Positions 1 to 64,000 of a stretch of 64,000 bases of DNA are shown one piece after another. The stretch covers positions 62,001 through 126,000 of the forward strand of contig CANRLR010000004.1 of NCBI GenBank assembly GCA_947631505.1, written 5' to 3'. The position numbers were made by a program, and so were the translations under genes. The DNA is from an uncultured Lachnospiraceae bacterium. GTDB lineage: Bacteria; Bacillota; Clostridia; Lachnospirales; Lachnospiraceae. The stretch's first letter is position 1, and every line of letters starts with the position of its first letter. The notes beneath the pieces are model-generated. The model was given only the letters and a program-made list of their open reading frames with translations. It was not told the origin of the DNA and made no database searches.

Positions 1-1521
1 AGTGATGGCGTTATCAATCAAGTGGAATATGATGAGGCTTATAATGAAAAAATCAAATTAAAGGTTCAGGAAGTGAAGATGCGGGATTACATCCAGTCCT
101 TTATTTCCTACAGTGCGGCAAAGGCATTGATGAAAAAAAATGGATTTGAGTTTCAATATAGTTTTGATAACAACAGTGACCGTGATGCCTATGAGCAAGA
201 ATATAACGAGGCATATGATACGGCTCAACAGATGTTGAAAAACAATGGATATCGGATTTATACTTCCATTGATTTAACGAAACAGAAGAAACTGCAGACT
301 GCCATTAATGAGAACCTTTCTTCCTTTAAGGAAAAGGGAACAGATGGAATGTATGAGATGCAGGGTTCGGCAGTCTGCATAGACAACAAGACAGGACGTG
401 TTGTTGCTATTGTGGGCGGAAGAAGCCAGAAAACACAGGGGTATTCTTTGAACCGTGCCTTCCAGTCTTACCGGCAGCCGGGAAGTACGATAAAACCGAT
501 TATCGTTTATACTCCGTCTTTGGAACGGGGAAGTACAGCAAATACTACGGTAAATGACCATCGTTTTGAAGGTGGACCACAGAATTCAAATGGAAGATAC
601 TATGGTTACGTATCATTGCGTTTTGCAGTGGAACAGTCCCTGAATACCGTAGCCTGGCAGTTGTTTCAGAAATTAACACCGGAAGTCGGTCTGGACTATT
701 TGAAACAGATGAACTTTAATCGTATTGTGAAATCCGATTATTATTTACCGGCATCCTTGGGAGGACTTACCCATGGTGTAAGTGCATTGGAAATGGCATC
801 TGCATATGCGACGATTGAGAATGATGGTAAATATCGGGAACCAACATGTATTGTAAAGATTTTGGATGCAGACGGAAATGTAGTAGTTGACGACAGCGTG
901 AAAGAAAAATATATTTATAATGCAGATGCTGCCCATGCGATGGTGGACATACTAAAAGGTGTTATGAGCCGTGGAACGGCAAGAGGGCTCGGCATAGATA
1001 ACGGAATGCCTTGTGCGGGTAAAACCGGAACGACAAACGATAAAAAAGATGGATGGTTCTGTGGATTTTCTCCGTATTATACAACGGCGGTCTGGATCGG
1101 ATATGATACTCCGAAAAAAGTAGATGATTTGTATGGCTCTACGTATCCGGGAAGAACATGGCATGCGTTTATGAATTCCATTCATGAGAAGTTAGAGATA
1201 AAAGATTTTCCGTTTGATGGGAAAACAAACAGTGGTTCCTCTGGCTCCAGCAGCTATTCCGGTAACTCATCCAGCAGCAGTCATAAAAACAGCGGTGGCG
1301 GCGGAAGCGTAGACAAAGATTCCGATGATGACAATAATGATGTAGATTACGATGAAGATGATGACATGGATGAATCAAAGCCGACCAAGGAACCGGAATC
1401 AACGAAAGTCCCTGAACCGACCAAGGAACCGGAGGCAACGAAAGAACCGACAGTTACGAGGGAACCAGAGCCAACACAGAATCCGGCGCAGGAGGGACAA
1501 GAGACAGAACCGGAGCAGTAA
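1..1521 (+). CDS. Class A penicillin-binding protein (PBP1A type), C-terminal part
   Basis: This is the end of a bifunctional peptidoglycan glycosyltransferase/transpeptidase that polymerises and cross-links the cell wall outside the membrane. The reading frame is open from base 1, so the start and the glycosyltransferase domain lie upstream of the window. The transpeptidase motifs are visible: the nucleophile motif STIK (about 484-495), SLN (about 631), and KTGT (1021-1032). After the catalytic domain comes a Ser/Gly-rich linker, an acidic stretch, and a tail of repeated TKEPEPTKEPE units, typical of a surface-exposed low-complexity tail in Firmicutes. The gene ends at a strong terminator. 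Confidence 0.93.
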   Translation, partial: SDGVINQVEYDEAYNEKIKLKVQEVKMRDYIQSFISYSAAKALMKKNGFEFQYSFDNNSDRDAYEQEYNEAYDTAQQMLKNNGYRIYTSIDLTKQKKLQTAINENLSSFKEKGTDGMYEMQGSAVCIDNKTGRVVAIVGGRSQKTQGYSLNRAFQSYRQPGSTIKPIIVYTPSLERGSTANTTVNDHRFEGGPQNSNGRYYGYVSLRFAVEQSLNTVAWQLFQKLTPEVGLDYLKQMNFNRIVKSDYYLPASLGGLTHGVSALEMASAYATIENDGKYREPTCIVKILDADGNVVVDDSVKEKYIYNADAAHAMVDILKGVMSRGTARGLGIDNGMPCAGKTGTTNDKKDGWFCGFSPYYTTAVWIGYDTPKKVDDLYGSTYPGRTWHAFMNSIHEKLEIKDFPFDGKTNSGSSGSSSYSGNSSSSSHKNSGGGGSVDKDSDDDNNDVDYDEDDDMDESKPTKEPESTKVPEPTKEPEATKEPTVTREPEPTQNPAQEGQETEPEQ

Positions 1522-1553
1522 AAGTGTCAGAACTGAGCAGGAATGAATAAGAA

Positions 1554-1606
1554 AAAGAAGTGACTACAAATGGGAGGGGCTCTCGTTTATAGTCACTTCT
1601 TTTTTT
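1554..1606. terminator. Bidirectional rho-independent terminator
   Basis: A perfect stem AAAGAAGTGACTA / TAGTCACTTCTTT is flanked by A-rich sequence on the left and seven T on the right. It sits between the convergent PBP and prs genes and can serve both. Confidence 0.85.
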
Positions 1607-1647
1607 AATACATTGCATTCATGTTTCGCCCGTGCAATGAAATAAAT

Positions 1648-2808
1648 TTACTGATGATACTTCTTCAAAATCCGCTCAATGCGTTCTGTCGGACTTAAAT
1701 ATTCAGCAATGGAAGAGTCGTGATTCAATGTATCAATAAGGAGTGCAATGTACTTGCTCATGTCAACGTCGATATAATATTCCCGATTCAGCAATTCCTC
1801 TGGCTGATACACGAGGTTTGTTGTCATTATGCGGTAAATTAATCCTTTTTCATAGGCTTCATCAAATTTCTTCAGACCATTGGTAAATAATCCGAATGTA
1901 GAAGCAACAAAAATACGATTGGCTTTTCTTCTCTTTAATTCCGTAGCAACATCAATCATACTTTCCCCGGAAGAAATCATATCATCAATTACAATAACAT
2001 CCTTTCCTGCTACGTCAGAGCCAAGAAATTCATGAGCAATAATCGGATTTCGTCCTTCTATAATTTTTGTATAATCTCTTCTTTTATAGAAAGTTCCCAC
2101 ATCGGCCCCGACAACATTTCCGAAATAGATAGCACGCCCCATAGCACCTTCATCTGGGCTGATGATCATCATATCCTTTGTATTCATATGGATATCAGGT
2201 ACATTCTGCAATAAAGCCTTAATGAACTGATAGGTCGGCTGTACGGTCTCAAAACTCTTTAAAGGAATTGCGTTCTGGACACGAGGGTCATGGGCATCAA
2301 AAGTAATAATATTTTCTACCCCCATATTTGTGAGTTCCTGTAAAGCTAATGCACAGTCAAGAGATTCACGGGAGCTGCGCTTATGCTGCCTGCTTTCATA
2401 TAAGAAAGGCATAATGACAGTAATTCTTCTGGCTTTTCCGCTGATGGCGGCAATCATACGTTTCAAATCCTGATAGTGGTCATCTGGAGACATATGATTG
2501 ATCTGGCCACAGACTTTATAAGATAAGCTGTGGTTACAAACATCAACTAAGAGATACACATCCTTACCACGAACAGATTCGTTCAAAATTCCTTTTGCTT
2601 CCCCTGAACCAAAGCGGGGACAAACCGCATCAATAATATAAGAGTCCTTTTTGTAATTGGTAAAATGGATGGATGAGCTTGGCTTTGTTTTATTTCGCCA
2701 TCCTGCAATATACTTATCTACCTTTCTGCCAATTGGTTTGCTGCTTTCCAATGGAATAATGGCTAAATCTCCATAGGGAATAATTTTTGATAAATCTTTT
2801 TGAATCAT
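1648..2808 (-). CDS. prs: Ribose-phosphate pyrophosphokinase
   Basis: The protein (386 aa) is a PRPP synthetase, making 5-phosphoribosyl diphosphate from ribose 5-phosphate and ATP for nucleotide, His and Trp synthesis. The PRPP-binding loop VIVIDDMISSGESM is clear, as is the flexible-loop region FLYESRQHKRSSRES and the ITFDAHDPRVQNA segment. It is longer than the roughly 315-aa classical enzyme and matches the longer Lachnospiraceae-type form; the extra length is mainly N-terminal and in loops. A GGAGG ribosome site precedes the ATG. It is the last gene of a minus-strand run after the DnaD-like and helicase-loader genes, 17 bp behind the loader, so cotranscription is likely. Confidence 0.9.
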   Translation of the reverse strand: MIQKDLSKIIPYGDLAIIPLESSKPIGRKVDKYIAGWRNKTKPSSSIHFTNYKKDSYIIDAVCPRFGSGEAKGILNESVRGKDVYLLVDVCNHSLSYKVCGQINHMSPDDHYQDLKRMIAAISGKARRITVIMPFLYESRQHKRSSRESLDCALALQELTNMGVENIITFDAHDPRVQNAIPLKSFETVQPTYQFIKALLQNVPDIHMNTKDMMIISPDEGAMGRAIYFGNVVGADVGTFYKRRDYTKIIEGRNPIIAHEFLGSDVAGKDVIVIDDMISSGESMIDVATELKRRKANRIFVASTFGLFTNGLKKFDEAYEKGLIYRIMTTNLVYQPEELLNREYYIDVDMSKYIALLIDTLNHDSSIAEYLSPTERIERILKKYHQ

Positions 2809-2825
2809 TATAATTTCCTCCAGAT

Positions 2826-3833
2826 TTAATGTGTTTCGTTTGTGTGCTGCATAATTGCCTTTTTCAAACGGATGTCATCCCCGGTCAGTTTCAGCAAAGT
2901 ATAATTACTTGTTAATCGCGAGAAAATCCGTTCACTGTACTGCTCTCTCAAATCATCAAAAGAAAGATTAGTGGAAATAATGGTAGCACGTTTATGATTT
3001 AAGCGGGTGTCAATACAATGATATAACTGCGAAGAGGTAAAACTGTTGTTTAATTCTGTTCCCAGATCGTCAATTATTAATAAATCGCTATCCAAAATGT
3101 AAGACACGGCAGCGTTTTTCTCAGAGTAAGATACGTCCCGGTCAAATTTGTACGTTTCTAAAATATCAAATAGTTTCAAAGAAGTCAAGTAAACAACAGT
3201 ATGAGATTTGTCTAATAATTCCTTGGCAATACAGTTGGTAAGAAATGTCTTACCGACACCGGTATTACCATAGAGCAGGAGATTTCCCGGTATTTCATCA
3301 AAATCGGCCACAAAATTCCGTGCGGTCTTGAGAATATTTCTCATATTGTCCCGTGGTGTCTGCCCGGTTGTTTCTTCTATGTAGTCATCAGGATAAAAAT
3401 TCAAATTAAAGTGGGAAAAATTTTCTCTTTCCAATACATCCTGCAGATTGGACTGGGCATATAAGAAATTTACAATTTCCCGTTCAAAGCAATGGCACTT
3501 TTGACTGCCGATGTAGCCGGTATCCTGACAATCCTGACAGTGATAGACCGGTTTTAAATAATCAATCGGAAAACCATGAGAGAGCAGCAACTGCTCCTTC
3601 TGTTTTGAAATGTGCTCAATCCGCTGCTCTAAATTTTGTGCTTGGTCACCCCGTGACAGGCGGGATTTTGCATAATCCAAAGAGATCTGCTGAATCTGTA
3701 AATCTAAGTCATGATATTCTGGAATCATCGTGATTACCTCATCATAGCGGATTCTGGAAATATGTTTGCTGCGAACCTGCCTCTCGTAGTACACGGACAT
3801 GAGCTGTTCGTATTGACTGTTGGTTAGTTTCAT
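2826..3833 (-). CDS. DnaC/DnaI-type replicative helicase loader (AAA+ ATPase)
   Basis: The 335-aa protein has an N-terminal helical region, a cysteine cluster resembling a zinc site (CQDCQDTGYIGSQKCHC), and a C-terminal AAA+ ATPase with Walker A GNTGVGKT, Walker B LLIIDDLGTE and a sensor-1-like segment ATIISTNLS. This is the layout of Bacillus DnaI, which loads the DnaB/DnaC helicase at the origin. The upstream neighbour encodes a DnaD-domain protein, which supports a role in replication initiation. An IstB-type ATPase is the usual confusable alternative, but no transposase is present and the zinc cluster fits DnaI. Confidence 0.88.
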   Translation of the reverse strand: MKLTNSQYEQLMSVYYERQVRSKHISRIRYDEVITMIPEYHDLDLQIQQISLDYAKSRLSRGDQAQNLEQRIEHISKQKEQLLLSHGFPIDYLKPVYHCQDCQDTGYIGSQKCHCFEREIVNFLYAQSNLQDVLERENFSHFNLNFYPDDYIEETTGQTPRDNMRNILKTARNFVADFDEIPGNLLLYGNTGVGKTFLTNCIAKELLDKSHTVVYLTSLKLFDILETYKFDRDVSYSEKNAAVSYILDSDLLIIDDLGTELNNSFTSSQLYHCIDTRLNHKRATIISTNLSFDDLREQYSERIFSRLTSNYTLLKLTGDDIRLKKAIMQHTNETH

Positions 3834-3881
3834 TGAGAAATCCTTTCTGCTCGTCCAACGGTTTCAAATAAAAATTTTGGA

Positions 3882-4937
3882 CTATGCTTTCTGGCCCTGC
3901 AGCAGCTGCTGTTCTAAAGAAGAAAAATCTTCTTTTGAGTAAGCCCGCTGTGGGAAATTTTGAAATTTATTATTGTGGGAACCGGACTGATTATCTCCGG
4001 AACGGTTTCGCTTCCTGTTTTTGAACGCATCATCGCATTTTTGGATATCTTCTAGAGAAATAACATTATGCCGATGCCAGTCGCTCAGAATCTTGGATAC
4101 ATAATTTAAGTTTGTATCACCGGTTTGCAGTACCGTCCGTTTACAGGCTTCTTCAATAATACTGTCAGAAAATTGGTATTCGTTCCAAGTATCAATGATG
4201 CTGCGTTCTGCTGGAGCAAGATTGCGGTTAATCCCAAGAGCATGGCTGACCAGTGCATATCTTCCGCTAAAAGCAGCGGCTTCTTCTCTTGCTTCCTCCG
4301 GTGCAGTGATTCCCTGTTTTGCCCAGCTGATACCGATTGCTTCTATGTAATTTGGTTTTTTCTTTCCTTTTTTGATTGCTGTTTCATATAAAGTAATTAA
4401 TAGTTCAGCAGAAAAACCGATGTCGCACATAAAATATAAGATAATGTCCAGATGAGGCTGTGTCACGGGTGCCCCCAAAAGCTGCTCGACAACCGTTATG
4501 GCACGGTTAATTTCCTCGTCCTTTAAGAAAGCTTCTGCCTGTAATGGTGTGTAGTGCTGTTTGTCCGGAACCGGGTGTTCCCTTGCGGCAGCAGTTTCCG
4601 TATCTGTTATAAGGTCTGTTATATCAGAGCTTTCGGGTGATGACGGTGCCGACATATGGATTTCTTTAATTTCTCCATCAACCTCGTGCAAGGTAATCAG
4701 CCCTTCCTTTGACCAGTAACGTAATGCCCGTAAAATATCATTTTCTGTGCATTCCATTTGGTCAGCGAAATCGTTGATGGAAAAATGTGTCCATGCAGCC
4801 GGATGCTGGGAAGCCATTTGAAGCATGAGATATACTTTGACATAGTTCCCGTTGGCGGAAGGCATATATTGATGTATAAAATTATTTGAAATCGTTGTAA
4901 ATAGACCATCCCCTGCGGGGGTTATAGTAAATCCCAC
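3882..4937 (-). CDS. DnaD/DnaB-domain replication initiation protein
   Basis: The 351-aa protein has an N-terminal winged-helix-like region and a DnaD-type C-terminal domain; the segment near residues 240-310 (TWNEYQFSDSIIEEACKRT followed by NYVSKILSDWHRHNV) is typical. In Firmicutes such proteins remodel the origin and recruit the helicase loader, whose gene follows directly. The start is GTG with AGGAGG seven bases upstream. The C-terminus is Asn/Gln/Arg-rich and probably disordered. Assignment as DnaD versus DnaB(Bsu) cannot be settled from the sequence alone. Confidence 0.85.
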   Translation of the reverse strand: MGFTITPAGDGLFTTISNNFIHQYMPSANGNYVKVYLMLQMASQHPAAWTHFSINDFADQMECTENDILRALRYWSKEGLITLHEVDGEIKEIHMSAPSSPESSDITDLITDTETAAAREHPVPDKQHYTPLQAEAFLKDEEINRAITVVEQLLGAPVTQPHLDIILYFMCDIGFSAELLITLYETAIKKGKKKPNYIEAIGISWAKQGITAPEEAREEAAAFSGRYALVSHALGINRNLAPAERSIIDTWNEYQFSDSIIEEACKRTVLQTGDTNLNYVSKILSDWHRHNVISLEDIQKCDDAFKNRKRNRSGDNQSGSHNNKFQNFPQRAYSKEDFSSLEQQLLQGQKA

Positions 4938-4977
4938 ACAAATTCCTCCTTTCTGTCACACCTTTTTTGCAATCCAA

Positions 4978-5006
4978 AGTATAACATAAAGAAATCTATG
5001 TTGCAA
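4978..5006 (-). promoter_or_regulatory. Promoter for the dnaD-like/loader/prs operon
   Basis: On the minus strand TTGCAA and TATACT are separated by 17 bp, about 40 bp upstream of the GTG start. This is a good match to a housekeeping sigma-70/A promoter. Confidence 0.6.
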
Positions 5007-5244
5007 ATGCCCTAATGTTAGTCATTTCCTGTAGAAAAAGCATGTTGATAATGTTGACAATGTTGACAACGTATGTTCGACTGGACTATTTTAGTAGAAG
5101 GATAGGACAAAATCAACCAAAAATCAAGGGATTTCCAAATTTTGTAAAAAAATAAAATTATTGACAAATTTTACTTGACAAAAATATATCCACAACCGAA
5201 TCATTCGACACAATGTTGATAAGGTTGTGGATAATGTGCATAAA
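5007..5244. other. AT-rich intergenic region with inverted DnaA-box-like sequences
   Basis: This is most of the 307-bp gap between murC and the dnaD-like gene. It holds tandem GTTGACAAT-like repeats (5043-5070) and an 11-bp perfect inverted repeat, TATCCACAACC (5187-5197) and GGTTGTGGATA (5223-5233). The right arm contains TGTGGATAA, the exact complement of the DnaA-box consensus TTATCCACA; the left arm has one mismatch. Read on the minus strand the structure is followed by TATATTTTTG, so it could instead be a weak murC terminator. Confidence 0.5.
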
Positions 5245-6627
5245 TTACTCACTCAGAAGATTTTCACCGATTTCTACAATGTTTCCGGCACCCATAGTTA
5301 TCAACAGGTCACCGTCGACTAAATTTTTTAAAATAAAATTTTCAATCTCTTTAAAATCGGACATATAGTAAACGTCTCTGCCGAGCTTTTTGAGTTCATC
5401 TGCTAAATTCTGCGAGGAGATATCTCCCGGATCTTTTTCTCTTGCAGCATAGATATCGGCAAGAATTACTTTGTCCGCCATGGAAAGAGACTTGGCAAAA
5501 CCTTTCAGAAATGCACGGGTTCTCGTGTAAGTATGCGGCTGAAATACACACCAGAGTGTCTTATGGGGATATTTCTCTGCCGATGAGAGTGTGGCGGCGA
5601 TTTCTGTCGGGTGATGGGCATAATCATCAATAATGGTAAATCCATTCCGTTTGCCTTTATATTCAAAACGCCGTTCCGTTCCATGGAAAGCAGACAGTGC
5701 TTTCTGGATAACAGTGTCTTGAATGCCGTAAATGGATGCCAGTGCAAGGCATGCGAGGGTGTTAGAAACATTGTGCCGTCCTACAACACCAAGAGTAAAG
5801 TGTCCCTTTTTCTCTCCTTGGACTATGACATCAAAACTTCCTCTGCCCAGTTCATCAAAGGTAATGCTGCTGGCAGTGAAGTCGGCATTTGGATGATTCA
5901 GTCCATAAGTAAGAACCCGGCAGGACAACCCTTCTGTAATGGATTCATAGTTGTCAATATCCGCATTCATGATTAACGTGCCATGGGCGGGAATTAATTC
6001 GGCGAACCGGCGGAATGAATGACGGATATCTTCCAGATCCTGAAAGAAATCCATATGGTCTTCTTCTATATTAAGAATAATGCCTACGGTCGGGAAAAAT
6101 TTCAAGAAACTATTGGTATACTCACAGGCTTCAGTAATAAAATGCTCAGAATGCCCAATGCGGATGTTGCCTCCGATTGCTTCTAAAATGCCGCCGACCG
6201 AAATCGTAGGATCTAAGCCTGCTTCCAAAAAAATATGAGAAGCGATAGATGTTGTTGTTGTCTTCCCGTGTGTTCCGCTGATGGCGATGGCAGAAGAATA
6301 ATTTTTCATTACCTGCCCTACCATGACAGCGCGCTCCATCATGGGAATACCGAGCTCTTCTGCTTTTTTGTACTCAGGATTGGATGGATGAACAGCAGCG
6401 GTATAAACAACCAAATCTATATTTTTAGTAATATTTTTCTCTTCTTGTCCATATACTACTTGTATGCCGAGGTCTTCCAAATGTTTCGTGATTTTGCTCT
6501 TGTTCCAATCGGAACCGGTCACCTTAAAATTCATGGAGTGCAGAAGCTCTGCAAATCCGCTCATACTGATTCCGCCTATACCGATAAAATGAACCCGGCA
6601 AGGGTGTTTAAAGTCAATTTTATACAT
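5245..6627 (-). CDS. murC: UDP-N-acetylmuramate--L-alanine ligase
   Basis: MurC adds L-alanine to UDP-MurNAc in cytoplasmic peptidoglycan precursor synthesis. The 460-aa protein has the N-terminal nucleotide-binding motif HFIGIGGISMSG, the ATP-binding loop SGTHGKTTTTS, the ENxE-like segment LNIEEDHMDFF and the C-terminal ligase domain with DDYAHHPTE. The frame is open 25 codons further upstream, but the ATG at 6627 has AAAGGTG at the right distance and starts the conserved domain, so I chose it. Length is normal for the family. It is transcribed away from glgC. Confidence 0.95.
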   Translation of the reverse strand: MYKIDFKHPCRVHFIGIGGISMSGFAELLHSMNFKVTGSDWNKSKITKHLEDLGIQVVYGQEEKNITKNIDLVVYTAAVHPSNPEYKKAEELGIPMMERAVMVGQVMKNYSSAIAISGTHGKTTTTSIASHIFLEAGLDPTISVGGILEAIGGNIRIGHSEHFITEACEYTNSFLKFFPTVGIILNIEEDHMDFFQDLEDIRHSFRRFAELIPAHGTLIMNADIDNYESITEGLSCRVLTYGLNHPNADFTASSITFDELGRGSFDVIVQGEKKGHFTLGVVGRHNVSNTLACLALASIYGIQDTVIQKALSAFHGTERRFEYKGKRNGFTIIDDYAHHPTEIAATLSSAEKYPHKTLWCVFQPHTYTRTRAFLKGFAKSLSMADKVILADIYAAREKDPGDISSQNLADELKKLGRDVYYMSDFKEIENFILKNLVDGDLLITMGAGNIVEIGENLLSE

Positions 6628-6673
6628 AAGTAACACCTTTCTTTCCCAATATATTTTCGCAATGCTACTATAT

Positions 6674-6702
6674 ATTATATAGAGAGAACAGAAAAAATAC
6701 AA
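6674..6702 (-). promoter_or_regulatory. murC promoter
   Basis: Minus strand TTGTAT, 17 bp, TATAAT, about 47 bp upstream of the murC ATG. Confidence 0.65.
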
Positions 6703-6792
6703 GACGAAGGTGAATATGCTTAAATTTTAAAAAACCTTTTGTGCAATATAACTAAAAAAGTACAAAAGAATAAAAAATCTTTGTGCAAACTA

Positions 6793-6821
6793 TTCACAAA
6801 GTATAAAATCTATGATATAAT
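6793..6821 (+). promoter_or_regulatory. glgC operon promoter (extended -10)
   Basis: TTCACA, 17 bp, TATAAT, with TGA directly before the -10, about 30 bp upstream of the glgC start. Confidence 0.7.
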
Positions 6822-6852
6822 TTTAACATCAAATTACAACAGGGGTGATAAC

Positions 6853-8130
6853 ATGATTAAAAAAGAGATGATAGCCATGTTACTTGCTGGGGGGCAAGGC
6901 TCAAGACTGGGTGTCTTGACGGTGAATGTAGCAAAACCTGCTGTTGCTTTTGGGGGAAAGTATCGAATCATTGATTTTCCGTTGAGTAACTGTATCAACT
7001 CGGGTGTGGATACAGTAGGTGTGCTGACTCAGTATCAGCCTCTAAAGCTCAATACTCACATTGGAATCGGTATTCCGTGGGATCTGGACCGCAATGTTGG
7101 GGGTGTGTCCGTTTTACCGCCGTATGAAAAGAGTACCAGCAGTGAGTGGTATACCGGAACAGCGAATGCGATATTCCAGAACTTGAATTATATGGAGTAT
7201 TACAATCCGGATTATGTGCTGATTCTTGGTGGTGACCATATTTACAAGATGGATTATCAGGTTATGCTGGATTTCCACAAGGCGAATAATGCAGACATCA
7301 CAATGGCAACAATTCCGGTTCCGATTGAGGAGGCAAGTCGGTTTGGCGTTTGTATTACAGACGATACTCACCGTATTCTTGAATTCGAAGAGAAACCGGA
7401 ACATCCGCGGAGCAATTTGGCATCGATGGGTATTTATATTTTCTCATGGCCGGTATTGAAAGAGGCTTTGATAAAATTGAAAGACCAGAAGGGCTGTGAC
7501 TTTGGTAAGCATATTCTTCCTTACTGTCACGAAAGAGGGGACAGAATTTTTGCTTATGAGTACAATGCATATTGGAAAGATGTAGGAACGTTAGGTTCTT
7601 ATTGGGAATCCAATATGGAGCTGATTGACTTGATTCCAGTATTCAATTTATATGAAGAATTTTGGAAGATCTACACCCGGAATGAGTGGCTTCGTCCGCA
7701 GTATATTGCGGAAGATGCAATCGTAGATAAGGCAATCATGGGGGATGGTTGTGAGATTTACGGTGAAGTTTACAATTCAGTAATTGGCTCTGACGTTGTT
7801 ATTGAAGAAGGGGCAGTCGTTAGAGATTCGATACTGATGAATTCCACACGTGTTGGCAAAAATACCGTTTTGGACAAGACGATTGTAGCAGAGGGTTCGA
7901 CAATCGGAGACAACTGTGTTTTAGGAGCCGGAGAAGATAATGTGGTGAATAAGGTGAAACCGGATGTATATGCGTTCAACCTCGTTACCGTCGGTGACAA
8001 GACAGTGATTCCGGATGGAGTTACCATTGGCAAGAATACTGCCATATCGGGTAAGACGACAAAAGAAGATTACCCGAATAACACCTTGGAAGGTGGAGAA
8101 ACTTTGATAAAGGCAGGTGACTTGTTATGA
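6853..8130 (+). CDS. glgC: Glucose-1-phosphate adenylyltransferase, catalytic subunit
   Basis: This enzyme makes ADP-glucose from glucose 1-phosphate and ATP, the committed step of bacterial glycogen synthesis. The nucleotidyltransferase signature [11 protein letters not shown] is near the N-terminus, [10 protein letters not shown] follows, and the C-terminus is a left-handed beta-helix. The frame is open 38 codons upstream, but AGGGGTGATAAC precedes the ATG at 6853 and homology begins there, giving 425 aa. It overlaps glgD by 4 bp (ATGA), so translation is coupled. Confidence 0.94.
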
Positions 8131-9248
8131 AAGCAATTGGATTGATTCTTGCTGGAGGCTCCAGCAGCCGGATGGCGGAACTGACTAGAAAACGTGCGAC
8201 AGCTGCGTTACCGATTGCAGGCGGTTACCGCAGTATTGACTTTGCGTTGAGCAATATGGCAAATTCCCATATTAGTAAAGTGGGTGTGTTTACCCAGTAC
8301 AATTCAAAGTCTCTGTCACGGCATTTGAATTCCTCGAAATGGTGGGATTTCGGACGTAAGCAAGGTGGACTTTTTGTGTTTACCCCTACGCTTACACATG
8401 ATAATAACCAGTGGTATCGGGGAACAGCAGATGCTATCGCACAGAATATTGATTTCTTAAAGTCCAGCCACGAGCCATATGTTATTATAGCATCTGGTGA
8501 TTGTGTGTATAAAATGGACATGAATAAGTTGCTGGAATATCACATTGAGAAAGGTGCTGATATTACCATCGTAACAAAGGATTTGGGAAAAGTTTCAGAT
8601 CCGACACGATTTGGTGTTGTTTCTGTAGACAGTCAAGGAGTGGTCACTGAGTTTGAAGAAAAACCAATTGTGACAGATAAGACTTTAGTATCAACTGGTG
8701 TGTATGTAATCCGCCGCCGGCAGTTAATTGAAATGATTGAACGTGCAGGCGCAGAAGGTGGATTTGACTTGGTAAAGGATATTTTTATCCGTTACAAAGG
8801 AATTAAGAAAATATATGCATACCAAATGGATTCTTATTGGAGTAATATTACAAAAATAGATTCTTATTTTCATACCAATATAGATTTTCTTAATCGCAAG
8901 ACAAGAGAATACTTCTTTAGTGAGTATCCGACCATTGCGTCTAAAATCGAGGATTTGCCACCGGCGAAGTACAATGCGGGCTCTTGTGTTAAGAACAGCT
9001 TAGTATCCAGCGGTTGTATTATCAATGGAGAAGTGAGCAATTCGGTTCTGTTTAAAGAAGTGTATGTTGGTAATAATTGTACTATACGGAATTCTATTAT
9101 ATTGAATGACGTGTACATTGGGGATAATACTTACATTGAAAATTGCATCATAGAAAGCCATGGCACAATTCGGGCAAATTCGAATTATGTTGGCACCCCG
9201 GAGGAGATTAAGATTATTCGTGAGAAGAATGACCGTTATGTACTGTAA
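8127..9248 (+). CDS. glgD: Glucose-1-phosphate adenylyltransferase, GlgD subunit
   Basis: This 373-aa GlgC paralogue pairs with GlgC in Firmicutes to form a heteromeric ADP-glucose pyrophosphorylase. The N-terminal loop is altered to [15 protein letters not shown] compared with the GQGSRL form in glgC, consistent with the known role of GlgD as a modulating rather than fully catalytic subunit. A conserved [10 protein letters not shown] segment replaces [10 protein letters not shown]. The C-terminal beta-helix is retained. It follows glgC with a 4-bp overlap. Confidence 0.92.
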
Positions 9249-9271
9249 TCATTCGAGAAGGGGGTTTTAGG

Positions 9272-9553
9272 ATGCAAATCACAGACATTCGTATACGTGT
9301 TGTAAGCAAGGACTCAAAAATGAAAGCTGTGGTATCCGTAACCTTTGACAATGCCTTTGTAGTTCATGATATAAAAGTAATTGAAGGCGAAAAAGGATTA
9401 TTTATTGCGATGCCGAGCAAGAAAACTCCGGATGGGGAATACCGGGATATTGCACACCCGATTCATGGCGAAATGCGTTCGATGCTTCAGGATGCGATAT
9501 TGGAAGAGTTCCAAAAGGTACTGGAGGAACAAAGGGAAGAACAATCGGAGTAG
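9272..9553 (+). CDS. spoVG: Septation/sporulation regulator SpoVG
   Basis: The 93-aa protein matches SpoVG over its length: it starts [11 protein letters not shown] and contains [17 protein letters not shown] and the [18 protein letters not shown] segment. SpoVG is a small nucleic-acid-binding regulator that affects septation and sporulation. It lies 23 bp after glgD behind a GAGAAGGGGG ribosome site, so it may be read from the glg promoter. Its presence is one of several signs of a spore-forming lineage. Confidence 0.95.
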
Positions 9554-9554
9554 A

Positions 9555-9583
9555 TAGACGAAAGAGATAAAATATGTTATACT
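9555..9583 (+). promoter_or_regulatory. Probable promoter upstream of the alginate-lyase-like gene
   Basis: TAGACG, 17 bp, TATACT. Transcription would begin at about 9590, inside the hairpin that follows. Confidence 0.45.
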
Positions 9584-9586
9584 GAT

Positions 9587-9623
9587 ATTACCCGAGGATA
9601 CCGATTTGGTATCGTCGGGTAAT
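9587..9623 (+). promoter_or_regulatory. Long hairpin in leader or spoVG terminator
   Basis: ATTACCCGA and TCGGGTAAT enclose GATACC / GGTATC with a single G-G mismatch and a five-base loop. It is followed only by ACTTGTTTA, so the T-run is weak. It could end spoVG transcription or act as a stabilising 5' stem on the next mRNA. Confidence 0.5.
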
Positions 9624-9646
9624 ACTTGTTTAGGAGGCGAGGGGCT

Positions 9647-12475
9647 ATGAAGAGAAGTGGAATTAAAAAAATTTTTTCGTTCTGTATCGCGTTTACTATA
9701 GTGATGTCGATGACAGGCGGTTCCCTTAAAGCACAAAATGTTGTAAAAGCACAGGAAACAAAGGGACGTACATTTGTGCATCCGGGTATGATACATACAG
9801 CGGAGGGGTTTGCAAAAATCAAAGCAAACATAGAAAATCAGCTTCAGCCCAATTTAGATACATGGAATGCTCTTTGCTGGGATGGATTTTCGGCAGCAGA
9901 CTGGAACCCGAGACCTCTTGAGACAGTGGTGCGGGGAGGAACGGGGCAGAATTTTGCTCAATTTTATATTGATATCCGAAGAGCGTATCAGAATGCTTTG
10001 ATTTATAGTATAAACGGGGATAGAAGCCATGGAGATGCAGCAGTTCGGATTCTGAATGCATGGGTGACTAATTTGAAAGGGGTTGCAGGAAATGCTGACC
10101 GCTTTCTGGCAGCGGGTATTTATGGCTATGAACTGGCAAATGCGGCGGAACTTATGAGAGATTATCCGGGATTTGACCAGAAGGGAATGGAGAAACTACT
10201 GTTAAATGTTTTTTATCCTTTGAACAATCAGTTCCTTCTCTACCATAATGATGCTCATATTGGCAATTATTGGGCAAACTGGGATTTATGTAATATTGCA
10301 TCAATGACCGCAATCGGTATTTTCTGTGACCGGGAAGATATTTACAATCAGGCATTGAATTATGCTGTTAACGGACTGGGAAATGGCTCCTTATATAACG
10401 CTATGCCTTATGTATATGAGGAGGGGCTGGCACAATGGCAGGAGTCATGCAGGGATCAGGGACACTCTACCTTTGGAGTTGGACTTTGGTCTATGATATG
10501 CGAGATGGCATGGAATCAGGGAGATGATTTGTGGTCCCTGTCCGACAATCGTTTTTTGAAAGCGGCAGAATATGTAGCAAAATACAACTTAGGAGATGAG
10601 GTTCCGTTCTCTGATTATGAATGGAATCAGGGGCAGTCCGGCAAATCCGTTTGGTATAATTCAGGTGTCAGTGAGGCAGGAAGAGGTTCGAACCGTCCGA
10701 TTTATTCCATGATTTACAATCACTATGTAAACCGGCTGGGATTGGAAGCCCCCAATCTTTTGCGTGTATTGAAAAATACAGAGGGAAATTGGAATATTGA
10801 AGGGGCACAGGGAAATGGGGATGAATTGGGTTGGGAGAGCCTGACATTTGCAAATCTGAGTGAACCCGTTGAGAAAAAGGCAGTGCAGGGAGAGTTCCAA
10901 GATGGTATTTACCGGATTCGTTCGGTTCTCACAAATAAATCTTTAGTGGCAAAGGAAAGTGGTGTACTGGCATCAGCAAAAGCAGGTACAAAAGAAGAGG
11001 AATGGTGGACGTTAACGAATTTAGGTGATGGTGAATATCAGATCAAGAATACGGTAACCGGAAAAGTGATACAGGTGGCGGATAACTATTACAGCTATGG
11101 CTCCGGTATCAATACGGCGGAGGATACGGAGGGGTTGAACCAGCGGTTTGCATTTTTGAAAAATGATACGGGAGATTACCGCATCGTGGCATCCGTCAAT
11201 GGATTTGCTGTGGATGTAAAAGACAGCAATACTGCGGATGATGCCGATATCATACAGTGGCGTTATCATTCCGGTACCGGACAGAAATGGGCACTGGAAA
11301 GCAAGACAGAATTAGAAGAAAAGGCAAAGCAGAAAGAGCTGATTGCTTCCTTCTCTTTTGATAATAGTGAAAGTGGATTTTCCAACAGAAATGCGGTAGC
11401 TGTAAAAAACGGTTTGATTGCGATGGTATCAGAATCTAAAGTAGGAAATTCGCTAAAATTGGATGGTGCCGGTTATTTGAAAGTTACAGATAAAAAGGGC
11501 AGGCCGTTGTTAAGCGGATATGAGGAGCTTACAATTTCCTATTGGAGCAAGATAGCGGATGAATCGGCAGCAAACTGGGCCTTTTTTGCTTCGGGAACGG
11601 ACTATGCACAAATTTTTCTACAGGAGAATTATCTTGGCATTATACAGCAGAATCAAAAAGTGAATGCACAGAGGTACTTGAATTCGGGAGAGCGGCCATC
11701 CGATATAACAGGAGATGTAAAAGCAAATACATGGAATTTTATTACGGTCTCTTACGGAAAGGATAAGACGGTATTGTATGTAAACGGTCAGAAGGTGCAG
11801 GAAGCAGAAAGTGCTTATTCAATTTCGGATATTTTGGCGATGAACGGTGTATTCTATATTGGAAAGGCGAACTGGGGGACCGGAGAATTTTACAAAGGAT
11901 ATCTGGATGAATTTTCGATATACAGCTATGCACTGGATGAAGAACAATCGTCAGAAATATATAAAAATGCTGTGGCGGCAGCAGAGAAGCGGGAAAATGA
12001 GAAACCGTCAACAACAGGCGGTGGCAGCAATGCCGGGACAGCGACCCAGAAGAAGATTAAGAAAAATGCCGTATATACCATTGGTAATTATCAATATAAA
12101 ATAACAAAGGCTTCTCTTGACGGAACGGGAACAGTAAAACTCAACGGTTTAAAGAAACGGAATGGGAAAAGCATGACGGTAAAGGATGCCGTTACGATTC
12201 AGGGTGTCAAATTCAGAGTAACAGCTATTGGTGCAAAGGCTTGTCAAAAATGTAAGAAACTGAAAAAGGTAACAATAGGAAAAAATGTTACTACGATTGG
12301 AAGCAAGGCATTTTATCAGTGTAAGAAGCTTAAAAACATAACAATAAAATCGAAGAAACTGAAAAAAGTGTCCAAGACTGCCTTTTTAAAAATCCACAAA
12401 AAAGCAGTAGTAAAAGTGCCGAAAGGGAAAAAGAAAGCATACAGAAAAAAGATTAAGAAAGTGAAAGTAAAGTAA
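9647..12475 (+). CDS. Secreted multidomain alginate-lyase-family protein with ricin-like, LamG-like and LRR regions
   Basis: The 942-aa protein starts with a signal peptide (MKRSGIKKIFSFCIAFTI and following). Residues about 35-390 resemble the alginate lyase (PF05426-type) alpha/alpha-toroid, with HPGMIHTAEGFAKIKA, an NYWANWDLCN segment and SCRDQGHSTFGVGL. Then come a ricin-type lectin region (about 420-560), a LamG/concanavalin-like region (about 570-770), and a BspA-like leucine-rich C-terminus ending in a lysine-rich tail. The start at 9647 follows AGGAGGCGAGGGG; a TTG 21 bases earlier is open but poorly placed. It probably acts on an external uronic-acid-containing glycan; the actual substrate is not visible. 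No cell-wall sorting signal was seen. Confidence 0.8.
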   Translation: MKRSGIKKIFSFCIAFTIVMSMTGGSLKAQNVVKAQETKGRTFVHPGMIHTAEGFAKIKANIENQLQPNLDTWNALCWDGFSAADWNPRPLETVVRGGTGQNFAQFYIDIRRAYQNALIYSINGDRSHGDAAVRILNAWVTNLKGVAGNADRFLAAGIYGYELANAAELMRDYPGFDQKGMEKLLLNVFYPLNNQFLLYHNDAHIGNYWANWDLCNIASMTAIGIFCDREDIYNQALNYAVNGLGNGSLYNAMPYVYEEGLAQWQESCRDQGHSTFGVGLWSMICEMAWNQGDDLWSLSDNRFLKAAEYVAKYNLGDEVPFSDYEWNQGQSGKSVWYNSGVSEAGRGSNRPIYSMIYNHYVNRLGLEAPNLLRVLKNTEGNWNIEGAQGNGDELGWESLTFANLSEPVEKKAVQGEFQDGIYRIRSVLTNKSLVAKESGVLASAKAGTKEEEWWTLTNLGDGEYQIKNTVTGKVIQVADNYYSYGSGINTAEDTEGLNQRFAFLKNDTGDYRIVASVNGFAVDVKDSNTADDADIIQWRYHSGTGQKWALESKTELEEKAKQKELIASFSFDNSESGFSNRNAVAVKNGLIAMVSESKVGNSLKLDGAGYLKVTDKKGRPLLSGYEELTISYWSKIADESAANWAFFASGTDYAQIFLQENYLGIIQQNQKVNAQRYLNSGERPSDITGDVKANTWNFITVSYGKDKTVLYVNGQKVQEAESAYSISDILAMNGVFYIGKANWGTGEFYKGYLDEFSIYSYALDEEQSSEIYKNAVAAAEKRENEKPSTTGGGSNAGTATQKKIKKNAVYTIGNYQYKITKASLDGTGTVKLNGLKKRNGKSMTVKDAVTIQGVKFRVTAIGAKACQKCKKLKKVTIGKNVTTIGSKAFYQCKKLKNITIKSKKLKKVSKTAFLKIHKKAVVKVPKGKKKAYRKKIKKVKVK

Positions 12476-12495
12476 CTAGAATAAGGAGTAAGACA

Positions 12496-13071
12496 ATGTA
12501 CTTAATTGTAGGACTTGGAAATCCCGGCATGGAATATGCCGCCACCCGTCACAATATAGGATTCGATATGGTGACATATTTGAGTGACAGATACCAGATA
12601 CCACTGCGGAGCAGAGAGGGAAAGGCTATCGTGGGAAAGGGAATAATGGAAGGGAAAAAGGTGATGCTGGCACAGCCACAGACGTTTATGAATCTCAGCG
12701 GAGAAAGTGTCCGGGCTTTGATGGACTACTATAAACTAAGGGCAGAAGATTTAATTGTTATTTATGATGATATTAGTCTGGATGTGGGACAGATCCGCGT
12801 CCGGCCCAAGGGGAGTGCCGGGGGGCATAATGGTATCAAAAATATTATCCAGCACATTGGCACGCAGGAATTTAACCGGATTAAAATCGGTGTAGGGGCA
12901 AAGCCGGAGGGCGGTGATCTGGTAAAGCATGTTCTGGGACGGTTCTCCAAAGGAGAAGATGGGATGCTCCGGGAAGTTTTTGCTCTGGCAAAGGATGCTG
13001 TTGTCACAATTATGACGGAAGACGTTTCGGCAGCGATGAACTTGGTAAATGGAACGCGGATTGAGATATAA
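12496..13071 (+). CDS. pth: Peptidyl-tRNA hydrolase
   Basis: Pth releases tRNA from stalled peptidyl-tRNA. The 191-aa sequence has the family start IVGLGNPGMEYAATRHNIGF, including the catalytic His in TRHN, and the LAQPQTFMNLSGESV and GSAGGHNGIKNI motifs. Length is normal. It lies just upstream of mfd, a common arrangement in Firmicutes. Confidence 0.96.
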   Translation: MYLIVGLGNPGMEYAATRHNIGFDMVTYLSDRYQIPLRSREGKAIVGKGIMEGKKVMLAQPQTFMNLSGESVRALMDYYKLRAEDLIVIYDDISLDVGQIRVRPKGSAGGHNGIKNIIQHIGTQEFNRIKIGVGAKPEGGDLVKHVLGRFSKGEDGMLREVFALAKDAVVTIMTEDVSAAMNLVNGTRIEI

Positions 13072-13109
13072 ATAGAAGTGACAGCGACTTGAATCAGAAT
13101 GAGGGAAAT

Positions 13110-16100
13110 ATGAAGACATTATTAGCGCCATTAAACGAATTAGAAGAGTTCACACAATTAAAGCTTGCTGTGGATAAAGGAAATACACCCGTAGAAGTCA
13201 TAGGCGGAATTGATACTGAAAAATGTCATCTGATCTATGGGCTGCAGGAATGCAGTGATATTCGGCTTATTATTACCCATAACGAAATTCGGGCGAAGGA
13301 AATTATGGAAGATTACCGGATGTATGACAGACAGGTGATGTACTATCCGGCCAAGGATTTAATTTTTTATAGTGCGGATGTTCATGGTCAGGCAATTGTA
13401 AGAGAGCGTTTGAAAGTAATTAAAGCAATTATGGAAGAACAGTATCCTCTGACAATTGTTACAACAATTGATGCCGGTATGGATTATTGCCTTCCGCTTC
13501 AGCGTTATCAGGAGAAAAGGATTCTCATTCGGGAAGGGGATGAGCTGAATCTTACAAAGATACAGGAACAGCTGGCTGAAATGGGATACGAGCATACAGC
13601 ACAGGTGGACAGAGAGGGAGAATTCTCGGTGCGTGGAGGAATTTTAGATATTTTTCCGCTGACGGAAGAATCACCTGTCCGCATTGACTTGTGGGATACC
13701 GAAGTGGATACGATTCGTAGTATTGACGTGGAGAGCCAGCGCTCTGTGGAAAATTTGGAAAAGGTAGAAATTTATCCGGCGATGGAGATTTTCATGACAA
13801 AGGATGAGGCAGCTGCAGGACTTCATGCGATTGGCAAAGAGATGGAGAACTGTGTGACAGAATTAAAGAAACAGGGAAAGAAAGAAGAGGCGGCAAGACT
13901 GCGTCAGAATGTAGAAAATTTCAGGGAGACCTTTGAAGCGTATCACGGTATGGTGAATCTGGAAAGTTATATCGGTTATTTTACAAAATCCGAAGAAACC
14001 GGTTCCTTTTTTGATTATTTGAATGGGAAAAGCGTGTGTGTGTTCTTGGATGAGCCGAATCGTATTACAGAAAAGGCAGAAGCGGTAGAATATGAGTTCC
14101 GGGAGAGTATGTCGGGACGTTTGGAAAAGGGCTATATTCTGCCGAAGCAGATGGATGTACTGTATTCCCTGCCACAGCTGCTGGCTAAGCTGCAGCAGTA
14201 TCCTCTTGTGCTGTTATCGACGCTGGATGCAGCAATGAAGGATGTGGTGACCAAGAGGAAATTCTACATACAAGTTCAATCTTCCCCTTCCTATAATAAT
14301 AATTTTTCTTTACTGGCAAAGGATATTCAGAAGCTAAAAAAGCAGCAATACCGAGTCCTTTTGGTTTCTGCTTCGGAAACAAGGGGACGGCGGCTCTGTG
14401 AAGACCTGATGGACTTTGACATTCCCGCCTTTTACAATGGCAAAATGGAGCATGAATTGCAGCCGGGAGAGGTTATGGTAACAAGGGGCAGTGTGCGGAG
14501 AGGGTTTGAATATCCGGGACTTCGTTTTGTTGTTGTGACGGAAAGCGATATATTTGGCGGACTGAAAAAGAAAAAGCGGAAAAAGGTAAAACGATACGAA
14601 GGTGCGGCGATTCACAGCTTTCAGGATTTGAAGATAGGGGATTATGTCGTACATGAAAATCATGGACTTGGGATTTATCAGGGAATTGAAAAAATTGAAG
14701 TGGACCATATTACAAAAGATTATTTAAAAGTGGCATATGCAGCCGGAAGTAATCTCTATGTGCCTGCCACTTCTCTGGAGGTGCTGCAAAAATATGCCGG
14801 GAGTGATGCCAAAGTACCGAAATTAAATAAACTGAATTCTCCCGAATGGAAAAAAACGAAATCGCGTGTTAAGGGGGCGGTGCAGGAAATTGCTTCTGAA
14901 CTGGTAGATCTGTATGCCAAACGACAGGCGAAGCAAGGGTATTCCTTTGAAAAGGACACTGTTTGGCAAAAGGAATTTGAAGAGCTTTTTCCCTATGAGG
15001 AAACGGATGACCAGTTAAAAGCGATAGAGGCAACCAAACTGGATATGGAAAGCCGGAAAATTATGGACCGGCTCATATGCGGCGATGTGGGATATGGTAA
15101 GACGGAAATTGCGATTCGGGCGGCGTTTAAAGCTGTGATGAGCGGGAAACAAGTGGCATTTTTAGTTCCTACTACAATACTGGCAGGACAGCACTACAAC
15201 ACCTTTGTCCAGCGGATGAAGGATTATGGTGTCAACGTGGAACTGCTCTGTCGTCTGCGTACTCCATCGGAGCAGAAGAAAACAATAGAGGGGGTTCGGA
15301 AAGGAAGCGTTGATATTGTTGTAGGTACCCACCGCTTGCTGGGGAAAGATATTTCTTACAAAAATCTTGGACTTCTGATTGTGGATGAGGAACAGCGCTT
15401 TGGTGTAACACACAAGGAGAAATTAAAACAAGTAAAAAATGATATTGATGTTCTGACATTAACGGCAACACCAATCCCCAGAACACTCCATATGAGTCTG
15501 GTGGGAATCCGGGATATGAGTGTCCTGGAAGAACCTCCGGTGGACCGTATGCCGATTCAGACTTTTGTCATGGAGAAGAATGAAGAGATTGTCCGGGAGG
15601 CAATTATTCGTGAAATCAGCCGGGGAGGTCAGGTGTACTATGTTTATAACCGTGTGGGGAATATGGATATTGTTACGAATGAGATTGCAAAGCTGGTACC
15701 AGAGGCTGTGGTGGCATATGCCCATGGTCAGATGAACGAACGGGAACTGGAAAGAACGATGTTCCGATTTGTGGAAGGTGAAATTGATGTATTGGTAGCC
15801 ACTACCATTGTGGAGACAGGGCTGGATATTCCGAATGTGAATACTATTATGATTGAGGATGCAGACCGTTTGGGACTCTCCCAGCTGTACCAGCTCCGGG
15901 GAAGAGTCGGAAGAAGCAACCGGACAGCATATGCTTTCCTTATGTACAAGCGGGACAAAATGTTAAAGGAAGTAGCAGAAAAACGGCTGGCCGCCATTAA
16001 GGAATTTACGGAACTCGGTTCGGGCTTTCGCATATCTATGAGAGATTTGGAAATACGGGGGGCCGGAAATCTTCTAGGGGCAAGCCAGCACGGGCATATG

Positions 16101-16679
16101 GAAGCAGTCGGATATGATTTGTATTGCAAGATGCTGAATGAGGCCGTAAAAAAACTCAAAGGTGAAATAGTAGAGACCGAGGAGTTTGAAACCAGTGTTG
16201 ATATAAAGGTTGACGCCTTTATTCCCGTCGGTTATATTAAGAATGAATTGCAAAAACTGGATGTGTACAAAAGAATTGCAGAAATTGAAACGGAAGAAGA
16301 AAAGCAGGATATGATCGACGAGCTGGTGGACCGTTTTGGGGAGCCGCCGAAGAGTGTCATGAATTTGCTGGCGATTGCTCTTTTAAAAGCAAAGGCACAT
16401 AAGGCTTACATTACCGAAATTGCCAGTAAAAAGGACAAATTACGATTTCTGATTTATCCGAAAGCACCAGTGAATCCGGCAGGGATACCAAAGCTGGTGG
16501 CAGAAATGGGAAGAAAATTAAAGTTTGTCACCGAATCGATTCCGTATTTTCTCTATGAACCGGAGGGAAATCTTTTATCAGAAGCAGAGAAAATAGTAGA
16601 CAGGATTGCTGATCTAGGTGTACAAAAAGATGGAGAGGAAAAGAAAGAAGATTTGAAGAACACAGGAGGTAACGAATGA
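13110..16679 (+). CDS. mfd: Transcription-repair coupling factor
   Basis: Mfd removes RNA polymerase stalled at DNA damage and recruits UvrA. The protein (1189 aa from the ATG at 13110, which has GAGGGA upstream; a TTG 21 bases earlier is also open) shows the UvrB-like N-terminal module, the RNA polymerase-interacting region ([14 protein letters not shown]), and the RecG-like translocase with Walker [10 protein letters not shown], the DEEQRFG box and the [10 protein letters not shown] motif III. The C-terminal TRCF domain is present. Its stop overlaps the next start by 4 bp. Confidence 0.96.
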
Positions 16680-17653
16680 AGCGAAAAGTATTGGTATGGA
16701 TTCTCAGTATGGCACTGGCATCGGGACTTACCGCATGCGGTGGTGGGGAAGCCGTCGGTGAAACAACGGCACAGTCAGAAAGTGCAGCATCTGTTAATAA
16801 CGGCACATTGCAGGCGGATTCTACTACGATTTCAGTCGGGAAGACAACGGTTCCCTATAGTGAATACAAGGTATATTACTATTTTATGAAAAAACAATAT
16901 GAGGATGTATTGACTGAAAGTGTCTGGAGCCAGAACGGCGGTACTGACCGAACGATTGGTCAAGATGCGGTGGAGGATGTTGTACGGCTGATTATTCAGG
17001 TGAAGATAATCTGTAAAGCGGCTGCTGTTGAGGGAGTAACTTTGGCGGCGGATGAGAAAGAAGAAGCGGATTTTAATGCCAAAAAGTATTTAGAGGGTAT
17101 CCCGGATGAAGTGCAGCAGGCAAACAATATGAGCGTGCCGCTCTTGACACAGATTTTTGAGGAAAATAAACTGGCGGAGAAGATGTATCAGGTAGTGACG
17201 GGGAAAGTGGATGTGAATGTATCAGAGCAGGATTCACAGGCTGCGAAAGTGCAATTGATTTATTTGAAAGCTTCTGCACAGGATAAAGAACAGGTAAAGG
17301 AAAAGGCACAGCAGTTATGTCAGCAGGCAAAAAATTCGGTAACTAGTTTTTATCCTCTGGCAAAGGCGAATACACAGGGGGATGAAATTGAGTGTCTGGT
17401 GGGGCGAATGGATAACAGGACAAATTTAGTTAATACGGTTCTGGGACTGAAGAAATATGCCGTGTCCGATGTAATTGAAGAAAAAGATGGGTTTTATATT
17501 GCCTATATGCTGCAGACACCGGACAAGGATATCAATGAAGCTTACAAAAACGAAGTGGTAAGCGAACGACAGACCAATGCTTTTAAAGAAGCATATAAAA
17601 AATGGTCAGAACAGTATGATGTAAAGGTCAGCAAATCGTTGCTGGTAAAATAG
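16676..17653 (+). CDS. Lipoprotein of the PrsA/SurA foldase family
   Basis: The 325-aa protein begins with a lipoprotein signal whose lipobox is LTAC, so it should be anchored outside the membrane. The body resembles PrsA/SurA-type peptidyl-prolyl isomerase chaperones: a helical N-terminal lobe, a parvulin-like segment (KVQLIYLKASAQDKEQV to FYIAYMLQTP) and a C-terminal helix. The PPIase core is divergent, and catalytic activity is uncertain. It is translationally coupled to mfd by ATGA, as in other Clostridia where pth-mfd-foldase is a frequent run. Confidence 0.78.
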   Translation: MKRKVLVWILSMALASGLTACGGGEAVGETTAQSESAASVNNGTLQADSTTISVGKTTVPYSEYKVYYYFMKKQYEDVLTESVWSQNGGTDRTIGQDAVEDVVRLIIQVKIICKAAAVEGVTLAADEKEEADFNAKKYLEGIPDEVQQANNMSVPLLTQIFEENKLAEKMYQVVTGKVDVNVSEQDSQAAKVQLIYLKASAQDKEQVKEKAQQLCQQAKNSVTSFYPLAKANTQGDEIECLVGRMDNRTNLVNTVLGLKKYAVSDVIEEKDGFYIAYMLQTPDKDINEAYKNEVVSERQTNAFKEAYKKWSEQYDVKVSKSLLVK

Positions 17654-17711
17654 CGGGATGATTTTAAAATCGAAAAATTTTGAGAAAGAAAAAGGGAAAA
17701 GAGGGACATTT

Positions 17712-19217
17712 ATGAAACGAAGCAGTGGGATATTGATGCCGGTTTTTAGTTTGCCATCGGAATACGGAATCGGGTGCATGGATGAAGCTGCCTATGATTT
17801 TGTAGATAAATTGGCAAGGGCGGGACAGAGCTATTGGCAGGTTCTTCCCATGGGACCGACCGGATACGGGGATTCCCCTTATCAATCTTTTAGTACTTTT
17901 GCAGGAAATCCTTATTTTATTTCGTTGGGGGAATTTGTTGAAAAAGGGTATCTTTCCAAAGAGGAGTGCCGGGAAGCATGCCGGGGAATGGGAAACGGAC
18001 AAATTGCTTATGGTCAGCTTTTTCAAACCCGTCTGGGATTGCTGGGAAAAGCCTATTCCTGTTGTAAGGATGAACTGAAAAGGAATGCCGGCTTTCAGAC
18101 ATACCAGAAAGAGAATCATTTTTGGTTACAGGAATACGGTCTTTTTATGGCTTTGAAAGAGAAGTTTGGCGGCAGGGGCTATCAGGAGTGGGAAGGTGAG
18201 AAAATACGCCGTCATGAAGAGGACGCATATCAACAATATATGGTGGAATTGGAAGACAGAGTCAATTTTTATTGTTTCCTTCAGTGGACCTTTGACCGGC
18301 AGTGGAAAAAATTAAAAACGTATGCGAACGACCACGGTATAAAAATAATCGGGGATATTCCGATCTATGTATCTCCGGATAGTGCCGATGTGTGGGGAAG
18401 CCCGGAGTTATTCCAAATCGATGAAGGGGGAAAACCGATTGGTGTGGCAGGATGTCCTCCGGATGCCTTTTCTGCCACGGGACAGTTATGGGGAAATCCG
18501 CTCTATCGATGGGAAGAACATAAAAAAAACGGTTACGAGTGGTGGCTGAAACGAATTCAGAAATGCTTTGAATGGTATGATGTCGTCCGTATTGACCATT
18601 TTCGTGGTTTTGATGAATACTATTCGATTCCGTATGGGGATAAGACAGCAGAACATGGGAAGTGGATGCCGGGGCCGGGAATGGATTTATTCCTTGCCTT
18701 GAAAAAAGAATTGGGAGAGCTTCCGATCATTGCAGAAGATTTAGGTTTTTTGACAGATTCTGTCAGGAAATTGTTAAAGGATTCCGGTTTTCCGGGGATG
18801 AAGGTACTGCAATTTGCTTTTGACGAGAGAGAGAGCAGTGATTATCTGCCATATCATTATGAGAGGAATTCCGTTGTGTATACAGGGACTCATGACAATA
18901 ATACAACGAGAGGCTGGTTAAAAGAGAGTTCAAAGGCAGATAAAGATGTGGCAGTACGGTATATGGGAGCTGGCAGATACGCATCGGATAAGACATTGAC
19001 AAAGGGAATGATTCTTCTTGCCATGAACAGTGTGTCAGACCTTTGTATAATTCCTATGCAGGATTATTTATGCCTGTCTCAGAGGGCGAGAATCAATACG
19101 CCGTCAACGCTCGGCAATAACTGGACATGGCGAATGAAACAGGATGCCTTTCATGACAACTTGTGCGAAAAAATCCGCCGGATAACAAAATTATCCGGGC
19201 GGCTTCCCGCAGAATAA
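17712..19217 (+). CDS. malQ: 4-alpha-glucanotransferase (amylomaltase)
   Basis: MalQ transfers glucan chains between 1,4-alpha-glucans (GH77), linking maltodextrin and glycogen metabolism; the glgCD genes are nearby. The GH77 acidic residues are visible in VRIDHFRGF (nucleophile Asp), PIIAEDLG (acid/base Glu) and YTGTHDNNT (Asp). The N-terminal signature LPSEYGIG and the GDSPYQSFSTFAGNPY loop fit. The start at 17712 has GAGGGA upstream; an in-frame ATG 54 bases earlier is less convincing. The 501-aa length is normal. Confidence 0.94.
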   Translation: MKRSSGILMPVFSLPSEYGIGCMDEAAYDFVDKLARAGQSYWQVLPMGPTGYGDSPYQSFSTFAGNPYFISLGEFVEKGYLSKEECREACRGMGNGQIAYGQLFQTRLGLLGKAYSCCKDELKRNAGFQTYQKENHFWLQEYGLFMALKEKFGGRGYQEWEGEKIRRHEEDAYQQYMVELEDRVNFYCFLQWTFDRQWKKLKTYANDHGIKIIGDIPIYVSPDSADVWGSPELFQIDEGGKPIGVAGCPPDAFSATGQLWGNPLYRWEEHKKNGYEWWLKRIQKCFEWYDVVRIDHFRGFDEYYSIPYGDKTAEHGKWMPGPGMDLFLALKKELGELPIIAEDLGFLTDSVRKLLKDSGFPGMKVLQFAFDERESSDYLPYHYERNSVVYTGTHDNNTTRGWLKESSKADKDVAVRYMGAGRYASDKTLTKGMILLAMNSVSDLCIIPMQDYLCLSQRARINTPSTLGNNWTWRMKQDAFHDNLCEKIRRITKLSGRLPAE

Positions 19218-19233
19218 ATCATTGTTTCAACTC

Positions 19234-20370
19234 CTATAGAATAATCGGGGAGTGCTGGAATTCATTTGGCAGGGCAATGTTGTATTTGCGACACCAAATC
19301 TGGCGGTATAGATCTGCTGCCAGTAGATCTTGTTTGAATAAGTCCGTTTCTTTGGCGGAAAGATTTTTTATGTCCGTCGCAAGCCGGGAAAGAATATGGA
19401 AAGAGGTGGCGTGTGATTCCTCTCGCAACAGGACACCGGCCTCTTTTTTCATGCCTAGAAGCCGTAAGTATGGCATTGTGTCCTCCGTGTCTTTGATATG
19501 AAGAAGGCATTGCAGCATACTCCGGCGAATCCGTCCCACGGTATAGTTCTTAGACTGGCACTGGGAAACAAAATCTTCTGCATGACAGTAATGGTCCAGC
19601 AGACTCTTTATCCGGTCTGCTAAATCCGGGGAGATGTCTTTGTATTGTTCTAGATGTTCTTCAATGTGCAGAGCATACCCGATTACATCCGAAAAATCAT
19701 TGAGGGTAAGATGCTGTTCGTTGCTTTCATATATTTCTTTTCTTAAAGCAGTGGCAGACGGATAGTCTGCATTTGTATCGTTGCTATCCTCATGGTAACC
19801 AAGTCCGAGACGTTTGACGGTATGAGGAATAATGTTCGAGGAAAATTTTTGTAAAGCAAGGCAGTATTGTATGCCAAGGACATTGTTCGGCTTATCCAGC
19901 AGATGCTCAGGACAATGGCTTATTGTCTGTAAGGCGGCTTCCTGAGCAGCAGGATAAGGTTGTCCGGATCTGAGGCAGGCTTTCAGACTGTCCGTATATT
20001 CTTCGGTTTCTGTGAACAGGGTCGCTGCCGCCTTTTGCAGTAAGGTCAGATCCCCGCATTCACTGCCAAAGCATACATCGGTAATAAAGCCCAGTGATTG
20101 CAGGGCAAGTATACCACCTGTGGCAAAATCTCCGGCACTGGACAGACCGAAACGGACGGGGAGTTCAAAAACCATATCAGAACCTCCCGCCAATGCCATC
20201 CGGGTCCGTGTATACTTATCCAGAACAGCCGGTTCCCCCCGCTGCATAAAATCACCGTTCATAATACTGACAACATAATCCGCACCAGTCATTTCTTTCG
20301 CCTGTTTTAGTAAATAGGCATGACCATCGTGAAATGGATTATATTCACAAATAACTCCTACAACTCTCAT
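19234..20370 (-). CDS. tmcAL: tRNA(Met) cytidine acetate ligase
   Basis: The 378-aa protein is a YlbM/TmcAL nucleotidyltransferase-fold enzyme that makes N4-acetylcytidine at the wobble base of elongator tRNA-Met using acetate and ATP. The N-terminal motif GVICEYNPFHDGHAYLL contains the HxGH nucleotidyltransferase signature, and SIMNGDFMQRGEPAV follows. GGAGG lies upstream of the ATG. It is convergent with malQ, with 16 bp between the stops. Confidence 0.92.
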   Translation of the reverse strand: MRVVGVICEYNPFHDGHAYLLKQAKEMTGADYVVSIMNGDFMQRGEPAVLDKYTRTRMALAGGSDMVFELPVRFGLSSAGDFATGGILALQSLGFITDVCFGSECGDLTLLQKAAATLFTETEEYTDSLKACLRSGQPYPAAQEAALQTISHCPEHLLDKPNNVLGIQYCLALQKFSSNIIPHTVKRLGLGYHEDSNDTNADYPSATALRKEIYESNEQHLTLNDFSDVIGYALHIEEHLEQYKDISPDLADRIKSLLDHYCHAEDFVSQCQSKNYTVGRIRRSMLQCLLHIKDTEDTMPYLRLLGMKKEAGVLLREESHATSFHILSRLATDIKNLSAKETDLFKQDLLAADLYRQIWCRKYNIALPNEFQHSPIIL

Positions 20371-20414
20371 AATAAACCTCCAATCCGTTCATAGCGGTAA
20401 GTATAATAATTCTA

Positions 20415-20443
20415 ATTATAAAGGATTGTGCAATAAAATTCAA
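20415..20443 (-). promoter_or_regulatory. tmcAL promoter
   Basis: Minus strand TTGAAT, 17 bp, TATAAT, about 45 bp upstream of the tmcAL ATG. Confidence 0.55.
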
Positions 20444-20520
20444 TAATTGATGAACTGTTTGTATCAGGAAATTGCTGGCGGGCATTTTTTTGAGAAATGT
20501 GGATTCACAAAAAAATGGAA

Positions 20521-20549
20521 TTGCCACAGAGCGTATTTTTTAGTATAAT
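20521..20549 (+). promoter_or_regulatory. Promoter of the HPt/FapA/HD-GYP cluster
   Basis: TTGCCA, 17 bp, TATAAT, about 75 bp before the HPt start. Confidence 0.7.
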
Positions 20550-20623
20550 GTAAATAATGATGTTATAAAAACAGATATTATGATGAAACGGAATGGCGTG
20601 AACGTTTCGGAATGGAGGAGAAA

Positions 20624-20974
20624 ATGACTTTAGAAGAATGTTACGGAATGATGGAGGGAGATTACAAGGGTGTTATGGGACGTCTGATGAAAGAAGAGCG
20701 GATCATCCGTTTTCTTGGCAAGTTCAGGGAAGATAATATGCTCGAACCATTGGAAACATCTATTAAAAAGGGAGTGTGGGAAGAAGCTTTCTGGGCGTCA
20801 CATAATTTAAAAGGAGTGTGTCAGAATCTTGGTATTTCCAAGCTGGCGGATTCTAGTAGTGAGTTATGTGAACTTATCAGAAATGGTGCGCCGACTGTAG
20901 ATATTACTCCATATATGGAGAAGGTTCGGGAGGATTATACCCAGACGCTTGGTGCATTGAATCAGATTTTATAA
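20624..20974 (+). CDS. HPt (histidine phosphotransfer) domain protein
   Basis: This 116-aa protein is essentially a single HPt four-helix domain. The phosphorylated His lies in ASHNLKGVCQNLG, the family HxxKG motif. It probably passes phosphate between a hybrid kinase and a response regulator such as the REC-HD-GYP protein two genes downstream. GGAGGAG just before the ATG at 20624 favours that start over the ATG 12 bases upstream, which overlaps the ribosome site. Confidence 0.85.
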   Translation: MTLEECYGMMEGDYKGVMGRLMKEERIIRFLGKFREDNMLEPLETSIKKGVWEEAFWASHNLKGVCQNLGISKLADSSSELCELIRNGAPTVDITPYMEKVREDYTQTLGALNQIL

Positions 20975-21028
20975 AAATTTTTTGGGAAGTATAGTATAAA
21001 ACGTGATTGTAGGAATGTGAGGAAAAAT

Positions 21029-23218
21029 ATGATTGCGAGTGAACAAAGAACAAGTCATCCGGAGGATGAATGGGATGCGGACCAGCTTCAGGAAATTGAA
21101 GCCGGAATGCATTTTGGAGTAGATATTTCCCTTTTCGCAAAAAAGGAATATTTAGCAATTCAAATGCAGCAGATACGCCTTGGTCTGGAAGAAGGACTGG
21201 ATGTATCCGTATATGCCAGACCGGAATTTGACTGGTTTCAGATGGAAGAAATACGAGAGGGATTAAGGGCTGGCGTGCAGGTGGCAAAATATGCTAAGCC
21301 GGAAATTTCCTATGACAGGATGAGACAGGTACGGAAGGGACTGACAGTAGGGATTGACCTTTCCAAATATGTGCCATTAGATGCCAAAATTCTGCGGCAG
21401 TTACGTAAGGCTTTTGTGTCTAATGTAAATATTATTGAATTTGTAAAAAAAGGTTATATAGCAGAACAGTTGGATGAAATTCGTGTTGCATTGGAAAAGG
21501 GACTGGATATTGAGCCGTATCTGATTAAAGAATTCAGGGGAGTTTCCATTCATGAAATTGTATTAGGCTTAGAAGAGGGACTGGATGTTTCATGCTATGC
21601 CAAGATGACATACTCGTGGCAGCAGATGCGTGAGATTCGTTTAGGTCTGGAGGGGCGGCTGGACACAAGCCAGTATGATAATCCGCTATACAGCGGAAGC
21701 CAGATGCAGGAGCTCCGTCTGGGACTTGAGGCAGGACTGGATATAAGTGGATACCGGAGCCTTATGTATACCGCCAGCGATATGAAGAGGGCCCGGATCA
21801 GACTGTTGGAGGATTATGCAAATGAAATTGTAGCCGGTGCCAGACAGACCTTTTCATTTAAAAATTATATAATTTCAGTAAGTGCGGACGAACTGGAAGC
21901 ATTTATTGAGGTGAGGGCAAATAAGGGCAAAAAATTTAAAAAGGAAGATTTGCTCAAAGCTCTGAATGAAGAAGGGATTACAACAGGAATCCAAGAGGAT
22001 GTTCTGGAACTGATTACGGAAAAGGAGATTTATAACAAGCCGGTACTTGTGGCAAAGGGAACGCCTGCCATAAAGGGCAAAGATGGTTATTATGAATATT
22101 TTTTTCATACAGAGAAGTGCGGAAAACCGAAATTGAACAAGGATGGTTCTGTGGATTATCAGAATATCCGAATGTTCGAAATGGTACAGAAACACCAGCG
22201 GCTGGCATTTTATCATCCGGCCACGGAAGGGAAGACCGGGAAGACTGTCAGGGGGAAAACGCTGCATACTGTAAATGGCAGGGAACAGAAAGTAATGACA
22301 GGAAACGGATTTGCTCTCTTGCATGATAAGCGGACATATGTATCTGAAATAGGCGGGAAAATCGAACTGGATGAAGAGCAGAACCGAATGGATATAACAG
22401 CAGTATGCGTTGTGGATGAGGTTTCACCGGCTTCAGGAAATATAGAATTTGACGGGTGTGTCCATGTTCTGGGAGATGTGCTGCGGGGGACAACCGTAAT
22501 TGCTACCGGTGATGTCGTTGTTGACGGCGGAGTGGAAGCCTGTACAATACGGTGCGGCGGGGAACTTTTACTGCGGCAGGGAGCCAACGGCATGGGAGAA
22601 GGTTTTCTCTTGGCGGATAAAAGCGTGTCCGGTAAATTTTTTGAGGCGATTACCGTACAGGCGGGAAAAGATATCCGGGCAAATTATTGTTTGAACTGTA
22701 ACTTGAAAGCACATTCAGAGATTATTATCAGTGGAAAAAAAGGTGTTTTGGCGGGCGGTGTGGCAAAAGCACTGAAAGGAATTCAGAGCTACCATGTCGG
22801 TAACCGTGCAAACATAAAGACATATATTCAATTAGGAGCAAATGATGAAATTCTTTCAGAACAGAAATTGCTGCAATGTAAAATTGACAATGTGCACAAA
22901 GAACTCTCTACTTTGGGAAATGCCCTGCTAAAGTTCCAGCGGCTTTATCCGCCTGAGGTGAGGAACACGATGGAAATATATTTAAAGGTGGAGGATGCAA
23001 TTTATACAAAGGAATTAGAACAGGAACGTCTGTATAAACGGAAGATGCATAATGAAGAGGGTATGGCCCGCATGGTAGAAGCAAGAGCAATTATACATGG
23101 TTATTTGTATGAGGGATGCGTGTTTGAAATTGGCAAAAAAATTTGGGAATCATCTTTGGCGAAGAATGTAACGGTACGAAAGAGAGATGACCGGATTGCA
23201 ATTTTTCATAATGGATAA
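21029..23218 (+). CDS. FapA/DUF342 polymer-binding protein with N-terminal 26-residue repeats
   Basis: The C-terminal half (from about residue 330) matches FapA (DUF342), with the right-handed beta-helix segment around GNIEFDGCVHVLGDV, GVEACTIRCGGELLLR and SGKKGVLAGGVAKALKG, followed by a coiled-coil region. The N-terminal about 260 residues are roughly eight tandem units of about 26 residues with the pattern QMxEIRxGLExGLDVSxYAxP. One unit (around VSNVNIIEFVKKGYIAE) is degenerate. FapA proteins are linked to flagellar or envelope assembly and signalling, but no flagellar gene is in the window. ATG at 21029 has GAGGA upstream; GTG at 21017 is an alternative. It sits between HPt and REC-HD-GYP genes. 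Confidence 0.8.
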   Translation: MIASEQRTSHPEDEWDADQLQEIEAGMHFGVDISLFAKKEYLAIQMQQIRLGLEEGLDVSVYARPEFDWFQMEEIREGLRAGVQVAKYAKPEISYDRMRQVRKGLTVGIDLSKYVPLDAKILRQLRKAFVSNVNIIEFVKKGYIAEQLDEIRVALEKGLDIEPYLIKEFRGVSIHEIVLGLEEGLDVSCYAKMTYSWQQMREIRLGLEGRLDTSQYDNPLYSGSQMQELRLGLEAGLDISGYRSLMYTASDMKRARIRLLEDYANEIVAGARQTFSFKNYIISVSADELEAFIEVRANKGKKFKKEDLLKALNEEGITTGIQEDVLELITEKEIYNKPVLVAKGTPAIKGKDGYYEYFFHTEKCGKPKLNKDGSVDYQNIRMFEMVQKHQRLAFYHPATEGKTGKTVRGKTLHTVNGREQKVMTGNGFALLHDKRTYVSEIGGKIELDEEQNRMDITAVCVVDEVSPASGNIEFDGCVHVLGDVLRGTTVIATGDVVVDGGVEACTIRCGGELLLRQGANGMGEGFLLADKSVSGKFFEAITVQAGKDIRANYCLNCNLKAHSEIIISGKKGVLAGGVAKALKGIQSYHVGNRANIKTYIQLGANDEILSEQKLLQCKIDNVHKELSTLGNALLKFQRLYPPEVRNTMEIYLKVEDAIYTKELEQERLYKRKMHNEEGMARMVEARAIIHGYLYEGCVFEIGKKIWESSLAKNVTVRKRDDRIAIFHNG

Positions 23219-23235
23219 ATAGGAGGTCTGCTATT

Positions 23236-24342
23236 ATGGCAAATAAAATATTAGTGGTGGATGATTTAGAGTTAAATCGGGAACTGCTGCAGGAAATGTT
23301 GGAAAAAGAATATGATGTAATGTTAGCAGAAAACGGGAAACAGGCAATTGAACTGATTGAGAGAGCACACGAACAGCTGTCGGTGGTTCTTTTGGATTTG
23401 ATAATGCCGGAAGTAGATGGTTTTACTGTGTTGAAATGGATGCGGGAAAAGGATTTGATTGGTCGGATTCCGGTTATGGTCATTAGTGGGGAAACCTCTT
23501 CAGAAGCAGAAAAGAAATGCTTTGACTATGGTGTGTCTGATTTTATTCAGAAACCATTTAATGAGGTAATTGTAATACGCCGTGTTCAGAATATTGTCAA
23601 TTTGTTTACATATCAGAATCAGCTGGAAGAGAAAGTGGAAAAACAGACCGAGGTACTTCGCAAACAAAACCATATTCTTCAGCTGCAGGCGGAGAAATTA
23701 AAAGAAAACAATATTCGTATCATAGATATTTTAGGAAATGTTGTAGAATCCCGTAATTTGGAAAGCGGGGAACATATCAAACGTGTGAAAGGCTTTGCCA
23801 GAATTCTTGGCTATCAGCTGATGAAAGATTATCCGGAATATGGCTTGACGAATGAACGGGTAGAAATGATCGCAGAAGCAAGTGCATTGCATGATGTGGG
23901 GAAAATTGCAATCCCGGATAATATCCTTTTAAAGCCGGGCCGTCTAACCGAGGAAGAGTTCGAACTTATGAAGTCACATACTACAAGAGGCTGTGATATT
24001 CTGAATAATATTGAAGGTATCTGGGAGGATGACTACCGGCTGACCAGTTATGAAATCTGCAGGCATCATCATGAACGGTATGATGGAAGAGGATATCCGG
24101 ATAGACTGGCGGGCGAAGATATTCCGCTGTCGGCACAGATCGTATCCATTGGGGATTGTTATGATGCTCTTGTCAGTGAGCGTGTTTATAAGAGTGCCTT
24201 TACAAAAGAAGAGGCATTTCATATGATCATACACGGTGAATGTGGTGTTTTTTCACCAAAATTGCTGGCGAGTTTCCGAAATGCCAAGAAGCAGTTTGAG
24301 TATTTAGCCGAACATAATCAGTGTTCAACTGAGATTTTGTAG
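23236..24342 (+). CDS. Response regulator with REC and HD-GYP domains
   Basis: The 368-aa protein has an N-terminal receiver (LVVDD acidic pair, phospho-acceptor Asp in VVLLDLIMPEVDG, conserved Lys in FIQKPFN), a coiled-coil linker (about 130-165), and an HD-GYP domain with ALHDVGKIAIPDNILLKPG and HHHERYDGRGYPD. HD-GYP domains hydrolyse cyclic di-GMP, so phosphorylation through the HPt protein upstream may control c-di-GMP. The ribosome site AGGAGGT is strong and the gap to the FapA gene is only 17 bp, indicating an operon. Confidence 0.92.
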   Translation: MANKILVVDDLELNRELLQEMLEKEYDVMLAENGKQAIELIERAHEQLSVVLLDLIMPEVDGFTVLKWMREKDLIGRIPVMVISGETSSEAEKKCFDYGVSDFIQKPFNEVIVIRRVQNIVNLFTYQNQLEEKVEKQTEVLRKQNHILQLQAEKLKENNIRIIDILGNVVESRNLESGEHIKRVKGFARILGYQLMKDYPEYGLTNERVEMIAEASALHDVGKIAIPDNILLKPGRLTEEEFELMKSHTTRGCDILNNIEGIWEDDYRLTSYEICRHHHERYDGRGYPDRLAGEDIPLSAQIVSIGDCYDALVSERVYKSAFTKEEAFHMIIHGECGVFSPKLLASFRNAKKQFEYLAEHNQCSTEIL

Positions 24343-24369
24343 ATCGGCATGGTTCACCCTCCGGTATAC

Positions 24370-24398
24370 TTGACAGTGCCGGGTTCAAGGAGTAATAT
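24370..24398 (+). promoter_or_regulatory. ilvE promoter
   Basis: TTGACA, 17 bp, TAATAT, about 45 bp upstream of the ilvE ATG. Confidence 0.65.
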
Positions 24399-24444
24399 AT
24401 TTTTATATATAAATTAACGTGATGCAAGAAAGAAGGAATTCAGA

Positions 24445-25473
24445 ATGGAAAAGAAAAACATCGATTGGTCGAATTTGGGATTTGGCTATCAGGAAACGAC
24501 AGAACGTTATGTCTCTAATTTTCAAAATGGTACATGGGATGATGGTGTTATGACAACCGATGCTGATGTAACGATAAGCGAATGCGCGGGTGTTCTGCAG
24601 TATGCACAGACATGCTTTGAGGGATTGAAAGCATATACAACCGAAGATGGAAGAATTGTAACATTTCGTCCGGACTTGAATGCTGCCCGTATGGCAGATA
24701 CAGCAAAACGTCTGGAGATGCCGGTATTTCCGAATGAGCGTTTTCTGGATGCTGTGGACAAGGTCGTAAGGGCGAATGCAGACTATGTACCGCCATATGG
24801 TTCCGGGGCGACTTTGTACATCCGCCCATATATGTTCGCAAGCGGTGCCGTTATCGGTGTAAAACCAGCAGATGAATATCAATTCCGTATGTTCTGTACT
24901 CCGGTCGGACCTTATTTTAAGGGAGGTGCAAAACCAATTACCATTCGTGTATCCGATTTTGACCGTGCAGCACCGCATGGAACCGGTCATATTAAAGCAG
25001 GTCTGAACTATGCCATGAGCCTTCATGCGATTGTGGATGCCCATAATCAGGGATTTGATGAGAATATGTATTTGGATGCGGGAACTCGTACAAATGTAGA
25101 GGAGACGGGAGGAGCAAACTTCATTTTTGTGACAAAAGACAATAAAGTCGTAACTCCGAAATCAGATAGTATTCTTCCTTCTATAACAAGACGTTCTCTC
25201 ATGTATGTCGCCAAAGAGATTTTAGGCTTGGAAACAGAGGAGAGAGTAGTTCCATTCGCCGAGGTGAAAGAATTTGCGGAGTGTGGACTTTGCGGAACAG
25301 CAGCCGTGATTTCACCAGTCGGAAAAATTGTTGACCATGGAAAAGAAATCTGTCTGCCGGCCGGAATGGAGGAAATGGGTCCGATTACAAAGAAATTGTA
25401 TGATACCTTGACCGGAATTCAGATGGGACGCATCGAAGCACCGGAAGGCTGGATTCATGAAATTGAAATGTGA
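24445..25473 (+). CDS. ilvE: Branched-chain amino acid aminotransferase
   Basis: This PLP-dependent class IV transaminase interconverts Leu/Ile/Val and their 2-oxo acids. The 342-aa protein is of the longer type II form. The PLP lysine lies in GHIKAGLNYA, and GTRTNVEETGGANFIFV is the conserved cofactor-binding segment. The N-terminus contains the family stretch LQYAQTCFEGLKAY. It has its own promoter and stands alone. Confidence 0.95.
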   Translation: MEKKNIDWSNLGFGYQETTERYVSNFQNGTWDDGVMTTDADVTISECAGVLQYAQTCFEGLKAYTTEDGRIVTFRPDLNAARMADTAKRLEMPVFPNERFLDAVDKVVRANADYVPPYGSGATLYIRPYMFASGAVIGVKPADEYQFRMFCTPVGPYFKGGAKPITIRVSDFDRAAPHGTGHIKAGLNYAMSLHAIVDAHNQGFDENMYLDAGTRTNVEETGGANFIFVTKDNKVVTPKSDSILPSITRRSLMYVAKEILGLETEERVVPFAEVKEFAECGLCGTAAVISPVGKIVDHGKEICLPAGMEEMGPITKKLYDTLTGIQMGRIEAPEGWIHEIEM

Positions 25474-25536
25474 TTGATTTCTCTGTTGGGAAAAGGTTTC
25501 ACTCAGAAATTGTGACGTTTTGGAATGGAAGAATTC

Positions 25537-26169
25537 ATGAGATATTATATTTCGGATTTACATTTTTACCATGAAGGTTTACTTACCAAAATGGATAAGC
25601 GGGGATTTGGCAGCTGTGAGGAGATGCACGATTACATTTTGAAAAAATGGAATCAAAAAGTACGGCAGCAGGATGACGTGGTCATTTTGGGAGACCTTTC
25701 AATGGAGCACGGGAAACTGACCAGTAGTTTGTTAGAACAGTTGAATGGGAAATTGTATCTGATAAAAGGAAATCACGATACGTACTTAAAAGACAGGCGG
25801 TTTGATGCATCCCGTTTTGAATGGATAAAAGACTATGAAGAACTAAATGACAATAAGAGAAAAGTTATACTCAGTCATTATCCGATATTTTGTTATAATG
25901 GGCAGTTTCGGCGGGATAAAGAGGGAAAACCAAAGACCTATATGCTGTATGGTCATGTCCACAATACACAGGATGAACTTCTTGTGAATGAATTTATAAA
26001 CCGTACAAGAAAAACGATGCATAGAAATCCTGTGGACGGAGAAGAGAGAATGCTTCCCTGTCAAATGATAAATTGCTTTTGTATGTTTTCCGATTATACA
26101 CCATTATCCTTGGATGAGTGGATTGAAACAGACAAAAAAAGAAGGGCACATTTAAACAGTACCCATTAA
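25537..26169 (+). CDS. Calcineurin-like metallophosphoesterase
   Basis: All metal-binding motifs of the family appear in order: YYISDLHF, VILGDLS, IKGNHD, LSHYP and YGHVHN. At about 210 aa this is a stand-alone domain of the YfcE-like or phage-like type, with an unknown phosphodiester or phosphomonoester substrate. An ATG 12 bases upstream (25525) is also open; GGAAG spacing favours 25537 slightly. It is followed after 15 bp by a small HTH protein, so the two may be cotranscribed. Confidence 0.85.
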   Translation: MRYYISDLHFYHEGLLTKMDKRGFGSCEEMHDYILKKWNQKVRQQDDVVILGDLSMEHGKLTSSLLEQLNGKLYLIKGNHDTYLKDRRFDASRFEWIKDYEELNDNKRKVILSHYPIFCYNGQFRRDKEGKPKTYMLYGHVHNTQDELLVNEFINRTRKTMHRNPVDGEERMLPCQMINCFCMFSDYTPLSLDEWIETDKKRRAHLNSTH

Positions 26170-26184
26170 AATTTGGAGGTATTT

Positions 26185-26412
26185 ATGGCAGTGAAGAAGA
26201 CCATGACAAGATGCGAGTTATTGTGTAAAGCGAGAGAACAGACAGGTATGAACCGCAGGGAATTTGCAGAATTTTTTGGGATTCCATACCGCACCGTACA
26301 GGATTGGGAACGTGGCATTCGGAATATGCCGACTTATGTGCTTCGTTTGATGATATATCGTCTGGAAACCGAAAAATTTACAAAAGGACTGGATAAGGTA
26401 GAAATTGTGTGA
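26185..26412 (+). CDS. Small XRE-like helix-turn-helix protein
   Basis: The 75-aa protein contains an XRE/Cro-like HTH: MNRREFAEFFGIPYRTVQDW, ending ERGIRNMP. It has no other domain and would bind DNA as a dimer. GGAGG precedes the ATG at 26185; the TTG at 26173 overlaps that site and is unlikely. It lies directly behind the metallophosphoesterase gene. The target is not visible. Confidence 0.8.
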   Translation: MAVKKTMTRCELLCKAREQTGMNRREFAEFFGIPYRTVQDWERGIRNMPTYVLRLMIYRLETEKFTKGLDKVEIV

Positions 26413-26509
26413 GAATAACCAATTTCTCATTGTTATGTAAAATCAAATCTTCTGCATATTTTTCTTTCTCCGCGGAGATAATAAAGGAAAATGTGCAGGA
26501 GGTTTTTTT

Positions 26510-27472
26510 ATGGAACAGATATGTGATTGTGTGAATGTGAGAAAGGTGGCAATTATTGGCTGTGGCTTTGTTGGTTCTGCTTCTGCTTTTGCATTGCTGC
26601 AAAGTGGTCTTTTTTCAGAGATGGTACTTATTGATGTTGACAAGGAGCGGGCAGAGGGAGAGGCAATGGATATCAGTCATGGTATACCGTTCGCCGGGCC
26701 GATGAATATTTATGCCGGCGGATATGAGGATATTGATGATGCGGCAATTATTGTAATTACGGCGGGGGCAAATCAGAAGCCGGAGGAAACAAGACTGGAT
26801 CTGGTTCATAAGAATGCAGCGATTATGACGTCTATTGTATCGGAAATTAAGAAGAGGGATTTTAACGGAATTCTGCTTGTTGTATCAAATCCGGTGGATA
26901 TATTGACACAGGTCGCATTGGATGTCAGCGGATTTTCAGAAAACCGTGTCATTGGTTCTGGAACGGTACTGGATTCTGCCAGACTAAAATATCAATTGGG
27001 AAAGCATCTGTCTGTGGACAGCCGAAGTGTTCATGCCTTTATTATCGGAGAACACGGTGACAGTGAAATTGCTGCATGGAGCAGTGCCAATGTTTCTGGT
27101 GTACCCCTTCATACAATGTGTGAAATGAGGGGGCATTATAATCATGAGGATAATACAGAAAACATTGCAGATGATGTAAAAAACAGTGCCTATGAAATTA
27201 TAGCCAAAAAGGACGCAACATACTACGGAATTGCGATGGTTATCAAGCGGATATGCCATGCGATTATATTAGATGAGAAATCTATTTTTCCGGTATCCAT
27301 TCCGATGCATGGGGAATACGGCATTGAAGATGTGGTGTTAAGTATGCCGGCCATTGTAGGAAAAGATGGTGTGGAAAGTCCGATTCCGATTTCTCTCGAT
27401 GAAAAGGAAGTAAGCAAATTACATGAATCGGCAGACATGTTAAAAAAAATACACAGTGAATTACAAAATTAA
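26510..27472 (+). CDS. ldh: L-lactate dehydrogenase
   Basis: This NAD-dependent enzyme reduces pyruvate to L-lactate in fermentation. The Rossmann motif IIGCGFVGSASAF, the active-site loop region (ANQKPEETRLDLV) and the catalytic His in IIGEHGDSE are present. The residue pattern and the lactate-type loop (QKPEETRLD, Gln at the specificity position) favour LDH over malate dehydrogenase. Length 320 aa is normal. AGGAGG precedes the ATG. Confidence 0.93.
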   Translation: MEQICDCVNVRKVAIIGCGFVGSASAFALLQSGLFSEMVLIDVDKERAEGEAMDISHGIPFAGPMNIYAGGYEDIDDAAIIVITAGANQKPEETRLDLVHKNAAIMTSIVSEIKKRDFNGILLVVSNPVDILTQVALDVSGFSENRVIGSGTVLDSARLKYQLGKHLSVDSRSVHAFIIGEHGDSEIAAWSSANVSGVPLHTMCEMRGHYNHEDNTENIADDVKNSAYEIIAKKDATYYGIAMVIKRICHAIILDEKSIFPVSIPMHGEYGIEDVVLSMPAIVGKDGVESPIPISLDEKEVSKLHESADMLKKIHSELQN

Positions 27473-27554
27473 TCCATGAAAAAATAATAAAGTCATTGTG
27501 AAATCTTCTCATTAATGGTATATTTTACATTAGGGTATTTTATTTTGCCTTAAG

Positions 27555-27580
27555 CTTACAAATTTTACATTAAATTTACA
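27555..27580 (+). promoter_or_regulatory. PhoP-box-like repeat upstream of the Na/Pi transporter
   Basis: CTTACA (27555), TTTACA (27564) and TTTACA (27575) lie just before the gene; the last two are 11 bp apart, matching the TTHACA-N5-TTHACA arrangement of Bacillus PhoP sites. A further TTTACATTA lies at 27524. This suggests phosphate-starvation control. Confidence 0.55.
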
Positions 27581-27597
27581 TTAGAGAGGATTTTACT

Positions 27598-29241
27598 ATG
27601 ACAGTTTGGAATGTAGTAGGATTAATGGGTGGATTAGCCATGTTCATTTTTGGTATGAACATGATGAGTGATGGTCTAAAGTTAGTAGCGGGTTCCTATT
27701 TGAAGAAGATACTTGAGAAACTGACACAGAACCGCATTGTGGCTATGTTTGTCGGTGCCGGATTGACAGCATTGATTCAGAGCTCGAACGCAATGTGCGT
27801 AATGGTTGTTGGTTTTGTAAATGCCGGTATGATGCAGCTGGAGCGTTCGGTCGGTATTTTGATGGGAGCGAAGATTGGTACAACGATTACAGGACAGTTG
27901 ATCGCATTTAATATTTCAGAAATTGCTCCGGTGATTGCTTTTGTCGGAGTGGCTGTTACGATGTTCGCTAAGAAACCGAAAGTGAAGACAGTCGGACAGA
28001 TTATTGCCAGCCTTGGTGTTCTTTTCATTGGCTTGGGAACGATGAGTTCAGCTATGAAACCATTGGCAAGTGAGGAATGGTTTCAGTCTATACTGCACCA
28101 GTTCTCCAATCCGATTTTGTGTGTGCTTATCGGTATTCTTTTTACCGTTATTATTCAAAGTGCATCGGCTTCTGTCGGTGTATTGCAGATGCTGGCACTC
28201 AGTGGTGTTATGGCTTTTCCGGATGCATTTCCACAGGCATTCTATATTATGCTCGGTATGAATATTGGTGCCAGTGTAGCACCTGCACTGGCTTCCATTG
28301 GAGGTCGCAAGGATGCTAAGAGAGTGGCATTAATCGTTATTCTCTTTGAAAGTATCGGTATGATCCTCTTTATGATAGTGACGCAGATCTTCCCACAGAT
28401 TTTTGATCTGATTCTGAGTACGGCACCGGGAAATCCAACAAGACAGATTGCCAATGCCAATACTATTTTTAACCTTGTCACAGTTATTATTCTGCTTCCA
28501 TGTGCCAAATATCTTGTGAAAATGGCAGAATGGATGGTTCGCGGGAACGATGAAAAAGAGGTAGCATCCCTGCATTATATTGATGAGTCCGGTTATCAGT
28601 CCGGTACGGTGCTGATTGGGCAGATTGATCAGGAGGTTGGCCGGATGCATTCTATCGTCCGCACGAACTTGGAGGCTTCTACAAAGATTTATTTTGATAA
28701 AATGCCGATTTCAGATGAGGAGTTCGAAGATAATGAAGCGGCAGTGGACTTTTTGAATAAAGAGATTGTTGCTGCACTGATTCGGACGAGTGAAGAGGGT
28801 GTAACAGAAAAAGAGGCAATGCATACGGGTAATCTTTATCATATTGTAACAGATCTAGAGCGTATTGGAGATCATGCGGAAAATGTTCTCGGCTATGCGA
28901 AACAGATGAAAGAAAATAAGCAGACATTTTCAGAGAAAGCAATCCGGGATTTGAAGGAATTGTCACAGGCAGTTTATAAAATTTATGATTTGTCCTGTGA
29001 ACATTTCCGGGAGCCAAGTGAAGAATTATATCGTGTGATTTATGACCTTGAGGCGGATATCGATGAAATGGTTGAAAAGATGCGTGCACGCAATGTAAAG
29101 CGTCTTGGAAAGATGAAGTGCGAGGCTACACAGGGCTTGTATTTTAGTGAAATTCTTGTGGATCTGGAACGTGTAGCAGACCATGCACTGAATATTGCAC
29201 AGGGAGCTCAGAAATATGATATTGAAGAAGATGATGAATAG
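27598..29241 (+). CDS. Na+/phosphate cotransporter family protein with PhoU-like domain
   Basis: The N-terminal half (about residues 1-310) is a NptA/YjbB-type membrane domain with two repeated segments carrying the QSS motif: TALIQSSNAMCVMVVG and TVIIQSASASVGVLQ. The C-terminal about 200 residues are a PhoU-like helical domain, with HIVTDLERIGDHAENV and ILVDLERVADHALNIA. It should take up inorganic phosphate with sodium. The PhoP-box-like repeats just upstream fit that role. Length 547 aa is typical. Confidence 0.9.
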   Translation: MTVWNVVGLMGGLAMFIFGMNMMSDGLKLVAGSYLKKILEKLTQNRIVAMFVGAGLTALIQSSNAMCVMVVGFVNAGMMQLERSVGILMGAKIGTTITGQLIAFNISEIAPVIAFVGVAVTMFAKKPKVKTVGQIIASLGVLFIGLGTMSSAMKPLASEEWFQSILHQFSNPILCVLIGILFTVIIQSASASVGVLQMLALSGVMAFPDAFPQAFYIMLGMNIGASVAPALASIGGRKDAKRVALIVILFESIGMILFMIVTQIFPQIFDLILSTAPGNPTRQIANANTIFNLVTVIILLPCAKYLVKMAEWMVRGNDEKEVASLHYIDESGYQSGTVLIGQIDQEVGRMHSIVRTNLEASTKIYFDKMPISDEEFEDNEAAVDFLNKEIVAALIRTSEEGVTEKEAMHTGNLYHIVTDLERIGDHAENVLGYAKQMKENKQTFSEKAIRDLKELSQAVYKIYDLSCEHFREPSEELYRVIYDLEADIDEMVEKMRARNVKRLGKMKCEATQGLYFSEILVDLERVADHALNIAQGAQKYDIEEDDE

Positions 29242-29264
29242 ATATTGACAGAGCTGGTAAAAGC

Positions 29265-29575
29265 ATGGAAGTCACACCGACTTTTCTTACTTTTGCATAC
29301 GTAGGTTTAACACAAGCATTGACGGTTAATGTGCTGGGTACAGCGAAGGATAAATCGATTATTTCCATAACCTCTGTTGCAGATTCTACTGTAAAGAAAA
29401 CAGTTCCGGTAGAGGTGAAAGGACAGGTAATAAATAATGGTGGAGGTACAGGTAATCCGATTCCATCAAATGGAAATGGTAGCACTGCAGTAAGACTTAT
29501 AAGAAAAAATTGACAATCAAGGTGATAAAAAAAGAAAATGGGCTGTCGGGAAACAGATAGCTATAGACAAGGAAT
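29265..29575 (+). pseudogene. Remnant of a surface-protein gene (Ig-like fragment)
   Basis: An 82-codon open frame (29265-29513) reads like part of a Big_2/Ig-like domain (ALTVNVLGTAKDKS, SVADSTVKKTVPVEVKG) followed by a Gly/Asn/Ser linker. It has no signal peptide or good start. After its stop, a different frame continues with KKKLTIKVIKK before stopping, which suggests a frameshifted leftover of a lysine-rich surface protein. The rest of the roughly 560-bp gap up to 29700 holds nothing I can recognise. Confidence 0.45.
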
Positions 29576-29710
29576 CTGGTGTCTCATACGAGTCACTGGG
29601 TTCCTTGAAATTGTATAAAGGCTGTTTTGGAAAAAGAGAGTATGATTATTAATAGAATTGATGGTTCGTATATTAATGTGCGGGAAATAAAGCAGGAAAA
29701 GTGAACTAAA

Positions 29711-29724
29711 ACTATCTAGATAGT
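29711..29724. promoter_or_regulatory. Perfect 14-bp palindrome, candidate operator
   Basis: ACTATCTAGATAGT is a perfect palindrome ending 14 bp before a consensus -35 element. This is the expected position for a dimeric regulator of the downstream operon. No regulator gene is adjacent. Confidence 0.5.
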
Positions 29725-29738
29725 GAATTGACATGTTA

Positions 29739-29767
29739 TTGACAACAATATTATGGGGCGGTATAAT
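29739..29767 (+). promoter_or_regulatory. Perfect consensus promoter of the secreted-peptide/ABC operon
   Basis: TTGACA, 17 bp, TATAAT: an exact sigma-70/A consensus. A second TTGACA starts at 29728. Confidence 0.8.
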
Positions 29768-29803
29768 GTGGAAGTTATTAATTTGAAAAAAGGAGAAAGA
29801 AAG

Positions 29804-30190
29804 ATGGTAAAGAAGAGAATAGTTCCACTTTTAATGGTAATGTCACTAATTTTTTCCAATGTAGCATCAGCAGAATCACAAAACGAAGTAGTAACGTATT
29901 CCGGGCATGATATTCAATGCAGTTTGGTATGTAATTTTAGTTTGCGCTATAATGACAAAGCAACTGCAAAGACTAATTGGGCAGGGAAAAAAGAATTTCG
30001 TGTGGAAGTCAATTTGTATCAATGTCAGTCTGCGGTAAGTAAGTATAAACTAATTGACAAGGATTACGGAGATAGAGGAGCAGTTGCCAAAGGTTCGGTT
30101 GCTGGCGTTTGGAAATTTAAATCGAAACATTATGTGGCGAATCCTAAACATGCAATGCAAAAGAAACAATGTACACTTACAGATTGGTGA
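29804..30190 (+). CDS. Small secreted cysteine-containing protein, possible bacteriocin-like or ABC-linked peptide
   Basis: I do not recognise the family. The 128-aa product has a clear signal peptide (MVKKRIVPLLMVMSL, cleavage probably after NVASA). The mature part is about 105 residues, basic, with four cysteines (in IQCSLVC, LYQC and KKQC) and a C-terminus ending in TLTDW. AAGGAG precedes the ATG at 29804. It is followed at 23 bp by two FtsX-like permeases and an ABC ATPase. That layout recalls lactococcin-972-type bacteriocin loci, where a small secreted protein precedes an ABC transporter, but no clear sequence match to lactococcin 972 was seen. Confidence 0.65.
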   Translation: MVKKRIVPLLMVMSLIFSNVASAESQNEVVTYSGHDIQCSLVCNFSLRYNDKATAKTNWAGKKEFRVEVNLYQCQSAVSKYKLIDKDYGDRGAVAKGSVAGVWKFKSKHYVANPKHAMQKKQCTLTDW

Positions 30191-30213
30191 AATAAGGGTA
30201 AGGGATTGGTAAA

Positions 30214-31389
30214 ATGAATTTTATTCGTGAAACGATTCAATTGACTGCCCGAAGAATCCGCCGAACTACGATGACATCGGTTTTTCTGATTGTTGGTTTT
30301 GTGCTTTCCATGCTGATTATTTCTGTTGGAATTAGTTTTATTTCTGAACATTTGTATGCACAAAAAAGTAAGGAAGAACTGATGCCTCCGAATGGGCAGC
30401 AGTTTGTGATTACAGCCTCCAGCGGAAAAGAATTGAAAAAAGAGGAAATGATGCGGCTTTTTTTCGGAATCCGTGAGGATTCCGGAATTATTTTGAATGG
30501 TCTTATGGCAAGTCCGGATAAGGATGAAATAAATAGCTATTATCCGGTTAGTGCGGAGTGGTTTGTAAAGGATGATGGCTGGCATTACCCGGTTTCAGAG
30601 GGGAGATATTTTTCTGCCAAAGAAATTGAACAGCAGAGGAAGGTCGTTGTTATCGGAGAGGCATTGAAGCCATTGGTGCGTGAAGAAAATGGCAGACAAT
30701 ATTTGGATCTGGAGGGTGAAGCCTATGAGGTCATTGGAATTGTGGGACTTTCTGACCAAATGTCCTTGTGGGAAAACCGTATTATTATGCCATGCACAGC
30801 ATTGCCGGAAGCTGTAATGAAGGAGTTAATATTGTCAACCGGTTCCATGAACCTAATCCTTTATAATGATAAGGGAGAACTAAGTAAAGACGCAAAACAA
30901 ATAACTTTGAACGGTCAGCAGCTGGATTCGGACTTTATGCTGGAAAGTGTAGGGGAATTAGAAGTTGACGATATGTCCGAACAATTATTTGAAAATCAGA
31001 ACCAAATATATTATGTTGCCTTATTAGGTTATCTCGTATCAATTGTTTTTGCGGTCAACATAGTGGTGTTTTGGATGGAAAAACGGCGTTATGAGATTGG
31101 CATTTGGAAAGCTTTTGGCTTCACTGATGGAAAGATTTCAAAAATGATAATGGAAGAAATGCTCGGTCTTACCATTTTGGCATTTCTTTTTGCAACTATC
31201 ACACAGGCAGGATTAAGCCTTATTGTAGAGCGCATATCCGATTATCCTCTTAAGTTGTATTTGCCAAATGTTATAGCAGGTCTTTTTGTTGTCTGTGTGA
31301 CGACGCTGCTTACCTCAATTTGGCCAACACTTCGGGCATTAAAGGTCCAGCCAGCTGACATAATAAAAGAGGGGGAAGAAAATGGCTGA
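30214..31389 (+). CDS. ABC transporter permease, FtsX/MacB type (first)
   Basis: The 391-aa protein has one N-terminal membrane helix (VFLIVGFVLSMLIISVG), a large extracytoplasmic MacB-like domain, and three C-terminal helices with the FtsX-domain segment KRRYEIGIWKAFGFTDGKI. Such permeases do not usually move substrates across the membrane but work mechanically on envelope peptides or antibiotics, or export peptides. It overlaps the next permease by 8 bp. Confidence 0.85.
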   Translation: MNFIRETIQLTARRIRRTTMTSVFLIVGFVLSMLIISVGISFISEHLYAQKSKEELMPPNGQQFVITASSGKELKKEEMMRLFFGIREDSGIILNGLMASPDKDEINSYYPVSAEWFVKDDGWHYPVSEGRYFSAKEIEQQRKVVVIGEALKPLVREENGRQYLDLEGEAYEVIGIVGLSDQMSLWENRIIMPCTALPEAVMKELILSTGSMNLILYNDKGELSKDAKQITLNGQQLDSDFMLESVGELEVDDMSEQLFENQNQIYYVALLGYLVSIVFAVNIVVFWMEKRRYEIGIWKAFGFTDGKISKMIMEEMLGLTILAFLFATITQAGLSLIVERISDYPLKLYLPNVIAGLFVVCVTTLLTSIWPTLRALKVQPADIIKEGEENG

Positions 31390-32554
31390 GATATTGAAAA
31401 GTCTGCGGAAAAATAAGCTGTCTAATATTCTTATTTTCTTACAGATAGCACTGTCCCTATTATATTTTTTTATGGTAGCAACATCAATTCAAAAAGCATT
31501 TAATACCTATTTGGAAGTTCCAAAAGTTGTGGACGTAGATTTGTCCAGATTGATACATATAGAAATTCAGGCAGAAAATGTTCCAGAACGTAGATTTCAA
31601 GATTTTTATAATTCCCTTAAAGAACATAAGAGTATTAAAAGCATGGGAGCATATCATAATTCATCTCTGACAAGCCCTACATTTTTAAACAATGAAATTG
31701 CATCAATTGAATTTGGAAAGGATATGACAGCGATTAAGGCTCTTAATGTGTCGGAGGGGCGTGGATTTGAAGAAAAAGACTTTGATAAGTCACAGAATAT
31801 TCCTGCGTTGATTGGAAATGAGCTGGCAGAACAATATGATATTAAAATAGGTGATTGCTTCAGCGATGATTTTGAGGGAGCAGATTATGAGGTTATTGGT
31901 ATTTTGGAAAAGGGAAACAAATGGTTTTTCCAAACAATATCAGAGGGGATGATTTTGTCATTAGATAATGAAGTTATATTGCCGCTGGCAGAGGAAAAGG
32001 AAGCAATGCTTCATTATTATTGTATTGCTTCGGAAGATGCTGCGGCAGAAGATGCAATGAATGCCATCGAGGAGGCAGCTGGTAAGAAACAAATCCGGCT
32101 GCAGATGGAAACAGTATCCGGTGAATTGGAGGAATCGTTGCAAAGTGCTATTGGCGAAAACCGGTACTGGTTATATTTTTCTCTTATTATGCTTGTCATG
32201 ATTGCAGCTGGTACGGCGATGCTTGTGATGGCACGGTTCCACATGAGAAAGAGAGAGATAGGCATACGGGCAGCTATAGGGCATTCTATGTTGCGCATTG
32301 GTTCCCTGTTTGCCGGAGAGCTGCTGGTTATTGCGGTAGGGGCATATGCAGCTGCACTTATTATTTGCAGAGCGATGACAAATGGTGTGGAGCAGTTTGA
32401 CGGCATGCTGTATACGAACGGATACAGCATAACGGGGCGGATTGTTTTAGGTGGCGCACTGGCAGCGGTTTGTTTGTGTGTTCCGTCTGTTTTGGCTCTG
32501 TTATTAAAAATCCGGAATTTACAGCCAAAAAACCTGATAGGAGGAAAAGAATAA
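31382..32554 (+). CDS. ABC transporter permease, FtsX/MacB type (second)
   Basis: This 390-aa protein has the same layout as its neighbour: an N-terminal helix (LIFLQIALSLLYFFMVA), an external domain, and C-terminal helices with RKREIGIRAAIGHSMLRIG. The two sequences are clearly different, so the transporter is probably a heterodimer of permeases with an ATPase dimer. Its stop overlaps the ATPase start (TAATG). Confidence 0.85.
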   Translation: MAEILKSLRKNKLSNILIFLQIALSLLYFFMVATSIQKAFNTYLEVPKVVDVDLSRLIHIEIQAENVPERRFQDFYNSLKEHKSIKSMGAYHNSSLTSPTFLNNEIASIEFGKDMTAIKALNVSEGRGFEEKDFDKSQNIPALIGNELAEQYDIKIGDCFSDDFEGADYEVIGILEKGNKWFFQTISEGMILSLDNEVILPLAEEKEAMLHYYCIASEDAAAEDAMNAIEEAAGKKQIRLQMETVSGELEESLQSAIGENRYWLYFSLIMLVMIAAGTAMLVMARFHMRKREIGIRAAIGHSMLRIGSLFAGELLVIAVGAYAAALIICRAMTNGVEQFDGMLYTNGYSITGRIVLGGALAAVCLCVPSVLALLLKIRNLQPKNLIGGKE

Positions 32555-33225
32555 TGTCTATCATTGAGTTGAAGAATGTTGGCAAAATATATGGAAAGGG
32601 AGAGTCGGAAACAGTTGCTCTGTCAAATGTCAATCTTACCATTGAAAAAGGTGAATTTTGGTCAATTATGGGTCCATCTGGTTCGGGAAAATCCACTCTT
32701 TTGAATATTCTTGGGTGTATGGATAGGGTAAGTATGGGAGAATATTTGCTCAAAGGAAAAAGTGTCAGTGAGATGACAAGAAAGCAGTTGAGTAAAATAA
32801 GGAATCAAACAATTAGCTTTGTTTTTCAATATTTTGCCTTGTTAAATGATTATTCAGTTTATGAAAACATAGAGCTTCCGCTACAGTGTCAAAAGATTTC
32901 TAATCGTGAGAAAAAAGAGCGGATAGCATATTATATGAAACGGTTAGGAATTGAAAATCTCGCTAGAAAAAAACCGACACAAATTTCTGGCGGACAGCAG
33001 CAGAGAGTTGCTATTGCCAGAGCAATGGTAACAAAGTCAGATATTATTTTGGCTGATGAACCAACCGGAGCACTAGACCAGAAAACAGGAGAAGGATTAT
33101 TAGAATTATTAAAAGAGATTAATCGTGACGGGAAGACAATTTTACTTGTAACTCATGATTCTAAAGTAGCTGAAGCAGCAGAAAAGAAGATGCGTATTGA
33201 AGATGGAAAATGTTTTGTGGATTAG
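32554..33225 (+). CDS. ABC transporter ATP-binding protein (LolD/MacB family)
   Basis: The 223-aa ATPase has Walker A GPSGSGKST, Q-loop FVFQYFALLNDYSVYENIEL, signature ISGGQQQRVAIARAM, Walker B IILADEPTGALD and the switch His in LVTHD. It pairs with the two upstream permeases. The frame is open upstream, inside the permease gene, but the ATG at 32554 follows GGAGG and begins the domain. The Q-loop wording is close to that of ATPases in bacteriocin-linked exporters, which I treat as a hint only. Confidence 0.92.
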   Translation: MSIIELKNVGKIYGKGESETVALSNVNLTIEKGEFWSIMGPSGSGKSTLLNILGCMDRVSMGEYLLKGKSVSEMTRKQLSKIRNQTISFVFQYFALLNDYSVYENIELPLQCQKISNREKKERIAYYMKRLGIENLARKKPTQISGGQQQRVAIARAMVTKSDIILADEPTGALDQKTGEGLLELLKEINRDGKTILLVTHDSKVAEAAEKKMRIEDGKCFVD

Positions 33226-33290
33226 AATGGAAATCAGATACATTATGGAAGTGATACAGATATTCTGTTTATTAGTTGGATGAATTTTAC

Positions 33291-33318
33291 ACATATTTAA
33301 AAATCCACTGCATAAAAT
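33291..33318 (+). promoter_or_regulatory. Sigma-E-like promoter of spoIIID
   Basis: ACATATT, 13 bp, CATAAAAT resembles the sporulation mother-cell sigma-E consensus (ATATT around -35, CATAcaAT at -10). Bacillus spoIIID is a sigma-E gene. It lies about 28 bp upstream of the spoIIID start. Confidence 0.5.
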
Positions 33319-33345
33319 ATACAAACACAATTTCAGGGGGAGCAG

Positions 33346-33582
33346 TTGCAGGAGTATTCATACCCAACAACACCAATTGAGGAACGGGCGGTTATGGTTG
33401 CTCAGTATATTGTGGAACATAATGCTACCGTGCGGCAGGCGGCAAGTCAGTTTGGCGTTAGCAAGAGTACGGTACATAAAGATGTCACAAAAGGGAACGG
33501 TTTGGAATGCTGGGCTGGATTTGGAAGTGGTATAAAAAGTAAAAAATGTTTAACTTGCAGTATAGTCCATTTTCATATATAG
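33346..33582 (+). CDS. spoIIID: spoIIID, 5' part, interrupted by insertion
   Basis: SpoIIID is a mother-cell DNA-binding regulator of sporulation. Codons 1-48 match its N-terminal two-thirds of the HTH region (YIVEHNATVRQAASQFGVSK, then STVHKDVT). After the 18-bp repeat the frame enters foreign sequence and stops at 33582, giving a 78-aa chimera that lacks the C-terminal basic region. The start is TTG with AGGGGGAG upstream. Joining at the repeat to 39798-39935 yields a 93-aa protein, the same length as Bacillus SpoIIID. So the gene is disrupted in this DNA but not decayed. Confidence 0.9.
   Translation: MQEYSYPTTPIEERAVMVAQYIVEHNATVRQAASQFGVSKSTVHKDVTKGNGLECWAGFGSGIKSKKCLTCSIVHFHI
33472..33489 (+). 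repeat. attL core: left copy of the 18-bp direct repeat
   Basis: GTACATAAAGATGTCACA occurs here and again at 39780-39797. It encodes VHKDVT of SpoIIID in the correct frame in both places. Identity ends abruptly on both sides. Confidence 0.92.
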
Positions 33583-33620
33583 TAATAGTATCCCAAAACT
33601 GTTTCAGGAGGTGATAGGTT

Positions 33621-35864
33621 ATGAATCGAAATATGTTCTTTAAGTCATCATGGATTTTTTTCCTTTTGCTCCTGTGCAGTACCTTGATTTTACCGCTGGA
33701 TGTATTTGCCGCACCAGCGGGCACGGAAAATACAACAATAAAACTATCAGAGGAAGAAATAGCCTATCGTGACCGGGTGGGTGAAATTACGATAGGATGT
33801 CCGATTCAAAATTGTCCTTTGCTTTTTCAGAATGAAAAAACAGGACAACTTGAAGGCATTACCATTGATATTCTGAATCTGATATCGGAAGAAACCGGTC
33901 TTGCATTCCGCTATCAGGCACTGCCATCCGGAAGTATTACATACAAGGATTTGCAGCGGTTTGGTATTGATATGGTCGCAGGTGTGGAGTACAATGAGAT
34001 TAATAAGCATTCTTCTGGCATTGCCATGACAGACCCCTATTTACATGACGAAAAAGTATTCGTGTGTAAAAAAGGAGTGGTATTCCAGCCGGATAGCAAA
34101 ATGATTATTGCTGTTGATTCCGGTTCACAGACGATTGAAAAAGTTGTCCGGCAACAGTATCCGATGTTTGAGATTTTATTTTGTGACTCCGAAGAGGATG
34201 CATTATCTGCACTGCTTTCCGGAAAAGCAGACGCTGTTCTGCAGAACCAGTACACAATCGAAAGGATTTTGTGCAAGCCCATTTACCAAGATTTACAGAT
34301 TGTGGCTGCGGCATCGATTGGTGACAGCCAGTGTCTTGCCTGTCTCGTACCCATTAATGATGACAAGCAAAATTTTATATCCGGCGATATCTCACATCTC
34401 CTGTCCATTTTAAATAAAGGCATTGCCAATCTTGACAAGAATCAGGTCTCTTTTCTCATTATTAAAGAGACAGCCGATAATACCTATCAGTTTACTATAT
34501 GGGATATGATGTACCGATATCGTTTTGCAATGACCATCATACTCATCAGCCTGTTGTTGATTTTTGTTCTGTTGCGCAAAAACCATTTATTGCATCAAAA
34601 ACACTCGGAGCAAATGGCGGCCCAGCAGCGTGCAAAAGAATTGGCAGCTATCAATGCACACATGAAAGAACAACAGCTCCTTCTCATGGACTCTCTGAAA
34701 CATGCAGAGGAAGGAAATCGTGCAAAAACGTCCTTCCTGTTTAATATGTCGCATGATATCCGTACCCCGATGAATGCTATTTTAGATTATACAGAAATCG
34801 CCCAACGCAGTATAGACGATACTGCCAGACTAGCAGACAGTATCGAGAAAATTCAGGTATCCGGTAAACATCTGCTGCATTTAATTAATAATGTTCTGGA
34901 TATGGCAAAGATTGAGAACGGAAAGGTTACGTTGACGGAGAATTGCTGTAATCTCGAAGAATGCATCGAAAAGGTCCGGGATATTCTACAGACAGAAATT
35001 GACAAAAAACGTCTCATATTTCAGACGGATACGTCAGCCGTAAAAAATAAATGGGTCTACTGTGACAATATGCATGTAAATCAAATTCTGTTCAATCTCT
35101 TAAATAACGCTATAAAGTTTAGCAAGCCGGGCGGCAGTATTTTGATTACGCTGAGTCAGAAAATGTGTGCCATTCAGGAATATGCCACGTATGAGATACA
35201 TGTAAAGGATACCGGTATTGGAATGCCGCCAGAATTTTTGTCGCGTATATTTGAACCGTCTGAGCGGGAACATGACTCTACCATGAGCCGGACACAGGGC
35301 CTTGGTCTCGGTATGTCCATTACGAAAAACCTCATTGATCTGATGGATGGTACCATTGAGGTATTTAGCGAGCCTGATAAGGGGACTGAATTCGTTCTGC
35401 AGTTTACTTTCAAATTGAAGGAGCAGGAACAGGTACAGCCGGAACAGCAGCCTTCCATCGAGACTGCATTGGCAAATGATTTTTCCGGTAAACGTCTGCT
35501 TCTGGTTGAAGATAATGAACTGAATATGGAAATTGCACAGGAACTTCTCTGTGAGGTAGGCTTTACGGTAGAGACAGCTCAAAACGGACAGATTGCTGTA
35601 GAAATGGTCCGAAACTCTACAGCGGGCTACTATGACGCCATACTGATGGATATCCAGATGCCGGTCATGAATGGCTATCAGGCTTCCCGGGAAATCCGCA
35701 GCCTTGAGAACAAAGAACTGGCTGAAATCCCGATTATTGCACTGACTGCAAATACTTTTGACGAAGACAAAAAGGAAGCTCTGTCAAACGGCATGAATGC
35801 TCATGTTGCGAAACCAATTGACGTCAAGGTGTTGTATGAAATACTGAGAAAAATTTTGAAATAA
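33621..35864 (+). CDS. Hybrid sensor histidine kinase (SBP-like sensor, HisKA, HATPase, REC)
   Basis: The 747-aa protein has a signal/first helix (residues about 10-30), a periplasmic-type solute-binding (SBP_bac_3-like) sensor (about 50-290), a membrane helix (MTIILISLLLIFVLL), a coiled coil, HisKA with phosphorylated His in NMSHDIRTPMN, HATPase with N box FNLLNNAIKFS and DTGIGM / GLGLGMSI, and a C-terminal receiver with Asp in AILMDIQMPVMNG. It lies inside the spoIIID element and is probably cargo. Two terminators follow it. No HPt or output regulator is in the element; the HPt protein at 20.6 kb is one possible partner. Confidence 0.93.
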   Translation: MNRNMFFKSSWIFFLLLLCSTLILPLDVFAAPAGTENTTIKLSEEEIAYRDRVGEITIGCPIQNCPLLFQNEKTGQLEGITIDILNLISEETGLAFRYQALPSGSITYKDLQRFGIDMVAGVEYNEINKHSSGIAMTDPYLHDEKVFVCKKGVVFQPDSKMIIAVDSGSQTIEKVVRQQYPMFEILFCDSEEDALSALLSGKADAVLQNQYTIERILCKPIYQDLQIVAAASIGDSQCLACLVPINDDKQNFISGDISHLLSILNKGIANLDKNQVSFLIIKETADNTYQFTIWDMMYRYRFAMTIILISLLLIFVLLRKNHLLHQKHSEQMAAQQRAKELAAINAHMKEQQLLLMDSLKHAEEGNRAKTSFLFNMSHDIRTPMNAILDYTEIAQRSIDDTARLADSIEKIQVSGKHLLHLINNVLDMAKIENGKVTLTENCCNLEECIEKVRDILQTEIDKKRLIFQTDTSAVKNKWVYCDNMHVNQILFNLLNNAIKFSKPGGSILITLSQKMCAIQEYATYEIHVKDTGIGMPPEFLSRIFEPSEREHDSTMSRTQGLGLGMSITKNLIDLMDGTIEVFSEPDKGTEFVLQFTFKLKEQEQVQPEQQPSIETALANDFSGKRLLLVEDNELNMEIAQELLCEVGFTVETAQNGQIAVEMVRNSTAGYYDAILMDIQMPVMNGYQASREIRSLENKELAEIPIIALTANTFDEDKKEALSNGMNAHVAKPIDVKVLYEILRKILK

Positions 35865-35888
35865 GCATAGTAGACAGTCACTGATATC

Positions 35889-35915
35889 GGCTGCCCGGCA
35901 ACGGGCAGCCTTTTT
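35889..35915 (+). terminator. Rho-independent terminator after the hybrid kinase
   Basis: GGCTGCCCG, loop GCAA, CGGGCAGCC, then TTTTT. A very stable stem with a tetraloop. Confidence 0.9.
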
Positions 35916-35949
35916 ACTGTATAGGAAAGTCCGGCATTTGCGGAGCTGG

Positions 35950-35978
35950 AGCGTCGGTTTTTCACGACGCTTTTTTTA
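35950..35978 (+). terminator. Second tandem terminator
   Basis: AGCGTCG and CGACGCT flank an eight-base loop and are followed by a T-run. It insulates the recombinase unit from the kinase. Confidence 0.8.
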
Positions 35979-35992
35979 TAGTTTAAGCAATG

Positions 35993-36021
35993 GAATATTT
36001 CCGTTTATTTCATCATAATTA
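35993..36021 (+). promoter_or_regulatory. Sigma-E-like promoter of the recombinase unit
   Basis: GAATATT, 14 bp, CATAATTA fits the mother-cell sigma-E pattern and resembles the site before spoIIID. It lies 32 bp upstream of the small ORF that overlaps the recombinase. Confidence 0.5.
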
Positions 36022-36053
36022 TGAAACATCAAAGATTATAGGAAGTGATATGG

Positions 36054-36254
36054 ATGAAAAAAAGGAAACTTATCTATCGGTTTCATAATCCAAACCCGGA
36101 CAAGGTCATGGAAACTTACATACAGCAAATGATGATTCATAATGGTGTGGATCAAGTCTTTCGTATTCTTACAGAATGTCGGGAACAGGAATACGAAAGG
36201 GAGGGGGGAACAAAGAATGAACATTGCAGCGTATTGCCGTGTGTCGACCGATAA
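36054..36254 (+). CDS. Small 66-aa protein overlapping the recombinase; possible directionality factor
   Basis: The product begins MKKRKLIYRFHNPNPDKVME and is predicted mostly helical. AGGAAGTG lies upstream of the ATG; a GTG nine bases earlier is an alternative. Its 3' end overlaps the recombinase gene by 38 bp, so the two are cotranscribed and coupled. Small proteins starting with a similar YHNPN-like stretch precede serine recombinases in other clostridial elements, as far as I recall. The function is unknown; an excision (directionality) factor is a reasonable guess given its place and size. Confidence 0.65.
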   Translation: MKKRKLIYRFHNPNPDKVMETYIQQMMIHNGVDQVFRILTECREQEYEREGGTKNEHCSVLPCVDR

Positions 36255-37731
36255 AGAAGACCAGTTGAACAGTTTGGAGACCCAGAAAAAGTTTTTTGGA
36301 GAATATGCAGAAAAGAATGGACATGCTTTGGTCCGACTGTATGCGGATGAGGGAATTTCAGGTACGAAGACAAAAAATCGAAAGCAGTTTTTACAATTAA
36401 TGCAGGATGCCAATACACATTCGTTTGACATGCTGGTCGTGAAAGATATTAGCCGCTTTGCCAGAAATACGGTGGATTTATTGCAAAATGTGCGTACCTT
36501 AAAAGCGTTAGGGATTGAAACGTTATTTTTGACTGCGAACATGACGGTGCTTGGACAATCTGAATTTGTACTGACTATTTTCGGGGCTTTGGCACAGGAA
36601 GAATCTGCTAATATGAGCAAGCGTGTAAAGTTTGGTAAGAAGGAAAATGCAAAAAAAGGAAAAGTTCCGAATCTTGTTTATGGTTACAACAAAACGAAAG
36701 GAGATTATTTTCATCTGACCATCAATCAGCGTGAAGCGGAAATTATCCGCCAGATCTACCGCTGGTATATTCAGGAAGGGTATGGGACTGCCAAGATTGC
36801 CAATATGCTGAATGAACAAGGTGAGCGGACCAAACGGGGATGTACATTCAGCCAGAATGCCATAAGCCGGATTCTGACTAATGAGATTTATGTTGGAAAA
36901 ATTATCAATGGCAAAGAGGAGGTTACAGATTTTCTGACTGGAGTAAGGCAGGCAAAGGATTCGGAGGATTGGATGATTATGGACAGGCCGGAGCTTCGGA
37001 TCATATCAGACGAAGAATTTGAAAAGGCAGGAAAGATACTGGAAGCAAGAAAGGCGGCCTTTCATATCAATCACGAACGGCATAGTAACCAATATCTTTT
37101 CAGTACGCTTATTAAATGCAAAGCTTGTGGCTGGTCGTTCCGTCGTGTGATTCGGAAATATAAAAACACATATATAAAATGGGTGTGTTCCGGGCATAAC
37201 GGGAGGGGGGCGGACAGTTGCCCCAATGCGATTGTGCTGGACGAAAACGAGTTGATTCAGCAGATTGACACATACTTACAGGACATGGTAAAAAACGAAG
37301 CGGAATTGGAAAAAATGATAAAGAGTGCATTCATTAGAAAGTACAAGTCCACTAATGACAATGAAAAATATCGTGAGGATCTGGAAGAGAAACTGCAAAA
37401 GTATCAACGTACCAGACAAAAGTATATGGATATGTATGCAGATGATTTAATCAGTCGTGAAGAATTGAAAGAGGCAATCGGCGATATGAAAGATAAGGTC
37501 ACTGAGATTGAGAGCGAACTGAATTTTGTAAATCAGAATTTGGACAAGGGAGATAAACTGGATCATATGTTCAAAAAACATATCCGGGAAATCAAAACGA
37601 TAACGTCGATTCGGGATATGAGCAATATCCAATTGAAGAATATCATCGAACGCATTGAAGTTGACCATGAGGGAGCGATTGACATTTATTTGAGAATGCT
37701 GTCAGATATTGGATTGAATAGGATGATTTGA
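36217..37731 (+). CDS. Large serine recombinase
   Basis: The 504-aa protein has the resolvase/invertase catalytic domain (nucleophile Ser in AAYCRVSTDKEDQ, Arg residues in VVKDISRFARNTVD), the Recombinase domain (about 150-260, with GYGTAKIANMLNEQG), a zinc-ribbon region (CKACGWSF, with CSGHNGRGADSCPN), a coiled coil (about 370-440) and a C-terminal region. GGGAGGGGGG precedes the ATG at 36217. It is of the same class as SpoIVCA and SprA, which excise elements from sporulation genes in Bacillus. It is the evident candidate for inserting and excising the spoIIID element. Confidence 0.94.
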   Translation: MNIAAYCRVSTDKEDQLNSLETQKKFFGEYAEKNGHALVRLYADEGISGTKTKNRKQFLQLMQDANTHSFDMLVVKDISRFARNTVDLLQNVRTLKALGIETLFLTANMTVLGQSEFVLTIFGALAQEESANMSKRVKFGKKENAKKGKVPNLVYGYNKTKGDYFHLTINQREAEIIRQIYRWYIQEGYGTAKIANMLNEQGERTKRGCTFSQNAISRILTNEIYVGKIINGKEEVTDFLTGVRQAKDSEDWMIMDRPELRIISDEEFEKAGKILEARKAAFHINHERHSNQYLFSTLIKCKACGWSFRRVIRKYKNTYIKWVCSGHNGRGADSCPNAIVLDENELIQQIDTYLQDMVKNEAELEKMIKSAFIRKYKSTNDNEKYREDLEEKLQKYQRTRQKYMDMYADDLISREELKEAIGDMKDKVTEIESELNFVNQNLDKGDKLDHMFKKHIREIKTITSIRDMSNIQLKNIIERIEVDHEGAIDIYLRMLSDIGLNRMI

Positions 37732-37825
37732 AATAATTTGTTTTGTAAATGAAATGTTTTGTGGTAAAATATGTGTAGAAAAAGCAGAAGGAAGGACAGT
37801 GTGGTGCTTCGGAATGGAGGATAAA

Positions 37826-39754
37826 ATGAAAAAAATATGCAGCAGCATGATAAGTTTGTTTTTTGTGCTGACTTTTGTCAGCGTAGTGACAATGAAAGAC
37901 GATGTATCGGCAACGTGTAAAAGTGGAATAAAGAACAATGGTCTGGGTGGGATATTCATCGATATTAATTCGGAACCTTATACGAGTTTTGATCCAGAGT
38001 ATGCTTACGGTGGTGTTGTAGCATGGTTTACTTCAGCAAGGGTAAAGCATTTGACAGGAAAGGGAGATGTCAGCCGTTCTGGTGTGAATTGGTGGAATAA
38101 TGCAGATTCATATGGGTTCAGTAAGGGATACACTCCTCAGGCACCTGCCATTATATGCTGGAAAAGCGGTCAATCTGCTATTCTTGAGAAGATAGAAGGC
38201 TCCACTGCTTATATCAGTAGAACGGGAGACAGCAGCTTAACGGATAAAGACCACGGATATACGGTTATCCAGCAGGTAAGCGTTTCTTCCATCGAGTCTT
38301 TGGGTTCAGATTTTCTGGGGTACTTATATCTTCCTTCCCTTGGAGGAAATAATCCAAATGGAACGGTAGATGCTATAACCGGACAACCTGGTAAGATAGC
38401 AGTAAGCGGCTGGGCATTTGATCAGGATAACGTGCAGGCTTCATTGGAAATTCATGTATATATTGGTGGACCGGCCAGTTCGTCAGATGCAGAATGTCAC
38501 GTGATAAAAGCGGACAAATCGAGAACAGATGTAAATACTGCCCACCCGGGAGTGGGAAATAATCATGGTTTTAGTGAAGTGATTTCCACGAACAAAACCG
38601 GGAATCAGGCTGTATATATCTATGCAAAGAACGTTGGAGGCGGTAAAAATCAGGAGCTTGGGCATAAAACGGTGAGCATTACACCAACGTATATTCCTCA
38701 GGGTTCACTTGATTCAGTGACGCCTGTTCCGGGCGGTGTGAGAGTAAAAGGCTGGGCATTTGACAGAGATGATCTTAAGACCTCTTTGGAAATTCATGTA
38801 CATATAGCTGGTAAGTTCGTAGGTACATTAAAAGCAGATAGGGAGAGAAAAGATGTAAATAAGTTACATGGCTGTGGCGATTATCATGGATTTGACGGAA
38901 CGTTGAAGACATCACTGACGGGAAGCCAGCAAGTAGATGTATACGCGAAAAACATTCTTTATGGAGCCAGTAACTTAAAGCTCGGAAGTAAAACGGTAAC
39001 GATATATAAAGATGATTGTACTGACCCTTCCGGACATTCTTATAGTAAAACACCGGTAATCAAACCGGCAACAACAAGTGCAGACGGATCAGTATCATAT
39101 TACTGTAATAACTGTAAAAAGGCGAAATCAACGACGATAGCGAAAATAAATGAAGTCAGCCTTTCTGCTGCTTCATTTACCTATTCAGGTTCAGTCCAGA
39201 AACCTTCCATCCGTGTAATGGACAGTGACGGAAAAGAAATTTCAGACAGTAACTACACCGTTACCTATTTAAATCCGCAATCATGTGAGGCGGGAACTTA
39301 CTCTTTGACGGTTTTATTTAACGGGAATTATTCAGGAAGTATTACGAAGTCATATGAAATTACGAAAATAAAGCAAGACGATAAGACCGTTTCGGGGGAA
39401 AGTTCAAAAGAAAACCAAAAGTCAGGCTCAAAGGGAAGTCTGACGGTGACGAATAAGGCCGGAAAAAGTAAGAAAATAAAAATGGGCCGTATCAAGGTTA
39501 AAAATAAGAAAAGAAAACGAGTGAAGGTTTCATGGAAAAAGTTATCCAAAGTAACCGGATATCAGATTCAATATAGTGTAAATAAAAAGTTTAAAAAGGC
39601 GAAGAATGTAAGCACGAAAAAAGGCAACTATACGATTAAGAAATTAAAAAAGAAAAAGACGTATTATATTCGAGTCCGTGCCTATAAAAAGAACGGTAAA
39701 AAGAAGATTTACGGGTCATGGAGTAAAGTAAAAAAGGTAAAAATAAAGTATTGA
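37826..39754 (+). CDS. Secreted protein with degenerate CHAP domain, two surface repeats, Big-like and fn3 regions
   Basis: The 642-aa protein has a signal peptide (about 1-28) and a CHAP-like domain (about 40-165). Where active CHAP enzymes have YAYGQCTWF and SGHVAI, this one has YAYGGVVAWF and SGQSAI, so both catalytic Cys and His appear lost. Two repeats follow (about 178-285 and 290-395), each with GWAFDxDxxxxSLEIHVxI and a YAKN segment. Then come a Big/MBG-like region (FTYSGSVQKPSIRV) and a lysine-rich fn3 domain. It probably binds wall or surface material rather than cutting it. The stop lies 25 bp before the right repeat, so it is element cargo. GGAGG precedes the ATG at 37826. Confidence 0.8.
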   Translation: MKKICSSMISLFFVLTFVSVVTMKDDVSATCKSGIKNNGLGGIFIDINSEPYTSFDPEYAYGGVVAWFTSARVKHLTGKGDVSRSGVNWWNNADSYGFSKGYTPQAPAIICWKSGQSAILEKIEGSTAYISRTGDSSLTDKDHGYTVIQQVSVSSIESLGSDFLGYLYLPSLGGNNPNGTVDAITGQPGKIAVSGWAFDQDNVQASLEIHVYIGGPASSSDAECHVIKADKSRTDVNTAHPGVGNNHGFSEVISTNKTGNQAVYIYAKNVGGGKNQELGHKTVSITPTYIPQGSLDSVTPVPGGVRVKGWAFDRDDLKTSLEIHVHIAGKFVGTLKADRERKDVNKLHGCGDYHGFDGTLKTSLTGSQQVDVYAKNILYGASNLKLGSKTVTIYKDDCTDPSGHSYSKTPVIKPATTSADGSVSYYCNNCKKAKSTTIAKINEVSLSAASFTYSGSVQKPSIRVMDSDGKEISDSNYTVTYLNPQSCEAGTYSLTVLFNGNYSGSITKSYEITKIKQDDKTVSGESSKENQKSGSKGSLTVTNKAGKSKKIKMGRIKVKNKKRKRVKVSWKKLSKVTGYQIQYSVNKKFKKAKNVSTKKGNYTIKKLKKKKTYYIRVRAYKKNGKKKIYGSWSKVKKVKIKY

Positions 39755-39757
39755 AAT

Positions 39758-39769
39758 ACCGTTCCCTTT
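39758..39769. repeat. Right inner arm of the attP inverted repeat
   Basis: ACCGTTCCCTTT is the exact reverse complement of AAAGGGAACGGT at 33490-33501, which lies just inside the left core. In the circular form the two arms are 28 bp apart around the core. Confidence 0.85.
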
Positions 39770-39779
39770 CCCCACTACT

Positions 39780-39797
39780 GTACATAAAGATGTCACA
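39780..39797 (+). repeat. attR core: right copy of the 18-bp direct repeat
   Basis: GTACATAAAGATGTCACA, identical to 33472-33489, in frame with the SpoIIID C-terminal part that follows. Confidence 0.92.
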
Positions 39798-39935
39798 GAG
39801 CGTTTACTGCGGATTAATCCTTCTTTAGCAGCCCAAGCAAGAAAAATACTGGATATTAATAAATCCGAGCGTCATATAAGAGGAGGATTGGCAACGAAAG
39901 ATAAATATTTGAGGGAAAAACACCACTTGGGATAG
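39780..39935 (+). CDS. spoIIID: spoIIID, 3' part (no start codon)
   Basis: The frame reads VHKDVTERLLRINPSLAAQA and continues through KILDINKSERHIRGGLATKD to a TAG stop at 39933-39935. This matches the SpoIIID C-terminus, including the conserved INP, HxRGG and ATK elements and the basic helix that contacts DNA. There is no start or ribosome site, so it is silent unless joined to 33346-33489. The open frame is intact, arguing that selection still acts on the joined gene. Confidence 0.9.
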   Translation, partial: VHKDVTERLLRINPSLAAQARKILDINKSERHIRGGLATKDKYLREKHHLG

Positions 39936-39948
39936 TGCGATGGAAAAG

Positions 39949-39988
39949 CAGTCATTTGGCAAAAAAAATGTGCCGGGTGGCTGTTTTT
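39949..39988 (+). terminator. Terminator after spoIIID
   Basis: CAGTCATTTGGCA pairs (with G-U pairs) with TGCCGGGTGGCTG, followed by TTTTT. Confidence 0.7.
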
Positions 39989-40048
39989 GGCTTTTGTTAT
40001 ACGGAATCAAAATGTTGTGAACACACGGTGAAAAAATCTGTCGAAAAC

Positions 40049-40076
40049 TTGTTATTTTTGACGATTGTGATATAAT
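40049..40076 (+). promoter_or_regulatory. rnf operon promoter
   Basis: TTGTTA, 16 bp, TATAAT with TGA immediately upstream (extended -10), about 37 bp before the rnfC start. Confidence 0.65.
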
Positions 40077-40112
40077 GATAAATATGTATCAATAAAAAAG
40101 GAGGGAATTTCA

Positions 40113-41435
40113 TTGGGACAGTCAACCTTTAGAGGGGGAACTCATCCATATGAGGGAAAAGAACTCAGCATGGATAGTCCAATTCAAGTGATGATGCCGA
40201 AAGAGGAATTGGTATTCTCTATGAGCCAGCACATTGGAGCCCCGGCAACACCCGTTGTAGCTGTAGGAGATACAGTGAAGATGGGACAGCTGATTGGCGA
40301 AGCAAGTGGTTTTATCTCAGCCAACATTGTAAGTTCTGTATCCGGTGAGGTCAAAGCAGTAGAGCCAAGACTTTTATCCTCAGGTGCCAAAGCAACCTGT
40401 GTTGTAATTGCAAATGATGGAGAATACACACCGATTGAGGGCCTCGGCGAGGACAGAGATTACACGAAATTAACAAAGGAGGAAATCCGTCAGATTATCA
40501 AGGATGCTGGTATTGTCGGCATGGGTGGTGCAGGATTCCCGACGAATGTTAAAGTAACACCAAAAAATGAAGACGAAATTGATTATGTTATCGTAAACGG
40601 AGCAGAGTGTGAACCGTATCTGACTTCTGACTATCGTTTGATGCTGGAAAAGGCAGAAGAATTAGTGCAGGGACTTCGTGTGGTAGTATCTCTGTTTGAC
40701 CATGCAAAAGGTGTTATTGCCATTGAGGACAATAAGCCGGAAGCGATTGCAAAATTGCAGTATCTGACAGACAGTGATCCTAATCTTGAGGTCAAGGTGT
40801 TAAAGACAAAGTATCCACAGGGTGCTGAGCGTCAGATCATTTACGTTACTACCGGAAGGAGAATTCATTCCAAAATGTTGCCGGCAGATGCAGGCTGTAT
40901 TGTAGATAATGTTCAGACGATTTTAGCAGTTTACAATGCCGTATGCAAATCAACACCAAGTATGAGCCGTGTTGTAACGCTGACCGGTGATGCTATGGCA
41001 AGACCACAGAACTATGAAGTGAAGTTCGGTATGAGCCATGCCGAGCTTTTAGAAGAAGCAGGAGGTCTGAAAGGAGAAGCAGAAAAACTGATTTCCGGCG
41101 GACCGATGATGGGTATGGCAATGTATGATCTGAATACCCCGATTACCAAGACCAGTTCTTCCATTCTTGCCATGAGCAAGGATGAGGTCGCAGCTTGCGA
41201 GCCAACCAATTGTATCCGATGTGGACGTTGTGCAACTGTCTGTCCGAGTCATTTGGTTCCGCAGATGATGGCACAGGCGGCAGAGCGGGATGATTTGGAA
41301 GAATTCCAGAAGTTGAACGGTATGGAATGTTATGAATGTGGTACGTGTACCTACGTCTGTCCAGCAAAAAGAAGATTGACACAAATCTTTAAGCAGGCAA
41401 GACGTGCGGTTATGGATGCTAGTAGAAAAGCCTAA
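40113..41435 (+). CDS. rnfC: Rnf complex subunit C (electron entry)
   Basis: RnfC is the peripheral subunit where the Na+- or H+-translocating ferredoxin:NAD+ oxidoreductase contacts NAD. The 440-aa protein shows the FMN/NAD-binding loop GMGGAGFPT and two 4Fe-4S clusters (CIRCGRCATVCP and CYECGTCTYVCP). The start is TTG with GGAGGG seven bases upstream. It is the first gene of rnfCDGEAB. Confidence 0.95.
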   Translation: MGQSTFRGGTHPYEGKELSMDSPIQVMMPKEELVFSMSQHIGAPATPVVAVGDTVKMGQLIGEASGFISANIVSSVSGEVKAVEPRLLSSGAKATCVVIANDGEYTPIEGLGEDRDYTKLTKEEIRQIIKDAGIVGMGGAGFPTNVKVTPKNEDEIDYVIVNGAECEPYLTSDYRLMLEKAEELVQGLRVVVSLFDHAKGVIAIEDNKPEAIAKLQYLTDSDPNLEVKVLKTKYPQGAERQIIYVTTGRRIHSKMLPADAGCIVDNVQTILAVYNAVCKSTPSMSRVVTLTGDAMARPQNYEVKFGMSHAELLEEAGGLKGEAEKLISGGPMMGMAMYDLNTPITKTSSSILAMSKDEVAACEPTNCIRCGRCATVCPSHLVPQMMAQAAERDDLEEFQKLNGMECYECGTCTYVCPAKRRLTQIFKQARRAVMDASRKA

Positions 41436-41449
41436 TGAGGAGGGTAAAA

Positions 41450-42427
41450 ATGGAAGAGAAAATGTTAAATGTTTCATCATCTCCTCATGTCAGGGACAAT
41501 TCTTCTACAAAGTCCATCATGAGAGATGTTGTTATTGCCTTGTTACCGGCAACGATTGTTGGTATTTATAATTTTAGAATCAGTGCATTGCTTGTGATTC
41601 TTACCACTTGTGTAACTTGTGTACTGGCTGAGTATCTGTGGCAGAAGCTGATGAAGCAGCCGATTACAACAAATGATTTCAGTGCCTTACTGACCGGTCT
41701 TTTATTGGCATTGAATCTGCCAAGCACAATTCCTCTTTGGATGTGTGTTATTGGCGGTGTATTTGCTATTATTATTGCCAAGCAGTTATTCGGCGGTCTC
41801 GGACAGAATTTTATGAATCCGGCATTAGCAGGACGTTGTTTCCTTATGTTGTCTTTTAGTAGTGCCATGACAAGCTTTACAGTAAAAGAGGGAAGCAATA
41901 TTCTATATGGTATTGCAGTAGATGCCCAGAGCAGTGCTACTCCATTGATGCAGGTCAAAGAGGGAATGCTGCCAAGTCTAAAGGAAATGTTTCTTGGAAC
42001 AACCACCGGAACGATTGGTGAAACATCTGTTCTGGCACTTTTACTCGGTGCAATTTATCTGCTGGTCCGTAAAGTGATTGACTGGAAAATTCCGGTTGTT
42101 TACATTTTGACCTTTTCAGTATTTGATTTACTGTATCAAGCAGTGGTTGGGGGAGCTCCATATCCGTTGTTTTATGAGTTGTGCGGTGGCGGTTTAATGC
42201 TGGGAGCTTTCTTCATGGCAACGGATTATGTGACCAGTCCGATTACTCCAAAAGGAAAGGTTATTTTTGCCGTTCTAATTGGTCTTTTGACCGGCCTGTT
42301 CCGTTTCTGTGGTGAATCGGCAGAGGGAGTATCTTTTGCTATTATCATCGGAAACCTTTGTGTTCCGTTGATTGAAAAATTCACCGTTCCAAAAGCATTT
42401 GGAAAGGAGGGCAGGGAAAATGGATGA
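41450..42427 (+). CDS. rnfD: Rnf complex subunit D
   Basis: This 325-aa integral membrane subunit carries covalent FMN; SSATPLMQ contains the likely flavinylated Thr of the SGAT-like motif. Many hydrophobic helices are evident. An ATG 15 bases upstream overlaps the ribosome site AGGAGGG, so 41450 is preferred. It overlaps rnfG by 8 bp. Confidence 0.93.
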   Translation: MEEKMLNVSSSPHVRDNSSTKSIMRDVVIALLPATIVGIYNFRISALLVILTTCVTCVLAEYLWQKLMKQPITTNDFSALLTGLLLALNLPSTIPLWMCVIGGVFAIIIAKQLFGGLGQNFMNPALAGRCFLMLSFSSAMTSFTVKEGSNILYGIAVDAQSSATPLMQVKEGMLPSLKEMFLGTTTGTIGETSVLALLLGAIYLLVRKVIDWKIPVVYILTFSVFDLLYQAVVGGAPYPLFYELCGGGLMLGAFFMATDYVTSPITPKGKVIFAVLIGLLTGLFRFCGESAEGVSFAIIIGNLCVPLIEKFTVPKAFGKEGRENG

Positions 42428-43073
42428 AAAGAAAAATACAATGGTTAAGGATGCAATTATTCTTTGCCTGATTACGTTAATACTAGGTGCTGTATTAGCA
42501 GGTGTATATGCCATTACCAAAGAGCCCATTGACAAAGCACAGAGTGAAGCGAACAACGCTGCTTGTGAAGCTGTTACAGCAGAGGGCGATTCTGTTCAGG
42601 ATAATAATACTGCTGCGGTCAGTGCAACACAGACATATTTGATGAGTCACGACCTTGCCAACGCAGAAGTTTCGTCAGAGGAAGATTCTCTGATCAAGCA
42701 TGTAGAGATTTCAGAGGTTCATCCAACGGCAAACGGTGGAACGGTGTATCTTGCGACAGCAAAGAAAGGTTATGGCGGTGATATCGGATTTGCCCTCGGT
42801 GTAGATGCGGCAGGAGCTATTACCGGGATATCTATCACCTCCCAAAGTGAGACTGCCGGACTTGGTGCGAATTGTGAAAATGAAGACTGGCAGAAGAGTT
42901 TTGCCGGAAAAGTTCTTCCGGGTAATCCGGCAGATAATATGTACAACAAAAATGAATCAAATGACTCACAGGTGCAGGCACTTTCCGGTGCAACGGTAAC
43001 TAGTAGAGCCATAACCAATGCAGTGAAAGGAATTCTCTTTGCGGCAACTTCGATGGAAGGAGGGAATAATTAA
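42420..43073 (+). CDS. rnfG: Rnf complex subunit G
   Basis: The 217-aa subunit has one N-terminal membrane anchor and an external FMN-binding domain with the flavinylation motif SGATVTS. The ATG at 42420 lies inside the end of rnfD behind GGAGGGCAGGG. The stop overlaps the rnfE start (TAATG). Confidence 0.93.
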   Translation: MDEKKNTMVKDAIILCLITLILGAVLAGVYAITKEPIDKAQSEANNAACEAVTAEGDSVQDNNTAAVSATQTYLMSHDLANAEVSSEEDSLIKHVEISEVHPTANGGTVYLATAKKGYGGDIGFALGVDAAGAITGISITSQSETAGLGANCENEDWQKSFAGKVLPGNPADNMYNKNESNDSQVQALSGATVTSRAITNAVKGILFAATSMEGGNN

Positions 43074-43708
43074 TGAATAAATATACAGAGCGTTTATATA
43101 ACGGCATTATTAAAGAAAACCCTACTTTCATTATGATGCTTGGAATGTGTCCGACCTTGGCGGTAACATCTTCTGCGATTAATGGACTTGGCATGGGACT
43201 TTCCACGACGGTGGTATTGATTTTATCCAATATGCTGATTTCAGCACTGCGGAATATTATCCCGGATAAAGTTCGTATACCGGCCTTTATAGTAGTTGTT
43301 GCTTCGTTTGTGACAATTGTACAGTTGGTATTACAGGCATATATACCATTTTTGTATAGTGCCTTGGGTGTGTATATCCCATTGATTGTAGTAAACTGTA
43401 TTATTCTTGGTCGTGCAGAGGCATATGCTTCCAAAAATGGAATTATCGCATCTGCATTTGACGGCATCGGAATGGGACTTGGATTTACGGTTGGTTTGAC
43501 CTTGATTGGTATTTTCCGTGAAATCCTTGGAAGCGGAGCCATTTTTGGATTCCAGTTCCTCCCATCTTCTGTTAATATTTCAATTTTTGTTATGGCACCG
43601 GGAGCATTTTTTGTACTTGCATTCCTGACAGCCATTCAGAACAAATTGAAATTGCCTAGCGCAACGAATGTAGAAGAGGAAGAAGAGGGAAAGGAGGCTG
43701 ATGCATAA
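43073..43708 (+). CDS. rnfE: Rnf complex subunit E
   Basis: This 211-aa membrane subunit is homologous to RnfA and forms part of the ion-translocating core. It has about six hydrophobic helices, with the family segments LGMCPTLAVT and PLIVVNCIILGRAEAYAS. The C-terminus is acidic. Its stop overlaps the rnfA start. Confidence 0.94.
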   Translation: MNKYTERLYNGIIKENPTFIMMLGMCPTLAVTSSAINGLGMGLSTTVVLILSNMLISALRNIIPDKVRIPAFIVVVASFVTIVQLVLQAYIPFLYSALGVYIPLIVVNCIILGRAEAYASKNGIIASAFDGIGMGLGFTVGLTLIGIFREILGSGAIFGFQFLPSSVNISIFVMAPGAFFVLAFLTAIQNKLKLPSATNVEEEEEGKEADA

Positions 43709-44283
43709 TGAGTATATTTACAATTCTTTTTACCGCTGCTCTTGTGAATAACTTTGTATTGAGCCAGTTCCTTGGAATTTGTCCATTCTTAGGTGTTTCC
43801 AAGAAAGTTAAGACAGCAGTCGGTATGGGTGGAGCCGTTATTTTTGTAATTACCGTGTCTTCTTTTATTACCAGTTTGTTATATAACTATTTATTAAAGC
43901 CGAACGATTTGACCTATCTGAATACGATTGTGTTCATCTTGGTGATTGCTGCTCTTGTACAGTTTGTCGAGATGTTTATGAAAAAGGCTATGCCACCGTT
44001 GTATCAGTCTTTGGGTGTATATCTTCCGCTGATTACAACAAACTGTGCCGTACTCGGTGTAGCACTTTTGAGTGTTCAGAACGACTATGGTGTACTGGCA
44101 AGTACCGTAAACGGAATTGGTGCAGCAGTCGGATTCTTCATTGCGATTTGCTTAATGGCAGGAATCCGTGAGAAACTGGAAAACAGCAATATCCCTGAAG
44201 CTTTTAAAGGAACACCGATTGTTCTTGTGACAGCAGGACTTATGGCGATTGCGTTCTGTGGCTTCGGCGGTGTAAGCTTTTAA
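43708..44283 (+). CDS. rnfA: Rnf complex subunit A
   Basis: This 191-aa membrane subunit has about six helices and the conserved segments NNFVLSQFLGICPFLGVS and PLITTNCAVLGVAL. With RnfE it forms the pseudo-symmetric membrane core that includes a buried FeS cluster site. Confidence 0.95.
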   Translation: MSIFTILFTAALVNNFVLSQFLGICPFLGVSKKVKTAVGMGGAVIFVITVSSFITSLLYNYLLKPNDLTYLNTIVFILVIAALVQFVEMFMKKAMPPLYQSLGVYLPLITTNCAVLGVALLSVQNDYGVLASTVNGIGAAVGFFIAICLMAGIREKLENSNIPEAFKGTPIVLVTAGLMAIAFCGFGGVSF

Positions 44284-44301
44284 GTAAAGGAGGAAAACGA
44301 A

Positions 44302-45096
44302 ATGACTACAATAATTATTTGGTCGGTGGCACTCCTTGCTATACTTGGAATTTTGATTGGGATCCTTCTTGGTGTAGCGGCAAAAGCATTTGAAGTAGAA
44401 ACCGATGAAAGAGTAATTCAGGTACGTGAATGTCTGCCGGGTAACAACTGTGGTGGTTGTGGATATCCGGGATGTGATGGTCTGGCAGAGGCAATTGTAG
44501 CAGGGAATGCTCCCGTAGGCGGATGTCCGGTCGGTGGTGCAGCCGTTGCCGGTAAAATCGGAGAAATCATGGGTGTTGATGCCGGTTCTGCCGTAAAGAA
44601 AGTAGCATATGTAAAATGTGCCGGAACATGTGAAGTTGCCTCCAATAAATATAATTATGTCGGTGAGATGGATTGCCGACGTGCCGTTATGGTACCGGGA
44701 CGTGGTGACAAAGCTTGTTCCCATGGATGTCTCGGACTTGGTTCCTGTGTGGCAGTTTGTCAGTTTGATGCTCTGTCTATCGTAGATGGCATTGCCCATG
44801 TAGATAAGGAAAAATGTGTGGCCTGTGGTAAATGCGTATCTACCTGTCCGAACAACGTAATAGAACTGATTCCTTATGAAGCGTCCTATGCTGTTCAGTG
44901 TAATTCCAAGGATAAGGGCAAAGAAGTTATGAGTGTATGTAAAGCCGGGTGTATCGGCTGCGGTCTCTGTGTAAAACAGTGTGAATTTGATGCCGTGAAG
45001 GTAGAGAATAACATTGCATTCATTGATGCGGAGAAGTGTCAGGGATGTGGAAAATGTGCCGAGAAATGTCCGAAGAAGATTATTCAGGCAGTGTAA
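44302..45096 (+). CDS. rnfB: Rnf complex subunit B (ferredoxin-accepting)
   Basis: The 264-aa protein has an N-terminal membrane helix, the cluster motif CGGCGYPGCDGLAEAI, and several 4Fe-4S motifs toward the C-terminus (CVACGKCVSTCP, CIGCGLCVKQCEF, CQGCGKCAEKCP). It accepts electrons from reduced ferredoxin. It ends the operon, followed by a terminator. Confidence 0.95.
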   Translation: MTTIIIWSVALLAILGILIGILLGVAAKAFEVETDERVIQVRECLPGNNCGGCGYPGCDGLAEAIVAGNAPVGGCPVGGAAVAGKIGEIMGVDAGSAVKKVAYVKCAGTCEVASNKYNYVGEMDCRRAVMVPGRGDKACSHGCLGLGSCVAVCQFDALSIVDGIAHVDKEKCVACGKCVSTCPNNVIELIPYEASYAVQCNSKDKGKEVMSVCKAGCIGCGLCVKQCEFDAVKVENNIAFIDAEKCQGCGKCAEKCPKKIIQAV

Positions 45097-45131
45097 GGGA
45101 AACAGATATTGTATCAAAATAGTTGCAAGAA

Positions 45132-45164
45132 AAAAGAAAGCAGGATAAATTGCTTTCTTTTTTT
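45132..45164 (+). terminator. rnf operon terminator
   Basis: AAAAGAAAGCA, eight-base loop, TGCTTTCTTTTTTT. Confidence 0.9.
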
Positions 45165-45248
45165 CTGTCCAAATTTATATAAAAAATGAATTATTTTTCG
45201 CTTTTTAGTGCAGAAAAATACACTTTTGGGAATAAAAAAATAATAAGC

Positions 45249-45277
45249 TTGCAATTGGTGGAAATATATGGTATGAC
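45249..45277 (+). promoter_or_regulatory. Possible promoter of the first subtilase gene
   Basis: TTGCAA, 17 bp, TATGAC, 80 bp before the ATG. The -10 is poor. The rest of the 45165-45357 gap is AT-rich with no recognised feature. Confidence 0.35.
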
Positions 45278-45357
45278 AGAGTTATAAGGGGGAGAGGAGG
45301 TAAAAAAAGCTGAGAAACGAAAGGTGATTTTTGTATTGATTGAGAGGGGGGTAAGAA

Positions 45358-47763
45358 ATGATGAAAGGGAAATTGCTATCCATTATACTTGTTTTGGCAA
45401 TGATAATGACACTAGGAGGAAATGAAATATACTCAAATGCAGCGATTGGTACATCAGGAAAAAATTCTTCGAAGAAAAAGAAAGAATATATTTTAACAGC
45501 AGACAATATAAATAGTTTTAATCAATTGAAAGAAAAAGTGAATAACCAAGGCAAATGGGTGGTTCGTCATGATATTTCAGATGAGCAGTATTTAGAAGAC
45601 AATCATTCACTCGTAGTTGAAATGACGGAAGAAGAAGTTGTAGAATATGAAAAGGAAAATGGAATTTTCGTAGAAGAAGACCAAAAACTTATGGCAAGTA
45701 ATGAAGATTCAGAAAAGAGCAGTCTGCCGGGGTTTATTGCGGAAGAAGTTCCGCTTGACAAATACGAAACAGAAGAGGAGTACTCAGATAATCCAAATAA
45801 TTTTAAACCGTGTAAAGATAGTAGTAACAAAAAGGGGAGAAAGGAAATTGTCCCATGGAATATTTCGTGTGTAGCAGGAACACCCCATGAGAATAAATAT
45901 AAAGGAAAGAACGTTAAAGTGGCGGTTATTGATTCCGGTATCGATACACACGATGAGTTAAATACAAAGGAATGGATCGATTTTTCTGATACAGTACATG
46001 GATATAAACCAACAGACAATAGTGGTCATGGAACTGCCATGGCTGGTGTTATTGCGGGACGTATCAATGGTATCGGCATAGAAGGAATTGCAAGTGAAGC
46101 AGATATTTATTCGGTTAAGGTTTTAGATAAAGAAAATATGGCTCCGGTCAGTGCTGTTGTAAAAGCAATTCAGTGGTGTATTGATAATGAGATAGATATT
46201 ATCAATATGAGTTTTGGTATGGATACCGATTCAGTGGTGTTACACGAAATAATTGAGAAAGCTCATGATAAGGGAATTTTAATGATTGCGGCAGCGGGAA
46301 ACAATACGGAATCTGTCCAGTATCCCGCTGCCTATCCTCAAGTGGTTGCTGTAGGAAGTGTGGGAGAAGATTTGGAAAAATCGGACTTTTCAGAAAATGT
46401 GCAAACGGATGTAGTGGCTCCGGGAGAAAGAGCACAGACAATTGGTTTTGTTGGCTCCTATTCAAAAGCAAGTGGAACCAGCATAGCCACTGCTCATGTG
46501 ACGGGAGTGGCGGCCGCAGTAAAAAGTGCTAGGCGTTCTCTTTCTGCCAATGAATTACGTCGGGTGCTTGTTGAATCTGCCATTCAGCTAAGTTGTGGAA
46601 GTAAGCTTGTCAATTATGCAAACGCAGTTCGGCTTGTGAAGCAAAAGACAATAAAAAAGATTTCTCTTTCAGAATTAAAACAGGAGACAGGTGAACTGGC
46701 TGAGGATAAAGATTGTTATGTAAAAGGCTCATGGTCATATGATACATGGCATGGAGAGGCTGTTTCCGGGCATTATTCGATGATAAATAATATGGAACTT
46801 TCCTATTTTTCTGTAGGTGCTGCAAATGACACACAAAAAACATACAATCGGTGTATTGTGGCTGCTTCGGCATATAGAACAGATACTATTGAACAGCTAA
46901 GTGCAGGAGAGAGTGGTAATTACCCACGTAATGCAAATGGAGAAGTTCTAGGAAAAGATGAAGGTGATAAAAGTTATTCTCCCTATCATGCCAAATCTGA
47001 GTATGATATGACAGATGTACGGCATCATCTGCGGTTTTTATATGAGTTAGCAAGACGCCGCCTTATGCTAAATAGTCCTTTAACATTAAAGGCAACGGAT
47101 TATTCTGGCAACAGTTATTATGGGGCAGTATTAGAACAGAAAATGAAGCGACGTATTATAGTGGATTTGAATGTACTATACCAAGATTTGCTGACGCAGT
47201 ATAACAACACACAAGTAAACATTAACACAACATATGGGAAGGGATATATGATACTGGGAGTATTCTTTCACTTGGCACAGGATATGGAAGCACACCGTGC
47301 TAAGGTAACACGGGGAATGGTGTTTTCGTCTTCCGGTTCTTATTATACGGAAGATGTTTTTGGTGCCAGCATGGCAGAATGCCGGATCAAAGGAAATAAT
47401 ATATATGGGAATCCGGCAACAGGTAGTGGAAGTTATAGTCATGCCTGTATGATGCTGCATGCTCAATTGACAAATGGCACGGCAATGCCAATAATACGTT
47501 TGAAAGATTATTTGAAAAATAAATTAACAATTACTTATCATAACAAAACAATATTATGTACGGACTCACAGGCATATGAAGATAATCCACATTTTGCATC
47601 GTATCGATTTAGCATGGCACAACTACACTCTAAATGTTATGTCGATCAAATGCTGGCAGATACCGGAACGACCAGTAATCATTTAAATCATTACTTTACT
47701 CATTCAGCGAATCCGTTGTATGAAGCGACATATGGCAAGGTAACTTTAAAGGAAGAGGAATAA
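45358..47763 (+). CDS. Secreted subtilisin-family (S8) protease with C-terminal helical metal-binding-like domain
   Basis: The 801-aa protein has a signal peptide, an I9-like propeptide (about 40-110), and an S8 domain (about 160-420) with the triad Asp in VAVIDSGID, His in SGHGTAMAG and Ser in SGTSIATAHV, plus the oxyanion Asn in AAAGNN. The last about 330 residues form a domain I cannot name, with HHLRFLYELARRRL and FHLAQDMEAHRA; the spaced His/Asp residues resemble zinc-dependent phospholipase C folds. GAGGGGGG precedes the ATG. A related but frameshifted protease lies at 50.3 kb. Confidence 0.85.
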   Translation: MMKGKLLSIILVLAMIMTLGGNEIYSNAAIGTSGKNSSKKKKEYILTADNINSFNQLKEKVNNQGKWVVRHDISDEQYLEDNHSLVVEMTEEEVVEYEKENGIFVEEDQKLMASNEDSEKSSLPGFIAEEVPLDKYETEEEYSDNPNNFKPCKDSSNKKGRKEIVPWNISCVAGTPHENKYKGKNVKVAVIDSGIDTHDELNTKEWIDFSDTVHGYKPTDNSGHGTAMAGVIAGRINGIGIEGIASEADIYSVKVLDKENMAPVSAVVKAIQWCIDNEIDIINMSFGMDTDSVVLHEIIEKAHDKGILMIAAAGNNTESVQYPAAYPQVVAVGSVGEDLEKSDFSENVQTDVVAPGERAQTIGFVGSYSKASGTSIATAHVTGVAAAVKSARRSLSANELRRVLVESAIQLSCGSKLVNYANAVRLVKQKTIKKISLSELKQETGELAEDKDCYVKGSWSYDTWHGEAVSGHYSMINNMELSYFSVGAANDTQKTYNRCIVAASAYRTDTIEQLSAGESGNYPRNANGEVLGKDEGDKSYSPYHAKSEYDMTDVRHHLRFLYELARRRLMLNSPLTLKATDYSGNSYYGAVLEQKMKRRIIVDLNVLYQDLLTQYNNTQVNINTTYGKGYMILGVFFHLAQDMEAHRAKVTRGMVFSSSGSYYTEDVFGASMAECRIKGNNIYGNPATGSGSYSHACMMLHAQLTNGTAMPIIRLKDYLKNKLTITYHNKTILCTDSQAYEDNPHFASYRFSMAQLHSKCYVDQMLADTGTTSNHLNHYFTHSANPLYEATYGKVTLKEEE

Positions 47764-47781
47764 GATAGAGGAGGGGTCTGT

Positions 47782-48897
47782 ATGAAAACGATTCAAAAAC
47801 GTTTTATGTCACTAATTGTACTTTTAGCAGTTTTATGTACTACTATTATGCCAGTTTTGCCAATTCAGGCAAACATTGACCAGAGCAAATGGATAACGTC
47901 AGGAATTTATCAATATGAAATTCTGAATACGGATATGAAAACGGCAACACTGTGGCAAATCAATAGTTCACAACCCAATATTGAAATTCCTAAAACAATT
48001 GATGGGTATACGATTATCCGGGTCGGAGGGATTGACGATGAATGGGACTATCATAATGTGATGGGAAAGTATTCTTCAACATTAAAGAGATTGACAATTC
48101 CTAATACAGTAATGAATATTGGTCCCCTTGCATTTGGAGGATGTGAAAATTTAGAGAGAGTGGATTTTCCGAAAAAAGGAAATCTGTTTATTGGTCGATG
48201 GGCATTTGAGGATTGCAGTAAATTAGTAAATGTTACTTTATATTCTGCTAACTTAGGAGGAGGATCCTTTCGATCCAAAAAGAAGAGAGTAGAATTAACT
48301 AACGTAGAACTAGGCTGTGATGATGGGGATGGACCGGGCTACAATTTTAAAACCCCTGATGTGATTGTATTAAATGGAAACAGCATATGTTCTATATGTG
48401 ATTTTAGAGGCAAGCAATGTGTTAAAGAAATTTATCTAAATGATGAAGCCCATCTTAGATTTTGTTCGGAGAGGGTATTTATTTCTGTAAACAAACTTTT
48501 TGTGAATGGAACATCGGCATCATTCAGTGGTGAGGAGATACGTGCGCATAATATATACACAATCCCTTCCGCCAAGGCAATTAAGGCTGCAAGAAAAGCA
48601 CATGTGACTTATCATGTAAAATCAACCGGCTCCATGAAAAAGGTCACTCGGAAAAAGAAAGGTAAGAAGTACCGTTATTCATGGAAACCGGTAAAGACAA
48701 CAATTAAAACGTACAAGTACAAAGGGAAAAAGAAAGGGTGGAAATGTACAAAAAAGAAAGCGGCTACCCAATATAATGTGTACGCCAAAAAGAAAAGACT
48801 AGATAATTTTCAGTTGATTAAGACAACGAAAAAGAAACAGCTTACCACTTCATATAAGTATGTCAAAGTTAAGCCGGTGAAAATATGGTTGGAATAG
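47782..48897 (+). CDS. Secreted BspA-like leucine-rich protein, copy 1
   Basis: The 371-aa protein has a signal peptide (about 1-31), a short LRR_5/BspA-like region (LTIPNTVMNIGPLAFGGC, LERVDFPKKG), and a C-terminal about 110 residues rich in Lys and Tyr (KYRYSWKPVKTTIKTYKY). Its 5' and 3' ends are almost identical to the next gene while the middle differs. It lies 18 bp after the protease gene and is probably cotranscribed. Confidence 0.8.
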   Translation: MKTIQKRFMSLIVLLAVLCTTIMPVLPIQANIDQSKWITSGIYQYEILNTDMKTATLWQINSSQPNIEIPKTIDGYTIIRVGGIDDEWDYHNVMGKYSSTLKRLTIPNTVMNIGPLAFGGCENLERVDFPKKGNLFIGRWAFEDCSKLVNVTLYSANLGGGSFRSKKKRVELTNVELGCDDGDGPGYNFKTPDVIVLNGNSICSICDFRGKQCVKEIYLNDEAHLRFCSERVFISVNKLFVNGTSASFSGEEIRAHNIYTIPSAKAIKAARKAHVTYHVKSTGSMKKVTRKKKGKKYRYSWKPVKTTIKTYKYKGKKKGWKCTKKKAATQYNVYAKKKRLDNFQLIKTTKKKQLTTSYKYVKVKPVKIWLE

Positions 48898-48926
48898 GCG
48901 GAACAATAGGTTAAGGGGGGATTTTA

Positions 48927-50066
48927 ATGCAAAAAATACAAAAACGTTTTATGTCACTAATTGTACTTTTAGCAGTTTTATGTACTACTATTATGACAGT
49001 TTTGCCAATTCAGGCAGACGCAGACATTGATGCATACATTGACAAAAGCAAATGGATAACGTCAGGAATTTATCAATATGAAATTCTGAATACGGATATG
49101 AAAACGGCAACGCTGTGGCGAATCAATAGTTCACAACCCAATATTGAAATTCCTAAAACGATTGATGGGTATACGATTATCAGTTTAGGAGGTGCTACGG
49201 ATGAATGGAATGCTCTTAGTGTTATGGATAAAAATTCTTCAACCGTAAAGAGTTTGAAGATTCCTGATACGGTAAAGAATATTGGACCTTGTGCATTTAT
49301 GGACTGCAGCAATTTGGAACGGGTAGTTTTTCCGAAAGCCGGACCTATAAGGCTTTGCGGTTCTGCATTTAAACATTGTAAAAAATTAAAAAATATTACG
49401 CTATATAATGCCAATGTGGGTGAAGGGTGTTTTGTGATGGGGACAACATTAAAAAGGCTTGAGTTAAACAATGTTACTACTTATTATTCGGATGAAAATG
49501 ACCGTGATTTCTTTTCTAAAGCAAAAAAAATTATTTTGAGCGGAAACACAACATACAGTTTGAATGAATTCCGTTCGGATAATCAAGTAGATAGCATTTA
49601 TGCAAATGATTCTGTAAAGATTTATTTTGCAGTAGGGGATGGAGGTTTTGACACCATTCGGAAATTATATGTCAATAGTACTGCGGTAAAATTTATTGAT
49701 TCTCCGGAGTTTGTAGAAAATTTATATACAATCCCTTCCGCCAAGGCAATTAAGGCTGCCAGAAAAGCACATGTGACTTATCATGTAAAATCAACCGGCT
49801 CCATGAAAAAGGTCACTCGGAAAAAGAAAGGTAAGAAGTACCGTTATTCATGGAAACCGGTAAAGACAACAATTAAAACGTACAAGTACAAAGGGAAAAA
49901 GAAAGGGTGGAAATGTACAAAAAAGAAAGCGGCTACCCAATATAATGTGTACGCCAAAAAGAAAAGACTAGATAATTTTCAGTTGATTAAGACAACGAAA
50001 AAGAAACAGCTTACCACTTCATATAAGTATGTCAAAGTAAAGCCGGTGAAAATATGGTTGGAATAG
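48927..50066 (+). CDS. Secreted BspA-like leucine-rich protein, copy 2
   Basis: This 379-aa paralogue of the preceding gene shares the signal peptide and first about 80 codons and the last about 115 codons at near DNA identity (49722-50066 versus 48553-48897, with only a couple of mismatches). The central region (about residues 85-265) has diverged strongly and contains LRR-like LKIPDTVKNIGPCAFMDC. A five-codon insertion lies after the signal peptide. Confidence 0.8.
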   Translation: MQKIQKRFMSLIVLLAVLCTTIMTVLPIQADADIDAYIDKSKWITSGIYQYEILNTDMKTATLWRINSSQPNIEIPKTIDGYTIISLGGATDEWNALSVMDKNSSTVKSLKIPDTVKNIGPCAFMDCSNLERVVFPKAGPIRLCGSAFKHCKKLKNITLYNANVGEGCFVMGTTLKRLELNNVTTYYSDENDRDFFSKAKKIILSGNTTYSLNEFRSDNQVDSIYANDSVKIYFAVGDGGFDTIRKLYVNSTAVKFIDSPEFVENLYTIPSAKAIKAARKAHVTYHVKSTGSMKKVTRKKKGKKYRYSWKPVKTTIKTYKYKGKKKGWKCTKKKAATQYNVYAKKKRLDNFQLIKTTKKKQLTTSYKYVKVKPVKIWLE

Positions 50067-50080
50067 ATTAAGGTATGGAA

Positions 50081-50144
50081 ATTGAGGCAGGGAAGTGTCA
50101 GGAATGTGGAGAAGTGTTTGAAGAAGATTATGCACTTCGTGTAA
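50081..50144 (+). pseudogene. Possible relic of the rnfB 3' end
   Basis: This stretch resembles the last about 70 bases of rnfB: ATTGAGGCAGGGAAGTGTCA against ATTGATGCGGAGAAGTGTCA, then TGTGGA, GAAGAAGATTA and GTGTAA in the same order with a short deletion. It reads EAGKCQECGE. It sits where a duplicated block starting at rnfB would begin. A chance match to a Cys-rich stretch cannot be excluded. Confidence 0.45.
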
Positions 50145-50209
50145 AAACTGAGAAATATTTTTCATTTTATAGTAAATTAATTTTCACTAAAGAGTGAATT
50201 GAATGGGAA

Positions 50210-50238
50210 TTGACACGTGAAATAGTGATTGTTACACT
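50210..50238 (+). promoter_or_regulatory. Promoter of the second subtilase gene
   Basis: TTGACA, 17 bp, TACACT, about 50 bp upstream of the ATG at 50288. Confidence 0.5.
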
Positions 50239-50287
50239 AAAATTTTATGAATTATATATTTACCATAAATTTGTGAGGAGTTATATA

Positions 50288-52367
50288 ATGAAAAAAAAGA
50301 AAATAGTGAAAAGAGGAACGGCATATATATTGTGTATTACTATGATTTTTAGCATGGGGCTGGGAATTTGTGTAAAAATTCCGAATGAATGTGTCGGACT
50401 GGTACGAAAAGAGCGAAGATATTTAGTGGGATTTATTCAAAGGGGGCAAACGAAACTATTAGAAGCGGCTTATGAAAGTGACACTGATATCAGCAGCAAG
50501 GCAGAGGATAATTTGGAGAAGAATAATATGATAACCGTGATGCTGACGGATTCAGAGGCAGAGAAGCTGGAAAAGAAATCGGAAATTGCCTTTGTGGAAG
50601 AGGATGTAGAGGTGAAAGCCTGTGGAAAAACCGCTACTACTTGCTATGTAAAACAGATACATAAGAAAAAAGAAACTCGTATCAAAGAGAATAAAAGCAA
50701 AAGCCAGTGGAATATGCGGATGATACATAGGGATAGGATAAAAAAAAAGCAAATCAGAGAAGAAAAAAATAAAGGTTGCGGTTTTGGATTCCGGTGTGGA
50801 TTACTGGAGTGACATTGACTTGGCAGAGAGTCTTACATTAGTTCCGAATGAAGAAGAGATGTCCTTGCTGTTTATGGACGGAACTGGTCATGGAAACAGT
50901 GTGGCAGGATTAATTGCAGCAAAAGACAATGGAGAGGGGATAACGGGAGTCAATCCCGATGCGGAAATTTATTCAATCCGGGTACTTGACAATAATAATT
51001 GTTCTCCAGTAAGTCGGATTATCGAGGGAATTTATATGGCAATTGAGCGGAAGGTTGACATAATCAATATGAGTTTTGGTGTCAGCACGTATTCCGCAGC
51101 TTTAGAACAGGCAGTAAAAGACGCAGAAAAGGCCGGAATTCTTATGGTGGCCGCGGCGGGCAACGTGGGTGATAAGGGGGTTCAGTATCCGGCCGCGTTT
51201 GATGAGGTGATTGCTGTTGGTTCGGTAGACAAAGAAGGAAATCTTGCTAGTGACAGTTCCATGGGGGAACAGGTGGAACTGGTAGCACCGGGTGAGTTAG
51301 TTATGAGTACGGGTGATTTTGGAGATGTTAAGGTGGCTTCTGGTACAAGTCTAGCAGCTCCACAAGTAGCAGGAATTGCCTCGTTGCTTTGGCAGAAAGA
51401 CACAGAACTGCCGGCGGCTTTTATCCGACAGGTATTGACAGAAAGTGCCAATTGTTACGGAGAACATGACAAATATGGCAGTGGGCTTTTAGATGCGGAG
51501 TATGCTGTAAAATATTATGACACGTTGAAGAGACAATATAAAAAGTCAAATGATGTGGATACATTGGATATCCCGGAGAATACAGGGAAAATAGTGACCT
51601 TTGATGAAACAAACTGCGTAGAGGGGAACTGGTCACTTAGTAAATATAGCAAAAATCACGAGTCTATGATTCCAAGTAAATTTAGTAATGTGAAAAAAGG
51701 AGCACGTTTTCCTGACGAAAAAACGGATAAGGATGGGAAAGATGCAAGGGGAACTCAATTATATGTATTTCAGGGAATGGAACATAATCCATGGTGGCAT
51801 GGATATTTTCGCTTAATGAATGCTGGAAAGGGCAAAAAACTTTCAAATTATGTAACAGCATATATTTATGAAACAAGACTTGCTAATCAAATGCAGACTA
51901 AAACAACAGCATCAATCCCTCGCGGTATGCAAAAGGATATATCAAATGAAATAAAAAATGATATATCTAAAATCAATTGGAGTAAGCAGTTTGGTACAAA
52001 TATTACAAATGGTAAGAAAAGAGCATTTATTTGGGGGATGGCGATTCATAGTTTGAGTGATGCTTTTGCTCACAGTACAACAGATGGACTTGGTGAGAGA
52101 ATAACGCATGATAACGATAGGGCAGATAACCCATCATATTATTCTTTGCGTTGGAATTGTGCAGTAGAAGCAGTAACACTTGCATTAAATAACTATTCAA
52201 GTTCTATTTACCAATCAGGAACGTATAATGAATTTTCACCAGTTAAAAAACAATCGCAGTTCAAGTTAATTAACATCTATGAGTATATTAAAGAAAACGG
52301 GGGCTCGAGTGTTGCTAATACATATAAAACCAAAAGTGTGTCAAAGAAAGTTACGGATAACAAGTGA
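50288..52367 (+). pseudogene. S8 subtilisin-family protease, frameshifted
   Basis: The first frame (50288-50812) gives a signal peptide and an I9-like propeptide (VMLTDSEAEKLEKKSEIAFV). The second frame, one base off, continues from about 50770 with VAVLDSGVD (triad Asp), TGHGNSVAG (His), AAAGNVG and SGTSLAAPQVAG (Ser) to 52367. The switch lies at one of two A-runs, nine A at about 50740 or seven A at about 50763; losing one A in either restores one long frame. The C-terminal domain has MAIHSLSDAFAHST, again like a zinc-dependent phospholipase C fold. It may be a real mutation, a phase-variable tract or a sequencing error. Confidence 0.8.
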
Positions 52368-52381
52368 TGAGGGAGATTAAA

Positions 52382-53350
52382 ATGAAATATAAAAATTTAA
52401 ACACACATATCTTATTTGTTTTAATTTTATTTATATTGATATTAGGGGTTTTTGTTTGCATAAAAACCTCAATGATTTCCTCTCCCCCATCAATGGTCTC
52501 CAGTACTTCGGTACAGAGTACAGATGTGTTTGTAAACGAAAACGGTGACATCGGCTACATTCACGGTATATGGGGATTCGGATTTATTAATCCCAATGAA
52601 TCAGATGATAACTCCCCGTACTGTGGAGTCATGCTATCATCCCTTCATTATCCGGAGATAAGAAAGCTGATTTTTGGAAAATTTGCAGAAGAAACGGTCT
52701 GGGAAAGTGACATGGAAAGGCCTTCCGATTTTTCAAATCCATTTGTCGGGTGTCCGAAATTAGAGGAAATTGAGGTGGAAGAGGGAAACCGCTATTTGAC
52801 TACGGAGAGTGGAATGCTGTTTCATGTAAAAGGGACGTTAATTGCCTGTGTGCCTCAAAAGGACGGTGATGTGCGGATTCCTGAGATGGTGCATACATTA
52901 GGTATATGTGCATTTAATGGCTGTTCACGGATATGTTCACTGTATTTACCTGCGTCTATAGAAACCATAAAGGATGGTGCATTAGGCGACATGACAAATT
53001 GTACAAAATATGTGGTGGATAGAGAAAATCAAAGCTTTTGTTCCATTGATGGCATTGTCTATACAAGTGACAGAAAACAACTGGTTGCCTATCCCGCCGG
53101 AAAAGAATCAGACAGTTACCATATACCAAATGGAGTAGAACGGATTTGTGCAGGGGCCTTTATGGGTGCGGAAAATTTGAAAAAAGTCTATTTTCCTCAA
53201 AGTTTGAAATCAACAGGGGTAGAAGCTTTTCGCAATTGTGAAAAGCTGGAAAAGGTAGTTCAAACAAATGAGCTGCATTCTCTTGGGACAGGAACATGGA
53301 ACGGATGTAAAAAGTTAAAAGAACGTCCAACTGCCCCAGAGGGGGATTAA
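52382..53350 (+). CDS. Membrane-anchored BspA-like leucine-rich protein
   Basis: The 322-aa protein has an N-terminal hydrophobic anchor (ILFVLILFILILGVFVC) and several LRR_5 units, for example LYLPASIETIKDGALGDM and IPNGVERICAGAFMGA. It would sit on the outer face of the membrane. GAGGGAG precedes the ATG at 52382, 14 bp after the protease stop. No lysine-rich tail is present, unlike the two LRR genes upstream. Confidence 0.78.
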   Translation: MKYKNLNTHILFVLILFILILGVFVCIKTSMISSPPSMVSSTSVQSTDVFVNENGDIGYIHGIWGFGFINPNESDDNSPYCGVMLSSLHYPEIRKLIFGKFAEETVWESDMERPSDFSNPFVGCPKLEEIEVEEGNRYLTTESGMLFHVKGTLIACVPQKDGDVRIPEMVHTLGICAFNGCSRICSLYLPASIETIKDGALGDMTNCTKYVVDRENQSFCSIDGIVYTSDRKQLVAYPAGKESDSYHIPNGVERICAGAFMGAENLKKVYFPQSLKSTGVEAFRNCEKLEKVVQTNELHSLGTGTWNGCKKLKERPTAPEGD

Positions 53351-53372
53351 TGGTGTGGAGAGGAGAAAGACA

Positions 53373-54074
53373 ATGAAAAGAAAACCGTTGATTTTAATTA
53401 TAATATTGGGTGTGTTTTTGGGAATTGAAGTGTGGGTCCTCTGTTTGGGATTTGCTGAGCATTATCCAGATATTGCTGCTTCGATCGAAAAATTAAGTAA
53501 AACGGATGTTGAGGGAAACATTCTACATTTTGAAAATTTGTCCATAGAGGGAAAAAATTATACAGAAATCTCCTTTATTGTTAAAAAAGGTACTGCCCGT
53601 ATAATTAGTTTAAAAACAGAAGATGATGTTTTATATATCCCGGCACAGATTGGGAAATATCCGGTGGAAAAAATTGGTGGTCAACTGGAGGAAATTCCAG
53701 CAGCAGAAAAATATGCCCGAATGAACCAAAAGACACCATCATTAGGCATATATGCATGGATGAGAGAAAAAGATATGGGATATAAAAAGATTGTAATAGA
53801 AGAGGGAATTAAATCTATATACGCGGAATCTTTTTATGGAGTGAAAGCAGATGTGGTTAAATTTCCAGAGAGTCTTTTGATTATAGGAGCGCTGGCATTT
53901 GGGGAGTCCGACATAGAGGAAGTAATGGCAGGAAATCCGGATATGTGCATAGAGAGGGATGCTTTTGAGGGAAGTAAATTGAAAAAGCAATTTATCGAAT
54001 CTTCTTTAGAAAAAAGAGAAAGTGTAGAGGAATCATTTCAGAAAACATTTAATGAAGCGAATATAGATGAGTGA
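53373..54074 (+). CDS. Membrane-anchored LRR-like protein
   Basis: The 233-aa protein has an N-terminal anchor (ILIIILGVFLGIEVWVLCL) and weak BspA-like units (IVIEEGIKSIYAESFYGV, VVKFPESLLIIGALAFGES). It is the last gene of the protease/LRR group and follows the previous gene by 22 bp. The start at 53373 has GAGAGGAGA upstream. Function unknown. Confidence 0.72.
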   Translation: MKRKPLILIIILGVFLGIEVWVLCLGFAEHYPDIAASIEKLSKTDVEGNILHFENLSIEGKNYTEISFIVKKGTARIISLKTEDDVLYIPAQIGKYPVEKIGGQLEEIPAAEKYARMNQKTPSLGIYAWMREKDMGYKKIVIEEGIKSIYAESFYGVKADVVKFPESLLIIGALAFGESDIEEVMAGNPDMCIERDAFEGSKLKKQFIESSLEKRESVEESFQKTFNEANIDE

Positions 54075-54120
54075 TTTTCCGGTGTTCATGGAAACAAGTA
54101 AAGAGGTATCACTGGATGAC

Positions 54121-54157
54121 AAAAATGGGATGACGTAGAACGACATCCCATTTTTTT
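54121..54157. terminator. Bidirectional terminator
   Basis: AAAATGGGATG and CATCCCATTTT enclose CGT/ACG; a T-run follows on the plus strand and A-run precedes. It serves both the LRR gene and the convergent esterase gene. Confidence 0.88.
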
Positions 54158-54183
54158 ATTATATAAGAAAGACCGACGCTTTT

Positions 54184-55350
54184 TTATTTAAATATGCGGC
54201 TGGCAAAGTTGTATAGTGCGTTATTCATTACATTAAAGTCATGTCCGCCGGAAACTTTATACCAAATATGTTTGCTGTTATTAGAGGCCAGAGCATTATG
54301 ATAGATTTCAGGATTATTACCGACGATATTATCTGACTTCCCTGCAACAATCATTACAAGTGTATTGTTTGCATATTCATTTTTTAAACGAAAATCTTCT
54401 TTCTTAAATAAACCGTTTTCGGATACCCCATTTGCTCTGTAGGCAAAGATTCCCGGTGCTGGTGCAAAGCCACCGATGTATCCGAATGTGTCCTGCATGG
54501 ACATACCAATATAAAGTGCGGTGCGTCCTCCCATGGAGAATCCGGCAATCGCCGTATTTTCCCGTCCCTCTAAAATAGAGTAGTTCGCTTTGATGTATGG
54601 CATAAGATTATCCCTTAAATCATTGATAAAATTGTCAAAAGCACGATAATTGGAGAGCGAAAAAGCATCCGATGGATTTGCTGAATCATTTTCTCTGGCA
54701 CGGCAGTTCGGCAGGACTAAAATCATTTCTTTTGCCGTACCGGAAGCGATCATATTACCGACAATAGTAGGGGCTTTGGCATTGAGCCAATCGGTATTAT
54801 CCTGTCCCAGTCCATGGAGAAGATAGCAGACCGGATATTTTTTTGCTGTGCTGTAACCTGCCGGGAGCACAACACTGACCTTGCGGTTCTTTTTTGTCGT
54901 GGTAGAGTAATAGGATACTGTTTTTACTGTTCCATATTTGACATTTTTTTGAATGCTTCGGTAATTACTTGGTGTTTTGTAGTAAACATCACCATCATAA
55001 GGGTTATTGGATATGGTCGTTTTTTTCTTCGTTTTCTTTTTCGTTACCGTTACCTTACAGGTATATTTTTTACCGGAGACCTTAGCAGTGATGGTTGTCT
55101 TACCTGCTTTTTTGGCTTTCACAACTCCTTTTTTGGATACCGTAGCAATTTTCTTTTTGCTGGATTTCCAAACAACTTTTTTGCCTTTTTTCAAATTTTT
55201 TATCTTCAATTTTTTTGTCTTGCCCACCTTTAAAGATAGTTTCTTTTGGCTGATTTTTGGTTTTTTTGCAGCTTGTGCCGGAGTGGTCTGAATGGTCATT
55301 CCGGCGAGGAATAAAGTTAAAGTCAACAGAATTGATAAAACTCGTTTCAT
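54184..55350 (-). CDS. Secreted esterase with N-terminal Big_2 domain
   Basis: The 388-aa protein has a signal peptide (about 1-28), a lysine-rich Big_2 Ig-like domain (about 30-110, with VVWKSSKKKIATVSKKGVV), and an esterase-D/feruloyl-esterase-like alpha/beta hydrolase. The nucleophile Ser is in GFSMGG, the oxyanion region is in YLLHGLGQD, and the catalytic His is in SGGHDF. It may release acyl groups from plant polysaccharide. GGAGGG precedes the ATG at 55350; the frame extends 19 codons further but without support. Confidence 0.86.
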   Translation of the reverse strand: MKRVLSILLTLTLFLAGMTIQTTPAQAAKKPKISQKKLSLKVGKTKKLKIKNLKKGKKVVWKSSKKKIATVSKKGVVKAKKAGKTTITAKVSGKKYTCKVTVTKKKTKKKTTISNNPYDGDVYYKTPSNYRSIQKNVKYGTVKTVSYYSTTTKKNRKVSVVLPAGYSTAKKYPVCYLLHGLGQDNTDWLNAKAPTIVGNMIASGTAKEMILVLPNCRARENDSANPSDAFSLSNYRAFDNFINDLRDNLMPYIKANYSILEGRENTAIAGFSMGGRTALYIGMSMQDTFGYIGGFAPAPGIFAYRANGVSENGLFKKEDFRLKNEYANNTLVMIVAGKSDNIVGNNPEIYHNALASNNSKHIWYKVSGGHDFNVMNNALYNFASRIFK

Positions 55351-55373
55351 AAGCACCCTCCTTAAATATATTA

Positions 55374-55385
55374 TTAGAATTCTAA
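55374..55385. promoter_or_regulatory. 12-bp palindrome in the esterase leader
   Basis: TTAGAATTCTAA is a perfect palindrome lying just downstream of the predicted start of transcription, a possible operator. Confidence 0.35.
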
Positions 55386-55398
55386 TTTGATTATAAAT

Positions 55399-55427
55399 AT
55401 AATACAACGAATAACGGCCGATGTCAA
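55399..55427 (-). promoter_or_regulatory. Esterase promoter
   Basis: Minus strand TTGACA, 17 bp, TATTAT, about 50 bp upstream of the esterase ATG. Confidence 0.7.
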
Positions 55428-55515
55428 GTTTCTGTTTCCATTCATTTGAAATAGTGTTAAAATAGAAAAAAATATTTTGATATGAAAAAGTCAGACAACT
55501 AATAGGAGGAAAAAA

Positions 55516-55980
55516 ATGACGATACGAAATGCAGAAAAGAAAGATATTCCACAGATTGAAAAATTATTATATCAGGTAAACAATGTTCATGCAGAAGGAA
55601 GACCGGACTTGTTCAAAAGGGATTGCAGAAAATATACGGAAAAGGAATTGGAGGAAATACTAAAAGAGGAAAGCCGTCCGATTTTTGCGGCACTGGATGG
55701 GGATATTCTATTGGGCTATGCATTCTGTGTATTACAGAAGCCTCAGGGAGATAATATGCAGCCGATTCAGACCTTATATATTGATGATCTATGTGTAGAT
55801 GAAAATAGAAGAGGACAGCATGTGGGAAAGCAGTTATATCATTACGTGCTTCAATATGCGAAAAAAATTGGCTGCTATAACGTGACATTGAATGTCTGGG
55901 AATGTAACAGAGCGGCAAGACAGTTTTATGATAAATGTGGTCTGGCTGTGCAAAAGACAGGAATGGAAATTATATTGTAA
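55516..55980 (+). CDS. GNAT-family N-acetyltransferase
   Basis: The 154-aa protein has the GNAT fold signatures: IRNAEKKDIPQIEKL at the N-terminus, the acetyl-CoA-binding segment VDENRRGQHVGKQLYHYV, and NVWECNRAARQFYDKCGL at the end. Substrate unknown. AGGAGG precedes the ATG. Confidence 0.9.
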   Translation: MTIRNAEKKDIPQIEKLLYQVNNVHAEGRPDLFKRDCRKYTEKELEEILKEESRPIFAALDGDILLGYAFCVLQKPQGDNMQPIQTLYIDDLCVDENRRGQHVGKQLYHYVLQYAKKIGCYNVTLNVWECNRAARQFYDKCGLAVQKTGMEIIL

Positions 55981-56014
55981 CAGAATTTTTGAATGCTTCA
56001 GAAAGGGCAGAAAA

Positions 56015-56884
56015 ATGTGGATTGTATTTGCAGCAGGTTCGGCATTCTTTGCTGGTATTACTGCCATCTTAGCAAAATCTGGTATCCGTCGGACGGATTC
56101 CCATGTCGCGACGGCAATTCGTACAATTATTGTGCTTTTTTTTGCGTGCTTTATGGTATGGATAACAGGAGCATACAGAACATTGGCAGATGTATCCGGG
56201 AAAACACTATTTTTTTTGATATTGTCGGGAATGGCAACAGGGGCATCATGGCTCTGTTATTTTAAAGCATTAGGAATGGGAAATGTAAATAAGGTAGTAA
56301 CCGTCGATAAATCCAGCATTATACTTACGTTAATTTTAGCATTTCTTTTTTTGCATGAAACTATAACATGCCTGAAAGGATTTGCTGTCATTCTGATTGG
56401 AACAGGAACATTTCTGATGATAAAGAAGAACAATGGTGATAATGATAAGAACAAGACCGGATATGGCTGGCTCTTATATGCTTCCCTGTCTGCTCTTTTT
56501 GCCAGCCTGACATCAATACTTGGGAAAATTGGAATTGCAGAAGTCGAGTCTGATTTAGGAACGGCACTGCGAACGGGTGTCGTGCTTGTTATGGCATGGC
56601 TGGTTGTTATAATGACTGGGAAAATCAAGAAGGTAAAAGAAATACCCCGTAAAGAATTAATTTTTCTTGTTCTGTCAGGTGTGGCTACCGGAGCTTCATG
56701 GCTTTGCTATTACCGGGCACTGCAGACAGGACCTGCCAGTGGGGTTGTTCCGATTGACAAATTAAGTATTTTAGTAACCGTTCTATTTTCTTATTTTGTT
56801 TTTCATGAAAAGTTAAATAAAAGGGAAATGACAGGGCTGGTTCTTGTTGTTGTGGGAACGCTTGCCATGGTATTTAGAATCTAA
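56015..56884 (+). CDS. EamA/DMT-family transporter
   Basis: The 289-aa membrane protein consists of two EamA repeats of about five helices each. The repeats share a GxxTGASWLCYxxAL segment (ATGASWLCYFKALGMG and ATGASWLCYYRALQTG). Such proteins export metabolites or amino acids. The frame is open into the upstream acetyltransferase gene, but AAAGGGCAG before the ATG at 56015 and the start of the first helix fix the start. Confidence 0.88.
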   Translation: MWIVFAAGSAFFAGITAILAKSGIRRTDSHVATAIRTIIVLFFACFMVWITGAYRTLADVSGKTLFFLILSGMATGASWLCYFKALGMGNVNKVVTVDKSSIILTLILAFLFLHETITCLKGFAVILIGTGTFLMIKKNNGDNDKNKTGYGWLLYASLSALFASLTSILGKIGIAEVESDLGTALRTGVVLVMAWLVVIMTGKIKKVKEIPRKELIFLVLSGVATGASWLCYYRALQTGPASGVVPIDKLSILVTVLFSYFVFHEKLNKREMTGLVLVVVGTLAMVFRI

Positions 56885-56999
56885 CAAAATCACACCAAAG
56901 AGAACTTATAAAGATAGCGTTTATGTACCCTTTATGTTACAATGTGGATAATGAAAGAAGAAAATAAAAACACCTATAGAAAGAAAGGAAACCAATATT

Positions 57000-59033
57000 A
57001 TGAATAAGGCAGATTATAATTATCCCATTTCACTGAGAAAGGTACAGATTACCGATGATTTTTGGAAAAAAGAGATGGAACTTGTCCGAAACGAAATTAT
57101 ACCCTATCAGTGGGATGCCCTGAATGATAAGGTAGAAGGGGCGAATCCAAGCTTTTGCATGAGAAATTTTAAAATTGCCGGAAAACAGAATAAGGAACGT
57201 GCGGAAAAGGGAAATTCCTTTAAAGAGCCCGTTTATACATTCCGTGGATTTGAGGCATTGCCAGAGGATCCGGATAATCTGGAAGATAAATTTTATGGTT
57301 TTGTATTTCAGGACAGCGATTTTTATAAATGGGTAGAAGCAGTTGCGTATTCCCTGACACAGCATCCGGATTCTGAATTAGAAAAACTGGCAGATGAAGC
57401 GATTGATATTGTCTGTGCGGCGCAACAGGAAGATGGATATTTAGACACTTATTATATTATTAATGGAAAGGACAAAATTTTTTCCAATCTGCGTGACCAT
57501 CATGAGCTATACTGCTTTGGACATTTGGCGGAAGGAGCTGTTGCTTATTATCAGGCGACCGGAAAGGATAAACTTTTGAAAGCAACAATGCGTTTTGCGG
57601 ATTATATTAATAATTATTTTGGACCGGAAGAAGGAAAATGTAAAGGATATCCGGGACATGAAATTGCAGAAATGGCATTGGTGCGGCTGTATGAGGTAAC
57701 GGGAGAAGAGAAATATTTGAATCTGAGCAGCTTCTTTGTGGAAGAACGTGGACAACGCCCATATTATTATGACGGGGAAGAGCATCCAGATATTAAGATT
57801 GAAAAGGGGCATGAAAATGACTTGCGGTATTTTTATAATCAGGCCCATCTGCCGGTAAGAGAGCAGAAGGAAGCAACCGGTCATGCGGTCCGTGCTGTGT
57901 ATTTGTATTCGGGCATGGCAGACCTGGCACGGTTGAAAAATGACCAGTCGATGTATGATGCCTGCGAAACCCTGTGGGATAATATTGTAAATGAAAAAAT
58001 GTACATCACGGGAGGAATTGGCGGAACTCATTTGGGGGAGGCTTTTTCCTATCCGTTTGATTTGCCGAATGATACGGCGTATGCGGAGACCTGTGCTTCT
58101 ATCGGTCTTGTCTTTTTTGCCAGAAGAATGCTTCAGATGAAAGCAGTCAGCAAATATGCCGATGTTATGGAACTGGCATTATATAATGGAATCCTGAGCG
58201 GTATGGCACTGGACGGAAAAAGCTTCTTTTACGTAAATCCGCTGGAGTCCGTGCCAAAGGCATGCAGACTAGACGAGAGAAAATGGCATGTAAAACCGGT
58301 TCGTCAGAAATGGTTCGGATGTGCCTGCTGCCCTCCGAATCTGGCAAGATTATTAAGCTCTATCGGCTCCTATGCCTATACAGAAAAAGAAGATACGTTA
58401 TTTGTACATCTTTATATGGGCAGTAAAGTGGAAAAAGAAATTGGCGGACAGACGGCAGTTATTTCAGTAGAGGGAGAATTCCCATGGGCCGGAACGGTAA
58501 GGGTGTCAGCGTGCGGCTGTGATAGTGAATTTACAATTGCCCTTCGTATTCCGAATTGGTGCAGAAATTATACCGTAAAGGGAACTGATGGGGCAACGAC
58601 AGAGGTGAAGGATGGTTATCTCTATGTAACAAAGGTATGGAAAGAGGGAGAATCCGTTGAATTATCCTTCCCAATGGAACTACGAATGTTACAGGCAGAT
58701 ACTAGAGTGAGAGAGGATATTGGCAAGGCTGCCATCATGCGTGGACCAATTGTATATTGTTTAGAAGAGGTAGATAATGGAGCGGACTTACATCTACTTC
58801 AGGTGGCAAAGGATGGTGCGATGGAAATCGTTGACCGTGATATTGCCGGTACAAAGGTCAAAGCAGTGACAGTGGATGGATATCGCAAGGCGGCGGCAAA
58901 GAATGCCGGAGGCGGGCTTTATCATGAGTATGAGGAAGCACAAAAGGAAGCAGTAAAGCTACAGTATGTACCATATTACACATGGGCGAACCGCGGGGAA
59001 AATGAGATGCAGGTCTGGACAGTGACAGAATAA
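57000..59033 (+). CDS. Beta-L-arabinofuranosidase, GH127
   Basis: The 677-aa protein is a GH127 (DUF1680) enzyme. The family Cys-rich catalytic motif WFGCACCPPNLARLLSSIG is present, which holds the nucleophile Cys and zinc ligands in HypBA1. The N-terminal alpha/alpha barrel has DGYLDTYY and HELYCFGHLAEGAVAYY. No signal peptide is seen, so it acts in the cytoplasm on imported arabino-oligosaccharides. It stands alone, without a transporter nearby. An extended -10 (TGTTACAAT, 56935-56943) lies upstream. Confidence 0.9.
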   Translation: MNKADYNYPISLRKVQITDDFWKKEMELVRNEIIPYQWDALNDKVEGANPSFCMRNFKIAGKQNKERAEKGNSFKEPVYTFRGFEALPEDPDNLEDKFYGFVFQDSDFYKWVEAVAYSLTQHPDSELEKLADEAIDIVCAAQQEDGYLDTYYIINGKDKIFSNLRDHHELYCFGHLAEGAVAYYQATGKDKLLKATMRFADYINNYFGPEEGKCKGYPGHEIAEMALVRLYEVTGEEKYLNLSSFFVEERGQRPYYYDGEEHPDIKIEKGHENDLRYFYNQAHLPVREQKEATGHAVRAVYLYSGMADLARLKNDQSMYDACETLWDNIVNEKMYITGGIGGTHLGEAFSYPFDLPNDTAYAETCASIGLVFFARRMLQMKAVSKYADVMELALYNGILSGMALDGKSFFYVNPLESVPKACRLDERKWHVKPVRQKWFGCACCPPNLARLLSSIGSYAYTEKEDTLFVHLYMGSKVEKEIGGQTAVISVEGEFPWAGTVRVSACGCDSEFTIALRIPNWCRNYTVKGTDGATTEVKDGYLYVTKVWKEGESVELSFPMELRMLQADTRVREDIGKAAIMRGPIVYCLEEVDNGADLHLLQVAKDGAMEIVDRDIAGTKVKAVTVDGYRKAAAKNAGGGLYHEYEEAQKEAVKLQYVPYYTWANRGENEMQVWTVTE

Positions 59034-59149
59034 ATTCATTGGCATCAATCCAAAGAATCTGTCAAGTTTTCCTTGTGAAAATCTTCTTCTTGGGGTAAAC
59101 TAGAATAAGAAAATAAGGAATGAAGAAATGTCAAGAATGGAGGTACAGC

Positions 59150-60223
59150 ATGAGAAGAGTTGCTTTTTTGACCAGTGGAGGAGATTGTCAGGCACTGAAC
59201 GCTACGATGCGTGGTGTGGCAAAGACTTTGTATAATGCAGATCCGGATACTGAGATAATCGGTATTTTAGAGGGATATAAAGGTTTAATGTATGAAAAAT
59301 ACGTAAAATTAAAACCCTCAGATTTTTCTGGTATTTTAACAGAGGGCGGAACGATGCTCGGCTCTTCCCGCCAGCCATTTAAGAACATGAGAAAGCCGGA
59401 TGCGAATGGTATGGACAAAGTTCTTGCAATGGTAAATACTTATAAGAAATTAAAATTGGATTGTCTCGTTGTATTAGGAGGAAACGGAACCCAGAAGTCT
59501 GCCAATATGCTCCGGGAAGAGGGATTGAATGTAGTAAGTCTGCCAAAAACCATAGATAATGATATTTGGGGAACCGATATGACATTTGGATTTCAGAGTG
59601 CTGTCGATATTGCTACGAATGCCATTGATTGCATTCATACAACGGCTTTTTCCCATGGCCGTGTATTTATTGTAGAAGTAATGGGACATAAGGTCGGATG
59701 GCTCACGCTGCATGCAGGAATTGCCGGTGGTGCCGATGTCATTCTTTTGCCGGAAATTCCATATGATATTGATGCCGTAGTGGATGCAATTCAAAAAAGA
59801 ACAGATGCAGGCAAGAGATTTTCTATTTTAGCCGTGGCAGAGGGGGCAATTTCCAAGGAAGATGCAGCTCTGTCGAAAAAGGAATATAAAGAAAAGTTAA
59901 AAAATAATCCGTATCCAAGTATTTCTTATAAAATAGGTGCGGAGATAGAAGAGCGTACAGGACAGGAGATTCGTATTACTGTACCGGGACATACACAGCG
60001 CGGCGGAAGCCCATGTGCGTATGACCGTGTGATTTCCAGTCGCCTTGGTGCGGCAGCAGCTCAGTTGATTTTAAAAGAAAAATATGGTTATATGGTTGGC
60101 TTTAAAAATAATGAAATTATCCCGGTTCCGTTAGAAGAAGTAGCGGGCAAGTTAAAAATGGTTGATCCGGATTCTTCAATTATACAGGAAGCAAAGAATT
60201 TAGGAATCAGTTTTGGAATATAG
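59150..60223 (+). CDS. 6-phosphofructokinase
   Basis: The 357-aa enzyme phosphorylates fructose 6-phosphate in glycolysis. The nucleotide loop LTSGGDCQALNA, the motif LGGNGTQ, the active-site motif PKTIDND and the PGHTQRGG segment are present. The phosphate donor is unclear: Gly after GGN suggests ATP, whereas Lys in PKTIDND is usual in PPi-linked enzymes. AATGGAGG precedes the ATG at 59150; an ATG 30 bases earlier is open but less likely. Confidence 0.9.
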   Translation: MRRVAFLTSGGDCQALNATMRGVAKTLYNADPDTEIIGILEGYKGLMYEKYVKLKPSDFSGILTEGGTMLGSSRQPFKNMRKPDANGMDKVLAMVNTYKKLKLDCLVVLGGNGTQKSANMLREEGLNVVSLPKTIDNDIWGTDMTFGFQSAVDIATNAIDCIHTTAFSHGRVFIVEVMGHKVGWLTLHAGIAGGADVILLPEIPYDIDAVVDAIQKRTDAGKRFSILAVAEGAISKEDAALSKKEYKEKLKNNPYPSISYKIGAEIEERTGQEIRITVPGHTQRGGSPCAYDRVISSRLGAAAAQLILKEKYGYMVGFKNNEIIPVPLEEVAGKLKMVDPDSSIIQEAKNLGISFGI

Positions 60224-60238
60224 GGAGAGGTATGATTC

Positions 60239-61816
60239 ATGTCTTATCAGGCACTATATCGAAAATACCGTCCGAAAGATTTTTCCAATGTAAAAGGACA
60301 GGAACATATTGTTACAACATTGAATAATCAGATCAAGGGCGACCGGATTGGCCATGCTTATCTGTTCTGCGGAACAAGAGGCACGGGTAAAACAACTGTG
60401 GCAAAAATTTTTGCAAAAGCGGTGAACTGTGAAAACCCAAAGGAAAATGGGCCATGTGGTGAGTGTGCCATGTGCAGGGCCATTGAAGAACAGTCTTCTA
60501 TGAATGTGGTGGAAATTGATGCGGCTTCCAATAACCGGGTAGATGATATCCGTCAGGTCATTGATGAGGTGCAATATTCGCCGGCGGAGGGCAAATTTAA
60601 GGTTTATATTATTGACGAGGTTCATATGCTGTCAGTAAGTGCTTTTAATGCTTTGCTGAAAACATTGGAAGAACCGCCATCTTATTTGATTTTTATACTG
60701 GCTACAACAGAGGCACATAAAATTCCATTGACTATATTATCCCGGTGTCAGCGGTATGATTTCAAACGAATAAGTGTAGATACGATTGCAGAAAGATTGA
60801 AGGAGCTTCTTGACAGGGAGGGAATTGAAGCAGAAGAACGTGCCTTGACTTATATTGCCAGACAGGCAGATGGTGCACTTCGTGATGGTCTCAGTCTGTT
60901 GGAGCAGTGCATTTCTTTCTATTTTGGAAAAAAGCTTACCTATGAAAATGTTCTGAACGTGTTGGGAGCTGTAGACCAAAGTGTTTATCACAGATTACTG
61001 CAGGCCTTGGCTGAAAACCGGGTAAATGGTGTCATGGATGTAGTGGCAGGCATTGTGGAACAGGGGAAAGATTTAACGCAGTTTGTCAATGAGTTTGTTT
61101 GGTATCTCCGTAATATTCTTGTTGTTAAGACATCGGAAGAACCAGCAGATTTAGTGGATATGTCAGAAGAAAGTCTGCAGGAAATGAAAACCTTCGCGGA
61201 GCAAGTGGAATTGGAAATGATATTCCGCTATATCCGTATTTTATCAGCCCTTGCGGGAGATATGAAATACAGTAATAATAAGCGGGTAATGCTGGAGGTG
61301 GCATTTATTAAATTGTGCCGTCCTCAACTGGAAAAGGACTATGATTCGCTCGTAAATCGGCTGCACAATTTGGAGCAGATGAATGAGGAACTGCAAGTGG
61401 CATTGGAAGAAGGAACCATTGCGGTATCGGCATCAGGTGGTGAAACCGGAGCGAAAGAGGCTTTGGCTCCCAAAAAGGAAATTCGCCCGGAAGCTGTCCC
61501 GGAGGATGTAAAGTCGGTAGTAGCGAACTGGAAACAAGTGTTGGCACGGATGAGTCCGGTGTCCCGAACGATGTTAGATGAAGTACGGTTGTCGGTATCC
61601 GATTCCGGTATGTTGATTCTGGCATTTTCTCAATCGACTACCGCAGAATATTTTAAGAAAGAAGAAAGACAGCAGGAATTAATTGACGTGGCGGGACAGC
61701 TTACAGGGAAAGAAATTCAGCTGGATATTCGTTATGTGGAGAGCAAACGGGAAATGAATACATTACCTGAACTGCGCAATATTATTAAAAATGTAGAAAT
61801 TGTTTTGGAAGATTAG
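60239..61816 (+). CDS. dnaX: DNA polymerase III subunit gamma/tau
   Basis: The 525-aa clamp-loader ATPase has Walker A GTRGTGKTT, the zinc module CxxxxxxxCGECAMC, Walker B YIIDEVHML and the SRC box (LSRCQRYDFK). The C-terminal tau-like region is present but short. It begins the classic dnaX-ybaB-recR cluster. Confidence 0.96.
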   Translation: MSYQALYRKYRPKDFSNVKGQEHIVTTLNNQIKGDRIGHAYLFCGTRGTGKTTVAKIFAKAVNCENPKENGPCGECAMCRAIEEQSSMNVVEIDAASNNRVDDIRQVIDEVQYSPAEGKFKVYIIDEVHMLSVSAFNALLKTLEEPPSYLIFILATTEAHKIPLTILSRCQRYDFKRISVDTIAERLKELLDREGIEAEERALTYIARQADGALRDGLSLLEQCISFYFGKKLTYENVLNVLGAVDQSVYHRLLQALAENRVNGVMDVVAGIVEQGKDLTQFVNEFVWYLRNILVVKTSEEPADLVDMSEESLQEMKTFAEQVELEMIFRYIRILSALAGDMKYSNNKRVMLEVAFIKLCRPQLEKDYDSLVNRLHNLEQMNEELQVALEEGTIAVSASGGETGAKEALAPKKEIRPEAVPEDVKSVVANWKQVLARMSPVSRTMLDEVRLSVSDSGMLILAFSQSTTAEYFKKEERQQELIDVAGQLTGKEIQLDIRYVESKREMNTLPELRNIIKNVEIVLED

Positions 61817-61832
61817 ATAGGAGGATTTTACA

Positions 61833-62183
61833 ATGGCAAGAAGAGGTGGATTTCAGGGAGGTATGCCTGGAAATATGAATAATCTGATGAAACAGGCACA
61901 GAGAATGCAGCGTCAGATGGAAGAAAACCAAAAGGAAATGGAAGAAAAGGAATATGAGGCGACTGCCGGAGGCGGTGCTGTAACAGTCAAAGTGTCGGGA
62001 AAGAAAGAAGTTCTTTCTGTTAAGCTGAGTGAAGAGGTGGTTGATCCGGATGATATTGAAATGCTGGAGGATTTAATTGTGGCAGCAACCAATGAGGCAC
62101 TTCGTAAGCTGGAAGAAGACAGTGCCAAATCAATGGAAGCATTGACAGGTGGCTTGAATTTAGGCGGAGGCTTTCCGTTCTGA
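61833..62183 (+). CDS. YbaB/EbfC nucleoid-associated protein
   Basis: This 116-aa DNA-binding protein has the Gly/Met-rich start, the helix [20 protein letters not shown], and the [19 protein letters not shown] strand region typical of YbaB. It lies between dnaX and recR; its stop overlaps recR by one base (TGATG region). Confidence 0.94.
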
Positions 62184-62782
62184 TGAATTACTATAGCGAT
62201 TCCATTAATACATTAATTGAAGAATTGGCAGGTCTTCCGAACATTGGTCCTAAATCAGCACAGCGTCTGGCATTTCATATTTTGAATCTGCCAGAAAAAC
62301 GCGTAGAACAGCTGGCGGAAAGCATTGTTACCGCTAGAAAAAAAATCTGCTTCTGCAAACGTTGTTTCAATCTGTCAGATTCGGAAATCTGCCCGATCTG
62401 TAGTAATCCTAAGAGAGATAGTTCCACTATCATGGTCGTGGAGGAACCAAGTGATTTAGCGGCCTATGAAAAGACCGGGCAGTATCAGGGCCTGTATCAT
62501 GTTCTTCACGGAGCGGTGAATCCGATGGTAGGAGTGCAGCCGGAAAATTTGAAATTAAAAGAACTGATGCAGCGTCTTCAGCGGGAGGATGTCAAGGAAG
62601 TCATTATTGCAACCAACTCTACAGTAGAAGGCGAGGCAACAGCTCTTTGGATTAGTAAATATGTGAAGCAGGCGGGAATTAAAGTAACCCGCATTGCCAG
62701 TGGTGTGCCGGTCGGCGGTGCACTGGAGTTTATTGATGAAATGACCTTATTCCGCGCGCTGGAGGGCAGGACGGAGCTGTGA
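62183..62782 (+). CDS. recR: Recombination mediator RecR
   Basis: RecR works with RecF/RecO in recombinational repair. The 199-aa protein has the helix-hairpin-helix LPNIGPKSAQRLAFH, the C4 zinc finger (CKRCFNLSDSEICPIC), and a Toprim domain (VVEEPSDLAAYEKTG). Length is normal. Its last 36 bases overlap the convergent yyaC gene. Confidence 0.96.
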   Translation: MNYYSDSINTLIEELAGLPNIGPKSAQRLAFHILNLPEKRVEQLAESIVTARKKICFCKRCFNLSDSEICPICSNPKRDSSTIMVVEEPSDLAAYEKTGQYQGLYHVLHGAVNPMVGVQPENLKLKELMQRLQREDVKEVIIATNSTVEGEATALWISKYVKQAGIKVTRIASGVPVGGALEFIDEMTLFRALEGRTEL

Positions 62783-63325
62783 TTGCCGAAGACAGCGGTA
62801 AATTCCTACGGAAATAAAATCAGCCAGCTGCATGACGAGATTGAGATGTGTCGTCTGTAATAGCATCTGTCCGCCAAAGCCGGACAGATTTACAATACCA
62901 GTGATAAAAATATCTCCGACGGACGGTAAATTTTTGTCGACACCAATTCCCGGGCAAAGAGCTCCTTCACCCAATGTGATGCATCCGACATGGTCCATAA
63001 CACCCAGCGATGCATCAATGGCGATGACCAGAGCGTCCGGGTGAAAGGATTTTATAAAAGCAACGGTAGTTTCCAAATTTTTGGCATGAACGGGTTTTTC
63101 CAATGTGCCATAAAGATGGAAGCTTTTTTTATTTGGCCGTTTTTGGTGTATACTTAGCTTTTGTCCGACAATGGGGCCTAAACAGTCACCAGTGGCACGG
63201 TCTGAACCAATGCACACAAGAACGATTTCACGGTTGTCACTATTATGCTTAGTCAGTAATTCCTGAAGGGAATTCGTAAAGTTATAAAGAGCCTGATTTT
63301 CATCCGGTTTAAAATACTGAATCAT
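62747..63325 (-). CDS. yyaC: YyaC-family spore protease-like protein
   Basis: The 192-aa protein matches the YyaC family, related to the germination protease GPR: VLVCIGSDRATGDCLGPIVG, VIAIDASLG, and LPSVGDIFITGIVNLSGFGG. It is found in spore formers. The 3' end overlaps recR by 36 bp tail to tail. It supports the view that the organism sporulates. Confidence 0.9.
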   Translation of the reverse strand: MIQYFKPDENQALYNFTNSLQELLTKHNSDNREIVLVCIGSDRATGDCLGPIVGQKLSIHQKRPNKKSFHLYGTLEKPVHAKNLETTVAFIKSFHPDALVIAIDASLGVMDHVGCITLGEGALCPGIGVDKNLPSVGDIFITGIVNLSGFGGQMLLQTTHLNLVMQLADFISVGIYRCLRQSQLRPALQRAE

Positions 63326-63491
63326 TATTTTCGACCTCTCTGTTCATTATCTTATTCTATGTTCTATTATTCTCAAAAAATGGAATTCTATGCTTTTTTC
63401 TTACTCCGTACTAAAATCGACAAAATCAGCAAAAGTCATGTGATACAATTGAAAAAAACATCGTTCCGAAGTGGGCGGATTGGAGGATATA

Positions 63492-64000
63492 ATGGAATGG
63501 AATAAACCAAAAAGTGTAAGACAGATTGGAGATGTGCCGGGACATGGACGGATTTATATGGAAGATTATGTTATTCGTTTTGCTAAGAAATTGGCAGAAC
63601 ACGCACGGGGAGAAGAAAGAGCCGCTGTCCTCTTGGGAGGAACCTATACTTATAATGGTGAAAAGATTTATCAGGTATCTGGGATTGTGGAAATACCGGG
63701 CTTTTCAGGGAGAACATCGCCAGCATTTTCGCAGGATATGTGGAACCGCATTTATACAGAAATAAAGGAGAACTTTACGGATCTGGAGATTGTGGGATGG
63801 TATTATTCCTGTAAAGGATTTGATGTGAGCAATGCCTCAAAATTACTGGAAATTCACAAGCAGAATTTTCAGCACCGGGACAAGGTCCTATATATATATG
63901 AAGAGAACGAGCGGGAAGATGGATTTTTTCTATACCGTACCGGTAATTTTGAACGCCAGAAGGGGTATTACATTTATTATGAGAAAAATCCTGAAATGCT
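63492..64000 (+). CDS. Partial protein with degenerate MPN/JAMM-like domain
   Basis: The frame starts at ATG 63492 behind GGAGG and stays open to the end of the window (169 codons seen). The segment GHGRIYMEDYVIRF, then AVLLGGTY, VSGIVEIPG and LEIVGWYYSCKGFDVS, follows the layout of JAB1/MPN domains, whose motif is GWYHSHPGF. Here the zinc-binding His-x-His is replaced by Tyr-Ser-Cys, so a non-catalytic domain is implied. The remainder lies outside the window. Function unknown. Confidence 0.6.
   Translation, partial: MEWNKPKSVRQIGDVPGHGRIYMEDYVIRFAKKLAEHARGEERAAVLLGGTYTYNGEKIYQVSGIVEIPGFSGRTSPAFSQDMWNRIYTEIKENFTDLEIVGWYYSCKGFDVSNASKLLEIHKQNFQHRDKVLYIYEENEREDGFFLYRTGNFERQKGYYIYYEKNPEM

Follow-up and report, generated by a model that had tools for sequence, protein, structure and literature searches.

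How does a bacterium obtain SpoIIID when the gene encoding it lies on the chromosome in two pieces? SpoIIID stands above sigK in the mother-cell cascade of sporulation (PMC5025042). In the window, the 64,000-nucleotide stretch of a Lachnospiraceae genome analysed here, spoIIID is interrupted after codon 48 by an element of 6,308 bp. As judged from its sequence, this is very probably a spoIIID-intervening, skin-like element that the mother cell cuts out, at the regulatory step before sigK.

The interrupted gene and its att sites

The 5' part of spoIIID (codons 1–48, HTH region; 33346..33489) starts with TTG behind an AGGGGG ribosome site, and the 3' part (codons 49–93 and the stop codon; 39798..39935) lies beyond the element, both on the + strand. 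A SigE-type promoter, ACATATT-N13-CATAAAAT (33291..33318, +), can be read ahead of the gene and presumably serves it; this promoter architecture is common to the intact spoIIID loci of relatives. Without excision, the 5' frame continues to 33582, which gives a protein of 78 aa. Truncated SpoIIID is presumably inactive. Joining the two ends yields a 93-aa SpoIIID that scores 124.8 bits with TIGR02844 (cut-off 111.5), versus 56.9 and 70.9 bits for the separate pieces in the window genome. No third TIGR02844 match was found in this genome (2.74 Mb, 49 contigs, 99.7% complete), nor a second intact spoIIID, which the sequence-only reading had named beforehand as refuting evidence. The joins were in frame and free of stops, as far as they could be read, in 17 of 18 elements. 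These came in two batches: in the first, all 8 joins held (ten further ones being listed there as missing), and in the second, 9 of 10 did; the failing join belongs to L128, for which the 5' anchor coordinate was wrong and which is the same locus as L084.

The ends of the element are marked by an 18-bp direct repeat, GTACATAAAGATGTCACA, whose two exact copies form the cores of attL (33472..33489, +) and attR (39780..39797, +) at a distance of 6,308 bp; a wider alignment extends it to 22 nt at 95%, with the same spacing of 6308. The repeat is spoIIID coding sequence, and it occurs at the same codons, with at most 3 mismatches, in 14 of the 20 intact loci of the genus. A 39-nt stretch at attR had no further match in the window, and none of 100 shuffles matched.

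On the element side, the direct repeat is bordered by a perfect 12-bp inverted repeat, composed of AAAGGGAACGGT (33490..33501, +) and ACCGTTCCCTTT (39758..39769, +), and the spacing is equal in relatives. These are the right and left arm, respectively, of a predicted 52-bp attP, obtained by joining the left side of attR to the right side of attL, with perfectly inverted 12-bp arms and CA at its centre. In 18 elements of which both ends were read, on average 8.9 of the outer 12 attP positions were paired (range 5–12) around the same centre, while the matching attB sites paired at 3.3 of 12 on average, versus 3 expected. L125 is an exception, with more pairing in attB (7) than in attP (6). Many relatives carry the arms ACCGTTCTA/TAGAACGGT; the window has ACCGTTCCC/GGGAACGGT, altered alike on both sides. 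The attP pattern expected of an excised circle was searched for in public viral contigs and was not found there.

The element encodes four genes, all on the + strand. The first is a hybrid sensor histidine kinase of 747 aa (33621..35864) with SBP_bac_3, HisKA, HATPase_c and Response_reg domains, a cargo gene that could have an influence of its own on entry into sporulation. It is followed by a 66-aa ORF with an HNPN motif (36054..36254), which overlaps the start of a large serine recombinase (LSR; 36217..37731, with P0001 running from its third residue) that has Resolvase, Recombinase and zinc-ribbon domains. The first 52 residues of the small ORF had no match in Pfam or NCBIfam. The fourth gene, between the LSR and attR, is cargo encoding a secreted-type protein that shows similarity to fn3 and, weakly, to CHAP (about 37826..39754, also given as 37754-39754). 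This gene of ~2 kb separates the LSR from attR, where most relatives have less than 200 nt, and the window LSR itself is about ten residues shorter at the C-terminus than its relatives. Hence, the window copy could be altered. Searches with Pfam found no phage structural match among the four genes and no relaxase in the element, and neither Mob_Pre nor RepA_N. Thus far, the sequence-only reading has held: the two spoIIID parts on one strand, the shared 18-bp repeat, the in-frame restoration of a 93-aa protein and the LSR were all recovered as it had described them.

Spread of the element and retention of sporulation genes

When genome contigs were scanned for the window LSR, 60 loci were found, in Lachnospiraceae, Oscillospiraceae and other hosts to judge from record titles. 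In 50 of these, the 3' half of spoIIID lies at most 200 nt from the LSR end. At L086 it lies 1,951 nt away. Contigs end at the junction in L052 and L060, the latter showing the beginning of the 3' half, and 193 nt beyond the LSR in L078. At L080, L090, L091 and L097, no spoIIID 3' half was found near the LSR. Cultured strains among the relatives that share this split are Clostridium fessum SNUG30386 (L084), Angelakisella massiliensis (L050) and Pseudoflavonifractor sp. Marseille-P3106 (L049). In L043 (at about 11533) and L057 (at about 11535), the same LSR and attR arm are joined to sequence other than spoIIID, which indicates that the element can also integrate elsewhere.

Within the genus, 20 of 39 genomes have spoIIID above the cut-off, 6 have pieces only and 13 have none. 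LSRs more than 60% identical to that of the window occur in four genus genomes, with spoIIID split in all four, and in 0/20 intact and 0/13 spoIIID-less genomes. Two of the six partial-only genomes, G014 and G023, have no LSR above 60%; the LSR of G023 is cut by a contig end.

In a family sample of 396 genomes, 259 match TIGR02844, 226 of them above the cut-off. Partial-only spoIIID was found in 28 genomes from many genera (both halves in 20, a single half in 7, and an odd break in G135), a class that was assigned by reading the best E-values, with four weak matches set aside and one further genome in no class, and that includes G135 and G331 although they are not clean splits. The four weak matches (G046, G085, G152 and G186) were dropped as partial-only genomes, because their best matches score 21–28 bits and fall in frames that are 343 to 492 aa long, and because none of them has SpoIVA. 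In a class sample of 393 genomes, 285 match spoIIID and 227 exceed the cut-off. Re-reading of 16 partial-only genomes gave 11 with both halves and 3 with one half, while G637 and G695 combine a 3' half with a doubtful 5' match containing stops.

Two genomes have unusual arrangements. G013 contains two different spoIIID 3' halves (L034, L035), each behind the same kind of LSR end, and thus has two elements or is a mixed bin. In the single-contig genome G548 (L178, L179), ~65 kb separate the two halves. Its LSR lies by the attL end and points the opposite way; this may be a large, phage-like element of the family.

Retention of SpoIVA suggests that split genomes are still equipped for sporulation. 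SpoIVA was found in 6/6 partial-only and 19/20 intact genus genomes (the miss being 68% complete), and in 0/13 spoIIID-less ones. The joint absence of spoIIID and SpoIVA in these 13 of 39 genomes suggests that the genus lost sporulation repeatedly or early. In the family, where the control genomes were taken from the top of the listing and not at random, SpoIVA was present in 26/27 partial-only genomes (the miss being G420), 20/20 intact genomes, 3/20 spoIIID-less genomes and 0/4 weak matches. The window genome has SpoIVA and a one-piece sigK-like gene, with a frame of 226 aa and a score of 281 bits; the cut-off of 298.65 was reached by no searched genome.

Stop codons were absent from 76 distinct spoIIID 3' halves and 28 distinct 5' halves, although halves were selected by similarity, so that decayed copies may be missed. 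Median pN/pS was 0.33 for 3' and 0.24 for 5' halves, versus 0.13 and 0.19 for intact genus genes, in sets of unequal breadth with saturated synonymous sites. When each was compared with its nearest intact relative, changes were absent or all silent in G036 and G023. In the window, the 3' half differs by 18 silent and 2 non-silent codons, and the 5' half by 10 and 3; the two 3' halves of G013 differ by 15 and 5 and by 17 and 7, and the 5' half of G014 by 14 and 3. The 3' half of G033, with 13 silent and 17 non-silent codons, counts against undecayed halves. Overall, the claim that the halves are undecayed agrees with the lack of stops in relatives, and a non-sporulating host with a 3' half decaying in relatives, which would have refuted the sequence-only reading, is unsupported by the genes kept in the window genome and by the stop-free halves.

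Other LSRs target the same gene. In L125 and L130, an LSR of 44% identity is found at the same spoIIID codons, while in L132, L139 and L140, with LSRs of 23–31% identity, the junction lies a few bases downstream in spoIIID. At class level, the LSRs targeting spoIIID are 31–62% identical. In addition, sigK looks split in two of the partial-only genomes, as far as the contigs can tell. The 5' and 3' pieces of sigK in G023 (L173, L174), which also has both spoIIID halves, lie on separate contigs and have GATGTATCGACAATG in common; the 3' piece is preceded by a different LSR-like frame with weak (22%) LSR similarity. In G013, the genome with two spoIIID 3' halves, the 5' piece of sigK (L175) enters a very similar element end, and its 3' piece was not seen. 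The apparent split point in all three loci is GTATCGACAATG. These would perhaps be two rearrangements in one cell line. The sigK gene of G033 was left out of this count, as its 5' piece reaches the contig edge. We see an even chance that spoIIID is a recurrent integration site in Clostridia, where several LSR lineages came independently under mother-cell control as a switch above sigK, and that in G023 and G013 two serial excisions form a two-step genomic timer.

The element family looks mobile, since near-identical LSRs occur across genera, in records of Christensenella, Angelakisella and Pseudoflavonifractor, and since L050 encodes a Mob_Pre relaxase and RepA_N proteins. The window copy looks like a small member without transfer genes, to judge from its gene content. 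The LSR tree left out L031/L038, the closest full-length kin of the window LSR (71%), and therefore we make no claim on the branch of the latter. LSR kin were found neither in plasmids nor, at the sensitivity of the scan, in viral contigs. The sole match in a phage collection was MT838016.1 (L172, 'Bacteriophage sp.'). It was rejected as a free circle, because it is a linear record in which attP was not found and the LSR is followed by a spoIIID 3' half; it is probably a fragment of a bacterial chromosome.

A possible mother-cell switch and its alternatives

The small HNPN ORF is our candidate for a recombination directionality factor. It is present in 56 of 58 distinct elements, a set with LSR identity of at least 55% and at least 300 nt upstream; this set excludes 22 loci whose upstream part is short or whose LSR start is lacking, as well as three duplicates. 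At LSR identities of 44–47%, it occurs in one of three elements. In some elements it is located kilobases away from the LSR.

Many small ORFs are preceded by the motif ATATT/CTATT-N14-CATAG, which resembles the spoIIID promoters of the hosts. A generic SigE consensus yielded little: at most 1 of 100 shuffles was as good in 1 of 25 stretches and at most 8 of 100 in 3 of 25, and for the window site 50 of 100 shuffles scored equally well. A matrix built on 19 intact host spoIIID promoters took its place and matched at p ≤ 0.05 in 26 of 40 small-ORF upstream stretches, with a median p of 0.018 over the 40 and mostly at a fixed position; these p-values are relative to random pieces of the same loci, and the elements, being related, do not count as independent cases. 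The window is counted among the 26 (p 0.017) through a match elsewhere. At the usual place it has a possible SigE-like site, GAATATT-N14-CATAATTA (35993..36021, +), whose position upstream of the small ORF fits that in relatives and whose -10 is poor.

From these observations, we infer the following course of events. In vegetative cells and in the forespore, spoIIID would remain split and give the N-terminal fragment only. After asymmetric division, SigE would activate spoIIID and, in most relatives, the small ORF of the element. With the small protein as its directionality factor, the LSR would then recombine attL with attR at CA within GTA-CA-TAAAG, and the element would leave as a circle. 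In-frame spoIIID would thus be restored in the mother cell, which is to die anyway. SpoIIID and the downstream transcription of sigK would be delayed until excision, and the element may in this manner time or gate SpoIIID production.

An alternative explanation might be that an ordinary integrative mobilizable element merely uses spoIIID as its site and is excised randomly at a low rate, which would leave sporulation impaired or heterogeneous instead of timed. The transfer proteins of L050, similar frames in L049 and L084, near-identical LSRs in different families and the insertions of L043 and L057 outside spoIIID all point in this direction, as do the excised forms of the yin element, which were detected at all times (PMC10747680). 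However, SpoIVA is retained in partial-only genomes, the SigE-like site ahead of the small ORF is mostly fixed in position, the halves are free of stops, and the Pfam search found no relaxase in the window element. We therefore regard this explanation as rather unlikely, though clearly ahead of the two below. One of these assumes a lineage in the course of losing sporulation, where a recent insertion has simply inactivated spoIIID. The 13 genus genomes that lack both spoIIID and SpoIVA show that sporulation is often lost in this genus, yet the window genome kept SpoIVA and its sigK-like gene, the halves have no stops, and partial-only genomes recur in 28 of 396 members of the family across many genera, which makes such an insertion quite improbable.

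The other is that the split is an artefact of assembly or annotation, or that the two pieces encode separate proteins. In G023 and G061 the halves are indeed on two contigs, but they share one contig in the window, G036, G231 (a single-contig genome), G316, G059 and others, which largely refutes this reading, and the attP geometry recurs among elements. The 5' frame, moreover, ends within a few codons of the junction in most elements (the window, L061, L067 and L123 being exceptions). The chance that either applies is close to negligible. An element excised in the mother cell remains the reading that we prefer.

If this is true, about a tenth of the sampled family genomes that carry spoIIID (28 of ~255) need to cut their chromosome to pass the SpoIIID step, and genomes with split spoIIID may appear spoIIID-defective to predictors based on gene presence.

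Comparison with known intervening elements

The sporulation genes named as split in PMC6957869 and PMC10747680 are sigK, spoIVFB, spoVR, spsM, gerE, spoVFB and yabG, of which yabG was added, and spoVFB named as a split gene, in PMC10747680. An interrupted spoIIID was not described in the titles and opening lines of abstracts among the open-access papers listed, a scope outside which subscription papers and preprints fall; this agrees with the sequence-only reading, which knew of no such case. PMC12888040 mentions a difference in spoIIID, of a kind not specified there, between two Anaerostipes hadrus strains that are unlike in sporulation.

Several known systems resemble the window element in that excision rejoins a sporulation gene, namely SP-beta in spsM, vfbin in spoVFB and yin in yabG (PMC4191935, PMC10747680, PMC6957869). 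However, these have other targets and are phages or phage-like. Furthermore, yin was reported as unique to one strain (PMC10747680), in contrast to the widespread family of spoIIID elements. Integrative mobilizable elements with serine integrases are matched by L050, with its Mob_Pre and RepA_N proteins, and differ from the window element, in which Pfam found neither. The gin element in gerE of B. cereus ATCC 10987 is likewise a non-prophage element in the gene of a small mother-cell transcription factor, with a serine recombinase and an accessory factor (PMC5595907). Yet, gin is 28.6 kb long and has three recombinases, whereas the window element has one LSR in 6.3 kb.

Another close parallel in design is skin in sigK of B. 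subtilis and C. difficile, also an LSR element in the gene of a mother-cell regulator that is restored in frame. Unlike skin, the window element has no phage structural gene according to Pfam, and its target is spoIIID, one step higher than sigK. In C. difficile, expression of the small directionality factor CD1234 needs both SigE and SpoIIID (PMC5025042). The switch in the window could not await SpoIIID, because excision itself would make SpoIIID. This is the main conceptual difference from CD1234, and it raises the question of how excision would be timed without dependence on SpoIIID, unlike in C. difficile.
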